NCBI GenBank assembly: GCA_016191225.1
Contig: JACPPC010000020.1
Span: 1 to 64,000 of the forward strand
Source: Gemmatimonadota bacterium
GTDB taxonomy: Bacteria > Gemmatimonadota > Gemmatimonadetes > Gemmatimonadales > Gemmatimonadaceae
Length of the DNA stretch: 64,000 bases
Reading direction: 5' to 3'
Part shown: piece by piece, positions 1 to 64,000 of the stretch
How positions within the stretch are numbered: position 1 is the stretch's first letter
Layout: the number at the start of each line of letters is the position of its first letter
Notes under the pieces: generated by a model
The model's input: the letters and a program-made list of their open reading frames with translations, nothing else
Database searches by the model: none
Told to the model about the DNA's origin: nothing
Position numbers and translations under genes: made by a program

Positions 1-1
1 T

Positions 2-127
2 CTCTCGGGCTACAGCCAAGCCTATCTCGATCGCATCGCCAACCGGCTCAATACCCGGCCCCGCAAGACCCTCGGCTTCCGCACCCCCGCGGAGGTCTTG
101 GCTCAACGTGTTGCACCGATCGGTTGA
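2..127 (+). CDS. IS30-family transposase, C-terminal fragment (5' part outside window)
   Basis: Frame 2 reads LSGYSQAYLDRIANRLNTRPRKTLGFRTPAEVLAQRVAPIG*; the LNTRPRKTLGFRTPAEVL motif is typical of the IS30 transposase C-terminus. Confidence 0.85.
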   Translation, partial: LSGYSQAYLDRIANRLNTRPRKTLGFRTPAEVLAQRVAPIG

Positions 128-226
128 ACCCACCTCTGCTTTTCGCCCTCATCGCGAGCGGACGGCCGCTCACGCGGCCCGCAGTCGTGAGATCTCATGC
201 GCGCCGACCCCCGCCCCTCCTCGCCC

Positions 227-739
227 CTACCGCCTGAGCCTGGTCACGTACTCCTTCGCCTCCGCGAGCCCCATCCCCGTCGCCTGCCGCACGAACGCGA
301 TCGCCGCCATCACGTCCCCGCGCGCCAGCAGCCGCTTCGCTTCGGCATCCACGAAGCCCCCCGGCGCCCCCTTCGCCCCGGCGCTCGCCTGCCCGGTCAC
401 CGTGTTCACCGCCCCCATCAGCCGGGCGAGCTCGGCCTGGGCATCGCGCGCCCGTCCACTGCCGACGCCGCGCCGCTCCATCGACCGGCGATTCGCCTCC
501 ACCACCGCGGCCAGCAGCCCCTTGCCCACGGCGCCGAGAAGTTGCCCCGCCCCGCCGCTCGTCGCGCGCGTCCGGGTCGGCGGTTCGCGCCGCGGCGCGC
601 CGCGCAGCCGCCGCCCTTCCGACGGCGAGAACGCCCGCAGCAGCAGCCGCATCCCCACGCCACCGACCATCAGCCCGGCCACGAACTCGAAGATCGAGCT
701 TGCCCGCAGCAGGGTCTCGACCTCGGCTTGCATCATCAC
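227..739 (-). CDS. Membrane-anchored hypothetical protein with ribosomal L7/L12 C-terminal-like segment
   Basis: 170 aa ORF; N-terminal hydrophobic segment; C-terminus AIAFVRQATGMGLAEAKEYVTRL resembles the bL12 CTD helix pattern (VIKxVRExTGLGLKEAKxLV). Confidence 0.6.
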   Translation of the reverse strand: MMMQAEVETLLRASSIFEFVAGLMVGGVGMRLLLRAFSPSEGRRLRGAPRREPPTRTRATSGGAGQLLGAVGKGLLAAVVEANRRSMERRGVGSGRARDAQAELARLMGAVNTVTGQASAGAKGAPGGFVDAEAKRLLARGDVMAAIAFVRQATGMGLAEAKEYVTRLRR

Positions 740-754
740 GTCTCGCGCCCCCCG

Positions 755-1190
755 CTAACGGGAGATGCCCGGGAACGCCGCGCTCGGCTGGGCGAGCCGC
801 CCCCCGTACTCGGTGCGCGCCAGCTGCGTCACGCCACTGGCCGGCACCTGCACCACGAACAGGCTCGCGCAGGCGTCTTCGCGCACGTCCGGCAGCCTCG
901 GACCATCCAGCTGCCCGGAGATCAGGTTCACCGTGTTGCGGTGCCCGGCCACCAGCACCACCTGGCCGGCGTGCGCGCGCACCGCCGTCGCCACCGCCTC
1001 GGCGTGCTCACGCGCCGCGCCCCCCACCGCCACCGCCTCGGGGGCCTGCCGCAGCAGCTCCGCCAGCGGACGAGCCGTCTCGCGCGCGCGCAGCCGTTGC
1101 GTGGTGTTCTTCGCCCGCACCCGCGCATCGCGCAGCGCGGCGGCGAGTGCCCTCGCGGCGCGGCTCAACCGGCCTTCCACGCCGGCACCA
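755..1190 (-). pseudogene. Histidine phosphatase (phosphoglycerate mutase-like) C-terminal remnant lacking the N-terminal RHG motif
   Basis: LSRAARALAAALRDARVRAKNTTQRLRARETARPLAELL...VVLVAGHRNTVNLISGQL...FVVQVPASGVTQLARTEYG matches the second half of the family; homology begins at the end of the upstream ORF with no RHG and no evident ATG start. The 5' boundary is approximate. Confidence 0.6.
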
Positions 1191-3651
1191 GCGTGCCGTC
1201 GGGGGACTTCCAGTGCGGCGCCCACGCCAGCGCCACGTAGTGCACCGTGATGTCGCCCGGCTTGGGCTTCACCGGGATCTCCACCAGCGCGACCGTCGCC
1301 GCGTCGAAGTCGGCGCCGAGTCCCTGCGCCTTTTCCGTCACCTCGGCCTCGATCGCCGCCAGCTGCTGCCGAATCGCCTCCGCGCTCTCGCCGGCACGCG
1401 CCACGTCCCCCGACTCCTTGCCGGCCCGCGCCACCCCGCGCGCCGCCGTGCCCACGCGGTTGAGCGTGGCGGCGCTGATCGCCTTGCGGCCGAGCACCGC
1501 GCCGAGGATCGCGCTGCCGATTCCCACCGCCGCCTGCAGCTTGCTCGCCGCCGCGTCCGACCGCTCCTTGGCCACGCGCGCCTCGGCCACGCGCAGCCGC
1601 TCGGTGAGCGACGCCACCCTGGCCGCGTACTTCTCGCGCAGCTTCGCCACGCCGCCGTCGCGCGACTCGCGCGCGAGCACCTGCAGCCGCGCGCGGAACT
1701 CCCCCTCGCCCTCGCCGGGGTTCGACACGACCTTCGGCGCCGAGCACGAATAGAGCGTCATCGCCTGGCTCTCCTTGGCCCACGCCGAGAAGAGCTTCGA
1801 CCACCTGGAGTACTGCTTCGGGTCCGCCGCCGGCTTCGGCACGTCGGCGAAGGCGGCCCCCTCGGCGGGGGCCTGCTCGAGCTGCGACGCGTCAAACGGC
1901 GCGTCCTCCCCCTGCCCCCAATCCACCGGCACCGGGCCGCTCTCGATCGCCGCCAGTCGCACCAGGTGCGTCGTCTCGTTGACGTTGTACCTGGTGCTCG
2001 ACACCACGATGTCGGCGGCGCCGGCCGCCATGGGCGTGTACACCAGCTGCGCCCCCGCCGCGCCCCGCGACGCCAGCGGGAGGAAGTACTGCGTGATCGC
2101 CGGCGCAAGCACCGGGCGGGCCCCTCCGCTCGGCGTCGCCGAAGCGGGCGCGACGGCACCACTCCCGCCGACCGTCGCCGCCGCCGGCGCGCCGGCCGCA
2201 CCACTCGCCCTCACCCTCGCCGCCGGTGCGGCGCCCGCGGCCGGCTTCTGCCCGCTCATCAGGGACTTGACCTGGTCGCGTGTCAGGGGTCCGGCGAGGT
2301 AGCTCAAGGTCCACCGCGTGCTGAACAGCACCGGCTCGGGCTCCTTCACGCTGTGCATCAGGAACACGCGCTTGCCAAGACCGGCAATCGTCCCCTCCAT
2401 CGTGCCGCGATCGAAGCTCCCGCCGCTCGCCGCCCCCTCGAGGCCGTCCATCAGCCGCTTCTTGTCGCGCTCCGTCTGCAGCCGCCCCACGAACCACAGC
2501 CCCGCGTTCGACAATCCCTTGTAGTCGAGGTCCACCGGGTTCTGCGTGCTGAGCACCACCCCCAGGCCGAACGCCCGCGCCTGCTTGAGCAGCGTCAGCA
2601 GGAGCATCTTGGTGGGCGGATTCGCCGTTGGCGGCATGTAGCCGAACAACTCGTCGATGTAGAGCAGCGCCCGCAGCGTCCCCGTTCCCGGCTGGCTGCG
2701 CATCCAGCTGATCAGCTCCGCCAGCAACAGCGACATGAAGAACATCCGCTCGCTGTCCGACAGGTGCGCGATCGACATCACCGACACCCGCGGCCTGCCG
2801 CCCGCCGTGTGCAGCAGCGCCGCCGCGCTCAGCGGCTCCCCCTGCGTCCAGGCCGCGAACCCGCTCGACGCCAGCAGCCCGTTGAGCTTCATCGCCAGCG
2901 CGAACCGCTCCTTGCCGGGGTAGAAGCTCTCCACGTCCATCACCCCGACCCTTGCCATCGGCGGCTGCTGGATCGCCGCCACGAGGCCGGCGAGGTCGAG
3001 GTCCCTTCCCGCCCCCCACGCCTGCTCGAGGATCGCCCCCAGCAGGATGTGCTCGCGGCTCTGCACCGGGTCGCCGTCCACGCCCACCAGCGTCAGCACG
3101 CCGGTCGCCGTCGCCGTCACGCGCTCGCGCCAGGCGTCGGGGTCGTCCTTGAGCGCCGCCGGCGGAGCGCTGAACGAGCCCAGAACGCTCAACGGCAGTC
3201 CCGCCACGCTCCCCGGCGTGTAGATCGCGAAGTCGGCCGCGTCGCGCAGGCGCTGGATCCGCGCCCCGTCCTGCCCGCTCGCCTCGAGCCCCCCCTTCCA
3301 CGCCGCGGCCTGCTTCGTGGCGAAGGCGTCGGCGTCGAGCCCCTGCTCCTGCGCCGACCGTTCGTCCACCCACGGGCGAAAGTCGGCCGGCGCCAGCAAG
3401 GGAAAGGTCAGCAGCACGTTGCCGAGGTCCCCCTTGGGATCCACCGCGATGACGGGGATCTTGTCGATCGCTGCCTCCTCGATCAGGCCGATCCCGAGGC
3501 CGGTCTTGCCGCTCCCCGTCATGCCGACGATCACCGCGTGCGTGGTGAAGTCCCTGGCGTCGGCCAGCAGCACGGTGCCGGAGGCCTTCTGCGTCTTCCC
3601 GTCCACCTGCTGGCCGAGGTAGAAGGCGCCGAGCTTCTCGAAGTCTTGCAT
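1165..3651 (-). CDS. HerA/FtsK-like ATP-binding protein (helicase HerA-like, DUF853-type)
   Basis: Walker A VIVGMTGSGKTGLGIGLIEEA, VIAVDPKGDLGN, LLYIDELFGYMPP (Walker B) and LSTQNPVDLDYKGL motifs; start chosen at MQDFEKLGAFYLG. Confidence 0.85.
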   Translation of the reverse strand: MQDFEKLGAFYLGQQVDGKTQKASGTVLLADARDFTTHAVIVGMTGSGKTGLGIGLIEEAAIDKIPVIAVDPKGDLGNVLLTFPLLAPADFRPWVDERSAQEQGLDADAFATKQAAAWKGGLEASGQDGARIQRLRDAADFAIYTPGSVAGLPLSVLGSFSAPPAALKDDPDAWRERVTATATGVLTLVGVDGDPVQSREHILLGAILEQAWGAGRDLDLAGLVAAIQQPPMARVGVMDVESFYPGKERFALAMKLNGLLASSGFAAWTQGEPLSAAALLHTAGGRPRVSVMSIAHLSDSERMFFMSLLLAELISWMRSQPGTGTLRALLYIDELFGYMPPTANPPTKMLLLTLLKQARAFGLGVVLSTQNPVDLDYKGLSNAGLWFVGRLQTERDKKRLMDGLEGAASGGSFDRGTMEGTIAGLGKRVFLMHSVKEPEPVLFSTRWTLSYLAGPLTRDQVKSLMSGQKPAAGAAPAARVRASGAAGAPAAATVGGSGAVAPASATPSGGARPVLAPAITQYFLPLASRGAAGAQLVYTPMAAGAADIVVSSTRYNVNETTHLVRLAAIESGPVPVDWGQGEDAPFDASQLEQAPAEGAAFADVPKPAADPKQYSRWSKLFSAWAKESQAMTLYSCSAPKVVSNPGEGEGEFRARLQVLARESRDGGVAKLREKYAARVASLTERLRVAEARVAKERSDAAASKLQAAVGIGSAILGAVLGRKAISAATLNRVGTAARGVARAGKESGDVARAGESAEAIRQQLAAIEAEVTEKAQGLGADFDAATVALVEIPVKPKPGDITVHYVALAWAPHWKSPDGTLVPAWKAG

Positions 3652-3679
3652 GGGCGTGCCGGTGGTGAAGGGGGTCGCC

Positions 3680-4195
3680 TCAGCGGCGCGACGCAGTCCC
3701 CGCCGCCCGGGCCTTGCGGAGCAGCGCGATCTGTCCGCCGTGGTAAGCATGATGCTGCGCCAGCCCATGCACCAGCACGCGGTGCTTCACGCCGATCCCG
3801 TGCGCGGGGTCCCGGGTCGGGATCGGCGTCGCCTCGAGGGCGGCCGGGTCGAGGGCGTCGAGGGCCGCCAAGAAGTCCTCGTGGCTCGCCGTCAGCTCGT
3901 CGAGCGCGGCCGCCCACCCTGCCGCGTCGGGGGTGGCCGGCGCCGGCGGGAAGTTGCCGATCGCGGGGAGCGCCGGCACCCCGCCGCGCAGCCGCTGTGA
4001 GGCCTCCTGTGTCCATGCGCTCACGTGCCGCACGAGTTCCCAGATCGAGTGCGCGCCGGCCACGGGATGGGCATGCGCCTCGGCCGGCGTCACGCCCTCC
4101 AGCAGCTTGGCCAGCGGCGAGCCGTGCCACGGGTTCCCGCGCACCGCATGGTCGAGCTCGGCCCGCATTCGCGTGATTTCGCGCGAGCCGCTCAT
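3680..4195 (-). CDS. DinB superfamily protein
   Basis: LLEGVTPAEAHAHPVAGAHSIWELVRHVSAW...VKHRVLVHGLAQHHAYHGGQIALLRKA; conserved His pattern of DinB proteins. Confidence 0.85.
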   Translation of the reverse strand: MSGSREITRMRAELDHAVRGNPWHGSPLAKLLEGVTPAEAHAHPVAGAHSIWELVRHVSAWTQEASQRLRGGVPALPAIGNFPPAPATPDAAGWAAALDELTASHEDFLAALDALDPAALEATPIPTRDPAHGIGVKHRVLVHGLAQHHAYHGGQIALLRKARAAGTASRR

Positions 4196-4202
4196 GGGAA
4201 CG

Positions 4203-4616
4203 CTACTTCTTGACGTCGAACGCCCTGGTCCCCGCGGCCGAGCCGTTCGCGGTCACGATCACGCTGTACTTCCCGACTGGCCAGCCCCTGGTGTGCGACA
4301 CGTGGAACTCGGTGGCCGCGGCGCCGTTCGGCGCCACCGTCTGGGAGTAGTCGGAGATCGTGGTTCCCTTGGCGTCCTTCCACGTCGCCTGCATGGTCAC
4401 GCTGCTCGAGACGCCGACCGAGTTGACGACGACGTAGATCGTGTCGCGGGGGCCGAAGGTCGTGGCCGGCTTCATGATCCGCTTGTTCGCGCCAATGCTC
4501 TTGCCGAGGTCCACCGACTGCACCTTGAAGGCGAGCGCCGGCTTGGGGGGCTCCTCCTTCTTGCCGCAGGCGGCCGATGCGATGAGGGCGGCGAGGACGA
4601 TCGAGGCACGGCGCAT
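4203..4616 (-). CDS. Putative lipoprotein
   Basis: MRRASIVLAALIASAACGKKEE lipobox signal; start at ATG 4616. Confidence 0.65.
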   Translation of the reverse strand: MRRASIVLAALIASAACGKKEEPPKPALAFKVQSVDLGKSIGANKRIMKPATTFGPRDTIYVVVNSVGVSSSVTMQATWKDAKGTTISDYSQTVAPNGAAATEFHVSHTRGWPVGKYSVIVTANGSAAGTRAFDVKK

Positions 4617-4800
4617 GCGGAGTGCTCCTGGCGGTGTCGCGGGCAGCGGGCGCCCCGGCGGGACGCGACCGCGGGCGCCCGAAACATGGGCACCCGACCC
4701 CGGGACGTCCACGCCCGCCGGAAGGTCACGCCGCCGGGCAGCGTCGGCGGGGCCGGCGCGGCGCCGCCCGGCTGGTGACCGGCCGCACCGGCCAGGTCGG

Positions 4801-5202
4801 TCAGGCGGTGGGGGGCTTCTCCTGCATCAGCGCCAGCGGGTTGCCGTCGGGGTCGTGCAGGAAGGCCATCCACAGGTGATAGGACTCGGCCCGGTGCACC
4901 ACGTGCGGCTCGCCGTCGAAGGCGGCGCCGGCGCCCCGCATTCGCGCGAAGGCCCCGTCGATGTCGTCCACCTGCAGGTACAGCACCGATCCCGGGTGGT
5001 CGTAGTCCGGCGACTCCGGCGGGGAGAGCATCAGCCGCACGGTGCCGCACATGAAGAAGGCCAGCCCCGGGAACTCGAACAGGAACGGGAGGCCGAGCAC
5101 GTCGCGGTAGAAGGCGACGGCGCGCGGGAGGTCGTGCGTGTTGACCGCGACCTGGCCGATGGCGCGGGGGATGGTGGCGGGGGTGGGGCTGGGGGTGGGC
5201 AT
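4801..5202 (-). CDS. VOC (glyoxalase/bleomycin resistance) family protein
   Basis: IGQVAVNTHDLPRAVAFYRDVLGLPFLFEFPGLAFFMCG...FLHDPDGNPLALMQE. Confidence 0.88.
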   Translation of the reverse strand: MPTPSPTPATIPRAIGQVAVNTHDLPRAVAFYRDVLGLPFLFEFPGLAFFMCGTVRLMLSPPESPDYDHPGSVLYLQVDDIDGAFARMRGAGAAFDGEPHVVHRAESYHLWMAFLHDPDGNPLALMQEKPPTA

Positions 5203-5232
5203 CGGCGCTCCCGGTTGCGCGGCGCAGGATAA

Positions 5233-5251
5233 TTGTTAGCTTAGCTAACAA
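5233..5251. promoter_or_regulatory. Palindromic operator in divergent VOC/MarR promoter region
   Basis: TTGTTAGCT-T-AGCTAACAA: perfect 9-bp arms around a 1-nt centre, located between the two divergent start codons. Confidence 0.75.
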
Positions 5252-5264
5252 AACAAGTACCGCC

Positions 5265-5741
5265 ATGCCGACCCGCCGTCAACCCCCCGCCCGCGGCGCC
5301 CCCCAGCGCACCGCCGACCAGCTCCACTCGGCCGCCATTCACCTCCTCCGCCGCCTCCGCGGCGAAGACGCCGCCGCCGGCCCCTCCCCCCCGAAGCTCT
5401 CCGCCCTCTCCGTCGTCGTCTTCGCCGGCCCCGTCACCCTCGGCGACCTCGCCGCCGCCGAGCAGGTCCGCCCCCCCACCATCACCCGCCTCGTGCGCGA
5501 ACTCGCGCGCGACGGCCTCCTGCGGCTCGTCCCCGATCCCGACGACCGGCGCATTCGGCGCGTCGTCGCCACCGCGCGCGGCCGCCGCCGCCTCCTCGAC
5601 GGGCGCCGCCGCCGCGTCGCCGTCCTCGCCGCCAGCGTGGCCGCCCTCTCCCCCGCCGAACAGCGCCTGCTGTCGCGAGCCGCGCCGCTGATCGAGGCGC
5701 TGTCGCGGCCGCCGCTATCCGGGGCGCCACGGCCGTCCTGA
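5265..5741 (+). CDS. MarR family transcriptional regulator
   Basis: VTLGDLAAAEQVRPPTITRLVRELARDGLLRLVPDPDDRRIRRVVATARGRRRL winged-helix signature. Confidence 0.88.
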   Translation: MPTRRQPPARGAPQRTADQLHSAAIHLLRRLRGEDAAAGPSPPKLSALSVVVFAGPVTLGDLAAAEQVRPPTITRLVRELARDGLLRLVPDPDDRRIRRVVATARGRRRLLDGRRRRVAVLAASVAALSPAEQRLLSRAAPLIEALSRPPLSGAPRPS

Positions 5742-5759
5742 GCGAGGCGAAGGACCTGC
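5735..5759. repeat. Dispersed GTC(A/C)TCCTGAGCGAAGCGAAGGA repeat, copy 1
   Basis: gtcctgagcgaggcgaaggacctgc; contains the TGA stop of the MarR gene. Confidence 0.75.
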
Positions 5760-5827
5760 CTGGCGGGGCATCGCCGGCACTGCGCTTCGCCCGTGACGTC
5801 AACCTGCTCCGCCCCGATGTCGTGGTC

Positions 5828-6403
5828 TCAGCCTGTCGGCTCCCGCCCCGGCGTGCGCGCGTCGTAGTACGACACCACGTTGTCGCGGCGGTACAGGTAC
5901 ACCGCCGCCAGCGGCATCGCCGCCAGCGAGACGATGAACGCGGCAATGTTCCATGGGTGCTCGAGCGTCCCCGTCGCCAGTCGCGTCGCTCCTTCCACGA
6001 TCGGCAGCGACCACATGACCAGCATCAGCGGCCGCGTCCATCGCGCGTCGCGCGACAGGCCGTAGGCGATCGCCCCCAGCACCAGCCCCACGCCTCCCAG
6101 CAGGGGGCCGGCCCGCACCAGGAACTCCCGCCCCGTCACCTGCTCGCCGAACAGCGTCAGGTCGCCCGTGCCCGCCGCCGCGAGCGCCACCAGCCCGAGC
6201 AGGATCCCCCCGAACATCGCCGACAGCATCTGCCCCAGCACGATCAGCCCGGGCTTCGCCGCCAGGCGCAGCTTGAGCGCCGACTCGGCGGCGAGGCGCG
6301 CCTGCGTCGGATACGGCGTCCCGCAGCGCGGGCACGCCTCCACCGGCAGTCGCTCCACGGTGGCAGTGTCGCCGCACTTGGGACAGACGAGGACGACGGA
6401 CAT
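5828..6403 (-). CDS. Integral membrane protein with N-terminal zinc ribbon
   Basis: MSVVLVCPKCGDTATVERLPVEACPRCGTPYP plus about four TM segments. Confidence 0.65.
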   Translation of the reverse strand: MSVVLVCPKCGDTATVERLPVEACPRCGTPYPTQARLAAESALKLRLAAKPGLIVLGQMLSAMFGGILLGLVALAAAGTGDLTLFGEQVTGREFLVRAGPLLGGVGLVLGAIAYGLSRDARWTRPLMLVMWSLPIVEGATRLATGTLEHPWNIAAFIVSLAAMPLAAVYLYRRDNVVSYYDARTPGREPTG

Positions 6404-6462
6404 GGCCCGGCAAAGATACCGCGCGCCGTGGCCGGCGGCGAACCCGCGGTTAGTTTCCTTCG

Positions 6463-7128
6463 ATGCCCGGCTCACCCCTCACGCGCGCGCTGATCGTCCT
6501 CGCCGCGCTCGCCATCGGCGCCTCCGTCGCCGACGTGCCGCTGGTGCACTACGTGGCCAAGCCGCTCGCCACCGTGTGCTGCATCGCGATCGCGCTCTCG
6601 GCGACACCCCCCGTGAGCCAGCGGTATCGCGCCGGCATCGCCACCGGCCTCGTGCTCGGCCTCGCCGGCGACATCCTGCTCATGCTCCCCGGACCCGGCC
6701 ACTTCGCCATGGGGCTGGGTGCATTCCTCGCGGGACATCTCGCGTACCTCGTGGCCCTCACCGACGGCGCGCGCCTCTTTGCGCGCCTCCGCCCCGTGAT
6801 CGGGTTCGCCATCGCCGGTGGCGCGCTGTGCGTCGTGCTCCTGCCCAGGGTCGGGCCGTCGCTGCGCCTGGCCGTCGCCGTGTACGCCGTCGTGCTTTGC
6901 TCGATGGCCGCGCAGGCGCGGGTGCGCGCCCTCGTGGTCCGCGCGCCCGGAGCCCGCCTCGCCGCCGCCGGAGCCACCCTCTTCGTCGTCTCCGACGCGG
7001 CCCTGTCGATCAACCGGTTCGTCGCCCCGATTCCGTGGTCCGCCGTGGCGATCCTTTCCACGTACTGGATGGCGCAGTGGGCCCTCGCCACATCGGTGCG
7101 GGCGAGCGCGGCGGCCGAAGTCGCCTGA
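6463..7128 (+). CDS. Lysoplasmalogenase (YhhN family)
   Basis: VHYVAKPLATVCCIAIAL, GLVLGLAGDILLMLPGPGHFAMGLGAFLAGHLAYLVAL, VVSDAALSINRF motifs of the YhhN family. Confidence 0.85.
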   Translation: MPGSPLTRALIVLAALAIGASVADVPLVHYVAKPLATVCCIAIALSATPPVSQRYRAGIATGLVLGLAGDILLMLPGPGHFAMGLGAFLAGHLAYLVALTDGARLFARLRPVIGFAIAGGALCVVLLPRVGPSLRLAVAVYAVVLCSMAAQARVRALVVRAPGARLAAAGATLFVVSDAALSINRFVAPIPWSAVAILSTYWMAQWALATSVRASAAAEVA

Positions 7129-7178
7129 CCGCGGGTGGGGAGCCGGTGCGGCGCATCACGCGCCGGCCCCCCGCTCCG

Positions 7179-7718
7179 TCATGCCTTGGCCAGGTTCCCG
7201 ATGAACTTCTTGCGGAACTTCGCCACCTTGGGAGCGACCACCGCCGCGCAGTACGGATTCCAGGGGTTCCGCGCGAAGTAGTCGTCGTGCTCGAGCTCGG
7301 CCTTCCAGAACCTCTCGAACGGCGCCACCTCGGTCACGATCGGCGCCGGGAAGACCCCCTCGGCGGTGAACTCGGCGATCACCTGCCGCGCCGCCTGCTC
7401 CTGCGCCGGCGAGTGCACGAAGATCGCGCTCCGGTACTGCGGCCCCACGTCGTTCCCCTGGCGGTCCATCGTCGTCGGGTCGTGGATCGTGAAGAAGACC
7501 TGCAGCAGCTCGCGATAGGTGACCGCCGCCGGGTCGAATGTCACCTGCACGACCTCGGCGTGCCCCGTCTTCTTGCCGCACACCTGCGCGTACGTCGGGT
7601 TCGCCACGTGGCCGCCGCTGTACCCGCTCACGACCTTCGACACGCCGCGGCACTCCTTGAACACCGCCTCGAGGCACCAGAAGCACCCGCCGGCAAGGGT
7701 CGCGACTTCCGCGCTCAC
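7179..7718 (-). CDS. msrA: Peptide-methionine (S)-S-oxide reductase MsrA
   Basis: [41 protein letters not shown] start overlaps the msrB stop (GTGA). Confidence 0.95.
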
Positions 7719-8179
7719 TTCCCCTCCCGGACGAACAGCGCGGCATACTCCGGGTAGCCCTCGGCCTCGAGCCGCGCCACCGGAATGAACCGCATCGACG
7801 CCGAGTTCATGCAATAGCGCAGCCCGCCCCCCGCCCGCGGCCCGTCGGGAAAGACGTGGCCCAGGTGCGAGTCGGCGTGCCTGCTGCGCACCTCGGTGCG
7901 GACCGGGAAGCGCGAGCGGTCCTCCTGCTCCACGAGGTTCCCTGCGACGAGGGGCCGGGTGAAGCTCGGCCACCCCGTGCCCGAGTCGTACTTGTCGAGC
8001 GACGAGAAGAGCGGCTCGCCGCTCACGATGTCGACGTAGATCCCCGGCTCGTGGTTCGCCCAGTAGGCGTTGTTGAACGGGGGCTCGGTGCCGCAGGCCT
8101 GCGTGACCTCGAACTGCTCCGGCGTGAGCGCGGCCCTGATCTCGGCCTCGGCCGGCCTCGTGTACTCCCTGGTGGTCAT
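7715..8179 (-). CDS. msrB: Peptide-methionine (R)-S-oxide reductase MsrB
   Basis: [45 protein letters not shown]...[12 protein letters not shown]...[13 protein letters not shown]. Confidence 0.95.
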
Positions 8180-8239
8180 CTCTCCCTCTGCAAGGGGCCC
8201 ATGGATGATACGCAGAACGGGTCGAATCGGTTCACTCCC

Positions 8240-8267
8240 GTCATCCCGGGCGAAGCGAAGGACCTGC
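8240..8267. repeat. Dispersed repeat, copy 2
   Basis: gtcatcccgggcgaagcgaaggacctgc. Confidence 0.7.
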
Positions 8268-8316
8268 TCCCGCCTTGCCCCAGGCAGGACGCTCGCGTCC
8301 CGCCCCCGACGATCGC

Positions 8317-9171
8317 CTACGATGACCCGCGCGCCAGCAGCCGCTCCGTCTCCTCCCACAGCCCCTCGCCCCCCCGGTCCTCGCGCGCGGCGCGCGACAA
8401 CCGTCCCGGGCGACGCTCATGGAAGTAGCCGCCGCTCCGCTCGCCGGCTCCCGGGGCGGTGGCGAGCCACACGAGCGTGTCGGCCCCCTGCTCCTCCGTG
8501 CGCGCGAACCACTTGCCGACTCCGATCGCCGCCTTGAACAGCAGCCGGTTCGCGTCGCCGAACCGCGAGGCGACGAACCCGGGGTGAAAGGCCGCCGCGC
8601 TCACGTGCGCCGTCGCCGGATCGGCCGTGAGCCGGCGCGCCAGCGCCCGCGTGAAGAGGATGTTCATCAGCTTCGAGTTGCCGTACGCCCTCCAGCCGCG
8701 GTAGTGGCGCCCCGACTGCAGGTCGTCCAGGTCGAGGCGGGCCCGGCGGTGGGCGGCGCTCGCCGTGTTCACGATCCGCCCGTCGGGACTCGACGCGACC
8801 CGGTCGAGCAGGAGCTGCGTGAGGAGCACGTACGCGAGGTGGTTGAGCGCGAGGGTGCGCTCGAATCCCTCGGCGGTGAGCTGCCGCGTGTCGAAGATCG
8901 CCCCGGCGTTGTTGGCGAGCACGTCGAGCCGGGGCGCCGCGGCGCGGACCTGCGCCGCGAGGGCGCGCACCCCCGACATCAGCATCAGGTCGGCGGCGAA
9001 GGTGACGACCCCGCCGGCGCCGCGGCTGCGCAACTCGCGGGCGAGCCCCTCCAGGAGCACCGGGTTGCGTCCCGCCACCAGCAACCGGTGCGCCGGCACC
9101 GCGAGGGCGAGGGCCGCCGCGCGCCCGATCCCGCTCGTGCCGCCGGTGATGAGGATCGTGCGGTCGGCCAT
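8317..9171 (-). CDS. SDR family NAD(P)-dependent oxidoreductase
   Basis: [19 protein letters not shown] (TGxxxGxG), [14 protein letters not shown] (YxxxK). Confidence 0.9.
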
Positions 9172-9255
9172 CGGGGCAAGGTGGCGGCCTGGCTTGGCGC
9201 GGCACAAGCCGCCCCGTCGCCGGGAGCGCGGCGAGGGGCCCTCGCTTCAGCATCC

Positions 9256-9280
9256 GATCCTTCGCTCCGCCCGGGATGAC
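9256..9280. repeat. Dispersed repeat, copy 3 (reverse orientation)
   Basis: gatccttcgctccgcccgggatgac. Confidence 0.7.
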
Positions 9281-9290
9281 GGGCGAGTGG

Positions 9291-12134
9291 CTACGCCGCC
9301 GCGGCGTCCTCGTGGATCGCCTGCGCCAGCGCCCGCGCCAGGCTCTCCGGCGTGAACGGCTTGATCAGCAGCCCCCGCAACCCGCGCTGCCGCGCCGTCT
9401 CGGGCGTGAGCATGCCACTGTACCCGGTGGCGAGGATCACCGGCAGGTCCGGGCGGATGCGCAGCGCCTCGGCGGCGAGCTGCAGCCCCGACATCTCGGG
9501 CATCGTCAGGTCGGTCACCAGCACGTCGAACTGCCGCGCATCGCCGCGGAGCGCGAGCAGCGCCTCCCCGGCGCGCGTCACGACCGTGGCCCGGTAGCCG
9601 AAGCGCTGCAGCGTGCGCTCGGCGAGCCGCGCCAGCACCGGCTCGTCGTCCACGAACAGCACGTGCGCGCCGTTCCCCGGCGGCACCTCGTTGCCGGCCG
9701 GCTGCACGACCAGCGGCGACTCCGCGGACACCGGCAGGTGCACCACGAACCGCGTCCCGCGGCCGAGCTCGCTCGTGACGGTGATCGCGCCGTCGTGGCT
9801 GCGCACGATGCCATGCACCACGGCCAGGCCGAGCCCCGTCCCCTCCCCCGCCACCTTGGTGGTGAAGAAGGGCTCGAACACCCGGTCGAGGGTCTCGTGC
9901 GACATCCCGTGCCCGGTGTCCGTCACCGTGAGACGCACGTACGGCCCCACGTGCAGCTCGGGGACGCGGCGGCCGAGGTCCTCGTCCACCCACACCGACT
10001 CGAGGGCGACCGACATCGTTCCCCCCTGCTCGCGCATCGCGTGCACGGCGTTGGTGGCGAGGTTCATGATCACCTGGTGCAGCTGCGTCGCGTCGGCGAT
10101 CACGAACGGCAGGTCGGGGCTGATCCGCTCCTCGATGGTGACCGACGCCGGCACCACGGCGCGCAGCAGCGCCGTCGCCTCGCGCAGCACGGGGGCCACC
10201 GCCATCGTGCGCCGCTCCTGCTCCTGCCGGCGGCTGAAGGTCAGGATCTGCCGCACCAGTTCGGCGGCGCGCCGGCTGGCGCGCTCCACCTCGCCGAGGA
10301 ACTCCTGGGCGCGGTGCTGCTCGTCGAGCTCCTGGCGCGCGAGCTCGAGGTTGCCCACCAGCGCGGCGAGGATGTTGTTGAAGTCGTGCGCCACGCCGCC
10401 GGCCAGGGTGCCGAGGGCCTCCAGCTTCTGCACCTGGCGCAGTTGCATCTCGAGCTGGGCGCGCTCGGTCACGTCCTCGACCACCGCGATGCAATACGGT
10501 GGCACGCCGGGCCGGTCGCGCACGATGCTCGCCGTCAGCCGCCCGCGCACGATCACGCCGTCCTTGCGGCGGTAGCGCTTCTCCACCTGGTACGAGTCGC
10601 GCTGGCCGCTCACGAGCTGCGTGAACAGCCCCACGTCCTGGTGCACGTCGTCGGGGTGCGTGAACTCGGTGAAGCGCATCCGCTGCAGCTCCTCGGCGGA
10701 GTAGCCGAGCCAGTCGCAGAGCGGCGGGTTGGCTTTCATCGGCCGGCCATCGAGGGCCACGAGGGCCATCGGCATCGCCGCCCGCTCGAAGATCGCCCGG
10801 AACTCGGCCTCGCTGGCGCGCGTCGCCTCGGCGGCGCGCACCCGCTCGGTGAGGTCCACGAGCGTCGTGACCTGCTGCTCGCCGGCACGCACCGTCTGCA
10901 ACTCCACGTGCCGGATCGTGCCGTCGGCCGTGACCAGGTTGGCCGGGAGGGGCGGCATGAGGGCCCCGCCCTCGGCGCTCGTGGCGGCGCGGCGGTCGGT
11001 CTCGCTGCGCAGCGCGGCGCGGTAGGCGAGGTCGGGGAAGGCGCGCTTCCACCAGGCGTCCACGGTGTCGGTGTGGCCGGCGGTGCCCCCCACCAGCGTC
11101 GCCAGCGCCGGGTTCACGTACAGCGACTGGTTGTCCTCGCCCGCGACCATCATCGCCACCGGCGCCGCGTCGACGAGCCGCCGGAACTTCCCCTCGCTCA
11201 CCTTGAGCCGGCGCAGCGACGTGCGCTGCCCGTCCACCGTGGCGGCGACGAGCAGCACCCCCACGTACACGACGGACAGGTACGCCTGCAGGATCAGCAC
11301 ATGGTGCGCCCGCTCGCCGGGCAGCGCCGCGAACACGCCGCGACCATGCATCGTCCCCCAGGCCGCGATCACCGCCAGCGGCGCCAGCGACCACGCCACC
11401 CCCATCAGCCCCAGGCGCAGCGCCGCCAACACGAACGGCAGCACGATCACGGCCAACAGGGGGCGCATCGGCTCGGCTTGCGCGGCCGGCATCAGGAAAA
11501 CCAGCGCCGCCCCCGGCAGCACCACCGCGAACACGGCCACGACCTCGAGCCAGTGACGCCACGGGGCTTCGCGCCCCCACCGGTACACCCGCCGCGCCGT
11601 GAGCCACACCGGGGCGGCGACGATCACGCCAAGGGCGTCGCCGATCCACCACTGCACCCACGACACCAGGTTCATGGTGCCCGACCCGGCAACGGCGCGC
11701 ACCACCACGCCGATCGCCCCCGTGAGCGGCCCGCTCACGAGGATCGGGATCGCCATGAAGGCGAGCACCCCGCGCACCGTGGTCAGCGACGAGCCGTCGG
11801 GGGCAAGCCGGCGCAACAGCGCCGCCGACAGCATGGCGACGCTCAGCGTCGCGACCGCGTAGCCGGCGGCCAGCGCGTGCTCGGGCACGCTGCGGCTGGC
11901 CACCACGTAGCGCGTGATCCCCGCCAGCAGCATTACCCGCCACCAGTCACGCCGCGCCGTGAGCAGCAGCCAGCCGAACAGCAGCCCCGCGGGTGGCCAG
12001 AGCGGCGCCACCGACCCGCGTTCCCCGACGAGGCGGGTGCTGAGCTCGGTCAGGAGGTAGAAGATCGCGCCGCGCAGGAGCAACTCGCTCCAGGTTCGAC
12101 GCGTGGGCGCCACAACCGTGTCCGTCACGAACAT
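9291..12134 (-). CDS. Hybrid sensor histidine kinase: MASE1-like membrane domain, PAS domains, HisKA/HATPase, receiver
   Basis: LWPPAGLLFGWLLL (MASE1-like), HDFNNILAALVGNLE (H box), GTGLGLAVVHGIVRSHDG (G box), VLFVDDEPVLARL...LVTDLTMPEMSGLQL...LIKPF (REC). Confidence 0.9.
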   Translation of the reverse strand: MFVTDTVVAPTRRTWSELLLRGAIFYLLTELSTRLVGERGSVAPLWPPAGLLFGWLLLTARRDWWRVMLLAGITRYVVASRSVPEHALAAGYAVATLSVAMLSAALLRRLAPDGSSLTTVRGVLAFMAIPILVSGPLTGAIGVVVRAVAGSGTMNLVSWVQWWIGDALGVIVAAPVWLTARRVYRWGREAPWRHWLEVVAVFAVVLPGAALVFLMPAAQAEPMRPLLAVIVLPFVLAALRLGLMGVAWSLAPLAVIAAWGTMHGRGVFAALPGERAHHVLILQAYLSVVYVGVLLVAATVDGQRTSLRRLKVSEGKFRRLVDAAPVAMMVAGEDNQSLYVNPALATLVGGTAGHTDTVDAWWKRAFPDLAYRAALRSETDRRAATSAEGGALMPPLPANLVTADGTIRHVELQTVRAGEQQVTTLVDLTERVRAAEATRASEAEFRAIFERAAMPMALVALDGRPMKANPPLCDWLGYSAEELQRMRFTEFTHPDDVHQDVGLFTQLVSGQRDSYQVEKRYRRKDGVIVRGRLTASIVRDRPGVPPYCIAVVEDVTERAQLEMQLRQVQKLEALGTLAGGVAHDFNNILAALVGNLELARQELDEQHRAQEFLGEVERASRRAAELVRQILTFSRRQEQERRTMAVAPVLREATALLRAVVPASVTIEERISPDLPFVIADATQLHQVIMNLATNAVHAMREQGGTMSVALESVWVDEDLGRRVPELHVGPYVRLTVTDTGHGMSHETLDRVFEPFFTTKVAGEGTGLGLAVVHGIVRSHDGAITVTSELGRGTRFVVHLPVSAESPLVVQPAGNEVPPGNGAHVLFVDDEPVLARLAERTLQRFGYRATVVTRAGEALLALRGDARQFDVLVTDLTMPEMSGLQLAAEALRIRPDLPVILATGYSGMLTPETARQRGLRGLLIKPFTPESLARALAQAIHEDAAAA

Positions 12135-12323
12135 CCCGCGTGAGGGGTCAGCCGGGGCCGTCGGCACGTCCGTCGGCTGGTGGCACTCCGCTCCCGAACC
12201 GGAACATAGCAGTGCCGGGGCGCGCTCCAAGGGCCGTTCCGTGACGGTTTCGTGAGGAAGTGACGGGGGTGCCGCGCGACGGTGCGCCGCACCCCCGCGG
12301 TCCCCGTCCGCGGCGCCGCCGCC

Positions 12324-13739
12324 CTACACGGCGTCCGACAGCGACGTGAAGTTGAAGTCGCGCACCCGCAGCGACGGCATCACCTGGCCCGTGGCGGTTC
12401 GCTCCGCCTTCCCCACCTCGTCGAGCTTGCTGAGCATCAGCAGCGGGCTCTCGTTCCAGCGGAAGTTCTTGAGCGCCCGCGTCACCTTCCCCTTCTCGAT
12501 CAGGAAGGTGCCGTCGCGCGTCAGCCCGGTGAGCATCACCGTGCGCTGGTCGAGCGAGCGGATGTAGAAGAAGTGCGTGACGAGGATGCCGCGATCGGTG
12601 CCCGCGATCAGCTCCTCGATGCTCCTGGTGCCGCCCACCATCTTGAGCCCGCCCGGCAGCCCGCCGCCGAAGCCGCCGCCACCCCCGCCGCCAAGGCCGC
12701 CACCGGCGCCGGTCGGTTCCCTGCCCTGCCGGGCCGCCCAGTAGCGCGAGTACGACAGGTTCTTCAGCACGCCATTCTCGACCCACACCCGGCGCTGCAC
12801 CGGCAGCCCCTCGCCGTCGTGCGGCGACGCAAGGAGGTCGGGATCCGATGGGTCGCTGTAGAGCGTCACCCGCTCGTCGGCGATCTTCTCGCCAAGCTTC
12901 GTCCCGCCGCCGCGCTTGCTGAACGGGGAGCGCCCCTCGTCGGCATTGCGGGCGTTGAAGCCGAACGCGATCTGTGGAATCAGGTCCGCCACCGCCTGTG
13001 GCTCGAGCACCACCGTGTACATCCCCGGCTCGATCGCCTGCGGGTTGCGGCTGGCGACCGCCTTGCGCGCCGCCGCCTGCCCGAGGGCCGCCGGGTCGAG
13101 CAGCGACCAGTCGCGGGCGCCACCGCTCGCCCAGCCGGAGCCGGTGCCGTCGGGGGTGCGGATCGTGGTGCTCAGGTCGACGGCGGTCTGCCGGTGGTAG
13201 GCGAACAGCCCCTTGCTCGTGGCGACCGCGCCGGCGCCGGCCCGCGCGTCGAGGAAGCCGGCCGCGAACAGGTCCTTGAGGTTCCCCGAGCCGTTGGCCG
13301 CGCCGGCGAGTACCGCCTTCACCGCCGTCGCGCGCACTTCCGGCGTCAGGTCGGCGGTCTTGTCGATGTAGGCGTTCACCGGCGTGTACTGCTGCGGGCC
13401 GAGTTCCCCCATCAGTTCATTGTCGTCGGGGCTCAGCTTCGCGAGCAGCATCGCCGTGGCAACGGTGCGCTGCAGCGACTCGGTGTCGAGCACGTTGGTG
13501 CTGGCGCTGGCGCGCTTCTTCCCCACCGTGCAGGTCACCGACACGATCGTGTCGGTGATCCCGCCCGACGTCGTGATCTCGCCGCCGGCGAAGCGGGTGT
13601 TCCCCTGCCACCCCGAGGTGATGTTGACGCGGGTGTCGGTGGCGGTGCTCATGCCGAGCACGCGGTCGGCGAGGGCCCTGGCGGCCTCGCGCGTGAGGTG
13701 CGTGGCGTCGGGGGCGAGGAGGGACCGGGGGCGGCTCAT
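12324..13739 (-). CDS. TldD/PmbA family protein (TldE/PmbA-like subunit)
   Basis: C-terminal SIEELIAGTDRGILVTHFFYIRSLDQRTVMLTGLTRDGTFLIEKGKV motif; overlaps the upstream tldD-like gene by 4 nt. Confidence 0.85.
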   Translation of the reverse strand: MSRPRSLLAPDATHLTREAARALADRVLGMSTATDTRVNITSGWQGNTRFAGGEITTSGGITDTIVSVTCTVGKKRASASTNVLDTESLQRTVATAMLLAKLSPDDNELMGELGPQQYTPVNAYIDKTADLTPEVRATAVKAVLAGAANGSGNLKDLFAAGFLDARAGAGAVATSKGLFAYHRQTAVDLSTTIRTPDGTGSGWASGGARDWSLLDPAALGQAAARKAVASRNPQAIEPGMYTVVLEPQAVADLIPQIAFGFNARNADEGRSPFSKRGGGTKLGEKIADERVTLYSDPSDPDLLASPHDGEGLPVQRRVWVENGVLKNLSYSRYWAARQGREPTGAGGGLGGGGGGGFGGGLPGGLKMVGGTRSIEELIAGTDRGILVTHFFYIRSLDQRTVMLTGLTRDGTFLIEKGKVTRALKNFRWNESPLLMLSKLDEVGKAERTATGQVMPSLRVRDFNFTSLSDAV

Positions 13740-15349
13740 GTGTTCCTCCCCGTGTTCACGATCGTGACGTTCCTGAACCGCGCCGGCGGACAGCCGTGGC
13801 TCACCGAGTTCGACTGCCCCGGCTCGCCCTTGCCGTCGCCGAACGAGCCGCCCAGCCAGTAGCTCGACTTGCCGCCGATCATGTCCATGTTGTTCCAGAA
13901 CACCGGCGTGTTGCTCTGGTAGGCGACGTCCTTGAGCATCCCGGTGATCTTGCCCCCCTTCACCTCGTGGAACACCTGGCCGGAGAACTGGAAGTTGTAC
14001 CGCTGGTGGTCGATCGACCACGAGCCGCGGTTCTTCACCACGATCCCGTTGTCGGTCGCGGCCACGATGTCGTTCAGCGACTGCTCCTTCGCCCCCGGCA
14101 TCAGCGAGATGTTCGGCATCCGCTGGAACTGCACGCTGCTCCACGAGTCGGCGAACGAGCAGCCGTGCGACCGCCTGACGCCGGTCAGCTTCTCGATCCA
14201 CGCCGCCTGCTCGCGGGTCGTCTGGTAGTCCCGGAACACCCCCGTGTCGATGATCATCCAGCTCTCGCTCGGCACCCCCTCGTCGTCCCACGCCACCCGG
14301 GCCAGCGACTCGGGCTGCGTGCGGTCGGCCTGGATGTTCATGAGCTCGGTGCCGTACTTGAGCTTGCCGATGTGCCTCTCCGGCGGCGACACGAACGACG
14401 TGCCGGCGTAATTGGCCTCGTAGCCCATCGCGCGGTCGAGCTCGGTGGGGTGCCCCACCGACTCGTGGATCGTGAGCCAGAGGTTGGTCGGGTCGAGGAT
14501 CAGGTCGTAGCGACCCGGGCTCACCGAACGGGCGCCGAGCTTCTCGGCGGCGAGCGATGCCCACCTGGCGGCGTTCCCCGGCAGGTCGAGCTCCTCGATG
14601 TACTCCCAGCCGCTGCCGCGCGGCGCGAGCTCTTCCGTGTAGGACTGGAAGTCGCCGTCGCCGATCGCCGTGGCGCTGAACGCCGGGCCGACGCGCACGA
14701 AGGTCTGCGTCGTCAGGGTGCCGTCGGTCGTGGCCAGCGTCTTGATCTCGCGCAGCAGCTGCATCCCGCTCTGGGCGAAGCGGATCTTCGGGATCCTGAG
14801 GGCCGCCTCGTTGGCGGCGACCAGCAGGGCGACCTTGTCCTCGAGCGGGACCTCGAGCGGGTCGCGCCTGACCGGAGTGGCCCAGGTGCCCCTCACCGCG
14901 GTCACCGGCGCCAGCTCGACCGGGCGCTTCTGCACCGAGCGCGCCGCCTTGGCGAGCCGCACCGCTTCCTTCGCCACGCGGGCGGCGCTGCCGGCGGTGA
15001 GGTCGCTCGAGGCGGCGAAGCCCCAGCTCCCGTTCACGAGCGCGCGCACGCCGAGCCCGTAGCTTTCGTTGTCGGAGACCCCCTGCACCGTGCGCTCGCG
15101 GGCGTTCACCGACTGGCGGCGGTAGCGGCCGATGCGGCAGTCGGCGTAGCTGGCGCCGGCGTCGCGGGCGGCATTGAGCGCCTCCATGGCGAGGTCATCG
15201 ACGAACGGGTCGCTCCCCGGGAGCGTGCCCCCCTTGCCGGTGACGATCGGGAGTGGGTACTCGGCGGCGGAGAGTATCCGCGGCCCGATGATGGTGGCGG
15301 CCGCCGCGGCGGCGGTCGACTTGACGAACTCCCGGCGTCTGGTCGTCAT
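13736..15349 (-). CDS. TldD family metalloprotease-like protein with Tat-like signal
   Basis: MTTRRREFVKSTAAAAAATIIGPRILSA Tat-like leader; LWLTIHESVGHPTELDRAMGYEANYAGTSF HExxxH motif. Confidence 0.88.
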   Translation of the reverse strand: MTTRRREFVKSTAAAAAATIIGPRILSAAEYPLPIVTGKGGTLPGSDPFVDDLAMEALNAARDAGASYADCRIGRYRRQSVNARERTVQGVSDNESYGLGVRALVNGSWGFAASSDLTAGSAARVAKEAVRLAKAARSVQKRPVELAPVTAVRGTWATPVRRDPLEVPLEDKVALLVAANEAALRIPKIRFAQSGMQLLREIKTLATTDGTLTTQTFVRVGPAFSATAIGDGDFQSYTEELAPRGSGWEYIEELDLPGNAARWASLAAEKLGARSVSPGRYDLILDPTNLWLTIHESVGHPTELDRAMGYEANYAGTSFVSPPERHIGKLKYGTELMNIQADRTQPESLARVAWDDEGVPSESWMIIDTGVFRDYQTTREQAAWIEKLTGVRRSHGCSFADSWSSVQFQRMPNISLMPGAKEQSLNDIVAATDNGIVVKNRGSWSIDHQRYNFQFSGQVFHEVKGGKITGMLKDVAYQSNTPVFWNNMDMIGGKSSYWLGGSFGDGKGEPGQSNSVSHGCPPARFRNVTIVNTGRNT

Positions 15350-15576
15350 GGCCCTGGGAAGGAAAGTGCGTTGACGAACGGCATCGGTGCGACTCGCAAA
15401 GATACGGGCGGAGGGCGCCGGGCGCTGCGCGCGCCGCAGGCGGCGAGTCGGCCTGACACGCCGGCCGGTGGGGGCCGCGCGTAAACCCTAATCGCCGCGC
15501 ACTTGTCCGATGCAGAGAAAGGCAAGGGACCCCACACATCATCATCTGGACCACTTCACCGTCACGAGGTGCGCGC

Positions 15577-16008
15577 ATGTTCACATCCATGCCTCTCATT
15601 CTCACCGCCGCGTTCGGGCTCACGCAGCTCGCGGCAGGCTCGCTCGGCTGGACCGGCACCATGGCCGCACCGGCGACGAACCCCGGCCACTACGCGATCC
15701 AGGGGACCGTCGATATGGAGCCCTTCGGTCCGCAGCAGACACACGTACAGGTGAAGATCGCGAACACGCTGCCGGGGGAGGAGTACAGCTGGTCGCTCCA
15801 CCGTGGCGCGTGCGGGGCCGACGACAAGGCGCTCGCCGCCACGACCGGAAGCGGGACGCTGGTCGAGGGTGGGGGCGGGACGGCGCAGTCGGCGGCGATG
15901 TTCGGCTTCTCGCTCCCCGCCGAGGGCCGGTTCCATGTGAGCGTGCGGGCGAACAATGGCGCGACGCCGCGGGCGGTCGTCGCGTGCGCCGAGCTGCGGG
16001 CGCCGTAG
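15577..16008 (+). CDS. Small secreted hypothetical protein (paralog of 19095..19529)
   Basis: Signal peptide-like N-terminus; shares WTGT, PGEEYSWSLHRGACG and GRFHVSVRANNG patterns with the second copy. Confidence 0.6.
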   Translation: MFTSMPLILTAAFGLTQLAAGSLGWTGTMAAPATNPGHYAIQGTVDMEPFGPQQTHVQVKIANTLPGEEYSWSLHRGACGADDKALAATTGSGTLVEGGGGTAQSAAMFGFSLPAEGRFHVSVRANNGATPRAVVACAELRAP

Positions 16009-16014
16009 CGCCCC

Positions 16015-16111
16015 GTCGTCCTGAGCGAAGCGAAGGACCTGCTTTTGCGGATCCAGGAAGAGCAGATCCTTCGCAGCGCTCAGGATGACACCGCTGCGCT
16101 CAGGATGACTT
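16015..16111. repeat. Dispersed repeat cluster, copy 4 (inverted units)
   Basis: gtcgtcctgagcgaagcgaaggacctgc...gcagatccttcgcagcgctcaggatgac...gctgcgctcaggatgac. Confidence 0.8.
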
Positions 16112-16540
16112 CTTCTGCAAGGGGTGCTTCCATTTGAGCCCGGGAAAGCGGGCGAAGTCGCGGTCGGTGGTGATGAGGGTGGCGTGGTTCTCGATCGCGA
16201 GGGCGGCGAGCCAGGCGTCGGTGACGAGGTTGCCGCGGGCGTCAGCGGCGCGGCAGAGGTTCTCGAAGATCTCCCAGTGGGTATCGCCCGGATGCACCAG
16301 CGACAGGGCGGGCGTGGCACGGAGGAGGCGAATGAAGGTGAAGGCCTGCTCGCGCGTGATCGGCTCGGCCCAGAGCTTCCGGTGCGTGACGATCCGCACC
16401 ACGGCGCCCAGCGACTCCGGCGCGACGGCGACAGGCTCGGAACCCGCGCAGGCGAGATCGAGCCATTCGCGGTAATCGGCGTTCCGCTCGGCGTCCTTGC
16501 GCACCGCGTACACGAGCACGTTGACGTCGAGCAGGATCAC
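16100..16540 (-). CDS. vapC: VapC-family PIN domain toxin
   Basis: VILLDVNVLVYAVRKD...NLVTDAWLAALAIENHATLITTDRDFARFPGLKW; GTG start overlaps the antitoxin stop. Confidence 0.9.
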   Translation of the reverse strand: MILLDVNVLVYAVRKDAERNADYREWLDLACAGSEPVAVAPESLGAVVRIVTHRKLWAEPITREQAFTFIRLLRATPALSLVHPGDTHWEIFENLCRAADARGNLVTDAWLAALAIENHATLITTDRDFARFPGLKWKHPLQKKSS

Positions 16541-16785
16541 TCGATGCCGTCCATCAGGTCCATCAGCTCGGAATTGCTGTCGAGGTTGACGCCGGGCAAC
16601 AGGCCCCCGCGGCCATAGGACGGGAGCTTGACCGGCTTGCGGCCCGCGGCTACGGGCTTGGCGAGGTACTCGGCGAGGGCGTGTTCCATGACCATCGTCA
16701 GCGTGGTATCCCGCTCTCGGGCGTACGCCTTCGCGCGCTTCATCAGCGCCGGGCTCAGGCGGAGGGTGGTGCGCGTGGTAGCCAT
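16537..16785 (-). CDS. vapB: VapB-type antitoxin (ribbon-helix-helix)
   Basis: MATTRTTLRLSPALMKRAKAYARERDTTLTMVMEHALAEYL; directly upstream of and coupled to vapC. Confidence 0.85.
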   Translation of the reverse strand: MATTRTTLRLSPALMKRAKAYARERDTTLTMVMEHALAEYLAKPVAAGRKPVKLPSYGRGGLLPGVNLDSNSELMDLMDGIE

Positions 16786-16827
16786 ATGTCAGTATGTCTA
16801 GCAAGTGGCGTCAGGTATGTCAACGCC

Positions 16828-16856
16828 ACATCGTCGTCCTGGGCGTGGCGAAGGTC
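16828..16856. repeat. Dispersed repeat, degenerate copy 5
   Basis: cgtcgtcctgggcgtggcgaaggtcctgc. Confidence 0.55.
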
Positions 16857-16934
16857 CTGCTTGTGCGGTAGCGACCCGAACCCCGGCCCCGGGTTGCGGC
16901 GCGGCCCTCCGCTCGCGAGACTCCCTTGCTCACC

Positions 16935-18854
16935 ATGCCCTCCCGCAACGACCCCTGTCCCTGCGGCTCCGGGAAGAAGTACAAGCACTGCCATCTCGAG
17001 AGTGACGAGGCGGCGCGGCGCCCGGCTCGTGCATTGCACGTCGAGCGCGGCGGCGGCGCGGTCCGCACGCGCGGCGACCTCCCGCCGGCGGGCGACATTG
17101 GGGAGCAGTGGGAGCTCGTCTTTGCCCCGCTCCAGATCTCCATCGATGACTCGCCGGCGGCCCGGCCGGTGGCGATCGTGGTCGCCGCCGGCCGCCTCGC
17201 GCTTCACGTGGGCCTCGAGTCATCCCTTGGCGCCGATGCCGCGGCCCTGGCCGGCGCGGCGCTGCGCGCCGTCGACGCGGCCCGCGACGCATCCGGCAGG
17301 GAGCCCACCAGGCTGACCCTGCGCGACGCGGGGGTGGCCGATCTGGTGCGCGACGCGCTCGCTCCGCGGGGGGTGACGGTACACACCTCCGACTCGCTCC
17401 CCAGCGCCGACGAGGCCGCCCGGTCGCTCCGGAGCTTCATGGCTCCGGGGTCGAATCCCGACTTGCCGGCGGTCTCGCACCCGGAAACGTGGGCGGGCTG
17501 GGGGCTCGAGCGCGCGCTGGTTGGCCGGCTGCACGCCGCCGCCGCGTCGTATTATCGGGCGGCGCCGTGGAAGGAGCTTTCGGATGAGGAGCCGCTGTTC
17601 ACGGGAGCCGGCGACCCGCCGGAATGGACCGCCGTGGTGCTTGGCAACGCGGGGCTGACCTTCGGGCTCGCCCTGTATCGCGACCCGGACGATCTGTTTG
17701 CGCAGCTCGACGCACCCGACGGCACGGTGATTCCTCAGCCTCCAGGGGGACCGGTGCTCAGCCTGACGTTCGGGCCCGCCGACGACCTGCCGTTGCGCCA
17801 GAAGCGCGAGACACTCGCGGCGCGCTGGGAGGTCGCGGGCCCCAGCGCCTGGCCGGCCCTCGTCGCCATCGGCACGCCGGGGGGCGGTGTCACCGCCGGC
17901 GACGTCGAGGCCCTCATCGAGCGACTCGAGTCGATTCCGCGGTTCGTGAAGGCGCACCGCACCGAGCTCGGCCGGAAGGTGGACACGGACTGGCCGATCA
18001 TCTGGACCGATCCGGTGAACGGGCTGCCAGTCGAGCTTCATGGGGAGCTGGCAGCGATCGTGCCCGGCGTCTTCACGCCACCCGCCGAGCTGGCGCCGTG
18101 CGGGCCTGAGGGAACGGGGGCACGCCCAACGGCGACACTTCGGGCGGTTTCCCCGGGCGACCGCCGCGAGCTCGCCCGGAATGTCGAGCAGGAGTACGTC
18201 GCGCACCTCGTCAAGACCAGGTCGGACGGATCGACCATCCTTCGTCGCCACCGGATCGCGGCACGCCTGCTGACTTACCTGTATGAACACCAGCGCGTTC
18301 CCGTCGAATCGCTGACCGAGTACGAGTTGCGGCAGTTCGTGTACGTGCTCTGCGCGGATGACGACGACCCGAACGCGCCGACCCCGGAGGGGGCGCTCGA
18401 GGCGCTCCGGCATTTCCTCGCGTTCCTGCGCAATGCTCGCAAGGTGCGCTGCCCCTGGGCGGCGGCGATCGTGGCGGACGTGCCGACGCTGGAGGCCCGA
18501 GGGCAGCTCCGGCCGCGACGCGAGGACGGCACGGACGCGAATACCACCGACTGGTCGGCCGACCTGGAGGACGACCTGATGTCGCGGTTACTGCTCCTCC
18601 CGGTGGGGAAGGAGGTCGGCATCGACTGGCCCACCAGCGCCACGCAGGACAAGGAGGGCGTTTCGCTCCTCGCCCACCGGCAGTGGCTCGCGTGGCGCGA
18701 CGAGGTCATCCGCGCCGGGACCACGAAGCCGGGGGCGGTGCACGCCGCCCTGCTGCCCCGGCTCGCGGCCTGGCTCGACGCGCCGCACAAGGCGCTCGCG
18801 GGACGGTCGCCGCGCGCGGCGCTGGCGCGGAAGCGGACAAAGCGCTCACGGTAG
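16935..18854 (+). CDS. SEC-C metal-binding motif protein, large, otherwise uncharacterised
   Basis: MPSRNDPCPCGSGKKYKHCH at the N-terminus; remaining ~610 aa not recognised. Confidence 0.8.
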   Translation: MPSRNDPCPCGSGKKYKHCHLESDEAARRPARALHVERGGGAVRTRGDLPPAGDIGEQWELVFAPLQISIDDSPAARPVAIVVAAGRLALHVGLESSLGADAAALAGAALRAVDAARDASGREPTRLTLRDAGVADLVRDALAPRGVTVHTSDSLPSADEAARSLRSFMAPGSNPDLPAVSHPETWAGWGLERALVGRLHAAAASYYRAAPWKELSDEEPLFTGAGDPPEWTAVVLGNAGLTFGLALYRDPDDLFAQLDAPDGTVIPQPPGGPVLSLTFGPADDLPLRQKRETLAARWEVAGPSAWPALVAIGTPGGGVTAGDVEALIERLESIPRFVKAHRTELGRKVDTDWPIIWTDPVNGLPVELHGELAAIVPGVFTPPAELAPCGPEGTGARPTATLRAVSPGDRRELARNVEQEYVAHLVKTRSDGSTILRRHRIAARLLTYLYEHQRVPVESLTEYELRQFVYVLCADDDDPNAPTPEGALEALRHFLAFLRNARKVRCPWAAAIVADVPTLEARGQLRPRREDGTDANTTDWSADLEDDLMSRLLLLPVGKEVGIDWPTSATQDKEGVSLLAHRQWLAWRDEVIRAGTTKPGAVHAALLPRLAAWLDAPHKALAGRSPRAALARKRTKRSR

Positions 18855-19094
18855 GCGCGCGCCGGAGGTCATCGGGACGGGCGCACCGATACGCCCTTAC
18901 CCGGCCGGCCGTTGGCGCCGCACTCGCTAACACTTCTTCAGCGCGCCGGCGGCTAACGGCCCCCGCCCCCGGGCGTATTCCCTGTCAGTGGCACGCGCGA
19001 CGCGACCGGGCATGATCGGCACCCGCGGCGCGCGTCCTGACCGGGGCCGACGAGCGCCACTCTGCCGTCCATATCAATGAAGGGGGGAACACCA

Positions 19095-19529
19095 ATGATC
19101 TTCGCACCCGCGCGCATCCTGGCCGCGTTCGTCGCACTCGGCGCCCTCGCCGACGGCCCCAGCTGGACCGGCACGATCGCCGCCCTCGCCGACGGCACGA
19201 GCGAGTACAGCGTTGGCGGCACGGCGAGCATGACCGCCGGCGGCCCGCGCAACGCGATCGTGAGCATCTCCGTCGCCCATGGCGTGCCCGGGCAGGAGTA
19301 CGCCTGGTCGCTCTACCGCGGCGCTTGCGGCGACGACACCAGGGCCGTCGCGCCCACCGGCTCGTACTCGACGCTGGTCGGCATCGAGGGTGGCGACGCC
19401 TCGGCGATCGCCGAGTTCAACTTCGCCGTGCCGACGAGCGGCGCCTTTCACGTGAGCGTGGCGACGACGGGCCAGAACGCCGGGCTCGTGGTGGGGTGCG
19501 CGAACCTCGAGCTGGTGCAGGGCAAGTAG
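19095..19529 (+). CDS. Small secreted hypothetical protein (paralog of 15577..16008)
   Basis: RBS-like AAGGGGGG upstream of ATG; WTGTIAAL...PGQEYAWSLYRGACGDD...GAFHVSVATTGQNAGLVVGCANLEL. Confidence 0.65.
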   Translation: MIFAPARILAAFVALGALADGPSWTGTIAALADGTSEYSVGGTASMTAGGPRNAIVSISVAHGVPGQEYAWSLYRGACGDDTRAVAPTGSYSTLVGIEGGDASAIAEFNFAVPTSGAFHVSVATTGQNAGLVVGCANLELVQGK

Positions 19530-19594
19530 GCGAGCTGTGATGGCAGGACAACCGGGCGGCGTGCCGGGGGGCGCGCCGTACTGGTTGGCGGTGC

Positions 19595-19634
19595 AACGCG
19601 GCCCGGATCTCCGTGCGGAGAGCCGGGCCGTGTT
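19595..19634. terminator. Strong GC-rich hairpin between convergent genes
   Basis: AACGCGGCCCGG-A-TCTCC-GTGC-GGAGA-G-CCGGGCCGTGTT (12-bp + 5-bp stems, one G-T, one mismatch). Confidence 0.55.
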
Positions 19635-19660
19635 GGGTTCACGGCAGCACGCCGCCGTCT

Positions 19661-20026
19661 CTACTCTCGGCTCGGCTCCGCGCGTCCCCGACTCGTGGCG
19701 ACCGGATACTTCTCCGCATTTTGCAGCAGTTTCGCGTTCGCGACGTCGAGCAGGTCAAGGTCCAGGCGCTCTGCCAGCGTCATGAGTATCAGGAAGACGT
19801 CGCCCAATTCCTGCTCAATGCGCACTCGCGCGGAGGAGTCAAGGTTTGCACGCTCCGACTCCTCGCTCGACTTCCATCGCAGGATGGCGACGAGCTCTCC
19901 GACTTCGGAGGCAAGCGCCATGGCGAGATTCTTTACCCCGTGATAGCGCGACCAGTCGCGCTCTGAGTTGAATCGCCGAAGCGCGTGCTTGAGTTCCTCG
20001 AGGTTCGGCGGCCGTCCCCCGTTCAT
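19661..20026 (-). CDS. MazG-like nucleotide pyrophosphohydrolase
   Basis: ERDWSRYHGVKNLAMALASEVGELVAILRWK...VRIEQELGDVFLILMTLAERLDLDL (ExxEL...ExxD motif). Confidence 0.85.
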   Translation of the reverse strand: MNGGRPPNLEELKHALRRFNSERDWSRYHGVKNLAMALASEVGELVAILRWKSSEESERANLDSSARVRIEQELGDVFLILMTLAERLDLDLLDVANAKLLQNAEKYPVATSRGRAEPSRE

Positions 20027-20958
20027 GGCTTGAAGACCGTGTCGGAGTGCCACTCGAGGAACTGCTGCGACGGCCTCGCGGCCGCGATGCTGGGCATGCG
20101 CAGGTCTTGCCCGTCGTGTGAGTAGTAGATCTTGCCGTTCGACCACTTCTTCCTGAGCTGCGGCGAGACGCGCACCCGGTAGTCGGGCGTTACGCCGATC
20201 AGCCCCGCGTCGAAGAGGGTGTGGATGTCCACGCGCAGCAGAAGACCGTTGTTCAGAACGTGCTGCCCTCCCCTGCTCACCGGCATGATGTGCGCAGCCT
20301 CAAGCACGGGAACGGTCCGTTCACCGGATATCGCACACCGACGTTGGTAGATTTCCTCGACGACTACTCGGAAGCCGCCCTGACCCAAGCGGCGCTTCGC
20401 CAGCACTGGTTCACTCCACACCGCCCCGGGACGCTCCGCATAGTGGCTGGCGTCGGGGGCCTCCGCAGCAACGCGCCGACCCGAGCCGAAGAGCGACTCC
20501 CGCGCCCAATCGAACAACCGCCGGCCACTCCCAGCACTCGCGTCGAACGCCATCCCCTGCGGGTTGTTCAGACCCAGATCGCTTGGTGGCGCAATCCAAG
20601 CCTCGCTGGGAAAGAAGACCGGGTCGAGCAGGACCACGCACCCGATCGATCGACTCGGGTCGTCCTCCTTGTGCTTGGCGAGCGTCGCTCGGAAGGTCTC
20701 GTAGTCGGGTAGTCCGTTCTTGTCGCCGAAGGCGCTCCACGCCGCTGTGATCGACTGAAGGCTGAAGCGCAGGAAGACTCCACCGCCCGCGATCTTGTTG
20801 ATCCGCCCCTTCAGCCGGAACAGGAGAAGCTCGCCCGTCTGGAGCTGCCGAAACGGCTGCACGCCGCCAGGCCGCCAGAAGTTCACCTCATCGGTGTTTG
20901 GGCGACGGGAGAGGTACTCGAACCAGTCGCGGTCGGTCGGATAGACGTAGATCTTCAC
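20023..20958 (-). CDS. HNH endonuclease with N-terminal EVE/PUA-like domain (COG3440-type predicted restriction endonuclease)
   Basis: C-terminal RRCAISGERTVPVLEAAHIMPVSRGGQHVLNNGLLLRVDIHTLFDAGLIGV (HNH_2); N-terminal WRPGGVQPFRQLQTGELLLFRLKGRINKIAGGGVFLRF; overlaps the mazG-like start by 4 nt. Confidence 0.85.
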   Translation of the reverse strand: MKIYVYPTDRDWFEYLSRRPNTDEVNFWRPGGVQPFRQLQTGELLLFRLKGRINKIAGGGVFLRFSLQSITAAWSAFGDKNGLPDYETFRATLAKHKEDDPSRSIGCVVLLDPVFFPSEAWIAPPSDLGLNNPQGMAFDASAGSGRRLFDWARESLFGSGRRVAAEAPDASHYAERPGAVWSEPVLAKRRLGQGGFRVVVEEIYQRRCAISGERTVPVLEAAHIMPVSRGGQHVLNNGLLLRVDIHTLFDAGLIGVTPDYRVRVSPQLRKKWSNGKIYYSHDGQDLRMPSIAAARPSQQFLEWHSDTVFKP

Positions 20959-21065
20959 GAGAGGAAGATGCAGGCGAGTCGCCGAGAGGGCGCCCTGAAG
21001 CAGTCGTCCATCGAAGAAACGGGCAAGCCGCCCGCTTCACAAGCCGGGCGGGGCCCAGAAGTACC

Positions 21066-21101
21066 ACACGGCCCGGTCTCAGGGATGAGATCGGGCCGTG
21101 T
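21066..21101. terminator. Strong hairpin downstream of the ribonucleotide reductase gene
   Basis: ACACGGCCCGGTCTC-AGGGAT-GAGATCGGGCCGTGT, 15-bp stem with one G-T pair. Confidence 0.6.
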
Positions 21102-21144
21102 TCACCATCCGAGGCACCTCACGCCGAGGCAGGACCCGCTGGCC

Positions 21145-23715
21145 TCACCCGCACTCGCTGTACCCGCACACATGGCACTTCGCGCACCCCTCCGCGAACT
21201 CCAGCCCCGACCCGCAATCCGGGCACGTCCCCATGAAGCTCTGCGCCCCCGCGTCCGCGGCGCCGAACAGCCCCGGCTGCGCCGCGTCCGCCGTGGCCGG
21301 CACCGGCGTGCTGATCATCTCCCGCGCCGGCACCTGCGGCGCCGCGGCCCCACCCACGCCCGGGATCTCCTGCTGCACCCCCTGGCTGTCGCGGAACCAC
21401 TCCTCGAGCGCGATCCCGATCGCGTCCGGCACGCTCAGCACCTTGTTCGGCCCGAAGCCCACCGCGCGATCGCTCGAGATCCCGCGCAGCTGGCGCGTCA
21501 CCTGGTTGAGCGGGATCCCTGACCGCAGGGCGAGCGAGATCAGCCGCCCCACCGCCTCGGCGTCGGCCATCGCGCTGCCGCCGGCCTTGCCGAGGTTGAT
21601 GAAGACGTCGAACGGCTGCCCGCGATCGTCCTCGCTGATGTGCACGAACATCGTGCCCAGCGGCGTCTCCTTGCGGATGCTCATCGAGCGCAGCTTGTCC
21701 GGCCGCGCCCGCTTCTGCCGGCGCTGCAGGTTCTCGCTCTCGAGCTCGAACACCACCTTCTTGAGCCGCTCGATCTCGTGGTCCTTCTCGGCCAGCACGC
21801 CGTGCAGCTCGCCGATCTCGCGCTTGGTCGCCGGCGTCGTGGCCGGGAACTCGCCCGTCATCGGGAACTCGCCGGTGCTGCCGGTCACGCCGCCCGCGGC
21901 CTTCACCTCCTCGCGCACCTTGGCCGCCTGCTCCGTGGCGCCGGTGCTGAGCACCTGGTTGTCGCGGCTCCCGTCCCGGTACACGGTCACTCCCTTGCAC
22001 TTCGCCGCGTACGCCTGCTCGTAGATGTGGCGCACGTCGTCGATCGTCGCCGTGTAGGCGAAGTTCGTCGTCTTGCTGATCGCCGAGTCGCAGTGCTCCT
22101 GGAACGCGGCCTGCATCCGGATGTGCCACTCGGGGGCGATGTTGTTCGCCGTGTTGAACACCCCCTGCCACCTGGCCGGCACCTCGGGGAACTTGATGTG
22201 CCCCTCGGTCGCGATCCGCTCCATCAGCGCGTCGCTGTACCATCCCTCGCGCTTGGCGACGGCGACGAAGTCCTCGTTCACGTCGGGCATCCGCACGCCG
22301 GCCTGGTTGCGCATGAAGGCCACGGCGAACAGCGGCTCGAGTCCGCTGCTGCAGCCGGCGATGATGCTGATCGTCCCCGTGGGGGCGACGGTCGTGACGT
22401 TGCAGTTGCGCAGGAGCTGCATGGGACGGATCCGCGCGCCGCTCGCGTCGCGGGCGCAGGTCTCGTCGGGGCCGAAGATGCTGCGCGCCCACTCCGGGAA
22501 CGGCCCCCGCTCGTTGGCGAGGCGCTCGCTCTCGCGCTTCCCCTCGACGTCCAGAAACTCCATCACCTTGCGGCCCATCGCCACGCCTTCGGGCGAGTCG
22601 TACGGGATGCCCAGGCGCACGAGCATGTCGGCGAAGCCCATCACGCCGAGGCCAATACGACGAATGCGCTTGCTGAGCGCGTCGATCTCCGGCAGCGGGT
22701 ACTTGTTGACGTCGATGATGTTGTCGAGGAAGTGCGTGCTGGCGTGGATGTCCATGGCGAGGCGGTCCCAGTCCATCGCGCCGTCGGTCACGTACCAGCC
22801 AAGGTTCACCGAGCCGAGGTTGCAGACGTCGTACGGCAGCAGCGGCTGCTCGCCGCACGGATTGGTGGCCTCGTAGGCCCCGAGGTGCGGCACGGGGTTG
22901 TAGCGGTTGGCCTCGTCGATGAAGAAGACGCCGGGCTCGCCGGTGCGCCAGGCGCCCAGGATCATCTTCTCCCACACCTCCTTCGCCTTGAGCTGCCCGA
23001 CGACGACCTTCCCGATCGGGTCGACGAGGTCGTACTCGGCGTCGGCCTTGAGGGCGTCCATGAACCTGGTCGTGACGCCGACGGAGATGTTGAAGTTCAC
23101 GATCTGCGTCAGGTCTTCCTTGCAGGCGATGAAGTCGAGGATGTCGGGGTGGTCGACGCGGAGGATCCCCATGTTGGCGCCGCGGCGCGTCCCCCCCTGC
23201 TTCACGGCGTCGGTGCTGGCGTCGTAGAGCTTCATGAAGCTCACCGGGCCGCTGGCGACGCCGGTCGTGGAGCGCACCATGGAGCCCTTGGCCCGCAGGC
23301 GCGAGAAGCCAAAGCCGGTGCCGCCGCCGCTCTGGTGGATGAGCGCCATGCTGCGCAGCGTGTCGTAGATGCCGTTGTTGCCGTTGCTGAGGGCGTCCTC
23401 GACGGGGAGCACGAAACAGGCCGAGAGCTGGCCCAGGGGGCGGCCGGCGTTCATGAGGGTCGGCGAGTTGGGCTCGAAGCGGCGCTGGGTCATGAGCGCG
23501 TAGAACTCCGTCGCCACGGCCTCGACCTGCGCGTCCGTGGCGCCGTACCGACGGTCGGCCTCGGCCACCACGGTCGCCACGCGCCAGAACATCTCCTCCG
23601 GCGACTCCATCGGCGTTCCCTTGGCGTCCTTGATCAGGTAGCGCTTCTCGAGGACGGTGCGCGCGTTGCTGCTGAGCTGCGCGGGGACTGCCGGCGGGGT
23701 GGGCGTGATGGGCAT
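21145..23715 (-). CDS. nrdJ: Vitamin B12 (adenosylcobalamin)-dependent ribonucleotide reductase
   Basis: RRFEPNSPTLMNAGRPLGQLSACFVLPVEDAL, GGGTGFGFSRLR, NPCGEQPLLPYDVCNLGSVNL, C-terminal Zn-binding CPDCGSGLEFAEGCAKCHVCGYSECG. Confidence 0.93.
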   Translation of the reverse strand: MPITPTPPAVPAQLSSNARTVLEKRYLIKDAKGTPMESPEEMFWRVATVVAEADRRYGATDAQVEAVATEFYALMTQRRFEPNSPTLMNAGRPLGQLSACFVLPVEDALSNGNNGIYDTLRSMALIHQSGGGTGFGFSRLRAKGSMVRSTTGVASGPVSFMKLYDASTDAVKQGGTRRGANMGILRVDHPDILDFIACKEDLTQIVNFNISVGVTTRFMDALKADAEYDLVDPIGKVVVGQLKAKEVWEKMILGAWRTGEPGVFFIDEANRYNPVPHLGAYEATNPCGEQPLLPYDVCNLGSVNLGWYVTDGAMDWDRLAMDIHASTHFLDNIIDVNKYPLPEIDALSKRIRRIGLGVMGFADMLVRLGIPYDSPEGVAMGRKVMEFLDVEGKRESERLANERGPFPEWARSIFGPDETCARDASGARIRPMQLLRNCNVTTVAPTGTISIIAGCSSGLEPLFAVAFMRNQAGVRMPDVNEDFVAVAKREGWYSDALMERIATEGHIKFPEVPARWQGVFNTANNIAPEWHIRMQAAFQEHCDSAISKTTNFAYTATIDDVRHIYEQAYAAKCKGVTVYRDGSRDNQVLSTGATEQAAKVREEVKAAGGVTGSTGEFPMTGEFPATTPATKREIGELHGVLAEKDHEIERLKKVVFELESENLQRRQKRARPDKLRSMSIRKETPLGTMFVHISEDDRGQPFDVFINLGKAGGSAMADAEAVGRLISLALRSGIPLNQVTRQLRGISSDRAVGFGPNKVLSVPDAIGIALEEWFRDSQGVQQEIPGVGGAAAPQVPAREMISTPVPATADAAQPGLFGAADAGAQSFMGTCPDCGSGLEFAEGCAKCHVCGYSECG

Positions 23716-24291
23716 TCGGGCGTTCTCCAACTGCGGCGTGATATGACTGCGACTAGGGACTGCGATTGGTAACGATATCGAAAAAAGCGGCCCTGGTTGC
23801 GTCGCGGTGTGCAGTAGAGCGACGAACGAAAGCGGGGGGTCAAGCTAGAGTCGTACGTGAATCCGCGCCAGAGAGTAGGCAACGCTTTGTGCGGCAACGA
23901 GTTCCGGTATGCACATCACGAATTCGTACACAGAATCGCGTTGTCCACCGATGACCGATTGTCGCCTTGGTGGCGCCTATTGGAACAGTATGACGACAGC
24001 GATTTTGGCGTTGACAAGTCATTTACTCGCAATCTGTTACGAAGTTGGGAGCAGAGTGACACGAATCATTCGCTCGCCCGAGGCGACCGGTGGCGGGAGC
24101 CCTGAAGTTTGCCTGCTGGCACGTGGTGTGCTCCTGACGGTGAGAGCGGGGAGAGGGTAACGGCGAGCAAGATGGGGCGCGCGCAACCAGGGAGCCACGG
24201 AGGGGCACGGAGCGGCACGGAGGAGGCAATCGCCTCCGGACTGGAGGTGCCGGGGGGCGCGTGACGTGCCAGCGGCCGAGCGAGGCGCGAA

Positions 24292-24795
24292 CTACGAGTT
24301 GAGGCGCGGGAACTCGTTGGCGCGGTGGCGGGCCTGGAGCGCCACGTAGGCCTCGGCATTGAGGCGGATTCGCTCGAGCGTCGCGGCGTCGGATTGCTTC
24401 ACCACCTTGCCGGGGATGCCCATCACGATCGAGCCGGGCGGGATCTGCCTGCCCTCGGCGACGACGGCACCGGCGGCGACGATGGACCCGGCGCCGACAC
24501 GGGCGCCGTTGAGCACGATCGCTCCCATGCCGATGATGCAGTCGTCTTCCACCGTTGCGCCGTGGACGATGGCGCGGTGGCCGATGGTGACGCCGTCGCC
24601 GATGGTGCACGGCAGGCCGGGGTCGACATGAAGCACGGCGCCGTCCTGGACATTCGAGTCGGCGCCGATGGTGATGGCGTCGCCGTCACCGCGGAGGACG
24701 GCGGTGGGCCAGGCGCTCGAGCGCGGCCCCATGGTCACGTCGCCGAGGACGATGGCGAGCGGGTGGATGAAGGCGGTGGTGTGGATGAGCGGCAT
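24292..24795 (-). CDS. Gamma-carbonic anhydrase-like / hexapeptide repeat protein
   Basis: VLRGDGDAITIGADSNVQDGAVLHVDPGLPCTIGDGVTIGHRAIVHGATVEDDCIIGMGAIVLNGARVG left-handed beta-helix hexapeptides. Confidence 0.9.
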   Translation of the reverse strand: MPLIHTTAFIHPLAIVLGDVTMGPRSSAWPTAVLRGDGDAITIGADSNVQDGAVLHVDPGLPCTIGDGVTIGHRAIVHGATVEDDCIIGMGAIVLNGARVGAGSIVAAGAVVAEGRQIPPGSIVMGIPGKVVKQSDAATLERIRLNAEAYVALQARHRANEFPRLNS

Positions 24796-24806
24796 CCCCA
24801 AACGTA

Positions 24807-24916
24807 GTCATCCTGAGCGAAGCGAAGGATCTGCTTTTGCAGTTGCCCTGAAACCAGGTCCTTCGCTTCGCTCAGGACGACGGCGAAGCAGGTCCTTCGC
24901 TTCGCTCAGGACGACG
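24807..24916. repeat. Dispersed repeat cluster, copy 6 (one forward, two reverse units)
   Basis: gtcatcctgagcgaagcgaaggatctgcttttgc...ggtccttcgcttcgctcaggacgac ggcgaagca ggtccttcgcttcgctcaggacgac. Confidence 0.88.
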
Positions 24917-25010
24917 GCGGTGCAATGAATCGTTGCCGCCGGCAACACCGCGGTGCGGGCGCTGGGTTTCGGAGTGCCAAGATTCCCGGACTCGTTCGGG
25001 AGTCGCCGCA

Positions 25011-25403
25011 GTGCCGCGAAACTACCACGTCCACATCCTCGCGAGCCGTTCGCGCCGGCTCTACATCGGCGTGACCGGACGGCTCCGCCATCGCGTCGAG
25101 CAACATCGCACGAACCGCGAGGACTGCTTCACCGCCCGTTATCAGATCTTCCGGCTGGTGTACGTCGAGGCCTTCGCCCGGCCGATCGAGGCGATCGAGC
25201 GTGAGAAGGCGCTCAAGGGGTGGAGCCGGGCGCGGAAGCTCGCGCTCGTGGGCACGCAGAATCCGACGTGGGATGACTACTTGCCGCTGGAACCGCGCGG
25301 TCGTGCAGAGCCGCCGCGACGCGGCGGCGAAGGACCTGCTCGTGGGGTCGGTCGAACCGGAACGACAGAAGCAAAAGCAGATCCTTCGCTTCGCTCAGGA
25401 TGA
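25011..25403 (+). CDS. GIY-YIG nuclease family protein (YhbQ/UvrC-like domain)
   Basis: NYHVHILASRSRRLYIGVTGRLRHRVEQHR...ARYQIFRLVYVEAFARPIEAIEREKALKGWSRARKLALV; stop codon lies inside a repeat copy. Confidence 0.88.
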   Translation: MPRNYHVHILASRSRRLYIGVTGRLRHRVEQHRTNREDCFTARYQIFRLVYVEAFARPIEAIEREKALKGWSRARKLALVGTQNPTWDDYLPLEPRGRAEPPRRGGEGPARGVGRTGTTEAKADPSLRSG

Positions 25404-25441
25404 CAAGGGGAAAAGCAGGTCCTTCGCCTCGCCCAGGACGG
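25308..25441. repeat. Dispersed repeat cluster, copy 7
   Basis: gcggcgaaggacctgctc...gcagatccttcgcttcgctcaggatgac...gcaggtccttcgcctcgcccaggacg. Confidence 0.8.
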
Positions 25442-27442
25442 CTACGGGCGGCGCCTGGCGCGGAAGTACTCCTCCAGCCCCTCCACCACGCCCAGCGCGT
25501 ACGCCGACTGGAACTCCGGCGTCCGCAGCGCCGCCTCGTGATCGGGCCGCATGATGTACGCCCCCTCGCACAGCACCGCCGGGAACCACGGATTGCGCGC
25601 CACCGCGAGGTTCTGGTAGTACACCCCCTCGTTGTGGAGCCCGAGCCGCTGCACCAGCGACCGCTGCACCAGCTGCGCGAGCGGCTGGGAGTGCGGGAAG
25701 TAGTGGTAGGTGCCGGTGCCGCGCACCGGGAGCAGCGGGTTGGCGCCGTCGGGGAGGGCGTTGAGGTGGATGCTGACCATCGCGTGCACGTTGGCGCGGC
25801 GCGCCATCGGCGCGCGGTCGTTGAGCGCCACCGGGTCGGCCGTCGCGCGGGTCATCACCACCGTGGCCCCGCGCTCCTCGAGCATCGCCTTGAGGCGCTG
25901 GCCGACGGCGAGGGTCGCGTCGGCCTCGTAGAAGCCGGTCGGTCCGGTGGATCCGATGGGGGGATGCCCGGGATCGACGCCGATCACGAGCCCGGCCAGC
26001 GGACGGTCGGCGTCGACCGGTGGCGGGCGCCGCAGCCGCAGCACCAGCGCGCCGCCGTTCCAGAGGACCATGTAGCCGAACGGGTCGTCGTTGAGGTCGA
26101 CGACGACCCGGGCGCGGTCGCTGGCCGGCTGCTCGTAGCGCACGCTCCGCACGAGCGGGTCGGACGCCGGCATCCCCACGTTCTCGCTCGCCGGCGTGGT
26201 GGCGTACAGGGTGAGCACCACCTGCCGGCCGTCCTCGGTCACGAGGAACGGCGGCCGGTCCACCGTCGGCACCACGATGTCGACCCATTCGGCCGAGCTC
26301 ACGCTGCGAATGGTCCCGACGACGCGGTGCGGCATCGGCGTCCCGGCGGGGAGTGGCGAGATGTCGGCGTCCCCCACCCAGGCCTCCAGGCCGCGGTCGA
26401 GGCGGACACGCACGGCGGTGCCCACGCGCCCGGTGATCGGCACCACCGTGCCGGGGAAGAGCTGCCAGCGATATGTGCCGCCCGCGGTGGGGCGCACGAT
26501 CGTGACGGCGTCGGTGTCGCCGCCGGCGATGAGGGTCGCGCGCAGGGCGCCCAGTTGCGGGGTCTCGTCATCGAGCAGCTTGACGAGCGAGAGTGCGGAG
26601 CCGATCGAGTCGGCACCGCGCTGCACGACGAGCCGCGCCCGCGCCGACGCCAGGGCGCGCGCCGGGACGTCGGCCGACCAGCCGGTGGAGTCGAGGCCGG
26701 CGATGCCGCGAATGGCGCCGATGGCGGCGCCGTTGCGCAGCGGATAGACGGTCCCGGCGCTGTCGCGCACGTAGGCGCTGGCGTTGGCGGGGGCGCGCAC
26801 GCTCACCCGCACGGGCTCGTGCGGGGGGAGCTGCATGGGCACGCGCGGGGCCACCGAGCCGCCGTCAATCTCGAGCTTGCCGCCGCTGGAGAGTTCCACG
26901 CGCGGGGCGACGAGCCGCACGACGTGCGTCGCCCGGGCGGTATCGGAGCCCTGCGCGGCGACGATCCGGTAGACAGCCGACGGGGTGGGGGCGCCGCGCG
27001 GCGTGACCGGCGGGGGGGCCGCCGGGGGAACGGGAATCCAGGCCAGGAAGGCGCCGTTGGGCTCGACGGGAACGGGGATGTCGTTGATCGTGAGCGTCGC
27101 GTCGCCCGAGCCGACCGAGCCGAAGATGAAGTTCGTGTCGCGGGTGGTGAGCTGCTGGTTGGGCAGGGGGTAGATCACGCGCACGGCGAGTGGGCCGGCG
27201 ACGTGCGGAATTGGTGGGAGGGGGGGCCGGGCGGGTGTCGGCGCGGGAACCTCCCGGGCATCGGCGCGGGAGGCGCGTGGCGAGCCCGCGGAGGTGGGGA
27301 CGGGAGCCGGGGCGGGGGGCGTGCCGCCGGCGCAGGCGACGGCGAGGAAGAGGCCCGGGGCGACAAGGGCCCGCGTCCATGAGATCTCCCGAGGTCGCGG
27401 CCCCGTGGGCCGCTTCGCTCCCGATGACACCCTGCTTCGCAT
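25442..27442 (-). CDS. N-acetylmuramoyl-L-alanine amidase (Amidase_3), secreted
   Basis: LVIGVDPGHPPIGSTGPTGFYEADATLAVGQRLKAMLEERGATVVMTRATADPVALNDRAPMARRANVHAMVSIHLNALPDG; lipobox-like LFLAVACAGG. Confidence 0.88.
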   Translation of the reverse strand: MRSRVSSGAKRPTGPRPREISWTRALVAPGLFLAVACAGGTPPAPAPVPTSAGSPRASRADAREVPAPTPARPPLPPIPHVAGPLAVRVIYPLPNQQLTTRDTNFIFGSVGSGDATLTINDIPVPVEPNGAFLAWIPVPPAAPPPVTPRGAPTPSAVYRIVAAQGSDTARATHVVRLVAPRVELSSGGKLEIDGGSVAPRVPMQLPPHEPVRVSVRAPANASAYVRDSAGTVYPLRNGAAIGAIRGIAGLDSTGWSADVPARALASARARLVVQRGADSIGSALSLVKLLDDETPQLGALRATLIAGGDTDAVTIVRPTAGGTYRWQLFPGTVVPITGRVGTAVRVRLDRGLEAWVGDADISPLPAGTPMPHRVVGTIRSVSSAEWVDIVVPTVDRPPFLVTEDGRQVVLTLYATTPASENVGMPASDPLVRSVRYEQPASDRARVVVDLNDDPFGYMVLWNGGALVLRLRRPPPVDADRPLAGLVIGVDPGHPPIGSTGPTGFYEADATLAVGQRLKAMLEERGATVVMTRATADPVALNDRAPMARRANVHAMVSIHLNALPDGANPLLPVRGTGTYHYFPHSQPLAQLVQRSLVQRLGLHNEGVYYQNLAVARNPWFPAVLCEGAYIMRPDHEAALRTPEFQSAYALGVVEGLEEYFRARRRP

Positions 27443-27583
27443 GGCCCCAAACCTACCCTCCCCGGGCCGCCGCCAAACCCCCCAAGCCCCGCTCCGCTCT
27501 TGGGGTTACGTTGCCGCCCCCCCTCCCGATTCCTATATTCGCGCGACGATGCGCACGCCCCCCGCTCGGAGGCCCACCGCCTG

Positions 27584-28609
27584 ATGAAGTGCGCTTTTTG
27601 CGGTCGGATGAATGAGGCGAACAGCAGGCACTGCCTCGATTGCGGAAAGCCGCTCGTGCCGTCCGCTGCGCGCGTCATGTCGGCGGTGGGGAGCAGCACC
27701 GCCACCAGGCCGGGGTCGGCGGGAGGTACCACCGCGCCCTGCCCCAAGTGCAGCAGGCAGATCGACCCCACCCTCCCCTTCTGCCCCAGCTGCGGCGAGC
27801 GCACGGGGTTCGTGGTCACCAGCAGCACCGCCTGCCGGCTCTGCGGCGCGCCGATCAAGACCACCGACAAGTTCTGCGCCCGCTGCGGCACCAAGACCGA
27901 CGGCTCGATCGAGACCGCCCCGCGCCCGTCGGCCACGACGGCGTTCAGCGCCCGCGCCAGCGTGGCCGGCCCCAAGCTCGCCCTGCTGGCCGAGGACGGC
28001 GCGGTCATGCAGACCTTCACCGTGGACCGGCCGGAGACGAGCGTCGGCCGGAACGACGGGGACATCCGGTTCGGCGAGGACGTCTTTCTCTCGCCGCTGC
28101 ACGCGATGCTGACGTGGCGCGACGGCAAGCTGTACGTGCGCGACCTGGGCTCCCGCAACGGCACCTGGATCTTCATCGACGGGCCGCACCGCCTGCAGGA
28201 CGGCGACGTGATCCTGGTCGGCTCGCAGCTGCTGCGCTTCCGCCGCCTCGGCTACCCGGGACCGCACCCGCCCGAGGCCGACGCCACGCGCCGACTCGGC
28301 TCGCTGATCCCCAACGCCGACGTGGCCGTGCTGGCGCAGCTCCGCGGCGACGGCTCGGTGCGCGACACCCTGCACCTCTCGCCGGGGCGCAACGTCCGCA
28401 TTGGCCGCGAGAACGGCGATTGGGTCTTCCCGTACGACCAGACCATGAGCGGCAAGCACGCCGAGGTGAGCAGCGAGGACTCCGACTTCTACGCGCAGGA
28501 CGCGGGGAGCCGCAACGGCGTGGCGGTGGCGGTGCGCGGCGAGCGTGAACTCGGCAAGGGAAGCCGGATCCTGCTCGGGGACCAGATGCTGCGGGTCGAG
28601 AGCTTGTGA
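27584..28609 (+). CDS. Triple zinc-ribbon protein with two FHA domains
   Basis: CAFCGRMNEANSRHCLDC, CPKCSRQIDPTLPFCPSC, CRLCGAPIKTTDKFCARC; FHA motifs SVGRNDGDIRF...LSPLHAMLTW...DLGSRNGTWI and RIGRENGDW...MSGKHAEV...DAGSRNGVAV. Confidence 0.9.
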   Translation: MKCAFCGRMNEANSRHCLDCGKPLVPSAARVMSAVGSSTATRPGSAGGTTAPCPKCSRQIDPTLPFCPSCGERTGFVVTSSTACRLCGAPIKTTDKFCARCGTKTDGSIETAPRPSATTAFSARASVAGPKLALLAEDGAVMQTFTVDRPETSVGRNDGDIRFGEDVFLSPLHAMLTWRDGKLYVRDLGSRNGTWIFIDGPHRLQDGDVILVGSQLLRFRRLGYPGPHPPEADATRRLGSLIPNADVAVLAQLRGDGSVRDTLHLSPGRNVRIGRENGDWVFPYDQTMSGKHAEVSSEDSDFYAQDAGSRNGVAVAVRGERELGKGSRILLGDQMLRVESL

Positions 28610-30315
28610 GCGATCAGAAGGTCTGCCCAACGTGCGGCACGGAGTACCCGGTTTCGGAGCGCTTCTGCCCGCGTGACGGCTCGGCCCTCCGCAGCTCGAG
28701 CAGGCAGGCCGACCTGGTGGGAACGGTGATCGCCGACCGCTACCACGTGATCAAGAAGCTGGGCGAGGGCGGGATGGGCTCGGTCTACCTCGCCGAGCAC
28801 GTGAAGATGGGGCGCAAGAGCGCGATCAAGGTCATGAACCCCGGATCGGTGCAGGACGCCGACGCGATCGCGCGGTTCAACCGCGAGGCGAGCAACGCCA
28901 GCCGGCTCAACCACCCGAACATCTGCGCGATCTACGATTTCGGCGAGACGTCGGAGGGGATGATCTACCTCGCGATGGAGTTCATCGAGGGGAAGTCGCT
29001 CACCGGCGTGATCGGGGACGCGGGGGCGCTGGCGGCGCCGCGGGCGGCGTCGATCATCCACCAGGCCGCCGACGCGCTGCAGCAGGCGCACGACTACGGA
29101 ATCGTGCATCGCGACCTGAAGCCCGACAACATCATGATCACGAGGAATCGCGACGGCAGCGACCTCGTGAAGGTGGTGGACTTCGGGATCGCCAAGGCGA
29201 GTTCGAGCGACGCGCAGAAGGTGACCAAGACGGGGCTGGTGGTGGGGACGCCGGAGTACATGAGCCCGGAGCAGCTCGCCGGCGACAAGCTGGACGGCCG
29301 GAGCGACATCTACTCGCTGGCGCTGGTCGCCTTCAACTGCTTCACGGGGACCCTCCCCTTCCCCAGCGATTCGCAGCAGGAAGCGATGATCATGCGGCTC
29401 ACCGACCGGCCCAAGACGCTCGCCGAGATGAAGCCGGGGGTGAACTGGCCGCCGGAGTTGCAGGCGGTGATGGACCGGGCCCTCGCACGCGACGCGAAGG
29501 ACCGCTACACCAGCGCCGCCGAGTTCGGCCGCGACCTCTCCCGGTCGGTGGAGGGGATGCCGGCCAAGCCCGTCTCCGCCGCCGAGGCGGGGACGATGGT
29601 GATCAACGCGACGGCGGCGGTGGCCGCTGCCCAAGCGGTGCCGCAGACCCGAGTGGCGAGTGCGGCCGAGCGGCCCGCGCCAGCGCCCCAGGCCCCAGCG
29701 GCGGCCGCCCCTGATGCGCAGCTGGCGGCGGCGCCGGTGCGGAAGGGCTCCGGGGTGCTGATCGGAGGCGGGGTGGGAGCCCTGGCGGTGCTGGGCGTGG
29801 TCGGCTGGCTGGTGTTCGGCCAGATGAAGGGAGGTTCGCCGTCCGGTGGAACTCCCCCGGACGTTGCCGCCCAGACGAGCGCGATGGCCAACCTTCCCAG
29901 TGGCGGGACGTCGACCCCGACCGGGGGAACGACGAACCCGGCGCCCGGGGGAACGCCGGGCGACGCGGGCACCAAGCGGTCGAACCGGGGCACCAGGGTG
30001 ACGAATCCGCCTCTGGTGCCGGGTGGCGGCGGGACCGAGGACGCGGCGTCGCAGCTTGCCAGGCTCCGCACCCAGGTCGAGGACGTGGAAAAGGCCAACG
30101 GCGCCGACGTGCTCGCGCGGGTCACGCTGCTCGCCCCGAAACTCACGGCAGGGCTCGACAAGCTCACGGCGCGCTACATCATGGCCCTGGCCTACCTCAA
30201 GCAGGACAACACCGCACAAGGGTGCCCCCTGCTGAAGGAGGTCGAGCCGAGCGCCGGGCGCATCGATGCCACGGTCGAGATCAAGAAGTTCAAGGACGTG
30301 GGGACCTGCCCCTAG
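28606..30315 (+). CDS. Serine/threonine protein kinase, N-terminal zinc ribbon, C-terminal TM and extracytoplasmic domain
   Basis: CPTCGTEYPVSERFCPRDG; YHVIKKLGEGGMGSVYLAEH; VHRDLKPDNIMI; VVDFGIAKA; TM VLIGGGVGALAVLGVVGWLVFG. Confidence 0.93.
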   Translation: MSDQKVCPTCGTEYPVSERFCPRDGSALRSSSRQADLVGTVIADRYHVIKKLGEGGMGSVYLAEHVKMGRKSAIKVMNPGSVQDADAIARFNREASNASRLNHPNICAIYDFGETSEGMIYLAMEFIEGKSLTGVIGDAGALAAPRAASIIHQAADALQQAHDYGIVHRDLKPDNIMITRNRDGSDLVKVVDFGIAKASSSDAQKVTKTGLVVGTPEYMSPEQLAGDKLDGRSDIYSLALVAFNCFTGTLPFPSDSQQEAMIMRLTDRPKTLAEMKPGVNWPPELQAVMDRALARDAKDRYTSAAEFGRDLSRSVEGMPAKPVSAAEAGTMVINATAAVAAAQAVPQTRVASAAERPAPAPQAPAAAAPDAQLAAAPVRKGSGVLIGGGVGALAVLGVVGWLVFGQMKGGSPSGGTPPDVAAQTSAMANLPSGGTSTPTGGTTNPAPGGTPGDAGTKRSNRGTRVTNPPLVPGGGGTEDAASQLARLRTQVEDVEKANGADVLARVTLLAPKLTAGLDKLTARYIMALAYLKQDNTAQGCPLLKEVEPSAGRIDATVEIKKFKDVGTCP

Positions 30316-30393
30316 TGACCCACGTCCTTCCCTCCCCCGCGCCCGCGTGCCACCTTTGCGCCAGTTTCCCCGTCTCCCACCCCCGCTGAACGC

Positions 30394-31617
30394 GTGACTT
30401 TCCCGGACTCGAATCCCGGCAGCGCCCCGGCTCGCGACATCATCGTCCACGTCTTCGGACGGACGGACGTGGGCCGCACGCGTGAGCACAACGAGGACGC
30501 GTTCGTGGTCGCCGACCTGACGACCGACAACGCGACGCTGCAGCCCGAGGTGCGCACGCACCAGCTCGGGGAGCGCGGGACGCTGTTCATGGTGGCCGAC
30601 GGGATGGGCGGGGCGGCGGCGGGGGAGATCGCCAGCGCGATGGCGACCGACGTGATCCTGGCCGAGCTGCGCCGGATCTGGCTGACCGCCGAGAACCCGA
30701 GCGCGGACCGCTTCGCGATGTCGCTCAAGTCGGCCACCGAGGCGGCGAACACGCGCATTCACCAGTACGCGGTGGACCACCCCGAGCACCGCGGCATGGG
30801 GACGACGGCGACGATCGCGGGACTGATCGGCGACAGCCTGATCCTCGCCCAGGTGGGCGACAGCCGGGCCTACCTGATTCGCGACGGCGTGGCGCGGCAG
30901 ATCACGAAGGACCAGTCGCTGATCCAGAAGCTCGTCGAGGCCGGCGAGCTGACGCCCGAGGAAGCCGAGCAGAGCGAGCGCCGCAACATCATCCTGCAGG
31001 CGCTGGGGCCGGAGTCGAACATCAAGACCGACATCACGGTGCAGCAGGTGCGGAAGGGCGACACGCTGGTGCTCTGCTCGGACGGCCTGTCGGGGCAGGT
31101 GAAGCCGGAGCAGATCGCCGAGGCGGTGAACACCACGCCGGACCTGACCGCGCTCTGCAAGCGGCTGATCGACCTCGCGAACGAGAATGGCGGCCCGGAC
31201 AACATCACGGTGGTCGCGGCGCGCTTCGAGGGAGCGGGGCTCGACTCGGCGGCGACGAGCGACGCGGTGGGGCACCGCCAGTTCCGCTTCAGCGGCGAAG
31301 CGCGGGCCACGATGCCGATGTCGCCGGGGGAGCTGGCGGAGACCACGGCCGAGGTGGTGGCGCCGGGGAGCGTGGACCCGAACGCGCTCACGCCGGTGGA
31401 GGCGATCGAGGCGATCGAGATCACCGACCTCAAGCTGATCGTGCGCCAGAGCGGGAACAAGCCGCCGCCGGCGGCGATCAGCGAGAAACCCACGCCGCGG
31501 AAGAACCCGGCGGCGACGACGGGGAGCGGCCCGGGGCCGCTGGTGTGGGCGGCGATCGCGATCGTGCTCGCGGTGGTGGGCTACTTCGTGATCCAGGGGA
31601 TGGGCAGCGCGCCATGA
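30394..31617 (+). CDS. PP2C-family Ser/Thr phosphatase with C-terminal TM
   Basis: GRTREHNEDAFVV, LFMVADGMGGAAAGEIAS, GMGTTATIAGLIGDSLILAQVGDSRAYLIR, GGPDNITVVAARF; TM LVWAAIAIVLAVVGYFVIQG. Confidence 0.92.
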   Translation: MTFPDSNPGSAPARDIIVHVFGRTDVGRTREHNEDAFVVADLTTDNATLQPEVRTHQLGERGTLFMVADGMGGAAAGEIASAMATDVILAELRRIWLTAENPSADRFAMSLKSATEAANTRIHQYAVDHPEHRGMGTTATIAGLIGDSLILAQVGDSRAYLIRDGVARQITKDQSLIQKLVEAGELTPEEAEQSERRNIILQALGPESNIKTDITVQQVRKGDTLVLCSDGLSGQVKPEQIAEAVNTTPDLTALCKRLIDLANENGGPDNITVVAARFEGAGLDSAATSDAVGHRQFRFSGEARATMPMSPGELAETTAEVVAPGSVDPNALTPVEAIEAIEITDLKLIVRQSGNKPPPAAISEKPTPRKNPAATTGSGPGPLVWAAIAIVLAVVGYFVIQGMGSAP

Positions 31618-31627
31618 GCGCCCGCCG

Positions 31628-33055
31628 ATGAGCGTCGCGCTCGCCGTCCGCTCGGGCGCACTGGCCGGGCGGACGTTTTCATTTGACCGCGCGATGTTCT
31701 CCGTCGGGCGTCACCCCGACTGCGACCTCGTGTTCGACGCCCACAAGGACATCGACGTGTCGGGCAGGCACGCCGAGTTCGTGACGATCGGCCCGCGCAC
31801 GGTGGTGCGGGACCTCGGCAGCACGAACGGCACCTGGCTCAACGGCGTGCGGCTGGGCGGCGACGCCGAGGTATACTCGGGCGACACGGTGGGCTTCGGC
31901 GAGCGCGGTCCGCAGGTGGTGGTGACCGTCGAGGGGGGCGCGCCGCGCCCCGCAGCCAGCCCCGCCGCGAGGGTGTCGAGCGGGGCGCGCGTGCCCGACA
32001 CGGGGCCGGCGGCCCCTCCCGTCGCGCCGGTGGCGAGCGCGACGCCCCCCGGGATGCCGATCGGCCGCGGCACGCAGATGAAGATCAACGCCGCGGTGGA
32101 GCAGACGACCAGGAAGATGCAGGTGATGCTGCTGATGGTCGCGGTCGTGCTGGGCGCGGCGGGGATCGGGGCGTACCTGTACGGCAAGAGGCAGGGCGAC
32201 GAGAAGATCAAGCAGCTGATGGCGAGCAATGACTCCGTGCTCAGGTCGTACACCGCCGCCCTCGAAGCCGCGAAGGGCAAGGCCGGCGGCCTCGACACCG
32301 TGCTGACCCGCTATCAGGCCGAGATGCGGCGGATGCAGGCGCAGATCGCCGCCGGCGGGAGCCGCGAGGACGTGGAGCGGCTGCAGCGCGAGCTCGACGA
32401 GGCCCGACGCGGCGGAGCGCGGGTGCTCAGCGCCGCGCAGATGGACCTCGAGGCGATCTACGCCCGCAACGGCAAGGCGGTGGCGCTGATCATCGTCGAG
32501 ATGCCGAATGGCGAGAAGTCGGCGGCCACCGCGTTCAGCATCGACGCCAAGGGGGTGCTGGTGACCAACCGGCATGCGGTGAAGGACCCCGGCACGGGGG
32601 CGGTGGCGAAGCGGATCGCGGTGCTGTTCAACGACACGCAGGGGTGGCAGCCGGCGCACGTGGTGCGGGTGAACGACGGCGACGACGACCTGGCGGTGCT
32701 GCAGCTGGACCGGGCGGGGCCGTTCCCGGCCGTGGTGGGTGTGGCGCCGGTGGCCGACGCGCCGCGGAGCGGCCAGTCGGTGGCGATCATCGGCTACCCG
32801 CTGGGGGTGGACCTCGGGGTCGAGGGCGGGCTGCGGGGCACGGCGCGGGCGTCGATCAATCCCGGCACGGTGAGCAAGACGATCGAGCGGCTGACGCAGA
32901 TCGACGCGTACGCGGCGCAGGGGTCGAGCGGGAGCCCGGTGTTCGACAACAGGGGGCTCGTGATCGGCGTGGTGTACGGCGGGCCGACCGAGGCGCAGGG
33001 AAGGATCGTGTACGCCGTGCCGCTGGCGAAGCTGATCGGGGAGCTCGCGCGGTAG
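31628..33055 (+). CDS. FHA domain - TM - coiled coil - trypsin-like serine protease
   Basis: FSVGRHPDCDLVF...VSGRHAEF...DLGSTNGTWLNG; TM VMLLMVAVVLGAAGIGAYLYG; LVTNRHAV, DDDLAVLQLD, AAQGSSGSPVFDNRGLVIGVVYGG catalytic triad motifs. Confidence 0.9.
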   Translation: MSVALAVRSGALAGRTFSFDRAMFSVGRHPDCDLVFDAHKDIDVSGRHAEFVTIGPRTVVRDLGSTNGTWLNGVRLGGDAEVYSGDTVGFGERGPQVVVTVEGGAPRPAASPAARVSSGARVPDTGPAAPPVAPVASATPPGMPIGRGTQMKINAAVEQTTRKMQVMLLMVAVVLGAAGIGAYLYGKRQGDEKIKQLMASNDSVLRSYTAALEAAKGKAGGLDTVLTRYQAEMRRMQAQIAAGGSREDVERLQRELDEARRGGARVLSAAQMDLEAIYARNGKAVALIIVEMPNGEKSAATAFSIDAKGVLVTNRHAVKDPGTGAVAKRIAVLFNDTQGWQPAHVVRVNDGDDDLAVLQLDRAGPFPAVVGVAPVADAPRSGQSVAIIGYPLGVDLGVEGGLRGTARASINPGTVSKTIERLTQIDAYAAQGSSGSPVFDNRGLVIGVVYGGPTEAQGRIVYAVPLAKLIGELAR

Positions 33056-33095
33056 CGGGCAGAGGTGGACCGAGAGGACGATGAGGAAGGCGCAA

Positions 33096-33400
33096 CCACC
33101 GAGGCGCGGAGGGTGGTGCCACGGAGGCTCTCGGAGGGGGCGGGTCACGCTCGACGGCAGCGGCGTCGTTGGGCAGGGCGCGCTCGGCGGGTGGAAGGGC
33201 GCTCACGGGATCTCCCGGCCACGCTCGACATGTCGCACGGAACGCGGCGTCGCGCGCAAACCCGCCCGGGAGCCGGCAGTACGGCAGGGGCATGCCTTGC
33301 GCCGTGCCGGCGCGGTCGAGGGCCCGCCGCTGCGCTTCCAGGTCCCCTGCCCCCGCCCTCTCCGCGTGGCTCCGTGCCCCCCCGAGCGTCGGCGGTTACG
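33096..33400. repeat. MITE-like element bounded by imperfect terminal inverted repeats
   Basis: Left AACCACCGAGGCGCGGAGGGTGGTGCCACGGAGG..GGGGGCGGG; right end reverse-complements to AACCGCCGACGCTCGGGGGGGCACGGAGCCACGCGGAGAGGGCGGGG; no convincing ORF between. Confidence 0.45.
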
Positions 33401-33427
33401 CCTTCCTCCTCTTCCCCTCCGTCGGAC

Positions 33428-34897
33428 TCACAGCCCCCTCCTGAGCACGAGCCACCGCGCCGCCGCGGCCTGCATGCCTCCCTCGCCGCCCCAGGCGCAG
33501 GCCACGGGAAGGTCGCCGGGAATCGCCCACGCGAACCGCGGGTCGCCGAACTGGAAGACCATCGCCTCGCGCCCCGCCGCACGCGCCGCGGCGCTCAGGT
33601 CCGCCACCTGGCCGAGCGCAAGCGACGAGTAGCCGCTGCGCCCCTTGCCCGCCCGCACCTCGCCGTAGAGCGCGATCACGAAGGTCGACCGCGCCCCGGG
33701 CGTCGGGCCATCGACGGCACGCGAGGCGACCCCGGCGGCGCGGAGGGACTCGAACAGGACGCCGCGCGACGGCGGCTGCGGCGTATCGAGGTCGTCGTCC
33801 ACCACCGCCACCTCGATCGGCGCCCGCACCGGCGGCGGCGAGCCTCGCACGAGGTGGATTACCCGGTCGGTGAGCTGCATCCCCCACGCGATGTCGGCCG
33901 CGCTCGGCTTGCGGAACTCGTCGGGGCTCGACGCCCACTGCGCCCACTTGCGGCGGCGGCGCAGGGAGCGCTGCACCATCGCGGCGTCGAGCAGGTGCTC
34001 GTCCACGGCGCGGTTGAGCGCCGCCAGGGTGCCGTCGAGGTCCGCCGGCGCGAGCAGCAGGTCGCAACCGGCCACGAGCGCCATCACCGCCGCCTCGGCC
34101 TCGGTGGCCCCATCGAGCACCCCCGCCATGTCGAGGGCGTCGGTCACGACGAGGCTGTCGAAGCCCATCGCGGTGCGCAGCAGCCCGCCAATGATGTCGC
34201 GCGAGCAGGTGGCGGGCGCCCCGCTCGGGTCGAGGGCGGGGTAGGCCACGTGCGCCGTCAGGAAGGCGGCAACCCCGGCCTCGATCGCCGCGCGAAACGG
34301 GACGATGTCGGCCTCGCGCAGTTCGTCGTCGCCGGCGTCGACGCGCGGGAGCACGAGGTGCGAGTCGGCCCCGCTGCGGCCATGTCCCGGGAAGTGCTTG
34401 GCCGTGGCCAGCACCCCCTCGCTCTGGCAGGCCTCGATCCAGGTGCGTGCGAGGGCCGCCGTGGCCGCCGGGTCGTTGCCGAAGGCGCGCGTCCCGACGA
34501 TCGGGTTTCCCGGATCGAGGTCGAGGTCGCAGACGGGGGCGAGGACCCAGTTCACGCCGATGGTGCGAACCTCCTTGGCGGTGAGGCGCGCGGCGCGGCG
34601 CAGCGCGTCGAGGTCGCCGAGCGACGCCAGCGCGGCGAGCGGGGGGAGCCCGGTCGCGCCGCCGAACTGCTGGCCGGCGCCGCGCTCGCAGTCGCCGGCG
34701 ATGAGGAGCGGCGTCCGGCTCTTGCGGCGCAGGTCGCGGGTGAGGGTTCGCACGGCGTCCTGCGTGCCGCCGTGGACGACGAAGCCACCGACTCCAGCGG
34801 CGAGGGCCCGCTCGACGCGCGGCAGCTCCGGCGCGAATCCGGCGGCGCCCTGCCAGCGGATCGCGGGAACGAGGAGCTCGGCGACGTCGCTCTTCAC
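33428..34897 (-). CDS. Glycoside hydrolase family 3 beta-N-acetylhexosaminidase (NagZ-like)
   Basis: APVCDLDLDPGNPIVGTRAFGNDP...LATAKHFPGHGRSGADSHLVLP...VVTDALDMAGV. Confidence 0.88.
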   Translation of the reverse strand: MKSDVAELLVPAIRWQGAAGFAPELPRVERALAAGVGGFVVHGGTQDAVRTLTRDLRRKSRTPLLIAGDCERGAGQQFGGATGLPPLAALASLGDLDALRRAARLTAKEVRTIGVNWVLAPVCDLDLDPGNPIVGTRAFGNDPAATAALARTWIEACQSEGVLATAKHFPGHGRSGADSHLVLPRVDAGDDELREADIVPFRAAIEAGVAAFLTAHVAYPALDPSGAPATCSRDIIGGLLRTAMGFDSLVVTDALDMAGVLDGATEAEAAVMALVAGCDLLLAPADLDGTLAALNRAVDEHLLDAAMVQRSLRRRRKWAQWASSPDEFRKPSAADIAWGMQLTDRVIHLVRGSPPPVRAPIEVAVVDDDLDTPQPPSRGVLFESLRAAGVASRAVDGPTPGARSTFVIALYGEVRAGKGRSGYSSLALGQVADLSAAARAAGREAMVFQFGDPRFAWAIPGDLPVACAWGGEGGMQAAAARWLVLRRGL

Positions 34898-34987
34898 GAG
34901 TCGCTCGCCAGCAGGGAGTGTGTGCGGCGCGAGGCGGCCACACCGCGCGGGCGGAGTGGGTGGCGCGGGCCGGGGCCGGTCACGCGA

Positions 34988-36142
34988 TCACCACGCCGGC
35001 GTGGCGGGGGTGAACGAGCCCAGCACCCGGGGGCCGCGGGCGCCCGTGGCCGAGGGAATGTTGCCGGCGCGGTGCCGCAGGTGCAGCCAGCCCAGCAGGG
35101 CGAAGGCCACCGCCTCCTTGGCGTCGCCGTCGAAGAAGAGCTCGGCGAACGGCCGCACGGTGCGCGGCGCCAGCGCGGCGGCCAAGGCGTGCATGAGCGC
35201 CGGGTTCCGTGCGCCGCCGCCAGAGACGACGACCTCCCGCACCGGCTCGGGAATGAAGCGCGCATGCGCGTCGGCGATCGAGGCCGCGGTGAGGGCCACC
35301 GCGGTGGCGACGATGTCCTCGTCGCGGCAGCGGGGTTGCGCCGCGCGGCAGTCGGCCATGAGGGCCGCGGCATAGGCGGTGCCGAACACTTCCCGGCCGG
35401 TCGACTTGGGGGGCGGGGCGGCGAAGTACGGATCGGCAAGGCGCCGCGCGACGACGTTCATGACCGGGGCGCCGGCGGCGGCGAGGGCGCCATCCACGTC
35501 GTAGGGAAGATGCGGTCGCAGCGCCCGGGTGACCGCGTCGACCACGGCGACGCCGGGTCCCGTGTCGAAGGCACGAACGCCCGTGATCTCGCCCCCAGGG
35601 GGAACGACCGTCACGTTGGCCATGCCACCGATGTTCTGCAGCGCACGCCAGGCGGTGCCGCTGAACAGCAGCGCGTCGGCGATCGGCACGAGCGGCGCCC
35701 CCTGCCCTCCCGCGGCCACGTCGCGGCTGCGGAAGTCGCTCACGACGGCGAGGCCGGTGCGCTCGGCGATCACGGCGGCGTTCCCCACCTGCCAGGTGGC
35801 AACGGCGGGCTGGTGCCAGATCGTCTGCCCGTGACTGGCGACGGCGGCGATGTCGGCCCGGGCGACGCCCGCCTCCGCAATGGCCGCGATCGCGGCGGCG
35901 GCGAGCGACTCGCCCACGGCGACGTCGAGGGCGGCGTACTCGGCGGTGGTCGCGCCGGCGATCGCGCGGTCGATGCGCTCCCGCTCGGCGGGGGCGTAGG
36001 GGCGCTGCACGAAGGCGAGCAGGTCCACCCGCACGGGGGTGCCGCCGACGCGGACCACGGCGGCGCTCGCGCCGTCGAGGCTCGTGCCGGACATCAGCCC
36101 CACGATCACGGCGGGGGCGTCGGCGTGGGCACGGTCGCTCAC
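34988..36142 (-). CDS. anmK: Anhydro-N-acetylmuramic acid kinase
   Basis: VIVGLMSGTSLDGASAAVVRV, VASHGQTIWHQP, LQNIGGMANVTVV, AFDTGPGVAVVD, VVVSGGGARNPALM. Confidence 0.93.
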   Translation of the reverse strand: MSDRAHADAPAVIVGLMSGTSLDGASAAVVRVGGTPVRVDLLAFVQRPYAPAERERIDRAIAGATTAEYAALDVAVGESLAAAAIAAIAEAGVARADIAAVASHGQTIWHQPAVATWQVGNAAVIAERTGLAVVSDFRSRDVAAGGQGAPLVPIADALLFSGTAWRALQNIGGMANVTVVPPGGEITGVRAFDTGPGVAVVDAVTRALRPHLPYDVDGALAAAGAPVMNVVARRLADPYFAAPPPKSTGREVFGTAYAAALMADCRAAQPRCRDEDIVATAVALTAASIADAHARFIPEPVREVVVSGGGARNPALMHALAAALAPRTVRPFAELFFDGDAKEAVAFALLGWLHLRHRAGNIPSATGARGPRVLGSFTPATPAW

Positions 36143-37059
36143 GTGACCGGGGGCGTGGCCTCGGTGAGGGCGTGGCGAATCACGCCGCCGGCGGTCTCGA
36201 GGGCCGCGCGGGCCTCGGCGGCGCCGATCCCGCGCAGTTGCATCACGAGGGCCAGCTTCACCTGGCCGTCGGCGTGGGAGAGCACGGCGCGGGCGGTGTC
36301 GCGATCGACGTCGCACACTTCCATCACGATCCGCTCGCTGCGGTCGCGGAGCTTCAGGTTGGTCGCCCGCAGGTCCACCATCAGGTTGCCGTACGTCTTG
36401 CCGATGCGGATCATGGCGCCGGTGGTGATCGTGTTGAGCACGAGCTTGGTCGCCGTGCCCGCCTTGAGCCGCGTGGAGCCGGTGACGACCTCCGGGCCGA
36501 CGACCGGCACGATGGCGACGTCCACGCCGGCCACGAGCTCGGCCGGGGGCGGTGTGCAGGCCACGAGCGCGGTATGCGCGCCGCGCTCGCGGGCGCGGGC
36601 CAGCGCCGCGTGCACGAACGGCGTGGTGCCGCTCGCGGCGATGCCGATCACAACGTCACCCGCGCCGACGTTGCGCTCGTCGATCGCGGCGGTGCCGTCG
36701 GCGGGGCGGTCCTCGGCCCCTTCCTGCGAGCGGGTGAGCGCGGGCTCGCCACCGGCGATAATCCCCTGCACCATCCCGGGCTCGACGCCGAAGGTGGGCG
36801 GGCACTCGCTGGCGTCGAGCACGCCCAGCCGCCCGGAGGTGCCCGCGCCGACGTAGAACAAGCGGCCGCCGCGGCGAAAGGCGGCGGCGACGGCCTCAAC
36901 GACCTTCGCGATCGCATCGCGCTGCGTGTGGACGGCGGCGGCGACGCCGGCGTCCTCGGCATTGATGAGGTCGACGATCTCGAGCGCCGACGCGAGGTCG
37001 ATCGACGCCGTGCGCGGGTTGCGCTGCTCGGTGATGCGGGGGTCGAGCGCGGGAGGCAC
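36139..37059 (-). CDS. murQ: N-acetylmuramic acid 6-phosphate etherase
   Basis: TEQRNPRTASIDLASALEIVDLINAED, GGRLFYVGAGTSGRLGVLDASECPPTFGVEPGMVQGIIAGG. Confidence 0.95.
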   Translation of the reverse strand: MPPALDPRITEQRNPRTASIDLASALEIVDLINAEDAGVAAAVHTQRDAIAKVVEAVAAAFRRGGRLFYVGAGTSGRLGVLDASECPPTFGVEPGMVQGIIAGGEPALTRSQEGAEDRPADGTAAIDERNVGAGDVVIGIAASGTTPFVHAALARARERGAHTALVACTPPPAELVAGVDVAIVPVVGPEVVTGSTRLKAGTATKLVLNTITTGAMIRIGKTYGNLMVDLRATNLKLRDRSERIVMEVCDVDRDTARAVLSHADGQVKLALVMQLRGIGAAEARAALETAGGVIRHALTEATPPVT

Positions 37060-37237
37060 GATCCGGAGGGTGGGCGGACGCGGCGCGCGCTGCGCCGGGC
37101 GGCGTGTCCGGCTGTCGGGGAGATGCGACGCGGCCTAAGTTACCGAGGGTAGCGCGCGCGTGGCTAGCTGTGCCGGTCTCCCGCGCGGGCGGCGCCCACT
37201 CGCGCCACGCCGCCCGCCACGACACCCAGGACCACCC

Positions 37238-37921
37238 GTGCTCCGCTGGCGTCCCCGCCGCGCGACTCCCCATGCCCGCCCGATCGCCGCCGCGCTCGCC
37301 GCGTGGTCCCTCGCGCTGGGCGGCGCCAGGGCAGTCGGCGCGCAGATCCTCTCGCTCCCGTCGGCCAACCCCGAGCCCGACTCCTGGATCGCGGCGGGGA
37401 CGGTGTTCACGAATGCCATGGGGCTGCGCGACGACGACCGCAACTCGTACTGGACGGTGAACGGGGTGACGGGCTACCGGATCTCGATCGACAAGGCCAT
37501 GGGCTCGGGGACCACCCTCGGCGTCGCGATCACCTTCACCAACCCGGCCACCTTCGTGAACGGCGGCACCAAGTGCCCCACGGGGTGCACGGGGAGCGGC
37601 CAGTTCGTGAGCTACGCGCTCAACTACCGCACGAGCGGCTTCTCGCCGGGAATGAGCTCGATCGGCGAGCTGTCGCTGGGCGTGCTGCGCCCCGGGACGA
37701 TCCGCGACAAGACGCTCGGCACCGAGATCGCCCCCGATCGCACCATTCCCTTCGCCGGCATCGGCGGCGGGCTGGCGTTCACCACGAGCCGGCGCTGGCA
37801 GGTCGAGCTCGTGCAGGAGTATCACTCGATCTTCGCCGGCGGCGGGATTTCCGGCGCCTCGACGCAATGGATCACTCGGCTCGGCGTGCGGATCGGGTTT
37901 GGCGCGCGCGAGGGGTACTAG
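37238..37921 (+). CDS. Secreted/outer membrane hypothetical protein
   Basis: Signal-like ARPIAAALAAWSLALGGARAVGAQ; Gly/aromatic beta-strand pattern ending in LGVRIGFGAREGY. Confidence 0.55.
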   Translation: MLRWRPRRATPHARPIAAALAAWSLALGGARAVGAQILSLPSANPEPDSWIAAGTVFTNAMGLRDDDRNSYWTVNGVTGYRISIDKAMGSGTTLGVAITFTNPATFVNGGTKCPTGCTGSGQFVSYALNYRTSGFSPGMSSIGELSLGVLRPGTIRDKTLGTEIAPDRTIPFAGIGGGLAFTTSRRWQVELVQEYHSIFAGGGISGASTQWITRLGVRIGFGAREGY

Positions 37922-37922
37922 C

Positions 37923-39749
37923 ATGGCGGCCGTGACTCGCGGCGACGAAGGGGGCGTGCCGTGGCGGAGGGTGCGCGCGGCCCTGCTGGCGCTCGCGAGC
38001 GCCTGCTCCACGGGCGGGACGACCGGCACGGCCGTCGCCGGTGCGCCGGCCCCGGTGGCCGCGGCCCCCGCCGACGCCTTGCGCACCGCGACGGGGCTGC
38101 CGGCGTTCGTGCCCTTCATCGCCCCGGCGCCGTGGCGCTTCCCGAGCGGCGACCGCGTGGTCGAGGCACCCGAGGCGATGGTCGTGAGCAACAGCGCCGA
38201 CGCGAGCGCGGCGGGCGACGCGATCATGCGCGCCGGCGGCAACGCGGTCGATGCCGCCGCCGCGACGGGCTTCGCGCTCGCGGTCACGCACCCGATCGCG
38301 GGCAACCTCGGCGGAGGCGGCTTCATGGTCATCCGCCTCGCCGACGGGCGTGCGTTCACGCTCGACTTTCGCGAGACGGCCCCCGCGGGGGCGACCCGCA
38401 CGATGTTCCAGGACTCGGCGGGGAAGCTCTCGGGGAAGAGCCGGTTCGGCGCGCTCGCCTCGGGGGTCCCCGGCAGCGTGGCCGGGCTGGCGGAGGCGCT
38501 GCGTCGCTTCGGCACCAAGCCGCTCGCCGAGGTGATCGCACCGGCGATCACGCTCGCGGAGCGCGGCTACGTCGTGGACCGGTTCTTCCACGGGCAGATC
38601 GCGAGCAACGCGGCGCGGCTGCGGGAGGCCGGCAGCCTGATCTTCTTCCGTGCCGACGGCACGCCCCTCGCGGAGGGCGACACCCTGCGCCAGCCCGACC
38701 TCGCGCGAACGCTCCGGCGGATCGCCGCGAACGGCGCCCGGGAGTTCTACTCCGGCGAGACCGCCACGATGATCGTCGCCGAGATGGCGCGCGGGGGCGG
38801 GATCATCACCCGGGCCGACCTGGCCAACTATGCGCCGACGTGGCGCAAGCCGCTCCGCGGGAAGTTCCGCGGATTCGAGATCGTCACCATGGGCCCGCCG
38901 AGCGCCGGCGGGATCGTGCTGCTGCAACTGCTCAACGTGCTCGACGGCACGTCGCCCGTGCCCCCGGTCGGCTCGGCGGGCTACTCGCACCTCGTGGCCG
39001 AGACCTTCCGGCGCTCGTACATCGTCCGCAACACGCTGGTGGGCGACCCGTCATTCACCCCGGTGCCGGTGGAGCGCCTGGTGAGCCGGGCGTACGCCGA
39101 TTCGCTGCGCCGGTCGATCGACCCCGCGCACGCGACGCCGTCGCCGTCGTCGCTCCCGCTCCGCGAGGGGATGCACACCACGCACTACGTGACGGCCGAC
39201 GCGGCCGGGAACGTGGTGAGCACGACCACGACCATCAACGACCTGTTCGGGAACAAGGTCATGGTGCGCGGCGCCGGCTTCCTTCTGAACGACGAGATGG
39301 ACGACTTTGCGGGAGTCCCCGGGCAGCCGAACCAGTGGGGCCTGGTGATGGGCGAGGTGAACGCGATCCAGCCCGGCAAGCGAATGCTGAGCTCGATGAC
39401 GCCCACGATCGTGGCCGGCCCCGACGGCCGCGCGCTGCTGGCGCTGGGCGGGGCCGGCGGCTCCAAGATCAGCACGGTGGTGACCCAGGTCGTGGCCAAC
39501 GTGCTCGCCCATCGCATGTCGCTGCCGGACGCGGTCGCGTACCCGCGCATCCACCACCAGGCGTGGCCCGACTCGCTGCTGTACGAGACGAACGGGCTGC
39601 GGGGCGTGGTGGTCGACTCGCTGCGGGCGATGGGGCACGTCACCGCGCCGATCGACTCGCTGACCAACGTGATCTCGCTGATGCGCGTGAAGGGGAAGTG
39701 GCAGGGGGTGCCCGAGCCGCGGCGCGAGGGTGGCGCCGTGGGACACTAG
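37923..39749 (+). CDS. ggt: Gamma-glutamyltransferase
   Basis: VSNSADASAAGDAIMRAGGNAVDAAAATGFALAVTHPIAGNLGGGGFMVI; HTTHYVTADAAGNVVSTTTTINDLFGNKV; LNDEMDDF; GGAGGSKI. Confidence 0.93.
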   Translation: MAAVTRGDEGGVPWRRVRAALLALASACSTGGTTGTAVAGAPAPVAAAPADALRTATGLPAFVPFIAPAPWRFPSGDRVVEAPEAMVVSNSADASAAGDAIMRAGGNAVDAAAATGFALAVTHPIAGNLGGGGFMVIRLADGRAFTLDFRETAPAGATRTMFQDSAGKLSGKSRFGALASGVPGSVAGLAEALRRFGTKPLAEVIAPAITLAERGYVVDRFFHGQIASNAARLREAGSLIFFRADGTPLAEGDTLRQPDLARTLRRIAANGAREFYSGETATMIVAEMARGGGIITRADLANYAPTWRKPLRGKFRGFEIVTMGPPSAGGIVLLQLLNVLDGTSPVPPVGSAGYSHLVAETFRRSYIVRNTLVGDPSFTPVPVERLVSRAYADSLRRSIDPAHATPSPSSLPLREGMHTTHYVTADAAGNVVSTTTTINDLFGNKVMVRGAGFLLNDEMDDFAGVPGQPNQWGLVMGEVNAIQPGKRMLSSMTPTIVAGPDGRALLALGGAGGSKISTVVTQVVANVLAHRMSLPDAVAYPRIHHQAWPDSLLYETNGLRGVVVDSLRAMGHVTAPIDSLTNVISLMRVKGKWQGVPEPRREGGAVGH

Positions 39750-39757
39750 CCGCGGCC

Positions 39758-41611
39758 GTGCGCGGGCCGGCGGCGCCGCCGCCACCGATTTCGGATGGAC
39801 CGCCGCGAATCGCGGCGCGCGGCCCGGCGGCGCTGCGGCGGCTGCTTCCGTACTTCGCGCCGCATCGCGGCCGGATGCTCGCGGGACTCCTGCTCGTGAT
39901 CGGCGGCTCGGCGGGCGGAGCCGCGGTGCCGTGGCTGCTGCGGGCGGGGATCGACGAGCTGCGCGCCGGGGCGCCGCTGGCGCGCATCTGGACGATCGCG
40001 GCGATCATGGTCGCGGCGACCGTCGGGACGGGGACCTTCCGCTACCTGATGCGGGAGCTGCTCAACGGGCTGTCGCGGTTCGTCGAGTACGACCTGCGCA
40101 ACGACCTCTTCGCCCGCCTCGTGGTGCTCGACGCCTCGTGGTACGGCCGCACGCGCACCGGCGACATCATGGCCCGCGTGACGAACGACCTCGCCGCGGT
40201 CAGGATGGCCTCGGGGCCGGCGATCATGTACCTGACCAACACCGTCGCCGGCGGGATCTTCGCCATGGTGGGGATGGCGACAATCAGCCCGAAGCTGATG
40301 CTGCTGGCCATCATCCCCGCGTTGCTGATCCCGGTCATCATGCTGCGCCTCGGCAAGCTCGTGCACGACCGGTTCGAGGCGGTGCAGGAGCACTTCAGCA
40401 CGATGACGACGCACGCCCAGGAGAACCTCGCCGGCGCGCGCATCGTGCGGGCCTACCGCCAGGAGGCGAGCGAGATCGACCGCTTCACCGCGCTCGGCGA
40501 GGAGTACCTGCGGCGCAACATGGCGCTGGCGCGGCTGAACGGCATTCTCCACCCGAGCTTCGGCCTGCTGGCGGGGCTGGGCGCGGTGATCGTGCTGGGC
40601 GCCGGGGGCACGATGGCGCTCAACGGCACGATTTCCATCGGCAGCTTCGTGGCGTTCGGGCTGTACCTCGGCATGCTCACCTGGCCGCTGATCGCGCTGG
40701 GGTGGGTGATCAACCTCTTCCAGCGCGGCGCGGCAAGCATGGCCCGCCTGCTCGACATCCTCGACGCGCAGCCGTCGGTGGCCACGCCGGCCCATCCGCG
40801 CCCGATGCCGCCGCCACGGCAGCGGGGCGGCCGGTCGATCGAGTTCCGCGGCGTCGGGTTCCACTACCCCGGCGCGGTGGAGCGTGACGGGACGCCGCGG
40901 TGGGTGCTGCGCGACGTCTCGTTCACCGTCGAGGCCGGCCAGACGCTCGGCATCGTCGGCACGATCGGCGCGGGCAAGAGCGCCCTGCTCGACCTGATCC
41001 CGCGCTTCTTCGACCCGCAGGAGGGGGAGGTCCTGTTCGACGGCGTGCCGATCCGCGATCTGCCTCTCGACGCGCTCCGGCGCGAGATCGGCGCCGTGCC
41101 GCAGGAGAGCCTGCTGTTCAGCGAGCCGATCGCGAGCAACCTGCAGTACGGGCTGGAGCGCGACGACGCGCAGGCGATGGTGTGGGCCGCCGGCGTCGCC
41201 CAGCTCGACCGGACGATCGAGGAGTTCACCGCCGGCTACGACACGCTGCTCGGCGAGCGGGGGATCAACCTGAGCGGCGGGCAGAAGCAGCGGGCGACGC
41301 TGGCGCGGGCGCTGGCGCGCAAGCCGAGCGTGGTGCTGCTCGACGACGCGCTCTCGGCGGTGGACACCCATACCGAGGCCGAGATCCTGCGCGGGCTCCG
41401 GAGCGCGCTCAGCGGGCGCACGGCGCTGATCGCGAGCCACCGGGTGAGCGCGATCCGCGACGCCGACCTGGTGATCGTGCTCGACGGCGGGCGGATCGTC
41501 GAGCAGGGAACGCACGAGGCGCTGCTCGCGCGGCAGGGGCGGTACTGGCAGCTGCTCAACCGGCAGCTGTTGGTGGAGAGCGTGGAGGCGGCGGCGATGC
41601 TCCGCGTCTAG
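39758..41611 (+). CDS. ABC transporter, fused permease/ATP-binding (MsbA/LmrA-type)
   Basis: VGTIGAGKSALLDLIPRFFDP Walker A; LSGGQKQRATLARALARKPSVVLLDDALSAVD; GTG start 39758. Confidence 0.93.
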   Translation: MRGPAAPPPPISDGPPRIAARGPAALRRLLPYFAPHRGRMLAGLLLVIGGSAGGAAVPWLLRAGIDELRAGAPLARIWTIAAIMVAATVGTGTFRYLMRELLNGLSRFVEYDLRNDLFARLVVLDASWYGRTRTGDIMARVTNDLAAVRMASGPAIMYLTNTVAGGIFAMVGMATISPKLMLLAIIPALLIPVIMLRLGKLVHDRFEAVQEHFSTMTTHAQENLAGARIVRAYRQEASEIDRFTALGEEYLRRNMALARLNGILHPSFGLLAGLGAVIVLGAGGTMALNGTISIGSFVAFGLYLGMLTWPLIALGWVINLFQRGAASMARLLDILDAQPSVATPAHPRPMPPPRQRGGRSIEFRGVGFHYPGAVERDGTPRWVLRDVSFTVEAGQTLGIVGTIGAGKSALLDLIPRFFDPQEGEVLFDGVPIRDLPLDALRREIGAVPQESLLFSEPIASNLQYGLERDDAQAMVWAAGVAQLDRTIEEFTAGYDTLLGERGINLSGGQKQRATLARALARKPSVVLLDDALSAVDTHTEAEILRGLRSALSGRTALIASHRVSAIRDADLVIVLDGGRIVEQGTHEALLARQGRYWQLLNRQLLVESVEAAAMLRV

Positions 41612-41670
41612 CCGATCGCGTGAACGTCAAGTTGCTCGACCGGCAGGCGGCACCCGGCTGCGGACGCGCG

Positions 41671-41717
41671 AAATGTCACGAATCTTCACCAAAATGTCAG
41701 AAAACCGACACATTTCG
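41671..41717. promoter_or_regulatory. Operator-like array: AAATGTCA direct repeat 21 bp apart plus inverted CGAAATGT/ACATTTCG
   Basis: gcgcgaaatgtcacgaatcttcaccaaaatgtcagaaaaccgacacatttcgggg, upstream of the secreted protein at 41916. Confidence 0.4.
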
Positions 41718-41915
41718 GGGCGGACTGGGGTGAATTGTTCGCCAGCCCAGCGACCTGTCCAGTGAACGACGATGTTTGCTCAGCACTGGCCGACGGGTGA
41801 CATCTCCATCGACATGACGCTTGAAGCAGCATGCGGCTTGGTGCCCGCCCGAGGCACCGATACTCCTCGGTTACGCGCTTCTGAAGCTCGGGATCTCTCC
41901 GGTCGGGCGACCCTT

Positions 41916-43172
41916 GTGACCCGACGCGCCCTCGTCGTGGGGACGCTGCTAGCTTCGACGGCATCGTCGGCGAGCGCGCAAGACTGTTCCGGTGCGTGGA
42001 CCAATGCGCGCGCGATCACGGCATGGCTTCCGCCCGGGCAGCGGGTCTGGAACGCGTACGCGAGCGCAACGTCGGAGTCGGGATCGCATTGGGTGGCGCT
42101 CTTTCCCTCGCCCTCGGTGCACGCTCAGCCAGACTCGTTGCAGGTCATGCGCATCGCGAAAATCACTGCCATGGGTACGGTGGAAACGGCGCCGCCGCTG
42201 TTCGGTCCCTTCCGGTTCTCGTACCCCCGCATCTTCGCCGATTCCCATGGCGCCACCCACGTCATCTGGGCCGAGGCGAGAGACACCAACGGAATTCGCG
42301 ACACTGCCGGCGCCGGACCGTGGCGGTCACGCGCCTCGGTTCTCATCGGCAGCTGGGTGCGGCCAGGCGGAGCTTGGCAGCCACCGGAAGTGCTGCTGTC
42401 GCGCCTGGACAGCGCGATATGGTGGACGGCAGACTGGGACGCGGAGCCGGTTCGCGTCGCTGGGGAGCGCTTCGTCACGGGACTGAACTTCTTCGGCCCG
42501 CGCGCCTTTCATCCACCGGTAGCGCTCGTACTGGGCGGCGTGCCTCCGCGACAGTTGCTGCTCCCGGTGGGCGATCGCATTGCCGGCGTCGCCGCCCGTG
42601 GCGACTCCCTGTTCTGGCTCGTGGACGATCAGGGAACGGTGGCTGGCAATCGCGTGCGATTGGCGCTCGCGCTCGATCCGCGCGCCGGGCGCTGGGGCGC
42701 GAGCGCCCTGACGGACTCCGCAGTCCGCTCGCTCCCGAGCGCCTGGCGACTTACGCCCCGCGGACGACGACTGTATCGCATCCGCACCGACTCGGCCACC
42801 AGCCACGTTGCATGGCAGGCGTTTCGGCGCCGGCCAGGGGCGACGGTGGCGACCGAGCAGTCCGTGTCCTTCGCCGCGGTGACGATCTTGCAGCTCGCCT
42901 CGGCGGACGAACCGACCGGGGGAACGTGGTTCGCTGCCGTCGTCGCGCGCAGCTCCGGGCATTCCGCGCTCATCGCCTGGTACGTCGATTCAGGTGGACG
43001 TCCAGGTCGGCGGATGGAGGTGGCCGCCGCGAAGCGAGTGATCGGGCAGCTTCGCCTGTCGGCGTCGAGCGACTGCACGGCATCTGCCATCTGGTTCGAC
43101 GCTGCAACCGATCCTGCCTGGAACGGGATCGGACTCTGGCATGCACGGTTTGCTCCACGCACGGCTCGGTAG
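41916..43172 (+). CDS. Secreted hypothetical protein
   Basis: VTRRALVVGTLLASTASSASAQDC signal peptide; open frame to 43172 (frame opens further upstream at 41772). Confidence 0.55.
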   Translation: MTRRALVVGTLLASTASSASAQDCSGAWTNARAITAWLPPGQRVWNAYASATSESGSHWVALFPSPSVHAQPDSLQVMRIAKITAMGTVETAPPLFGPFRFSYPRIFADSHGATHVIWAEARDTNGIRDTAGAGPWRSRASVLIGSWVRPGGAWQPPEVLLSRLDSAIWWTADWDAEPVRVAGERFVTGLNFFGPRAFHPPVALVLGGVPPRQLLLPVGDRIAGVAARGDSLFWLVDDQGTVAGNRVRLALALDPRAGRWGASALTDSAVRSLPSAWRLTPRGRRLYRIRTDSATSHVAWQAFRRRPGATVATEQSVSFAAVTILQLASADEPTGGTWFAAVVARSSGHSALIAWYVDSGGRPGRRMEVAAAKRVIGQLRLSASSDCTASAIWFDAATDPAWNGIGLWHARFAPRTAR

Positions 43173-43208
43173 CGACGATGCTGCCGGAACAGTTCGATGG
43201 GAGGAGAA

Positions 43209-44318
43209 ATGACTGGAACGACTGAACGGGCTTGCCGGCGACTCGCCGTCGCGCTTTGCCTGGCCATCGGGTGCACGTCGCGAGACGTCCCGACAGGGCC
43301 ACGGGCACGGCCTGCAGCGGCGATGAGCGACGGACAGCGGCTGGAGTTCGCGGAACGGGACCTCGTTCGCACGCTTCGACTCGTCGAGGGAGCGCCTGAA
43401 GCGTCGTCGCCGCGGCGTGTGGCGTAGGCTCGTGCCCTGGGCGATGCACTCGAGCGCATTCGCTCCTCGCAGCGCGTCGCCGCGACGCTCGCGGCGCCGG
43501 GCCGGTCGACCGCTGCACTCATGGTGCCGCGGACCCGCGTGGCGAGCATGACGGACGAGGGGTCGGAGGCGATCGTGGCCGCGAACGCGATCCCCACACT
43601 CCTACGCGGCATCGTCACCGCATCGACGGTCACCCTGCTGGCGGAGGCAGGCTGGCCCGGCGTCAACAGCGCCGGGCCGGACGGCGGGGATCCCGGGATT
43701 GGCCCGTTTCGGGTACCGTACGCCGCCGTGATGATCCCGTCGAAAGCGATTCGCGACGGCACCGCATCGGGGTTTGCGCTCGGATACGATGGCTGCTTCA
43801 GCCGGCAGCCGCCCGGCCAGGCAGGGACGACTACGCAGCTCCCGCAGCGGAAGGAGTCTGGACTGCTCTGCCTCGCCTCGGCGTACCCGTTCAGCTGCGC
43901 TGGCCCCGCTGGTTGTTTCGCGGGCAACAGCTGCATCGCCAGCTACTATGACGTCGGAGCCCGACGAGGAATGCGGGGACAGGACGTCAGGCCGATGGCA
44001 GGTGCGGACGTGGGCAGCCGGCTCTGCATGTGCAAGTCCACCAGTGGTGGCGGTGGTTTGGGCGTACCGCGTGATCCGGAAGCCACGAGCCTTCCGTTCG
44101 CCGGCGCCGCCATCATGTCACTGGAACAGGGACGATGGTCGCCGTACGGTGACCCGTCGACGAATGACTGCGGAGGCTCAGGTGGAGGCGGCGATTCGCG
44201 CGTGATGGCGTGTCACGCCGAATGCGGCTTCATCGAGGCAAGCTACGATGGAGGCCCGACCTGGGAGCCGTATTGGGAAGGGTATTACAACGTCTGCGAA
44301 TACCAGAACCAGTCCTGA
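43209..44318 (+). pseudogene. Putative Cys-rich lipoprotein gene interrupted by an in-frame TAG (43425..43427)
   Basis: GGAGGAGAA RBS then MTGTTERACRRLAVALCLAIGC lipobox; frame stops at TAG, then continues in the same frame with no other stop through 44318 (11 Cys after 43521). Confidence 0.5.
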
Positions 44319-44325
44319 CTCGCCC

Positions 44326-44384
44326 TGAAGGCAGCGAAGGACCTGCTGCTGCAAGCAGATCCTTCGCTGCGCTCAGGATGACGG
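44326..44384. repeat. Dispersed repeat, copy 8 (inverted pair)
   Basis: ctgaaggcagcgaaggacctgctgctgcaagcagatccttcgctgcgctcaggatgac. Confidence 0.75.
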
Positions 44385-44388
44385 GGGT

Positions 44389-45258
44389 TCACGGCGCCGT
44401 CAGCGCCCCGTACGTCTCCGGCCGGCGATCGCGATAGAACTGCCACGTGTTCCGGACCTCGCGGATCTTGTCGAAGTCGAGGTCGGCCACCACCAGCTCG
44501 TCCTTGTCGCGGCTCGCCTGCGCGAGGAACTGGCCGCGCGGGTCCACGAAGTAGCTCTGCCCGTAGAACTCGCCGATGTTCCACGGCGCCTCGGTCCCCA
44601 CGCGGTTGATCGCCCCCACGAAGTAGGCGTTCGCCACCGCGTGCGCCGGCTGCTCGAGCTTCCACAGGTACTCGCTCAGCCCCGCCACCGTGGCGCTCGG
44701 GTTGAGCACCAGCTCGGCGCCGCCCAGCCCCAGGGCGCGGGCCCCCTCGGGGAAGTGCCGGTCGTAGCAGATGTAGACGCCGACCTTGGCGTACGCCGTG
44801 TCGAACACCGGGTACCCGAGGTTGCCGGGGCGGAAGTAGAACTTCTCCCAGAAGCCCGGCGCGACGTGGGGGATGTGGTTCTTGCGATACTTGCCGAGGT
44901 ACGTCCCGTCGGCGTCGATGACGGCGGCGGTGTTGTAGTACACGCCGGCGCCGTCCTCCTCGTACAGCGGCACCACGATCACCATCTGGTGCTTCCGCGC
45001 CAGCTCCTGCATCAGCTTCGTCGTCGGCCCGTCGGGGATCTGCTCCGTGTGGTCGTACCACCGCGTGCTCTGCTCGGCGCAGAAGTACGGGCCGGTGAAG
45101 ATCTCCTGCATGCAGAGGATCCTGACCCCCTGCGCCGCCGCCTGCTCGATCATCGTCACGTGCTTGGCGACGTTGGCGTCGCGGATCTTGGCCAGGGGCT
45201 CGGTCGTGGCGCACGCGTTCGTCGCCTGGATCAAGCCGCACTTCACCACGCGGGACAT
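44389..45258 (-). CDS. Nitrilase-superfamily beta-ureidopropionase / N-carbamoyl amidohydrolase
   Basis: GVRILCMQEIFTGPYFCAEQ (E), KYRKNHIPH (K), VGVYICYDRHFPEGAR (C) catalytic triad. Confidence 0.9.
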   Translation of the reverse strand: MSRVVKCGLIQATNACATTEPLAKIRDANVAKHVTMIEQAAAQGVRILCMQEIFTGPYFCAEQSTRWYDHTEQIPDGPTTKLMQELARKHQMVIVVPLYEEDGAGVYYNTAAVIDADGTYLGKYRKNHIPHVAPGFWEKFYFRPGNLGYPVFDTAYAKVGVYICYDRHFPEGARALGLGGAELVLNPSATVAGLSEYLWKLEQPAHAVANAYFVGAINRVGTEAPWNIGEFYGQSYFVDPRGQFLAQASRDKDELVVADLDFDKIREVRNTWQFYRDRRPETYGALTAP

Positions 45259-45328
45259 GGGAGGTCTCCGAAGGTCGGGTACTGCGGGTGGGGGGCCGCG
45301 GCGCTGGCACCGCCGGCCCGGTGGCGCG

Positions 45329-46819
45329 TCAGGGCGTGGCGGGAAGCGGCGCCTTCGCGACCGCGCCACGCATGATCGCCAGATAGAGCACGAAGCCGAG
45401 GCCGAAGGTCACGAACCAGGCGTACGAGTAGAGCGTGTCCCAGAACACCGGGTTCGCGACCTGCCCCCCGGGGGTCGAGACGGCGCGCGCGAACCCCGGC
45501 ACCACGGGCAGCACCGCGAGCGCGAGCGCCACCATCGCCCCGGGATTCACCCCGTTCCGGTACGAGTAGGTGCCGTGTTCGCGGAACAGGTCGGGAAGCG
45601 ACAGCTGCTGCCGGCGCACCACCCAGTAGTCGGCGATCAGGATGCCGCCGAGCGCGCCCATCAGGCTCGAGTAGCCGAGGAGCCAGGTGAAGATGTACGC
45701 CGCGGCGTCGGAGTAGAGCTTCCACGGCATCATCGCGACGCCGATCACCGCGGTGATCAGCCCGCCGGTGACGTAGCTGATCCGGCGCGGCGCGAGGTTG
45801 GAGAAGTCGTTCGACGGCGACACGACGTTCGCCGCCATGTTCGTCGTGAGCTGCGCGGCGAGCACGACGAGCGCGGCGAAAATGATCGTCCCCGCGCCGC
45901 CGATCCGGCTCACCAGCACGACCGGGTCCCAGATCGGCTCGCCGAAGATCACGATCGTCGCGCTCGTCACCGCCACGCCGATGAAGGCGAACGCCGTCAT
46001 CGTCGCCGGCAGCCCCATCGCCTGCCCCAGCGCCTGCGACCGCTGGCTTCTCGCGTAGCGCGTGAAGTCGGGGATGTTGAGCGACAGCGTCGCCCAGTAG
46101 CCGACGTTGGCCGTGAGCGCGGCCGGGAAGAGCTTCCAGAACGACGCCGTGGACTGTCCCTGCAGCCGGACCGACTCGTCGAGCACGTGGCCGAGCCCGC
46201 CGCCGCGCGAGACTCCCCACCAGAGCAGGATCGCGCCGCCGGCCAGCAGCAGCGGCGCCGACCACGACTCGAGAATCTTGATCCCCTCGGTCCCCTTGAG
46301 GATGATCACCACCTGGATCCCCCAGAAGATCGCGAACGCGATCGCCTTGGCCCCCGGGAGCTCCGCCCACCCGCCCCACGCCGCGGTGAACAGCATGTGG
46401 AGGGCCAGCGCCCCGATCCACGTCTGGATGCCGAACCAGCCGCAGGCGACCACGGCGCGCAGCACCGCCGGCACGTTGGCCCCCCGCGTGCCGAATGCCG
46501 CCCGGCAGAGCACCGGGAAGGAAATCCCGTACTTGGTGCCGGCGTGGGCGTTGAGGATCATCGGGATGAGCACGATCGTGTTGCCGAGCAGGATCGTGAG
46601 CATCGCCTGCCACCAGTTCATTCCCTGCCCCATCAGTCCGGAGGCAAGGGTGTACGTGGTGATCACGACGCTCATGCCGATCCAGAGCGCGGCGATGTTG
46701 TAGGTGGACCAGGTGCGCCGCGCGAGCGGCGTCGGCGCGAGGTCCGGGTTCCAGAGCGGACTGCCGGAGAGGTCCTCGCTCGTGGTGACGAAGTCCTGCC
46801 CCTCGACCGCCGCGCTCAC
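45329..46819 (-). CDS. NCS1-family nucleobase:cation symporter
   Basis: NPDLAPTPLARRTWSTYNIAALWIGMSVVITTYTLASGLM...NVVSPSNDFSNLAPRRISYVTGG. Confidence 0.93.
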   Translation of the reverse strand: MSAAVEGQDFVTTSEDLSGSPLWNPDLAPTPLARRTWSTYNIAALWIGMSVVITTYTLASGLMGQGMNWWQAMLTILLGNTIVLIPMILNAHAGTKYGISFPVLCRAAFGTRGANVPAVLRAVVACGWFGIQTWIGALALHMLFTAAWGGWAELPGAKAIAFAIFWGIQVVIILKGTEGIKILESWSAPLLLAGGAILLWWGVSRGGGLGHVLDESVRLQGQSTASFWKLFPAALTANVGYWATLSLNIPDFTRYARSQRSQALGQAMGLPATMTAFAFIGVAVTSATIVIFGEPIWDPVVLVSRIGGAGTIIFAALVVLAAQLTTNMAANVVSPSNDFSNLAPRRISYVTGGLITAVIGVAMMPWKLYSDAAAYIFTWLLGYSSLMGALGGILIADYWVVRRQQLSLPDLFREHGTYSYRNGVNPGAMVALALAVLPVVPGFARAVSTPGGQVANPVFWDTLYSYAWFVTFGLGFVLYLAIMRGAVAKAPLPATP

Positions 46820-48294
46820 CGCGCCCCGGCGGCCACGAGGTCGGCCGCCCGCAGCGGCGCCAGCGGCCCGCGCGAGACGCGCATCGCCACCGGCTCCTCG
46901 GGGGAGCCGCCGAGGCCGGCGGTGGTGCGCGGCAGCCAGACCCCGCGCCCCTCCTTCCCCACCACCGTGTAGTCGTCCACGATCACCTCGCCACGCGAGA
47001 GCGTGGTGCGGGCGAAGCCGGCCAGCTCCCACCCCTCGTACGGCGACCAGTCGGCGTTCGTCTCCATCGCCGTCGGCGACACCGTCATGGTCGTCCTGGG
47101 ATGGATGATCGCGAGGTCGGCGTCGGCGCCGACCTGGATCGCGCCCTTGCGCGGGTAGAGCCCCATGATCCTCGCCGGGTTGGTGCTCAGCTTGACGCAC
47201 ATCTCCTCGAGCGTCATGCGGCCGCCGAGCACCCCCCTGGTGTAGGTGAGCGGGAGCAACGTCTCGAGCCCCGGCATCCCCATCGGGATCTTCGTCCAGT
47301 CCCCTTCCCACATCGCCTTCTGCTCGCGGGTGAAGGTGCACGTGTCGGTGGAGATCACGCTCACCTCGCCCGTGCGGAGCCCCTGCCAGAGGCGCTCCAC
47401 GTCCCCCGGCTTCTTGAGCTGCGGACAGCAGGCGAAGAGGTGCCCGTCCTCGCGCGCGAACACCGAGTCGTCGAGCACGAGGTACTGCACGCACGTCTCG
47501 GCGATCACGGGGACGCCGCGGGCCTGTGCCGCGCGGATGATGTCGGCCCCCTCGCCGGTGCTCATGTGCACGATGTAGAGCTGCCCGCCCGTCGCCTCGC
47601 TCCACTGCACCACCCGCTGGATCGCCTCGGCTTCGACGAAGTTCGGCCGGGTGATCGCGTGGAGCCGCGCACCATACTCCTTCATCAGCGCCGGCGTGTG
47701 GTGCCGCGCGATCAGCTCGTCGAGCACCCGCGCCGACTCGGCGTGCACGAGCAGCATCGCCCCGTACTCGCCCATCCGCTCCAGCGTGCCGAAGAGGGCG
47801 CGGTCGTCCGACTGCCACCCCTCCGAGGCATAGATCATGAACTCCTTGAAGGTCGTGAACCCCCGGTCGACCATCCCCCGGATCTGGTCCTTGTGCTCGT
47901 CGTAGCGGGTGATGCAGATGTGGAAGGTGTAGTCGATGAGCGCCTTGCCGCGGGCCTTCTCCATCCAGTTGTCCGCCGCCTGCGACAGCGACTCGCCGGC
48001 GTAGGGGATCGCGAAGTCGATCAGCGTCGTGACGCCGCCGCGCGCCCCGGCGCGGGTGCCGGTGCGGTAGTCGTCGGCGGACGTCGTGCCGCAGAACGGG
48101 AGGGCGAGGTGCACGTGCACGTCGAGCACGCCCGGGATCACGTGGTGCCCGGCGGCGTCGATCACCTCCGCCCCGGTGGTGTCGAGCGAGAGCCCGAGGG
48201 CGGCGATCTTGTCGCCCACGATCCCGATGTCGCCCGTGAAGGTGCCCGCGGGAGTGACGACATTCCCGCCCGAGACTACCCGGTCATAGCGCAT
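46816..48294 (-). CDS. hydA: Dihydropyrimidinase
   Basis: VIDAAGHHVIPGVLDVHVHLALPF...TTLIDFAIP...FKEFMIYASEGWQSDD...LYIVHMSTGEGADIIRAAQ. Confidence 0.93.
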   Translation of the reverse strand: MRYDRVVSGGNVVTPAGTFTGDIGIVGDKIAALGLSLDTTGAEVIDAAGHHVIPGVLDVHVHLALPFCGTTSADDYRTGTRAGARGGVTTLIDFAIPYAGESLSQAADNWMEKARGKALIDYTFHICITRYDEHKDQIRGMVDRGFTTFKEFMIYASEGWQSDDRALFGTLERMGEYGAMLLVHAESARVLDELIARHHTPALMKEYGARLHAITRPNFVEAEAIQRVVQWSEATGGQLYIVHMSTGEGADIIRAAQARGVPVIAETCVQYLVLDDSVFAREDGHLFACCPQLKKPGDVERLWQGLRTGEVSVISTDTCTFTREQKAMWEGDWTKIPMGMPGLETLLPLTYTRGVLGGRMTLEEMCVKLSTNPARIMGLYPRKGAIQVGADADLAIIHPRTTMTVSPTAMETNADWSPYEGWELAGFARTTLSRGEVIVDDYTVVGKEGRGVWLPRTTAGLGGSPEEPVAMRVSRGPLAPLRAADLVAAGAR

Positions 48295-48355
48295 GGCAAG
48301 TGCTCCTCGAGAATCCGGTTCGGCGTGCGGTAGCGGGTGCGAGTCCGATGGCCGG

Positions 48356-49492
48356 TCAGGCCTTGAGCGCCACCTCGTCCGGCGCGGCGTACCCCTCCAC
48401 CGGCTCGTAGCCGCCGGCGTAGCCGTCCCCGTCGGGACGGCGGATCTGCGACTGCAGCTTCACCCGGTCGCGGCGGAGGCCGCGGAAGTCCTCGACCGAC
48501 GTCCACCCCTTGTCGGCGTTTCGCTCGAGGAAGGCGTCGAGCCCGGCGTTGAGCCGCCTGATCACGTTCGGCCCCACCGCGGCATCGAGCATCGCCGCGG
48601 TGCACACCTGCACCGTGCCGGCGCCGAGCAGGAAGTACGACAGCGCCTGGCTGAAGTCGGAGACGCCGCCGATGCCGCTGAACGAGCGGTCGGGGAAGGC
48701 CTGCGTCATGCGGACCATGTTGGCGAGCGACATCGGCAGGATCGCCGGGCCGCCCATGCCGCCGGTCGAGACGAAGCCGTCCACGTTGATCTCGAACTCG
48801 AGGCTCTCCGGGTCGATCAGCGGCAGCGACGGGAAGGTGTTGCTCGACACCATCGCGTCGGCGCCCCCGCGGAAGCAGGCCGCCGCCTCGACCACGATGT
48901 CCTGCGTGGCCGGCGTGAGCTTGGTCCACACCGGGATCCGCGAGACCTCCTTCACCGCCTCGGTCACCACGGAGCAGAGCCCCTCGTCCTTGCCGATGTT
49001 CGAGCCCATGTCCTTCCGGTCCATGTGCGGGCACGAGAAGTTGCACTCGATCCCGTCGGCGCCGGCGTCCTGCACCGCCCGCGTCAGCGTCTGCCAGGCC
49101 TTGAGCTCCTTGTCGGTCCCCGAGCCGGCCATGATCGACGCGATCACCACCCGCGTGGGGAAGGCCGCCTTGATGCGCCGGATGCGCGGCACCCACCAGT
49201 CGAGGGGCTTGTCGGAGATCAGCTCCCAGTTCCACGATCCATGCAGCGCCGCGCCAGCCCGTTTCTTCATGGACACGTGGTTGTCGTCGGGCGTGGTGCG
49301 GAAGAACTTCGTCTTCGCCCCCACCACGTTCACGACCGGGTGCAGCCCGATCGTCTTCACCACCACGCCCCCCCACCCGGCCTCGAAGGCCCGCAGGATG
49401 TTGTTCTCCGACTCCGTCGGCGGGGCCGACGAGAGGAGGAAGGGATTCTCGAACCTGATGCCGGTGAAGGTCACCGCACGCCTGGCCGCCAT
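48356..49492 (-). CDS. preA: Dihydropyrimidine dehydrogenase subunit PreA-like (no C-terminal ferredoxin domain)
   Basis: FENPFLLSSAPPTESENNILRAFEAGWGGVVVKTIGL...ADGIECNFSCPHMDRKDMGSNIGKD...VPVWTKLTP-like; no CxxCxxCxxxC tail. Confidence 0.88.
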   Translation of the reverse strand: MAARRAVTFTGIRFENPFLLSSAPPTESENNILRAFEAGWGGVVVKTIGLHPVVNVVGAKTKFFRTTPDDNHVSMKKRAGAALHGSWNWELISDKPLDWWVPRIRRIKAAFPTRVVIASIMAGSGTDKELKAWQTLTRAVQDAGADGIECNFSCPHMDRKDMGSNIGKDEGLCSVVTEAVKEVSRIPVWTKLTPATQDIVVEAAACFRGGADAMVSSNTFPSLPLIDPESLEFEINVDGFVSTGGMGGPAILPMSLANMVRMTQAFPDRSFSGIGGVSDFSQALSYFLLGAGTVQVCTAAMLDAAVGPNVIRRLNAGLDAFLERNADKGWTSVEDFRGLRRDRVKLQSQIRRPDGDGYAGGYEPVEGYAAPDEVALKA

Positions 49493-49555
49493 GTGATCGC
49501 TCCTGTCAGTGTTGCTGCAGCGCCTGCCGCCCCGTCCGGACGCGATCGTCGCGTC

Positions 49556-51010
49556 CTAGCTCATCCAGTTGGTGCCCGCCTCGCGGTTCCACTTGGTCGT
49601 CATCTTCTTGGCCTGCGTCCAGAACTCGATCGAGCTGTGCCCGGTGATGTCGCCCACGCCGAACCTGGACTCGTTCCAGCCGCCGAACGAGAACGGCTCG
49701 CGCGGCACCGGCACCCCCACGTTCACCCCGACCATTCCCGCCGTGGCATGCTCCATCACGTACCGCGCCACCCCGCCGCTCTCGGTGAACACCGAGGCCG
49801 CGTTGCCGTACGGCGACGCCGCCTCGACCCGCAGCGCCTCGTCCACATCCCTCGTGCGCACGATCGAGAGCACCGGGCCGAACACTTCCTCCTGCGCGAT
49901 CCGCATCACCGGCGTCACATGGTCGATGATCGTCGGGCCGAGGTAGAAGCCCCCCTCGCGCCCCTTCACCACCGTGCGTCGGCCGTCCACGAGCACCGTC
50001 GCGCCGGCCCGCTCGGCCTCGTCGATGTACCCGACGATCCGCGCCCTCGACGCCGCCGAGATCACGGGGCCGAAGTCCTTCCCCGGCTGCATCGCCTTCG
50101 CGACCTCGACCATCCGGGCGACGATGTGGTCCGTGTCCGCGACCGCGACCATCACGCTCGCCGCCATGCATCGCTGGCCGGCGCAGCCGCTCATCGACGC
50201 CACGATGTTCGTCGCCGCCATCTCCCGGTCGGCGTCGGGCATCACGATCAGGTGGTTCTTGGCGCCTCCCAGCGCGAGGCAGCGCTTGAGCGTGCCCGTC
50301 GCCCGGCGGTAGACGATCTTCGCCACCTTGGTGCTCCCCACGAACGTCAGCCCGGCGATCCCGGGGTGGTCGCACAGCGCCTCGACCGCGTCCCGGCCCC
50401 CGTGCACCACCTGCAGCACCCCGGCGGGGAGCCCCGCCTCCTGCAGCAGCGCCGCGATCCGCATGCCCGACAGCGGCACCAGCTCGCTCGGCTTGAGGAT
50501 CACGCAGTTGCCCAGCGTGAGCGCGTTCGGCAGTGACCAGTTGGGCACCATGTTCGGGAAGTTGAACGGCGTGATCACGCCGACGACCCCCACCGGGAAG
50601 CGCTCCACCCGGCATTCCACGCCGCGGCTCACCTCGAGCACCGTCCCCGTCGCGATCTGGGGCAGCGAGCAGGCGAACTCGGTCAGCTCGATCGACTTGA
50701 GGATCTCGGCCCGCGCCTCGATGCCGATCTTGCCGTTCTCCTCGGTCACGAGCGCCGTCAGCTCGTCGATGTGCCTCTCCAGCAGGTTCCGGTAGCGGAA
50801 CATCACCTGCACGCGTTCCTTGATCGGCAGCGCGGCCCATGCCGGGTGCACGCTCGCGGCCGCCCGCACGGCGCGGTCCACTTCGCGCGCGGCCGACATC
50901 GGCACGCGCGCGATGATGTCGCCCGTGGACGGGTCGGTCACGTCGAGCAGGGCGACGTCGCTGGCGTCGGGACCCCCTGCCAGCCAGTTGGTGAGGTCGG
51001 GGTACTTCAT
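49556..51010 (-). CDS. mmsA: CoA-acylating methylmalonate/malonate-semialdehyde dehydrogenase
   Basis: VGVITPFNFPNMVPNWSLPNAL...LALGGAKNHLIVMPDAD...GCAGQRCMAASV...PFSFGGWNESRFGVGDITGHSSIEFWTQAKKMTTKW. Confidence 0.93.
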   Translation of the reverse strand: MKYPDLTNWLAGGPDASDVALLDVTDPSTGDIIARVPMSAAREVDRAVRAAASVHPAWAALPIKERVQVMFRYRNLLERHIDELTALVTEENGKIGIEARAEILKSIELTEFACSLPQIATGTVLEVSRGVECRVERFPVGVVGVITPFNFPNMVPNWSLPNALTLGNCVILKPSELVPLSGMRIAALLQEAGLPAGVLQVVHGGRDAVEALCDHPGIAGLTFVGSTKVAKIVYRRATGTLKRCLALGGAKNHLIVMPDADREMAATNIVASMSGCAGQRCMAASVMVAVADTDHIVARMVEVAKAMQPGKDFGPVISAASRARIVGYIDEAERAGATVLVDGRRTVVKGREGGFYLGPTIIDHVTPVMRIAQEEVFGPVLSIVRTRDVDEALRVEAASPYGNAASVFTESGGVARYVMEHATAGMVGVNVGVPVPREPFSFGGWNESRFGVGDITGHSSIEFWTQAKKMTTKWNREAGTNWMS

Positions 51011-51089
51011 GCGCCAAGTTGTGCAGCCGCAAGCCCTCCGGCAAGGCGGGCGGCCCGGCGGGCGCACTCCCCCCCGCCCCCGCTTCGCG

Positions 51090-51533
51090 CTACACCCCGA
51101 TGTCCTCGTTCCAGAGGGCCGGGTGCGCGGCGATGAAGGCCCGCATCAGCTCGACGCATCGGGAGTCGTCCGCAATCACCAGCTCCACCCCCCGTGACCG
51201 GAGGAGGGCCTCGGGCCCCCGGAAGGTGCGGTTCTCCCCGATCACCACCCGGGGGATGCCGTACAGCAGGGTCGCGCCGGAGCACATGTCGCACGGCGAC
51301 AGGGTCGTGTAAAGCGTGGCCCGTCGATAGTCCGCGGCCGCCAGACGTCCGGCGTTCTCGAGGCAGTCCATCTCGGCGTGGAGCACCGCGCTCCCGCGCT
51401 GCACCCGCCGGTTGTGCCCGCGGCCCACCACCCGGCCGTCGAGCACGAGCACGCTGCCGATCGGGATTCCCCCCTCCGCAAGCCCCGTCCGGGCCTCGTC
51501 CATGGCGGCGTCGAGGAATGCGTCCGGTGTCAT
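51090..51533 (-). CDS. Cytosine deaminase-like nucleoside deaminase
   Basis: VLHAEMDCLENAG (HAE) and LSPCDMCSGATLLYGIPRVVIGENRTF (PCxxC); FCY1-like. Confidence 0.88.
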   Translation of the reverse strand: MTPDAFLDAAMDEARTGLAEGGIPIGSVLVLDGRVVGRGHNRRVQRGSAVLHAEMDCLENAGRLAAADYRRATLYTTLSPCDMCSGATLLYGIPRVVIGENRTFRGPEALLRSRGVELVIADDSRCVELMRAFIAAHPALWNEDIGV

Positions 51534-51578
51534 CCCGGGCGCAGCGAAAGATGTCATCGTGGGCGCAGCGAAGGATCG
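51530..51578. repeat. Dispersed repeat, copy 9 (tandem units)
   Basis: gtcatcccgggcgcagcgaaagatgtcatcgtgggcgcagcgaaggatc. Confidence 0.75.
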
Positions 51579-52033
51579 GCTGGCCCGCTGCTCCCCTTCC
51601 CCGTCCGGCACTCCTCGCACACGCCGTAGATCACCAGCCGGTGCCGCTGCCGCGCGAACCCGTGCGCCTCGGCCATCAGCGTCGTCATGCGCTCCAGCCG
51701 CTCGTCGCGAAACTCGCGCACCGTGCCGCATGCCGTGCAGAGGAGGTGCTCGTGATTCGGCATCCCGCGCGACGGCTCGTATCGCCGGAAGCCCTCGCCG
51801 AAGTCGCGCTCGACCACCAGCCCGCTCTTCACCAGCACCTCGAGCGTGCGATACACCGTGGCGGTGCCCACCGCCGCCCCGCGCGCGTCGAGCAGGCGCG
51901 TCACGTCGTCGGCGGACAGGTGCTCCCGCGAACCGAGCACCACCCCTGCCACGGCCAGCCGCTGGCCGGTGACCGGCTGGTTGTGCTCGCGCAGGTACGC
52001 CACGAAGGCGTCGGTTACGCCAGCGCCGCCCAC
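51554..52033 (-). CDS. Fur family transcriptional regulator
   Basis: HLSADDVTRLLDARGAAVGTATVYRTLEVLVKSGLVVERDFGEGFRRYEPSRGMPNHEHLLCTACGTVREF...CEEC. Confidence 0.9.
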   Translation of the reverse strand: MGGAGVTDAFVAYLREHNQPVTGQRLAVAGVVLGSREHLSADDVTRLLDARGAAVGTATVYRTLEVLVKSGLVVERDFGEGFRRYEPSRGMPNHEHLLCTACGTVREFRDERLERMTTLMAEAHGFARQRHRLVIYGVCEECRTGKGSSGPADPSLRPR

Positions 52034-52563
52034 GTCGGCTCCTCGAGGGCGGCGCGCCACTGCTCGGCGCCCAGCCGCTCGGGATCCCCCGCGTCGCCGG
52101 CCCGGTCCATCACGCCGCGCACCACCGCGTCGACCGTCACGAGCGGGGCATCGGCCTGCGCCACGCAGTCGAACTCCCACTTCCCCCGGTCGGGCCCCTT
52201 GATGGTGTGGCGATAGCGGGCGCAGTACACCACCAGCCGGTCGCCATGGGGCGCCGCGGCGGGCGCGCCATCGGCGTGCGGCGATGCGTCGCCCGGCGCG
52301 GCGCGGACGAGGGCCTCGGCCGCGTCGCCGGCATGCGTGGCGAGCGCATCGCCGGCCTCGTGCGCGGCCGATTCGCCGGCATCGGTCGCGGGCACGCGCC
52401 CGGTCCCCGCCGGCGCGTCGGCTTCCGGCGTGGCGGCCACCACCGCCACACCGGTCTCGACCGGTCCCTGTCGCCGCGGCGCGAAGAGGTGCGCCTCGAC
52501 CACGCGGTCGGTGGCCACGCGCTCGGCGATCGCCTGCAGGAAGCGCACCTGGGTCCCGGTCAC
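52015..52563 (-). CDS. Hypothetical protein with Ala/Asp/His-rich low-complexity insert
   Basis: GTG start overlapping the upstream stop (GTGA); ends EEPTWAALA. Confidence 0.55.
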   Translation of the reverse strand: MTGTQVRFLQAIAERVATDRVVEAHLFAPRRQGPVETGVAVVAATPEADAPAGTGRVPATDAGESAAHEAGDALATHAGDAAEALVRAAPGDASPHADGAPAAAPHGDRLVVYCARYRHTIKGPDRGKWEFDCVAQADAPLVTVDAVVRGVMDRAGDAGDPERLGAEQWRAALEEPTWAALA

Positions 52564-53687
52564 CGGGCCTCCGCCACGGTACGCGTGCCGCCGGGGGTCA
52601 GCCGCTTCGCGTTCAGCTCGCGCTCCACGTAGAGCCGCAGGATGTGCATGAAGTCCTGTGCATTGGTGACGACCCCGAAGGCCTGGTGGGTGCCGCGGTC
52701 CTTGAGCTTGCTGACGACGAACTCCGACGAGTCGACGCAGATCGTGGGCAGCTCGCGCAGCGAGCCGTCGCCGTCCATCACGAAGGCCGGCAGCATGTTG
52801 CCGGTGGCGATCGCATGCAGTGCCGTGGCGATCAGCACCGCCATCGTCGCCTTGATCGCGTGCACCCGCATCGCGTCCTGGCCGGCGATCGCGTCGGTGA
52901 TGACGTCGGGGAGGGGCCCGTCGTCGCGGATCGAGCCGGTGAGGACGAACGGCACGTTGTGCGTCACCACGGCGTGCATGATGCCGTCCGTGACGATTCC
53001 CCGTTCCACCGCCGCGCGGATCGACCCCGCGCGCCGCACCGCGTTGATCGCCCGCATGTGCATGCTGTGCCCCCCGCTCGCCGCGTGCCCGGTGGCGTTC
53101 ATCCCCAGCGTCGTGCCGAAGATCGACGCCTCGATGTCGTGCACGGCGACCGCGTTCCCCGCCAGGAGCGCCCCCACGAAGCCGTTCTGCACGAACCAGG
53201 TCATGTCGGCCCGCGCCCGCGAGTGCACGAGCGCCGGCCCGGTCACCCACACCGGGTAGCCGCCGCGGTCGCGCTCGTCGATCAGGATGCGCGCCATCAG
53301 TGCGTAGTCGATCGGCTTCTCGCGCGACACGTCCGAAGACATGAACTGGAACTCGCCCTCGGCCGGCTGGCCGAGGAAGGCGCGGCTGTGGACGAAGATC
53401 CCCTCGCTGCCGTCCTCCTTCGCGCCCACCGCCACGCGCTCGCCGGCCCTCACGCGCCGCCCCTCGCGCACCCACAGCTCCCCCGCCTGGTCGAGCACCA
53501 GCGCGCCGTCCATGCGCGGCTCGCGCGGCAGGCGCCAGGCGCCGTTCACGCGCACGTACGTCGGCAGGTTGGTCGTCGCGAAGAATCCGTCGGGGAGGAC
53601 CCCGTCGCGCTCGGCGGCGACGAACCGGGCCTCCGGGGCGGCGGCGAACCGCGCCGCGGCAAAGTCGGGATGGGCGAAGGCCGTCAC
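52560..53687 (-). CDS. LOR/SDH (TIGR00300)-like protein, ornithine cyclodeaminase/ArgZ-type C-terminal domain
   Basis: VVTHNVPFVLTGSIRDDGPLPDVITDAIAGQDAMRVHAIKATMAVLIATALHAIATGNMLPA...TICVDSSEFVVSKLKDRGTHQAFGVVTN. Confidence 0.7.
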   Translation of the reverse strand: MTAFAHPDFAAARFAAAPEARFVAAERDGVLPDGFFATTNLPTYVRVNGAWRLPREPRMDGALVLDQAGELWVREGRRVRAGERVAVGAKEDGSEGIFVHSRAFLGQPAEGEFQFMSSDVSREKPIDYALMARILIDERDRGGYPVWVTGPALVHSRARADMTWFVQNGFVGALLAGNAVAVHDIEASIFGTTLGMNATGHAASGGHSMHMRAINAVRRAGSIRAAVERGIVTDGIMHAVVTHNVPFVLTGSIRDDGPLPDVITDAIAGQDAMRVHAIKATMAVLIATALHAIATGNMLPAFVMDGDGSLRELPTICVDSSEFVVSKLKDRGTHQAFGVVTNAQDFMHILRLYVERELNAKRLTPGGTRTVAEAR

Positions 53688-53731
53688 CCGGGAAAGATGC
53701 CCGCGCGCCGGGGGCCGAACAAGGCGAATCG

Positions 53732-54571
53732 CTACGGCGTCGCCTTTCCCGCGACGACCATCGCTCCCGTCGGCTGCGGCACCCCGCCGGCCGGCTCTTG
53801 CGTCACCGCCACCGCCGCCAGCGCCCCGGGCGCGAGCGCGACCTCGGCGCGCACCACCGCCTCGCCCCGCGCGTCGGGCCCGAAGGTGCCGGCGGAGATC
53901 CGGCGGCCGCCGCTCACCAGCCAGAGCTGGTAGGTGCGACCCGGCGTCAGTGCGGGAAGCCGGTGCGCCACGAAGGTCCAGCGATTCGTGGCCTGGTCCC
54001 AGAACATCCGGGCGTACGGCTTGCCGGCCTCCTGCGTGGTGAGATCCACCACTCGCACCCGGCTCCCCGTGAGCGCCGCGAGGCGCCGGTCCTGCTCGGC
54101 CACCAGCGCCTCGAGCGAGTCGGCGGCGCGCCGGCGCGCGCGCTCGGTCTCGGCGAATGCGGTGCGCGCATCGCGCAGCTCGGCGCGCGACTGCACGAGC
54201 AGCAGCAGGGCGGCGGCCAGTCCCACCGCCGCCGCGCCGAACCAGACCGCCGGAAGCGGCATGCGGGGGGACGGCGGCGGCGGCACCGGGGAGCTCACCG
54301 TCGGCGTGAGCGAGCGCGCCTTGCGCGCCTGCCCGTCGGCGGCGGCGCGCGCGAGCAGGCGGGCCCGCGTGCCGGCGCCGCCCGGCTCACGGAGGCCGGG
54401 GAGCACCGCCGCCAGGCTCGCGGCCGCGCCGCGCAGGCGGTCGAATTCGCGCCCCGCGTCGGCATCGTCCGCCAGCGAGGCGCGCAGCCGGGCGCGCTCC
54501 ACGTCCGACAGGGCGTCGAGCGCGGCCCCCTCGAGGTCGGCGGCGTCGTCGCGGTCCCTCGGTCCCGACAT
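53732..54571 (-). CDS. Anti-sigma factor (RskA-like)
   Basis: N-terminal ALDALSDVERARLRASLADDADAGREFDRL, TM, C-terminal LPALTPGRTYQLWLVSGGRRISAGTF; overlaps the sigma gene stop. Confidence 0.85.
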   Translation of the reverse strand: MSGPRDRDDAADLEGAALDALSDVERARLRASLADDADAGREFDRLRGAAASLAAVLPGLREPGGAGTRARLLARAAADGQARKARSLTPTVSSPVPPPPSPRMPLPAVWFGAAAVGLAAALLLLVQSRAELRDARTAFAETERARRRAADSLEALVAEQDRRLAALTGSRVRVVDLTTQEAGKPYARMFWDQATNRWTFVAHRLPALTPGRTYQLWLVSGGRRISAGTFGPDARGEAVVRAEVALAPGALAAVAVTQEPAGGVPQPTGAMVVAGKATP

Positions 54572-55194
54572 CACCATTGCTCCCCGAGGGGCGCGAGCGT
54601 CTCGCGGAGCTTCCGCATCGCGAGGCGCATGCGTGTCTTCACCGTGCCGAGCGGCGTGCCGGTGCGCTCGGCGATCTCCGACTGGCTCAGCCCGCCGAAG
54701 TACGCCAGCTGCAGGCACTCGCGCTGCTCCCGCTGCAAGGCGGCGAGGGCCGCCGCCACCAGCCGTGCGCGCTCGTCGTGGTCGGCCGCGTCCGCCGGCG
54801 ACGCCGACGCCGAGGCCAGCACCTCGGCGGGGAAGGTGGCCTCGTGGTCATCGAGCGAGGCGTCAACGCGCGTGCGCCGGATGGCCCGCAAGCGGTCGAG
54901 GGCGCGGCTGCGGGCGAGCGTCAGCAGCCACGTGGCGAGGCTTCCCCGCGCCGCATCGAACCGCTCCGCCTGTCGCCACGCCTGCCAGAACACCTCTTCG
55001 ACCACGTCCTCCGCCTCCATGCCGTCGCCCACGATCCGCACCGCGAGGGCACGCACCGCGCCCTGCCAGCGATCGTAGAGCGCGCCGAGGGCCTGCTCGT
55101 CGCCCTGGGCCATGCGCTGCACCAGGATCGCGTCGGCTTGCGACGCGTCGGCCCGCTGCCCGGCATACGCCGACAGCGGCGTGGTCGGTTTCAT
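54571..55194 (-). CDS. ECF-type RNA polymerase sigma factor
   Basis: GDEQALGALYDRWQGAVRALAVRIVGDGMEAEDVVEEVFWQAWRQAERFDAARGSLATWLLTLARSRALDRLR...LQLAYFGGLSQSEIAERTGTPLGTVKTRMRLAMRKLRE. Confidence 0.93.
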   Translation of the reverse strand: MKPTTPLSAYAGQRADASQADAILVQRMAQGDEQALGALYDRWQGAVRALAVRIVGDGMEAEDVVEEVFWQAWRQAERFDAARGSLATWLLTLARSRALDRLRAIRRTRVDASLDDHEATFPAEVLASASASPADAADHDERARLVAAALAALQREQRECLQLAYFGGLSQSEIAERTGTPLGTVKTRMRLAMRKLRETLAPLGEQW

Positions 55195-55242
55195 CGGGGC
55201 GAAAGCTAGGAATGCGCCGGGATCGGCGCCACGGCACACGCG

Positions 55243-55334
55243 GCGTCATCCTGGGCGCGCCTTGTCGTCCTGAGCGCGGCGAGGGACATGCGTGCGCAGG
55301 CCAGGCGGGACCCTCGCCGCGTTCGGGACGACTA
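55243..55334. repeat. Dispersed repeat, degenerate copy 10
   Basis: gtcatcctgggcgcgccttgtcgtcctgagcgcggcgagggac...gggaccctcgccgcgttcgggacgac. Confidence 0.6.
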
Positions 55335-57575
55335 GAGGAGCGACACCGGGTCCCGGTCCCAGACGAGCCGCAACTCGCGTCCCGCCGGCGGCACGAATCG
55401 CTCCACGAAGTACCGCCCCACACGCGACAGGGTGCGGCCGTCGTCGGCCTTGAGCAGCAGGTGCCAGCGCCAGCGGCTCTTCACCCGCTCCACCGGGCTC
55501 GGCGCCGGCCCCACGATCGCGACTCCGCCCACGTCGCGTGCGGCGAAGAGGCGCCGCAGCCATCCGGCGGCGGCATCGGCGGCGGCCCGGACCTCGAGCT
55601 CCACCGTGCCGCTCACGATCACGTTGGCGAGCTGCACGACCGGCGCATATGGCGGGTTCTCGCGCCCGGGCAGCTCCTCGGCCACGAACGCCTCGTAGTC
55701 GTGCGTCATGGCGCAGCGCACGGCATGGTGGCCCGGCACCCGGGTCTGGATCAGCACGCGCCCCCCCTTGGCCCCGCGCCCCGCGCGCCCGGCCACCTGC
55801 GACAGCAGCTGGAAGCAGCGCTCGCTCGCCCGGAAGTCCGGGAGGTTGATCCCCACGTCGGCGTCAACCACCCCCACCAGCGTGACGTTGGGAAAATCGA
55901 GCCCCTTGGCGATCATCTGCGTGCCGAGCAGGATGTCGACGTCGCCGCGCCCCACGCGGTCGAGGATGTGCACGTGCGCCCACTTGCCGCTCGTCGTGTC
56001 GACGTCCATGCGGGCGAGGCGCGCCGCCGGGAACCGCTCGCCGACCAGCCGCTCCACCTGCTGCGTGCCGAGCCCGCGCTGGCCGAGCACGGCGCCGCCG
56101 CAGCGCGGACAGTCGGCGCGCGGCGGCTCCTGGTGCTGGCAGTAGTGGCACACCAGCCGCTCCGGCCCCTTGTGCGCCGTGAGCGAGATCGAGCAGTTGG
56201 GGCAGGTGGCCACGTAACCGCAGGCGGGGCACTGCACGAAGCTGGCGAATCCGCGCCGGTTGAGGAGGAGGATCGCCTGCTCGCCGCGGTCGAGGGTCTC
56301 GGCGATCGCCGCCTGCAGCGGCTCGCTCAGCACCTGCGCGACGCGGTCGTCGGGGCGCGCGCGGCGCCTCGTGAGGTCCACGACCTCGACCGCCGGGAGC
56401 ACTCCCGCCCCCGCGCGCGCCGGCAGCGACAGTCGGTGCATGCGCCCCCCTTCCACCGCGTGCCAGCTCTCGAGGCTCGGCGTGGCGCTCCCCAGCACGC
56501 ACACCGCGCCCTCGAGCCGGGCCCGCGCGATCGCCACGTCGCGGGCGTGGTAGCGCGGCGTCTCCCCCTGCTTGTAGCTCGCCTCGTGCTCCTCGTCCAC
56601 GATCACCGCGCCCACATCGCGCAGCGGGGCGAAGATCGCCGACCGCGCCCCGACCGCGATCCGCCGTTCCCCGCTCCGCAGCGCCCGCCAGGCGTCGAGC
56701 CGCTCGCCGTCCGAGAGGGCGCTGTGCAACACCGCAATCCGGTCGCCGAACGCGGTGCGAAAGCGGTCCACCGTCTGCGGGGTGAGGGCGATCTCCGGCA
56801 CGAGCACGATCGCCGTGCGACCGCGGGTCTCGACGACGTGCCTGAGCAGCTCCACGTACACCAACGTCTTGCCGCTGCCGGTGATCCCGTGCAGCAGCGA
56901 GACGTCACCCGGGGCCGCGCGCGTGAGGACATCAAGGGCCGCCGCCTGCGCCCCCGTCGGCACGTGGTCCGTGGCCGGTGCCGCGCGCCCCGCGAACGGG
57001 TCGCGCATCACCGCCTCCTGGTCGGTGCGCACGAGGCCGCGCTTCGCGAGCGCCGAGATCGTCGCCCGCGTCACGCCGTGGCGCTCCATCAGGTGCGACA
57101 CGAGGGCCGCGCCACCGATCCCCTCGAGCGCCTCGTACGCCGCCCGCTGCGACGGGGCGCGCTTGAACACCGCGTCGCGCGCGGTCAGCGACGGGAGCTC
57201 GCGCGCGATCGTGACGAGGGTGCGCTCCCTGCCCGCCGGTTGCGGCCGCGCCGCGCCGGTGAGGGCGGCGGGGAGCATCGAGCGCAGCACGAGGCCGGGA
57301 GGCGCGGCGTAGTGGGCGCTCATCCAGTCGCCCAGCTGCAGCAGCGCGGGCGAGAGCGCCGGCTCGGCGTCTGGGGCCTCGAGGATTCCCTTGGCGGTCA
57401 CCCCCTCGGGGAGCGCCGCGCCCACGGCGGTCACGATGCCGACCTCGCGGCCGCCGCGAAGCGGCACCACGACCCGCGCCCCGGGCACGGCGCGCCCCGC
57501 GAGCGCCTCGGGCACCTCGTAGCTGAAGGTGCGGAAGAGGGGCACGGGGAGGGCGACGCCGACCAGCCGCGGCAT
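55332..57575 (-). CDS. priA: Primosomal protein N' (replication restart helicase)
   Basis: LLHGITGSGKTLVYVELLRHV, VIVDEEHEASYKQGETPRYHARDVA, Zn-binding CPACGYVATCPNCSISLTAHKGPERLVCHYC, LLGTQMIAKGLDFPNVTLVGVVDAD. Confidence 0.95.
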   Translation of the reverse strand: MPRLVGVALPVPLFRTFSYEVPEALAGRAVPGARVVVPLRGGREVGIVTAVGAALPEGVTAKGILEAPDAEPALSPALLQLGDWMSAHYAAPPGLVLRSMLPAALTGAARPQPAGRERTLVTIARELPSLTARDAVFKRAPSQRAAYEALEGIGGAALVSHLMERHGVTRATISALAKRGLVRTDQEAVMRDPFAGRAAPATDHVPTGAQAAALDVLTRAAPGDVSLLHGITGSGKTLVYVELLRHVVETRGRTAIVLVPEIALTPQTVDRFRTAFGDRIAVLHSALSDGERLDAWRALRSGERRIAVGARSAIFAPLRDVGAVIVDEEHEASYKQGETPRYHARDVAIARARLEGAVCVLGSATPSLESWHAVEGGRMHRLSLPARAGAGVLPAVEVVDLTRRRARPDDRVAQVLSEPLQAAIAETLDRGEQAILLLNRRGFASFVQCPACGYVATCPNCSISLTAHKGPERLVCHYCQHQEPPRADCPRCGGAVLGQRGLGTQQVERLVGERFPAARLARMDVDTTSGKWAHVHILDRVGRGDVDILLGTQMIAKGLDFPNVTLVGVVDADVGINLPDFRASERCFQLLSQVAGRAGRGAKGGRVLIQTRVPGHHAVRCAMTHDYEAFVAEELPGRENPPYAPVVQLANVIVSGTVELEVRAAADAAAGWLRRLFAARDVGGVAIVGPAPSPVERVKSRWRWHLLLKADDGRTLSRVGRYFVERFVPPAGRELRLVWDRDPVSLL

Positions 57576-57582
57576 GCGCCCG

Positions 57583-58605
57583 CTATCGCTTCGTGACGCC
57601 GAGCCCCGGGCCCGTCGGAAGCACCACCTGCCCTCCCGCGATCGTCGCCCCGGCGAACGGGTCCTTCTTGAGCAGCGCCGCCCCGTCCAGGTCCACCGCG
57701 TCGAGCAACGGCGTCAGGTGCGCCGCCGCCGTGATCCCCAGCGACGTCTCGATCATGCACCCCAGCATCACCGACATCCCGTGCGCCCGCGCGATCGCCA
57801 CCATCTTGATCGCCTCGCGGAGCCCGCCGCACTTCGCCGTCTTGATGTTGATCCCGTCCACGACGCCCGCCAGCTTCGCCACGTCCACGCTCGTCACGCA
57901 CGACTCGTCGGCCACGATCGGCAGGCTCGACCGTTCGCGCACGAAGCGCATCCCCTCGAGGTCGTGCCCCGGCAGCGGCTGCTCCAGGAACTCCACCCCG
58001 AGGTCCTGCAGGATCGGCACCATCCGCAGGGCATGCTTCGCCGTCCACGCCGCGTTGGCATCGACGCGAATCACCTTCGCCGGCGCCTCCTCGCGCACCG
58101 CGGTGATGATCTCGCGGTCGCGGTCGGTGCCCAGCTTGACCTTGAGGATCGGGTAGGGCGCGGCCTCCTTCACCCGCTGCCGGGTGGTCGCGATGTCGGG
58201 GGCGATCGCGATCGTGAAGCTCGACCGCGGCGCCGCGCCGGGCTCGAGTCCCCACAGCTTCCACAGCGGCACGCCGAGTCGCTTGCCCACGATGTCGTGG
58301 GCGGCCGCGCTGATCGCGCTCTTGAGGGCGCCGTTGTGCGCGATGCTCGTGCGCATCGCATGCTCGAGCGCCTCCAGCGACCAGGCGTCGCTCGCCTCCA
58401 CGATCGGCCGCAACCGCTCCAGCACCGCGATCCCCGAGTCCACCGTCTCGCCGTAGAGCCCGCTCGGCGCCGCCTCGCCCCAGCCTTCCACGCCGTCGTC
58501 GGCCAGCAGCTTCACGCACAGCGTGCGCCAGGTCGACGAGCCGCCGCGGGCGATGATGAACGGGTGCGTCGTCTCGACGGTCACGACCTCGTGCGACAGC
58601 TTCAT
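57583..58605 (-). CDS. Dipeptide epimerase (enolase superfamily, L-Ala-D/L-Glu epimerase type)
   Basis: TTHPFIIARGGSSTWRTLCVKLLADDGVEGWGEAAPSGLYGET...ILKVKLGTDRDREIITAVRE...IRVDANAAWT...FLEQPLPGHDLEG...GGLREAIKM. Confidence 0.88.
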   Translation of the reverse strand: MKLSHEVVTVETTHPFIIARGGSSTWRTLCVKLLADDGVEGWGEAAPSGLYGETVDSGIAVLERLRPIVEASDAWSLEALEHAMRTSIAHNGALKSAISAAAHDIVGKRLGVPLWKLWGLEPGAAPRSSFTIAIAPDIATTRQRVKEAAPYPILKVKLGTDRDREIITAVREEAPAKVIRVDANAAWTAKHALRMVPILQDLGVEFLEQPLPGHDLEGMRFVRERSSLPIVADESCVTSVDVAKLAGVVDGINIKTAKCGGLREAIKMVAIARAHGMSVMLGCMIETSLGITAAAHLTPLLDAVDLDGAALLKKDPFAGATIAGGQVVLPTGPGLGVTKR

Positions 58606-58612
58606 GGGGACG

Positions 58613-59626
58613 TCAGGGCCTGGTGGGAGTGGACGTGCCGAAGGGCGACCAGCCGGTCGCGGCGGCACGCCACGCATCGGGCTGGCCTCCCGCGCCCAGC
58701 CAGCGCAGCAGTGCCTCGGCCAGGTCGGCGCCGCGCTGGTGCCGGTCGTCGGGACTCTTGCTCAGGCAGCGCATGATGATCGCCGACAGCGCGCCCGGCA
58801 CCGCCGGGTTCACCGTGTCGGGGGCCACGGGCGACTCGTGCACATGCTTGTAGCCCACCGAGTACGCGTCGGCCCCGTCGAACGGCGGAAACCCCACCAC
58901 GCACTCGTAGAGCATCACCCCCACGCCGTACAGGTCGCTGCGGCCATCGACCAGCTTGCCCATCGCCTGCTCGGGGGACATGTAGTGCGGCGTGCCCATC
59001 GCCCGGCCGCCGGCGGTCAGCCGGCCGTGGAAGCGCGCGGTGGCGATGCCGAAGTCGGTCAGGCGCGCATTGCTGTCCTCGTCGAACAGCACGTTGTCGG
59101 GCTTGATGTCGCGGTGCACCACGCCGCGCCGGTGCGCGTAGTCGAGCGCGACGCTCACCTGCGCGCAGGCCGCCGCGGCCTTCTCGGCGGCGACCGTGCG
59201 CGTCGCCATCAGCCGGGCGGCGAGCGAGCCGCCCGCCATGTACGGCATCACGAGGTACACGGTGTTCCCCGACTCGCCGTAGTCGTCGATCGGGCAGATG
59301 TGCGGGTGGTTGAGCCGGCTCGCCGCCTCGGCCTCGCGGCGGAAGCGCTCGCGCATCTCGGCCTCCCGCGCCAGCGACGCGTGCAGCACCTTGACCACCA
59401 GCGGCCGCCCGAGCGCCTCGTGCTCGGCGTAGTACACGTGCGCCATGCCCCCCGACCCGAGCTTCTTGACGATGCGGTAGCGGTTGCCGGTCGCGAGCCG
59501 CAGCGTCCCGACTTCCTCGTCCGGCTTCTCCGCCGGCGGGTCGGCCAGCACTGGCAGGGTGGAACTGCAGCGCGTGCAGTGCGTCGCCCGCGCCCGGTTC
59601 CACGTGCCGCAGTCAGGACAGAACAC
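58613..59626 (-). CDS. Serine/threonine protein kinase with N-terminal zinc ribbon
   Basis: MFCPDCGTWNRARATHCTRCSSTL; YRIVKKLGSGGMAHVYYAEH; VVHRDIKPDNVLF; LTDFGIATA. Confidence 0.92.
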   Translation of the reverse strand: MFCPDCGTWNRARATHCTRCSSTLPVLADPPAEKPDEEVGTLRLATGNRYRIVKKLGSGGMAHVYYAEHEALGRPLVVKVLHASLAREAEMRERFRREAEAASRLNHPHICPIDDYGESGNTVYLVMPYMAGGSLAARLMATRTVAAEKAAAACAQVSVALDYAHRRGVVHRDIKPDNVLFDEDSNARLTDFGIATARFHGRLTAGGRAMGTPHYMSPEQAMGKLVDGRSDLYGVGVMLYECVVGFPPFDGADAYSVGYKHVHESPVAPDTVNPAVPGALSAIIMRCLSKSPDDRHQRGADLAEALLRWLGAGGQPDAWRAAATGWSPFGTSTPTRP

Positions 59627-59656
59627 GACGCCTCCGCGCCCGGGCCGCCACGATCG

Positions 59657-60697
59657 CTACACCCATTTCCGCACCCGGAGCAGGAAGACGCCGAGCCCGC
59701 CGAGGCCGAGCTGGATCGCCAGCATCCACCAGAAGCCGTGGGGCTCGTTCGCGAGGGGGATCTGCGTGAAGTTCATCCCCCACATGCCGCTGATCACCAC
59801 GAACGGGACGCTCAGCGTCGCCACGACGCTGAGCCCGGTGGTGATGCGCCCCAGCCGGATCGACACCTGCGACAGGTACGAGTCGAGCGTGCTGCTCAGC
59901 AGGTCGCGGTAGGTGTCGATCGCGTCGTTGATGCGCAGCAGGTGGTCGTAGATGTCGCGGAAGTAGACCTGCACGTCCGGCGTCAGCAGCGAGTTGGGGC
60001 GGTTGGTCATGATGTTCAGCACCTCGCGCTGCGGCCCGAGGTGCCGCCGCAGCGAGAGGATCAGCCGCTTCAGGGCGAAGATGTCCGACATCGCCCGCTC
60101 GTCGAACTTCTCGATCACCCGCACCTCGAGCTCGTCGAGCAGCTCGTCCACCTTGTCCATCACCGGGAAGTACGCGTCCACCGCCGCGTCCACGATCGCG
60201 TGCAGCAGCCGGTCGGTGCCGCGCGCCAGCAGGTCCGGGCTGCGCTGCACCCGCCCCACCTGCTCCTCGATCAGCTGCACCCGCCCCGCGTGCGTCGTCA
60301 CGAGGAAGTTCTTCCCGAGGAAGAAGCAGATGTTGAACGTCTCGATGTCGTACGGGTCGTCGGTGTCGTGCCGGTAGAGCACCGCGCGCACGATCAGGAA
60401 GACGACGTTGTTGTAGTCCTCGATCTTGACGCGCGAGTTCGGGCTGAGGGTGTCCTCCACGGCCAGCGGGTGGAAGCCGAACACGTTTTCGAGGCAGGCC
60501 ACCTGGTGCAGGTCGGTCACGTCGAGGTCCACCCACAGCTGGCCCGTCCCCGAGTCGCGCGCCGCCACCAGCTCGCGCGGCGACAGGTCCGTGGCCAGCA
60601 CCCCCTCGGCCGTCCGGTGCCACGACCGCAGCCCCCGCGCGTGCTGGCGCGGCGTTGCGTCTGCTGCCGGGGCGACTGCTGGTTCGGATACCGCCAC
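59657..60697 (-). CDS. CorA family magnesium/cobalt transporter
   Basis: FGFHPLAVEDTLSPNSRVKIEDYNNVVFLIVRA...TLSVPFVVISGMWGMNFTQIP (GMN motif). Confidence 0.93.
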   Translation of the reverse strand: MAVSEPAVAPAADATPRQHARGLRSWHRTAEGVLATDLSPRELVAARDSGTGQLWVDLDVTDLHQVACLENVFGFHPLAVEDTLSPNSRVKIEDYNNVVFLIVRAVLYRHDTDDPYDIETFNICFFLGKNFLVTTHAGRVQLIEEQVGRVQRSPDLLARGTDRLLHAIVDAAVDAYFPVMDKVDELLDELEVRVIEKFDERAMSDIFALKRLILSLRRHLGPQREVLNIMTNRPNSLLTPDVQVYFRDIYDHLLRINDAIDTYRDLLSSTLDSYLSQVSIRLGRITTGLSVVATLSVPFVVISGMWGMNFTQIPLANEPHGFWWMLAIQLGLGGLGVFLLRVRKWV

Positions 60698-60772
60698 GCA
60701 CGCTCCATGGGCATGAACGGACTCGCCGCGTCCGCGCCGCCACCGGGAACCGCGCGGCGCGACCCACCGAAG

Positions 60773-61699
60773 TTACGCCAATGCCCGCAGGTGTGTCACC
60801 ACCGCCCCGGCCACCGCATCGGGGGCATACCCGCCCTCGAGCGCGCTCACCAGGCGACCGTCGCACCACCCTTCCGCCCGCTGCACCAGCCCGCGCGTCA
60901 GGTGCGCGACGTCCTCCCCCCGCAGCGTGAAGCCGCCCAGCGGGTCGCCGGCCAGTGAGTCGAACCCCGCCGAGACGAGCACCAGGTCGGGACGCCAGCC
61001 CTCGGTCGCGGCGTCGATCGCCCCCTCCAGCGCGCCGACGTACGCGTCCGGCGCGAGGCCCCCCGCCATCGGCACGTTCCAGACGCTCCCGTACGGCCCG
61101 CTGTCCCCCGCCGCCCCCGTGCCGGGGTACCACGGCCACTGGTGCATCGACACGAACCGGATCGTGGGCGTGTCCTGCACCAGTGCCTGCGTGCCGTTGC
61201 CGTGGTGCACGTCCCAGTCGACCACCAGCACCCGCGCCGCACCATGCCGGGCACGGGCGTAGTGGGCGGCGATCGCCACGTTTCCGAACAGGCAGAAGCC
61301 CATGCCGCTCCCCCGGAGGGCGTGGTGCCCGGGAGGCCGCACCGCGCAGAATGACCGCCGGTTGCGCCCGTCGAAGGCCCGGTCAACCGCGTCGAGGAGG
61401 CATCCGGCGGCGGCGGTGGCAGCGTCCCACGACCCCTCGCTGACCACGGTGTCGCCGTCGAGGTGGCCGCCTTCGGACGCGGCCAGGGCTTGCACCCGTT
61501 CGACGTACGCCGGGTCGTGCGCCAGCGCGAGTTCGGCGGCGGTCGCGTGGCGCCCCTCCACGTGCTCCAGCGCCTCGAACAGGTCCGGCGCATCGCGCAG
61601 GGCGCGCGTGATCGCGCGCAGGCGGCCGACGTGCTCGGGGTGGTTCCACCCGGTGTCGTGCCGCCCGCAGTCGGCGTGCGACACGAAGGCCACCGGCAT
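60773..61699 (-). CDS. Histone deacetylase family protein
   Basis: WNHPEHVGRLRAI, FCAVRPPGHHALRGSGMGFCLFGNVAIAA, VLVVDWDVHHGNGTQALVQD, LVLVSAGFDSLAGDPLGGF. Confidence 0.93.
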   Translation of the reverse strand: MPVAFVSHADCGRHDTGWNHPEHVGRLRAITRALRDAPDLFEALEHVEGRHATAAELALAHDPAYVERVQALAASEGGHLDGDTVVSEGSWDAATAAAGCLLDAVDRAFDGRNRRSFCAVRPPGHHALRGSGMGFCLFGNVAIAAHYARARHGAARVLVVDWDVHHGNGTQALVQDTPTIRFVSMHQWPWYPGTGAAGDSGPYGSVWNVPMAGGLAPDAYVGALEGAIDAATEGWRPDLVLVSAGFDSLAGDPLGGFTLRGEDVAHLTRGLVQRAEGWCDGRLVSALEGGYAPDAVAGAVVTHLRALA

Positions 61700-61714
61700 C
61701 GCGGGCGCGGGCGG

Positions 61715-62041
61715 TCAGCGCACCGGGCGCCGGCGTCGGTGCGAGAGCGACAGGATGGCGCGGTCGGGAATCCCCGCCGACGCGAGCCCCATCGACTCGT
61801 CGAGCACCTCCACCCCGCGGTGCTTCACCACGTAGTCCTCGGGCGCGCTCGCCCCGGGCTCGAGGGCCGACAGCGCGGCCTCCTTCACGGCGAGCACCGG
61901 CTCGCCCGCCGGCGCCTCGATCCGCACCACGTCGTACGACTCGAGGAGCTGCACCCGCACCGACACCCGCGCCCCAGCGCCCGGCGACAGCACGATCGCC
62001 CCCGCCCGCGCCCGGAGCTGGTCCGTGAACGCGCCGCTCAT
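61715..62041 (-). CDS. Small protein with ubiquitin-like (beta-grasp/YukD-like) sequence pattern
   Basis: VSVRVQLLESYDVVRIEAPAGEPVLAVKEAALSALEPG...EDYVVKHRGVEVLDESMGLASAGIPDRAILSLSHRRRRPVR parallels the ubiquitin strand-helix-strand order by eye. Confidence 0.6.
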   Translation of the reverse strand: MSGAFTDQLRARAGAIVLSPGAGARVSVRVQLLESYDVVRIEAPAGEPVLAVKEAALSALEPGASAPEDYVVKHRGVEVLDESMGLASAGIPDRAILSLSHRRRRPVR

Positions 62042-62349
62042 GCGCCCCCCTCGGGCAACGCCGGCAGCGACGACAGGAAGCGCGCCACCTGCTGGTCGAA
62101 CATGTAGCTCGAGCCGGTCACCTCGGTCGCGCCGTCCACCACGCGGGCGGCGACCAAGATCTCCTCGCCCCCCTGCCCGCGGAAGGTGGCGTACCCGGGG
62201 CCCTCCTGTTCCAGGAACGCCACGTACACGCTGTTGCGCCGGGCACAGAACTGCGTCGCCGCGGCGAGCGCCGCGTCGGGAGTCATCGGCGTGCGCGCAC
62301 GCTGCATCGTGCGGTCGTGCTGCAGGTGGGGCTTTGCGTCGGTCGGCAT
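62038..62349 (-). CDS. Small hypothetical protein coupled to the ubiquitin-like ORF
   Basis: ATQFCARRNSVYVAFLEQEGPGYATFRGQGGEEILVAARVVDG; 4-nt overlap (ATGA) with the next gene; start uncertain (62349 or 62286). Confidence 0.55.
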   Translation of the reverse strand: MPTDAKPHLQHDRTMQRARTPMTPDAALAAATQFCARRNSVYVAFLEQEGPGYATFRGQGGEEILVAARVVDGATEVTGSSYMFDQQVARFLSSLPALPEGGA

Positions 62350-62377
62350 GGTTGCGAGTGGTGGCTGGTGCGTGGGG

Positions 62378-63754
62378 TCAGGCGGCGCCCTCGGGAGGCC
62401 GCGGGGCGCGCGGCTCCTCGACAGCCTGGAATTCCAGCGGGATCTCGAGCGTGAAGGTACTTCCCTTGCCGGGCGCCGACTCGAGCAGGATGTCGCCGCC
62501 GAGCAGCCGGGCAAGGCGCCGCGCGAGGGCGAGGCCGAGCCCGGAGCCGCCGTAGCGGCGGGTGGCGCTGCCGTCCACCTGCCGGAACTCGTCGAACACC
62601 ATCCCCTGCGCGTCGAGCGGAATGCCGATCCCGGTGTCCTGCACCACGAACCGGGCCCGTCCCGCCTCGACCCGCACCGAGACTGTCACCTCGCCGCGCG
62701 GGGTGAACTTGTAGGCATTGCCGAGGAGCGCACCCAGGATCCGGCCGAGCCGGGCGCGGTCGGTGTGCATCGGCTCCGGCTCCACCGCGGGCTCGTCCAC
62801 CCGCAGCATCACGTCCGCCGGGCGGCCCGGAGTGGCCGCGATGGCGTCGCGCATCGGCTGCCGGGGATCGAACTCCTCCAGCGTGACCGGCAGGGTGCCC
62901 TGCTTGAGGGCCGTCAGCTCCAGCATCGTGTCGATCATCTCCAGCAGCCGTTCGCTGCTGGCCTTCACCTGGCCGAGGTCGCGTCGCTGCTCCGCGGTGA
63001 GCGGCCCGCTCAATCCCTCCTCGAGGATCTGCAGGTACCCCAGCACCGCGGTGAGCGGCGTGCGCAGCTCGTGCGAGATGTTGGCGAGGAACTCGTCCTT
63101 GACCCGCCGCGCCTCGTTCACGGCCACGTACTGCCGGTCGATGTCCTCGTCGCGCTCGGAGAGGCGCGCCCTGGCGCGGCGCAGCTCCTCCGTCAGCAGG
63201 GCACGCTCGGCCGTGGTCGCCATCTGGTCGGCGACGAGGCGCATCATCGCCCGCTGGTCCGCGGTCGGCGCCCCGGCGCGCGCGAAGTAGAAGGTGACCG
63301 TGCCGAGCACGCGACGCGCGGTCACGAGCGGCACCGCCGCCAGCGCGCGGAAGCCGAGTTCCTCGGCGACCTCCTGCCAGTCCTCGAGCGACGCGTCGGC
63401 GTACACGTCGGGCACCTCGATCGTGCGCCGCTCGCTCACCGCCTCGCCGCTCGGCCCGAAGCCCACCCGCACCCGCATCTCGCCGAGCCACGGGCGATAG
63501 GCGTCGGGCCACCGGCTCGCGGCGGCGAGCCGCATCAGCTCGCTGGCGCCGTCCACCAGGTACACCGACGCAAAGCTCGCCCCGGTGTGCGGGAGCACGC
63601 GATCGAGCGCGAACTGGAAGACCTCCTCCGGCTGCTCGGCCGTGAGGAAGGCGTGCACGATCTCGCGCACGGCGGCGACTTCGTTCGGCGCGGCGTCGGG
63701 CGCGCCCGGAGCCGGGCGCACGCGATCGCCCGGGAGCGCGGCGGATCGTGGCAC
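62378..63754 (-). CDS. GAF-domain sensor histidine kinase
   Basis: ANISHELRTPLTAVLGYLQIL (H box), RILGALLGNAYKFTPRG (N box), FVVQDTGIGIP, GGSGLGLALARRLARLLGGDI. Confidence 0.93.
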   Translation of the reverse strand: MPRSAALPGDRVRPAPGAPDAAPNEVAAVREIVHAFLTAEQPEEVFQFALDRVLPHTGASFASVYLVDGASELMRLAAASRWPDAYRPWLGEMRVRVGFGPSGEAVSERRTIEVPDVYADASLEDWQEVAEELGFRALAAVPLVTARRVLGTVTFYFARAGAPTADQRAMMRLVADQMATTAERALLTEELRRARARLSERDEDIDRQYVAVNEARRVKDEFLANISHELRTPLTAVLGYLQILEEGLSGPLTAEQRRDLGQVKASSERLLEMIDTMLELTALKQGTLPVTLEEFDPRQPMRDAIAATPGRPADVMLRVDEPAVEPEPMHTDRARLGRILGALLGNAYKFTPRGEVTVSVRVEAGRARFVVQDTGIGIPLDAQGMVFDEFRQVDGSATRRYGGSGLGLALARRLARLLGGDILLESAPGKGSTFTLEIPLEFQAVEEPRAPRPPEGAA

Positions 63755-63774
63755 GAGGGGGAATCTACAGCGTC

Positions 63775-63804
63775 GTCATCCCGGGCGCAGCGAAGGACTT
63801 GCTG
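63775..63804. repeat. Dispersed repeat, copy 11
   Basis: gtcatcccgggcgcagcgaaggacttgctg. Confidence 0.65.
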
Positions 63805-63927
63805 CCGGTCGTCACCTCGAGCGGAGCATCGACAGGGGCGATCCGCAGTCGAGGGAGCTCATGAACGCCGAGCCCCGCCCTTCCGGTAGGTCGCGACTCC
63901 GCGCCTCCGGCGCCCCGCTCGACCTGA

Positions 63928-64000
63928 CTATGCCGGCAGCCGCTCCCCCAGCCACGCCCCGAGCCGCGTCGCGTCCACGCGGTCCTGCTTGAGCGTGTCG
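63928..64000 (-). CDS. C-terminal end of a CDS running off the right edge, unidentified
   Basis: Minus-strand frame reads DTLKQDRVDATRLGAWLGERLPA* . Confidence 0.4.
   Translation of the reverse strand, partial: DTLKQDRVDATRLGAWLGERLPA

Follow-up and report, generated by a model that had tools for sequence, protein, structure and literature searches.

An overlapping PUA-HNH nuclease and MazG-like gene pair in Gemmatimonadota: a candidate type IV-like anti-invader module

Locus organization

A 64,000-nucleotide stretch of DNA from a Gemmatimonadota bacterium (GenBank assembly GCA_016191225.1, contig JACPPC010000020.1, positions 1 to 64,000), referred to here as the window, carries two small overlapping genes on its minus strand. 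One encodes a predicted HNH endonuclease and the other a MazG-like protein. The features of the locus are as follows.

20023..20958, minus strand: HNH endonuclease gene (PUA/ASCH-HNH, predicted modification-dependent), 311 aa, GTG start
20476..20958, minus strand: N-terminal modified-base-reader-like domain of the HNH protein, residues 1-161, PUA superfamily and nearest ASCH by AlphaFold2 and Foldseek
20026..20406, minus strand: C-terminal HNH_2 nuclease domain, residues 185-311, with H223, N237, and H246 invariant
19661..20026, minus strand: MazG-like gene, DCTPP1-type (d)NTP pyrophosphohydrolase by similarity, 121 aa, ATG start
20023..20026, minus strand: 4-nt stop/start overlap ATGA (ATG of MazG, TGA of HNH)
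21145..23730, minus strand: ribonucleotide reductase gene, nrdJ-type by domains, the conserved anchor upstream of the insertion and outside the system
21066..21101, no strand given: hairpin A, terminator-like, directly behind nrdJ
19596..19633, no strand given: hairpin B, related to hairpin A, directly behind mazG

An earlier note on this DNA had described an HNH gene (20958-20023) that overlaps a MazG-like gene (20026-19661) by 4 nt. Both open reading frames are confirmed, and the overlap is the sequence ATGA, through which the two genes are probably translationally coupled. The GTG start of the HNH gene is shared in position by its homologues, and a start at the -3 offset is also available in the homologous pairs at loci L038, L043, L048, L086, and L105. 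Pfam assigns the HNH protein to HNH_2 (PF13391, E=3.5e-12) and the MazG-like protein to MazG-like (PF12643, E=3.3e-7, over its cut-off). The note had also remarked that the pair is poorer in GC than its surroundings, and its quoted counts of 36/60 and 48/60 are exact on recounting. Specifically, the pair has a GC content of 64.0% versus 71.8% for the window, a value near the window's minimum, with only 0.08% of 1298-bp windows lying lower. At third codon positions, GC is 0.82 and 0.77 in the two genes versus 0.93-0.97 in nrdJ, tldD, dapH, and the amidase gene.

Hairpins A and B bracket the cassette, and their common pattern occurs at no other site in the 3.04-Mb assembly. The upstream order amidase-dapH-nrdJ is kept in G346, a genome of the same genus, in which nrdJ is 83-84% identical. 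The sequence that follows nrdJ in G346 is unrelated to that of the window, and none of the window's downstream genes lies behind nrdJ in 10 nrdJ-bearing relatives (about 1.5 kb covered in most, more in G346 and G047). The region behind nrdJ in G346 does contain a similar hairpin, and GTTGCAC follows it just as it follows hairpin B in the window. This arrangement is consistent with an insertion at the nrdJ terminator accompanied by terminator duplication; hairpins A and B may also simply be terminators. Judged from its sequence, the low-GC cassette is an acquired, compositionally foreign insert.

Other genes of the window deserve mention. Two small proteins of about 145 aa (15577-16008 and 19077-19529) look alike, with WTG, PGxEYxWSLxRGACG, and FHVSV motifs common to both by eye; between them lie a protein with a SEC-C motif (16926-18854) and, on the minus strand, a gene for a PIN domain (16100-16804). 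Further along, an open reading frame at 24933-25403 (YHVHILASRSRRLYIGVTG...) resembles, by eye, a GIY-YIG nuclease-type protein.

The HNH protein

The nuclease half of the HNH protein matches VcaM4I (6yex) with a profile (E=1.4e-12), and it is the only half that sequence comparison detects. The PADLOC type II HNH model likewise matches the C-terminal half. Assignment to phosphorothioate-dependent restriction (NF045808) was rejected, the score being 69 bits against a cut-off of 180 and the match being confined to the HNH half.

Structure prediction extends the comparison to the N-terminus. An AlphaFold2 model of the full-length protein (pLDDT 82) retrieves VcaM4I as the top Foldseek match (E=8.7e-11), followed by TagI (1.9e-5) and ASCH proteins. 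For residues 1-161 modeled separately from an 89-sequence alignment (pLDDT 93, pTM 0.87), the best matches are ASCH proteins, with ZmASCH leading (E=1.5e-5, TM up to 0.60/0.67) and af2351 and TTHA0113 next. The N-domains of McrB and the YTH domains are weaker matches, and the EVE-type structures 1zce and 2gbs fit poorly (TM about 0.3-0.35). The same 89-sequence alignment gives T8, W12, N26, F27, W28, P30, F36, N81, G82, and G106 as the invariant residues of the domain. The earlier note had called the N-terminus EVE/PUA-like and had asked for a prediction of its structure. The PUA-like half of that description stands. An EVE domain proper is not supported: Pfam finds no EVE match in the HNH protein, and the predicted fold is nearest ASCH. 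By its model, the N-domain is a PUA-superfamily fold for which ASCH-like is a better label than EVE. PUA-superfamily domains inspect a flipped base.

Among characterized enzymes, the EVE-HNH type IV enzyme VcaM4I is the nearest in plan. Like the window's protein, it has about 310 aa and joins an N-terminal PUA-superfamily reader to a C-terminal HNH domain; it is the best Foldseek match, its HNH half is homologous, and the H/N/H residues are conserved. Unlike in VcaM4I, the window's N-domain is unrecognizable as EVE by sequence and is nearer ASCH by fold. The accessible part of the description of VcaM4I presents it as a reader of 5mC/5hmC and mentions no MazG partner (PMC7897488). TagI (SRA-like/HNH), EcoKMcrA, and enzymes of the ScoMcrA/SprMcrA type also combine a reader with an HNH domain, with weak HNH similarity to the window's protein and with different reader domains. 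The ASCH proteins ZmASCH and YqfB resemble the N-domain in fold; they are stand-alone proteins without HNH, and YqfB is a hydrolase, which acts on N4-acylated cytosines and cytidines (PMC11037411). The specificity of ASCH readers is unsettled, with no proven 5mC specificity; m6A and N4-acyl-cytosine have been suggested as marks (PMC11037411). The window's protein matches the broad type IV kind (PUA reader plus nuclease) in its PUA-fold N-domain, in its nuclease domain, and in the lack of a cognate methyltransferase among the genes examined at the locus. Together, sequence and model suggest that the HNH protein probably cuts DNA in a modification-dependent manner.

The MazG-like protein

The closest solved relatives of the MazG-like protein are dCTP pyrophosphatase 1 (DCTPP1)/RS21-C6 (E=6.2e-20 over 111 residues). 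With an offset of 22, the DCTPP1 metal ligands E63, E66, E95, and D98 correspond to E41, E44, E73, and D76 (the ExxE...ExxD motif), W47 and W73 to W25 and W51, K121 to K99, and N125 to N103. All of these MazG residues are invariant in 14 MazG homologues. Two of the eight pocket residues named in PMC4491611 are replaced in the window's protein, His38 by Leu16 and Tyr102 by Ile80. Thus, of the modified-cytosine pocket (H38, W47, W73, Y102), the tryptophans are kept in 14/14 homologues, and H38 and Y102 are replaced in the window's protein. The window's gene further differs from that of DCTPP1/RS21-C6 in being bacterial and in its coupling to a nuclease gene; the metal ligands and both stacking tryptophans are common.

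The preferred substrates of DCTPP1 are dCTP and the 5-methyl and 5-halo derivatives of dCTP, 5-methyl-dCTP being favored; the enzyme lowers cellular 5-methyl-dCTP and DNA methylation, and in docking W47 and W73 contact the methylated base (PMC4491611). Given this preference and the retained residues, a modified dCTP would be a reasonable substrate for the window's MazG. The MazG superfamily accepts a broad range of nucleotides, and we put even odds on the window's enzyme acting on a modified dNTP.

Conservation of the pair

The earlier note had predicted that HNH-MazG pairs would be conserved across genomes, and had held that confinement to close relatives would speak against it. The pairs are conserved, and they are not so confined. 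Within the phylum, a MazG gene lies directly adjacent to the HNH gene, on the same strand, at 13/25 HNH loci (24 relatives plus the window). This count takes in L055, in which both genes occupy one damaged frame, and leaves out L056, in which a transposase-like insertion splits the HNH gene. An HNH-MazG fusion was considered for L055 and rejected; the HNH part is without its C-terminus and the MazG part without an internal piece, making a frameshift or deletion likelier.

More widely, the best 80 HNH loci of a scan of bacterial genomes (genome_contigs) include 6 with a directly adjacent MazG gene (L058, L086, L094, L102, L105, and L120). At four further loci (L068, L099, L122, and L129), a MazG gene lies no more than a few kb away and a helicase gene is also present, so that inclusion of these three-gene forms gives 10/80. 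The adjacent pairs come from five phyla and the larger set from seven, phyla being those labeled in records that are mostly metagenome bins, in which single assignments may err. In the remaining 70/80, the stretch read contains no MazG gene, so the nuclease does not depend on one. A viral contig (L227) supplies one case of an overlapping HNH-MazG pair, and in a Deinococcus plasmid (L139) the small gene behind HNH gives no MazG match.

Among 181 immediate neighbors of HNH genes, MazG is the largest recurrent family; the second largest, at 10 loci, is an HNH paralogue. Chance adjacency of HNH and MazG is expected at about 1e-4 or less per locus, because strong matches to the window's MazG subfamily occur in just 22/342 genomes of the phylum, versus the half of the phylum's HNH loci at which adjacency is observed. 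Mapped onto the HNH tree, the presence of MazG requires 15 label changes, of which well-supported branches force at least 11; shuffled labels require 21. Pairing is clustered on the tree, yet, as these 11-15 changes show, it has been re-made many times. Distances among HNH proteins track those among their MazG partners (Mantel r=0.76-0.79, with 0.79 for adjacent pairs; 0/5000 permutations as high), a correlation to which common host ancestry contributes.

At L056 (7686-10258), the HNH homologue appears to be split by a transposase-like gene at 8426-9661. Locus L038 has two near-identical MazG genes (3230-3562 and 8808-9140), the second about 5 kb from the paired copy and with no HNH directly beside it. 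Two divergent HNH paralogues stand in tandem at L034, L053, L054, L063, L066, L067, L073, L093, L099, and L119; these perhaps form hetero-oligomers or provide paired specificities.

Partners of the MazG subfamily

The association also holds when approached from MazG. Strong matches to the window's MazG subfamily (E<1e-30, 342 genomes of the phylum) are found in 22 genomes at 23 loci and are separated by a clear gap from other MazG matches. In 19/22 genomes, the gene sits beside a nuclease or helicase gene. The partner belongs to the HNH family of the window in 13 cases; the others are a divergent HNH protein (L209), an HNH_2 protein with a Schlafen-group-3 (SLFN-g3) helicase (L210), an EVE-NOV_C protein (L208), and, in three cases, an SLFN-g3 helicase (L211-L213). 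No nuclease or helicase partner lies beside MazG in the stretch read at L214-L216. The EVE-NOV_C case is a reader-type partner of a different kind, and there too the MazG gene overlaps its partner by 4 nt (L208, 513-2452). At L211 (5324-11371), the MazG gene overlaps the SLFN-g3 helicase gene, and genes for a BrxC/D ATPase and a DEAD helicase precede it in a BREX-like setting.

The Schlafen-type helicase is an optional third part of the cassette in relatives. It is a protein of 620-700 aa with an SLFN-g3 helicase domain (PF09848), present at 7/23 loci where MazG is near HNH versus 4/82 where it is not (Fisher p=0.002). The window's genome lacks this helicase.

Defense context and methyltransferases

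The earlier note had also pointed to defense islands as a context to check. Relatives provide it: neighbors of the wider HNH family include Mrr, GmrSD, type I and type III restriction genes, DUF499, and Schlafen AlbA proteins. The window does not; no defense island surrounds the pair behind nrdJ, and its own neighbors are mostly non-defense genes. We consider a defense role for the HNH-MazG cassette very probable.

Methyltransferases bear on what the nuclease might recognize. No cognate methyltransferase is present among the neighboring genes examined at the window locus, the C5-methyltransferase family PF00145 has 0 matches in the window's own genome, and a single N6-like methyltransferase motif appears among the 181 immediate HNH neighbors in relatives. 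A type II system with a cognate methyltransferase was rejected, as almost none is adjacent. A nuclease that cut ordinary 5mC DNA would be expected to keep C5-methyltransferases out of carriers, but no depletion is seen: PF00145 occurs in 11 of about 26 carriers and in 5/13 carriers with the pair, versus 88/342 genomes overall. This result makes it unlikely that plain 5mC is the target: the mark would be something else, or sequence context would play a part. A single locus departs from this picture. At L051 (G026:C5:30344-33211), a C5-methyltransferase gene lies about 1 kb downstream of the HNH homologue in a type II-like arrangement, and some HNH family members, such as that of G026, may work differently.

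Models for function

The hypothesis that we favor, to which we assign a probability of roughly 45% from sequence and structural models, is that the cassette is a horizontally acquired, type IV-like anti-invader module composed of a nuclease and a modified-dNTP hydrolase. The N-domain would recognize invading DNA by a modified base, probably a cytosine derivative, after which the HNH domain would cut the marked DNA. MazG, for its part, would hydrolyze the matching modified dNTP to the monophosphate. A single chemical mark would be hit twice, once in DNA and once in the precursor pool. The default form of the pool arm is that the phage would be starved of its modified dNTP. The two layers of immunity that the earlier note proposed are in tension here: with the modified dNTP removed, phage DNA would be harder for the HNH nuclease to detect, though more open to ordinary restriction. 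A larger claim is that coupled reader-nucleases and matched MazG enzymes, with interchangeable readers (PUA-HNH, EVE-NOV_C) and an optional Schlafen-type helicase, constitute a distinct and widespread strategy of attacking one mark at two levels. We offer this claim as a speculation that may well prove wrong.

The first rival concerns the pool arm. Instead of being an antiviral arm, MazG could protect the host itself by clearing modified dNTPs, whether produced by damage, by salvage, or by the breakdown of phage DNA, before they enter host DNA and provoke cutting by the modification-dependent nuclease; it would in effect be a precursor-level antitoxin. The ATGA coupling and the co-divergence of the two proteins fit a toxin-guard pair, and the reduction of cellular 5-methyl-dCTP and DNA methylation by DCTPP1 (PMC4491611) also speaks for this account. 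A parallel exists in the MutT-type pyrophosphohydrolase genes that adjoin SauUSI homologues (PMC7641849), where a pyrophosphohydrolase gene also accompanies a type IV restriction gene, although MutT belongs to a different superfamily. Most HNH homologues of the wide scan, however, have no MazG nearby, which argues that a guard is not generally needed, and MazG also pairs with an SLFN helicase in the absence of any HNH. We judge self-protection to be an unlikely, if serious, account.

A second rival separates the two proteins. MazG would attack ordinary dCTP or another canonical nucleotide upon infection and so starve phage replication, in the manner of dCTP deaminases and dGTPases, and the HNH protein would be an independent restriction nuclease. 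DCTPP1 does cleave dCTP (PMC4491611), and the accessible part of PMC13092281 predicts nucleotide-targeting domains, MazG included but without validation, to act in defense. That part of the study treats MazG as a defense domain and does not describe its pairing with a PUA-HNH nuclease. Against depletion, the 121-aa MazG has no fused sensor or regulatory domain, and unregulated loss of dCTP would be costly; moreover, the nuclease partners of MazG are repeatedly of the modification-reader type. We find this account improbable.

More improbable again is a type II-like, sequence-specific role for the HNH nuclease, with MazG as a housekeeping pool cleaner that accompanies it by chance or linkage. 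The PADLOC match and the family member in G026 with its C5-methyltransferase about 1 kb away speak for it. It is difficult to square with one methyltransferase-like motif among 181 immediate neighbors, with a pairing that arose many times, and with a MazG subfamily that gives few strong matches, most of them next to a nuclease or helicase gene. Finally, a MazG that degrades a signaling or stress nucleotide ((p)ppGpp, for example, or a second messenger of immunity) and so tunes the response to infection, not the DNA precursor pool, would fit the broad substrates of the superfamily and the SLFN-g3 pairings without HNH, which show that MazG can serve another partner, but the nearest solved relatives are dCTP pyrophosphatases, both tryptophans are kept, and no signal synthase is seen beside the pair, making this idea very improbable indeed.

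Outlook

The reader-nuclease is of a known kind and the MazG is of a known family; the element that seems new is the pair of PUA-HNH and MazG. We found no published description of such a pair in the searchable literature, though an earlier mention may exist. Type IV enzymes cut modified phage DNA. The fate of modified DNA precursors in cells equipped with such enzymes has been little studied, and a repeatedly assembled, co-diverging pair of a probable modified-base reader-nuclease and a DCTPP1-like hydrolase opens it to direct testing with just two small genes. The set of MazG partners, HNH, EVE-NOV_C, and SLFN-g3 helicase, is available for comparison. By cleaning the nucleotide pool, the pair could supplement restriction with a second layer of immunity or, alternatively, keep the nuclease from cutting the host's own DNA.
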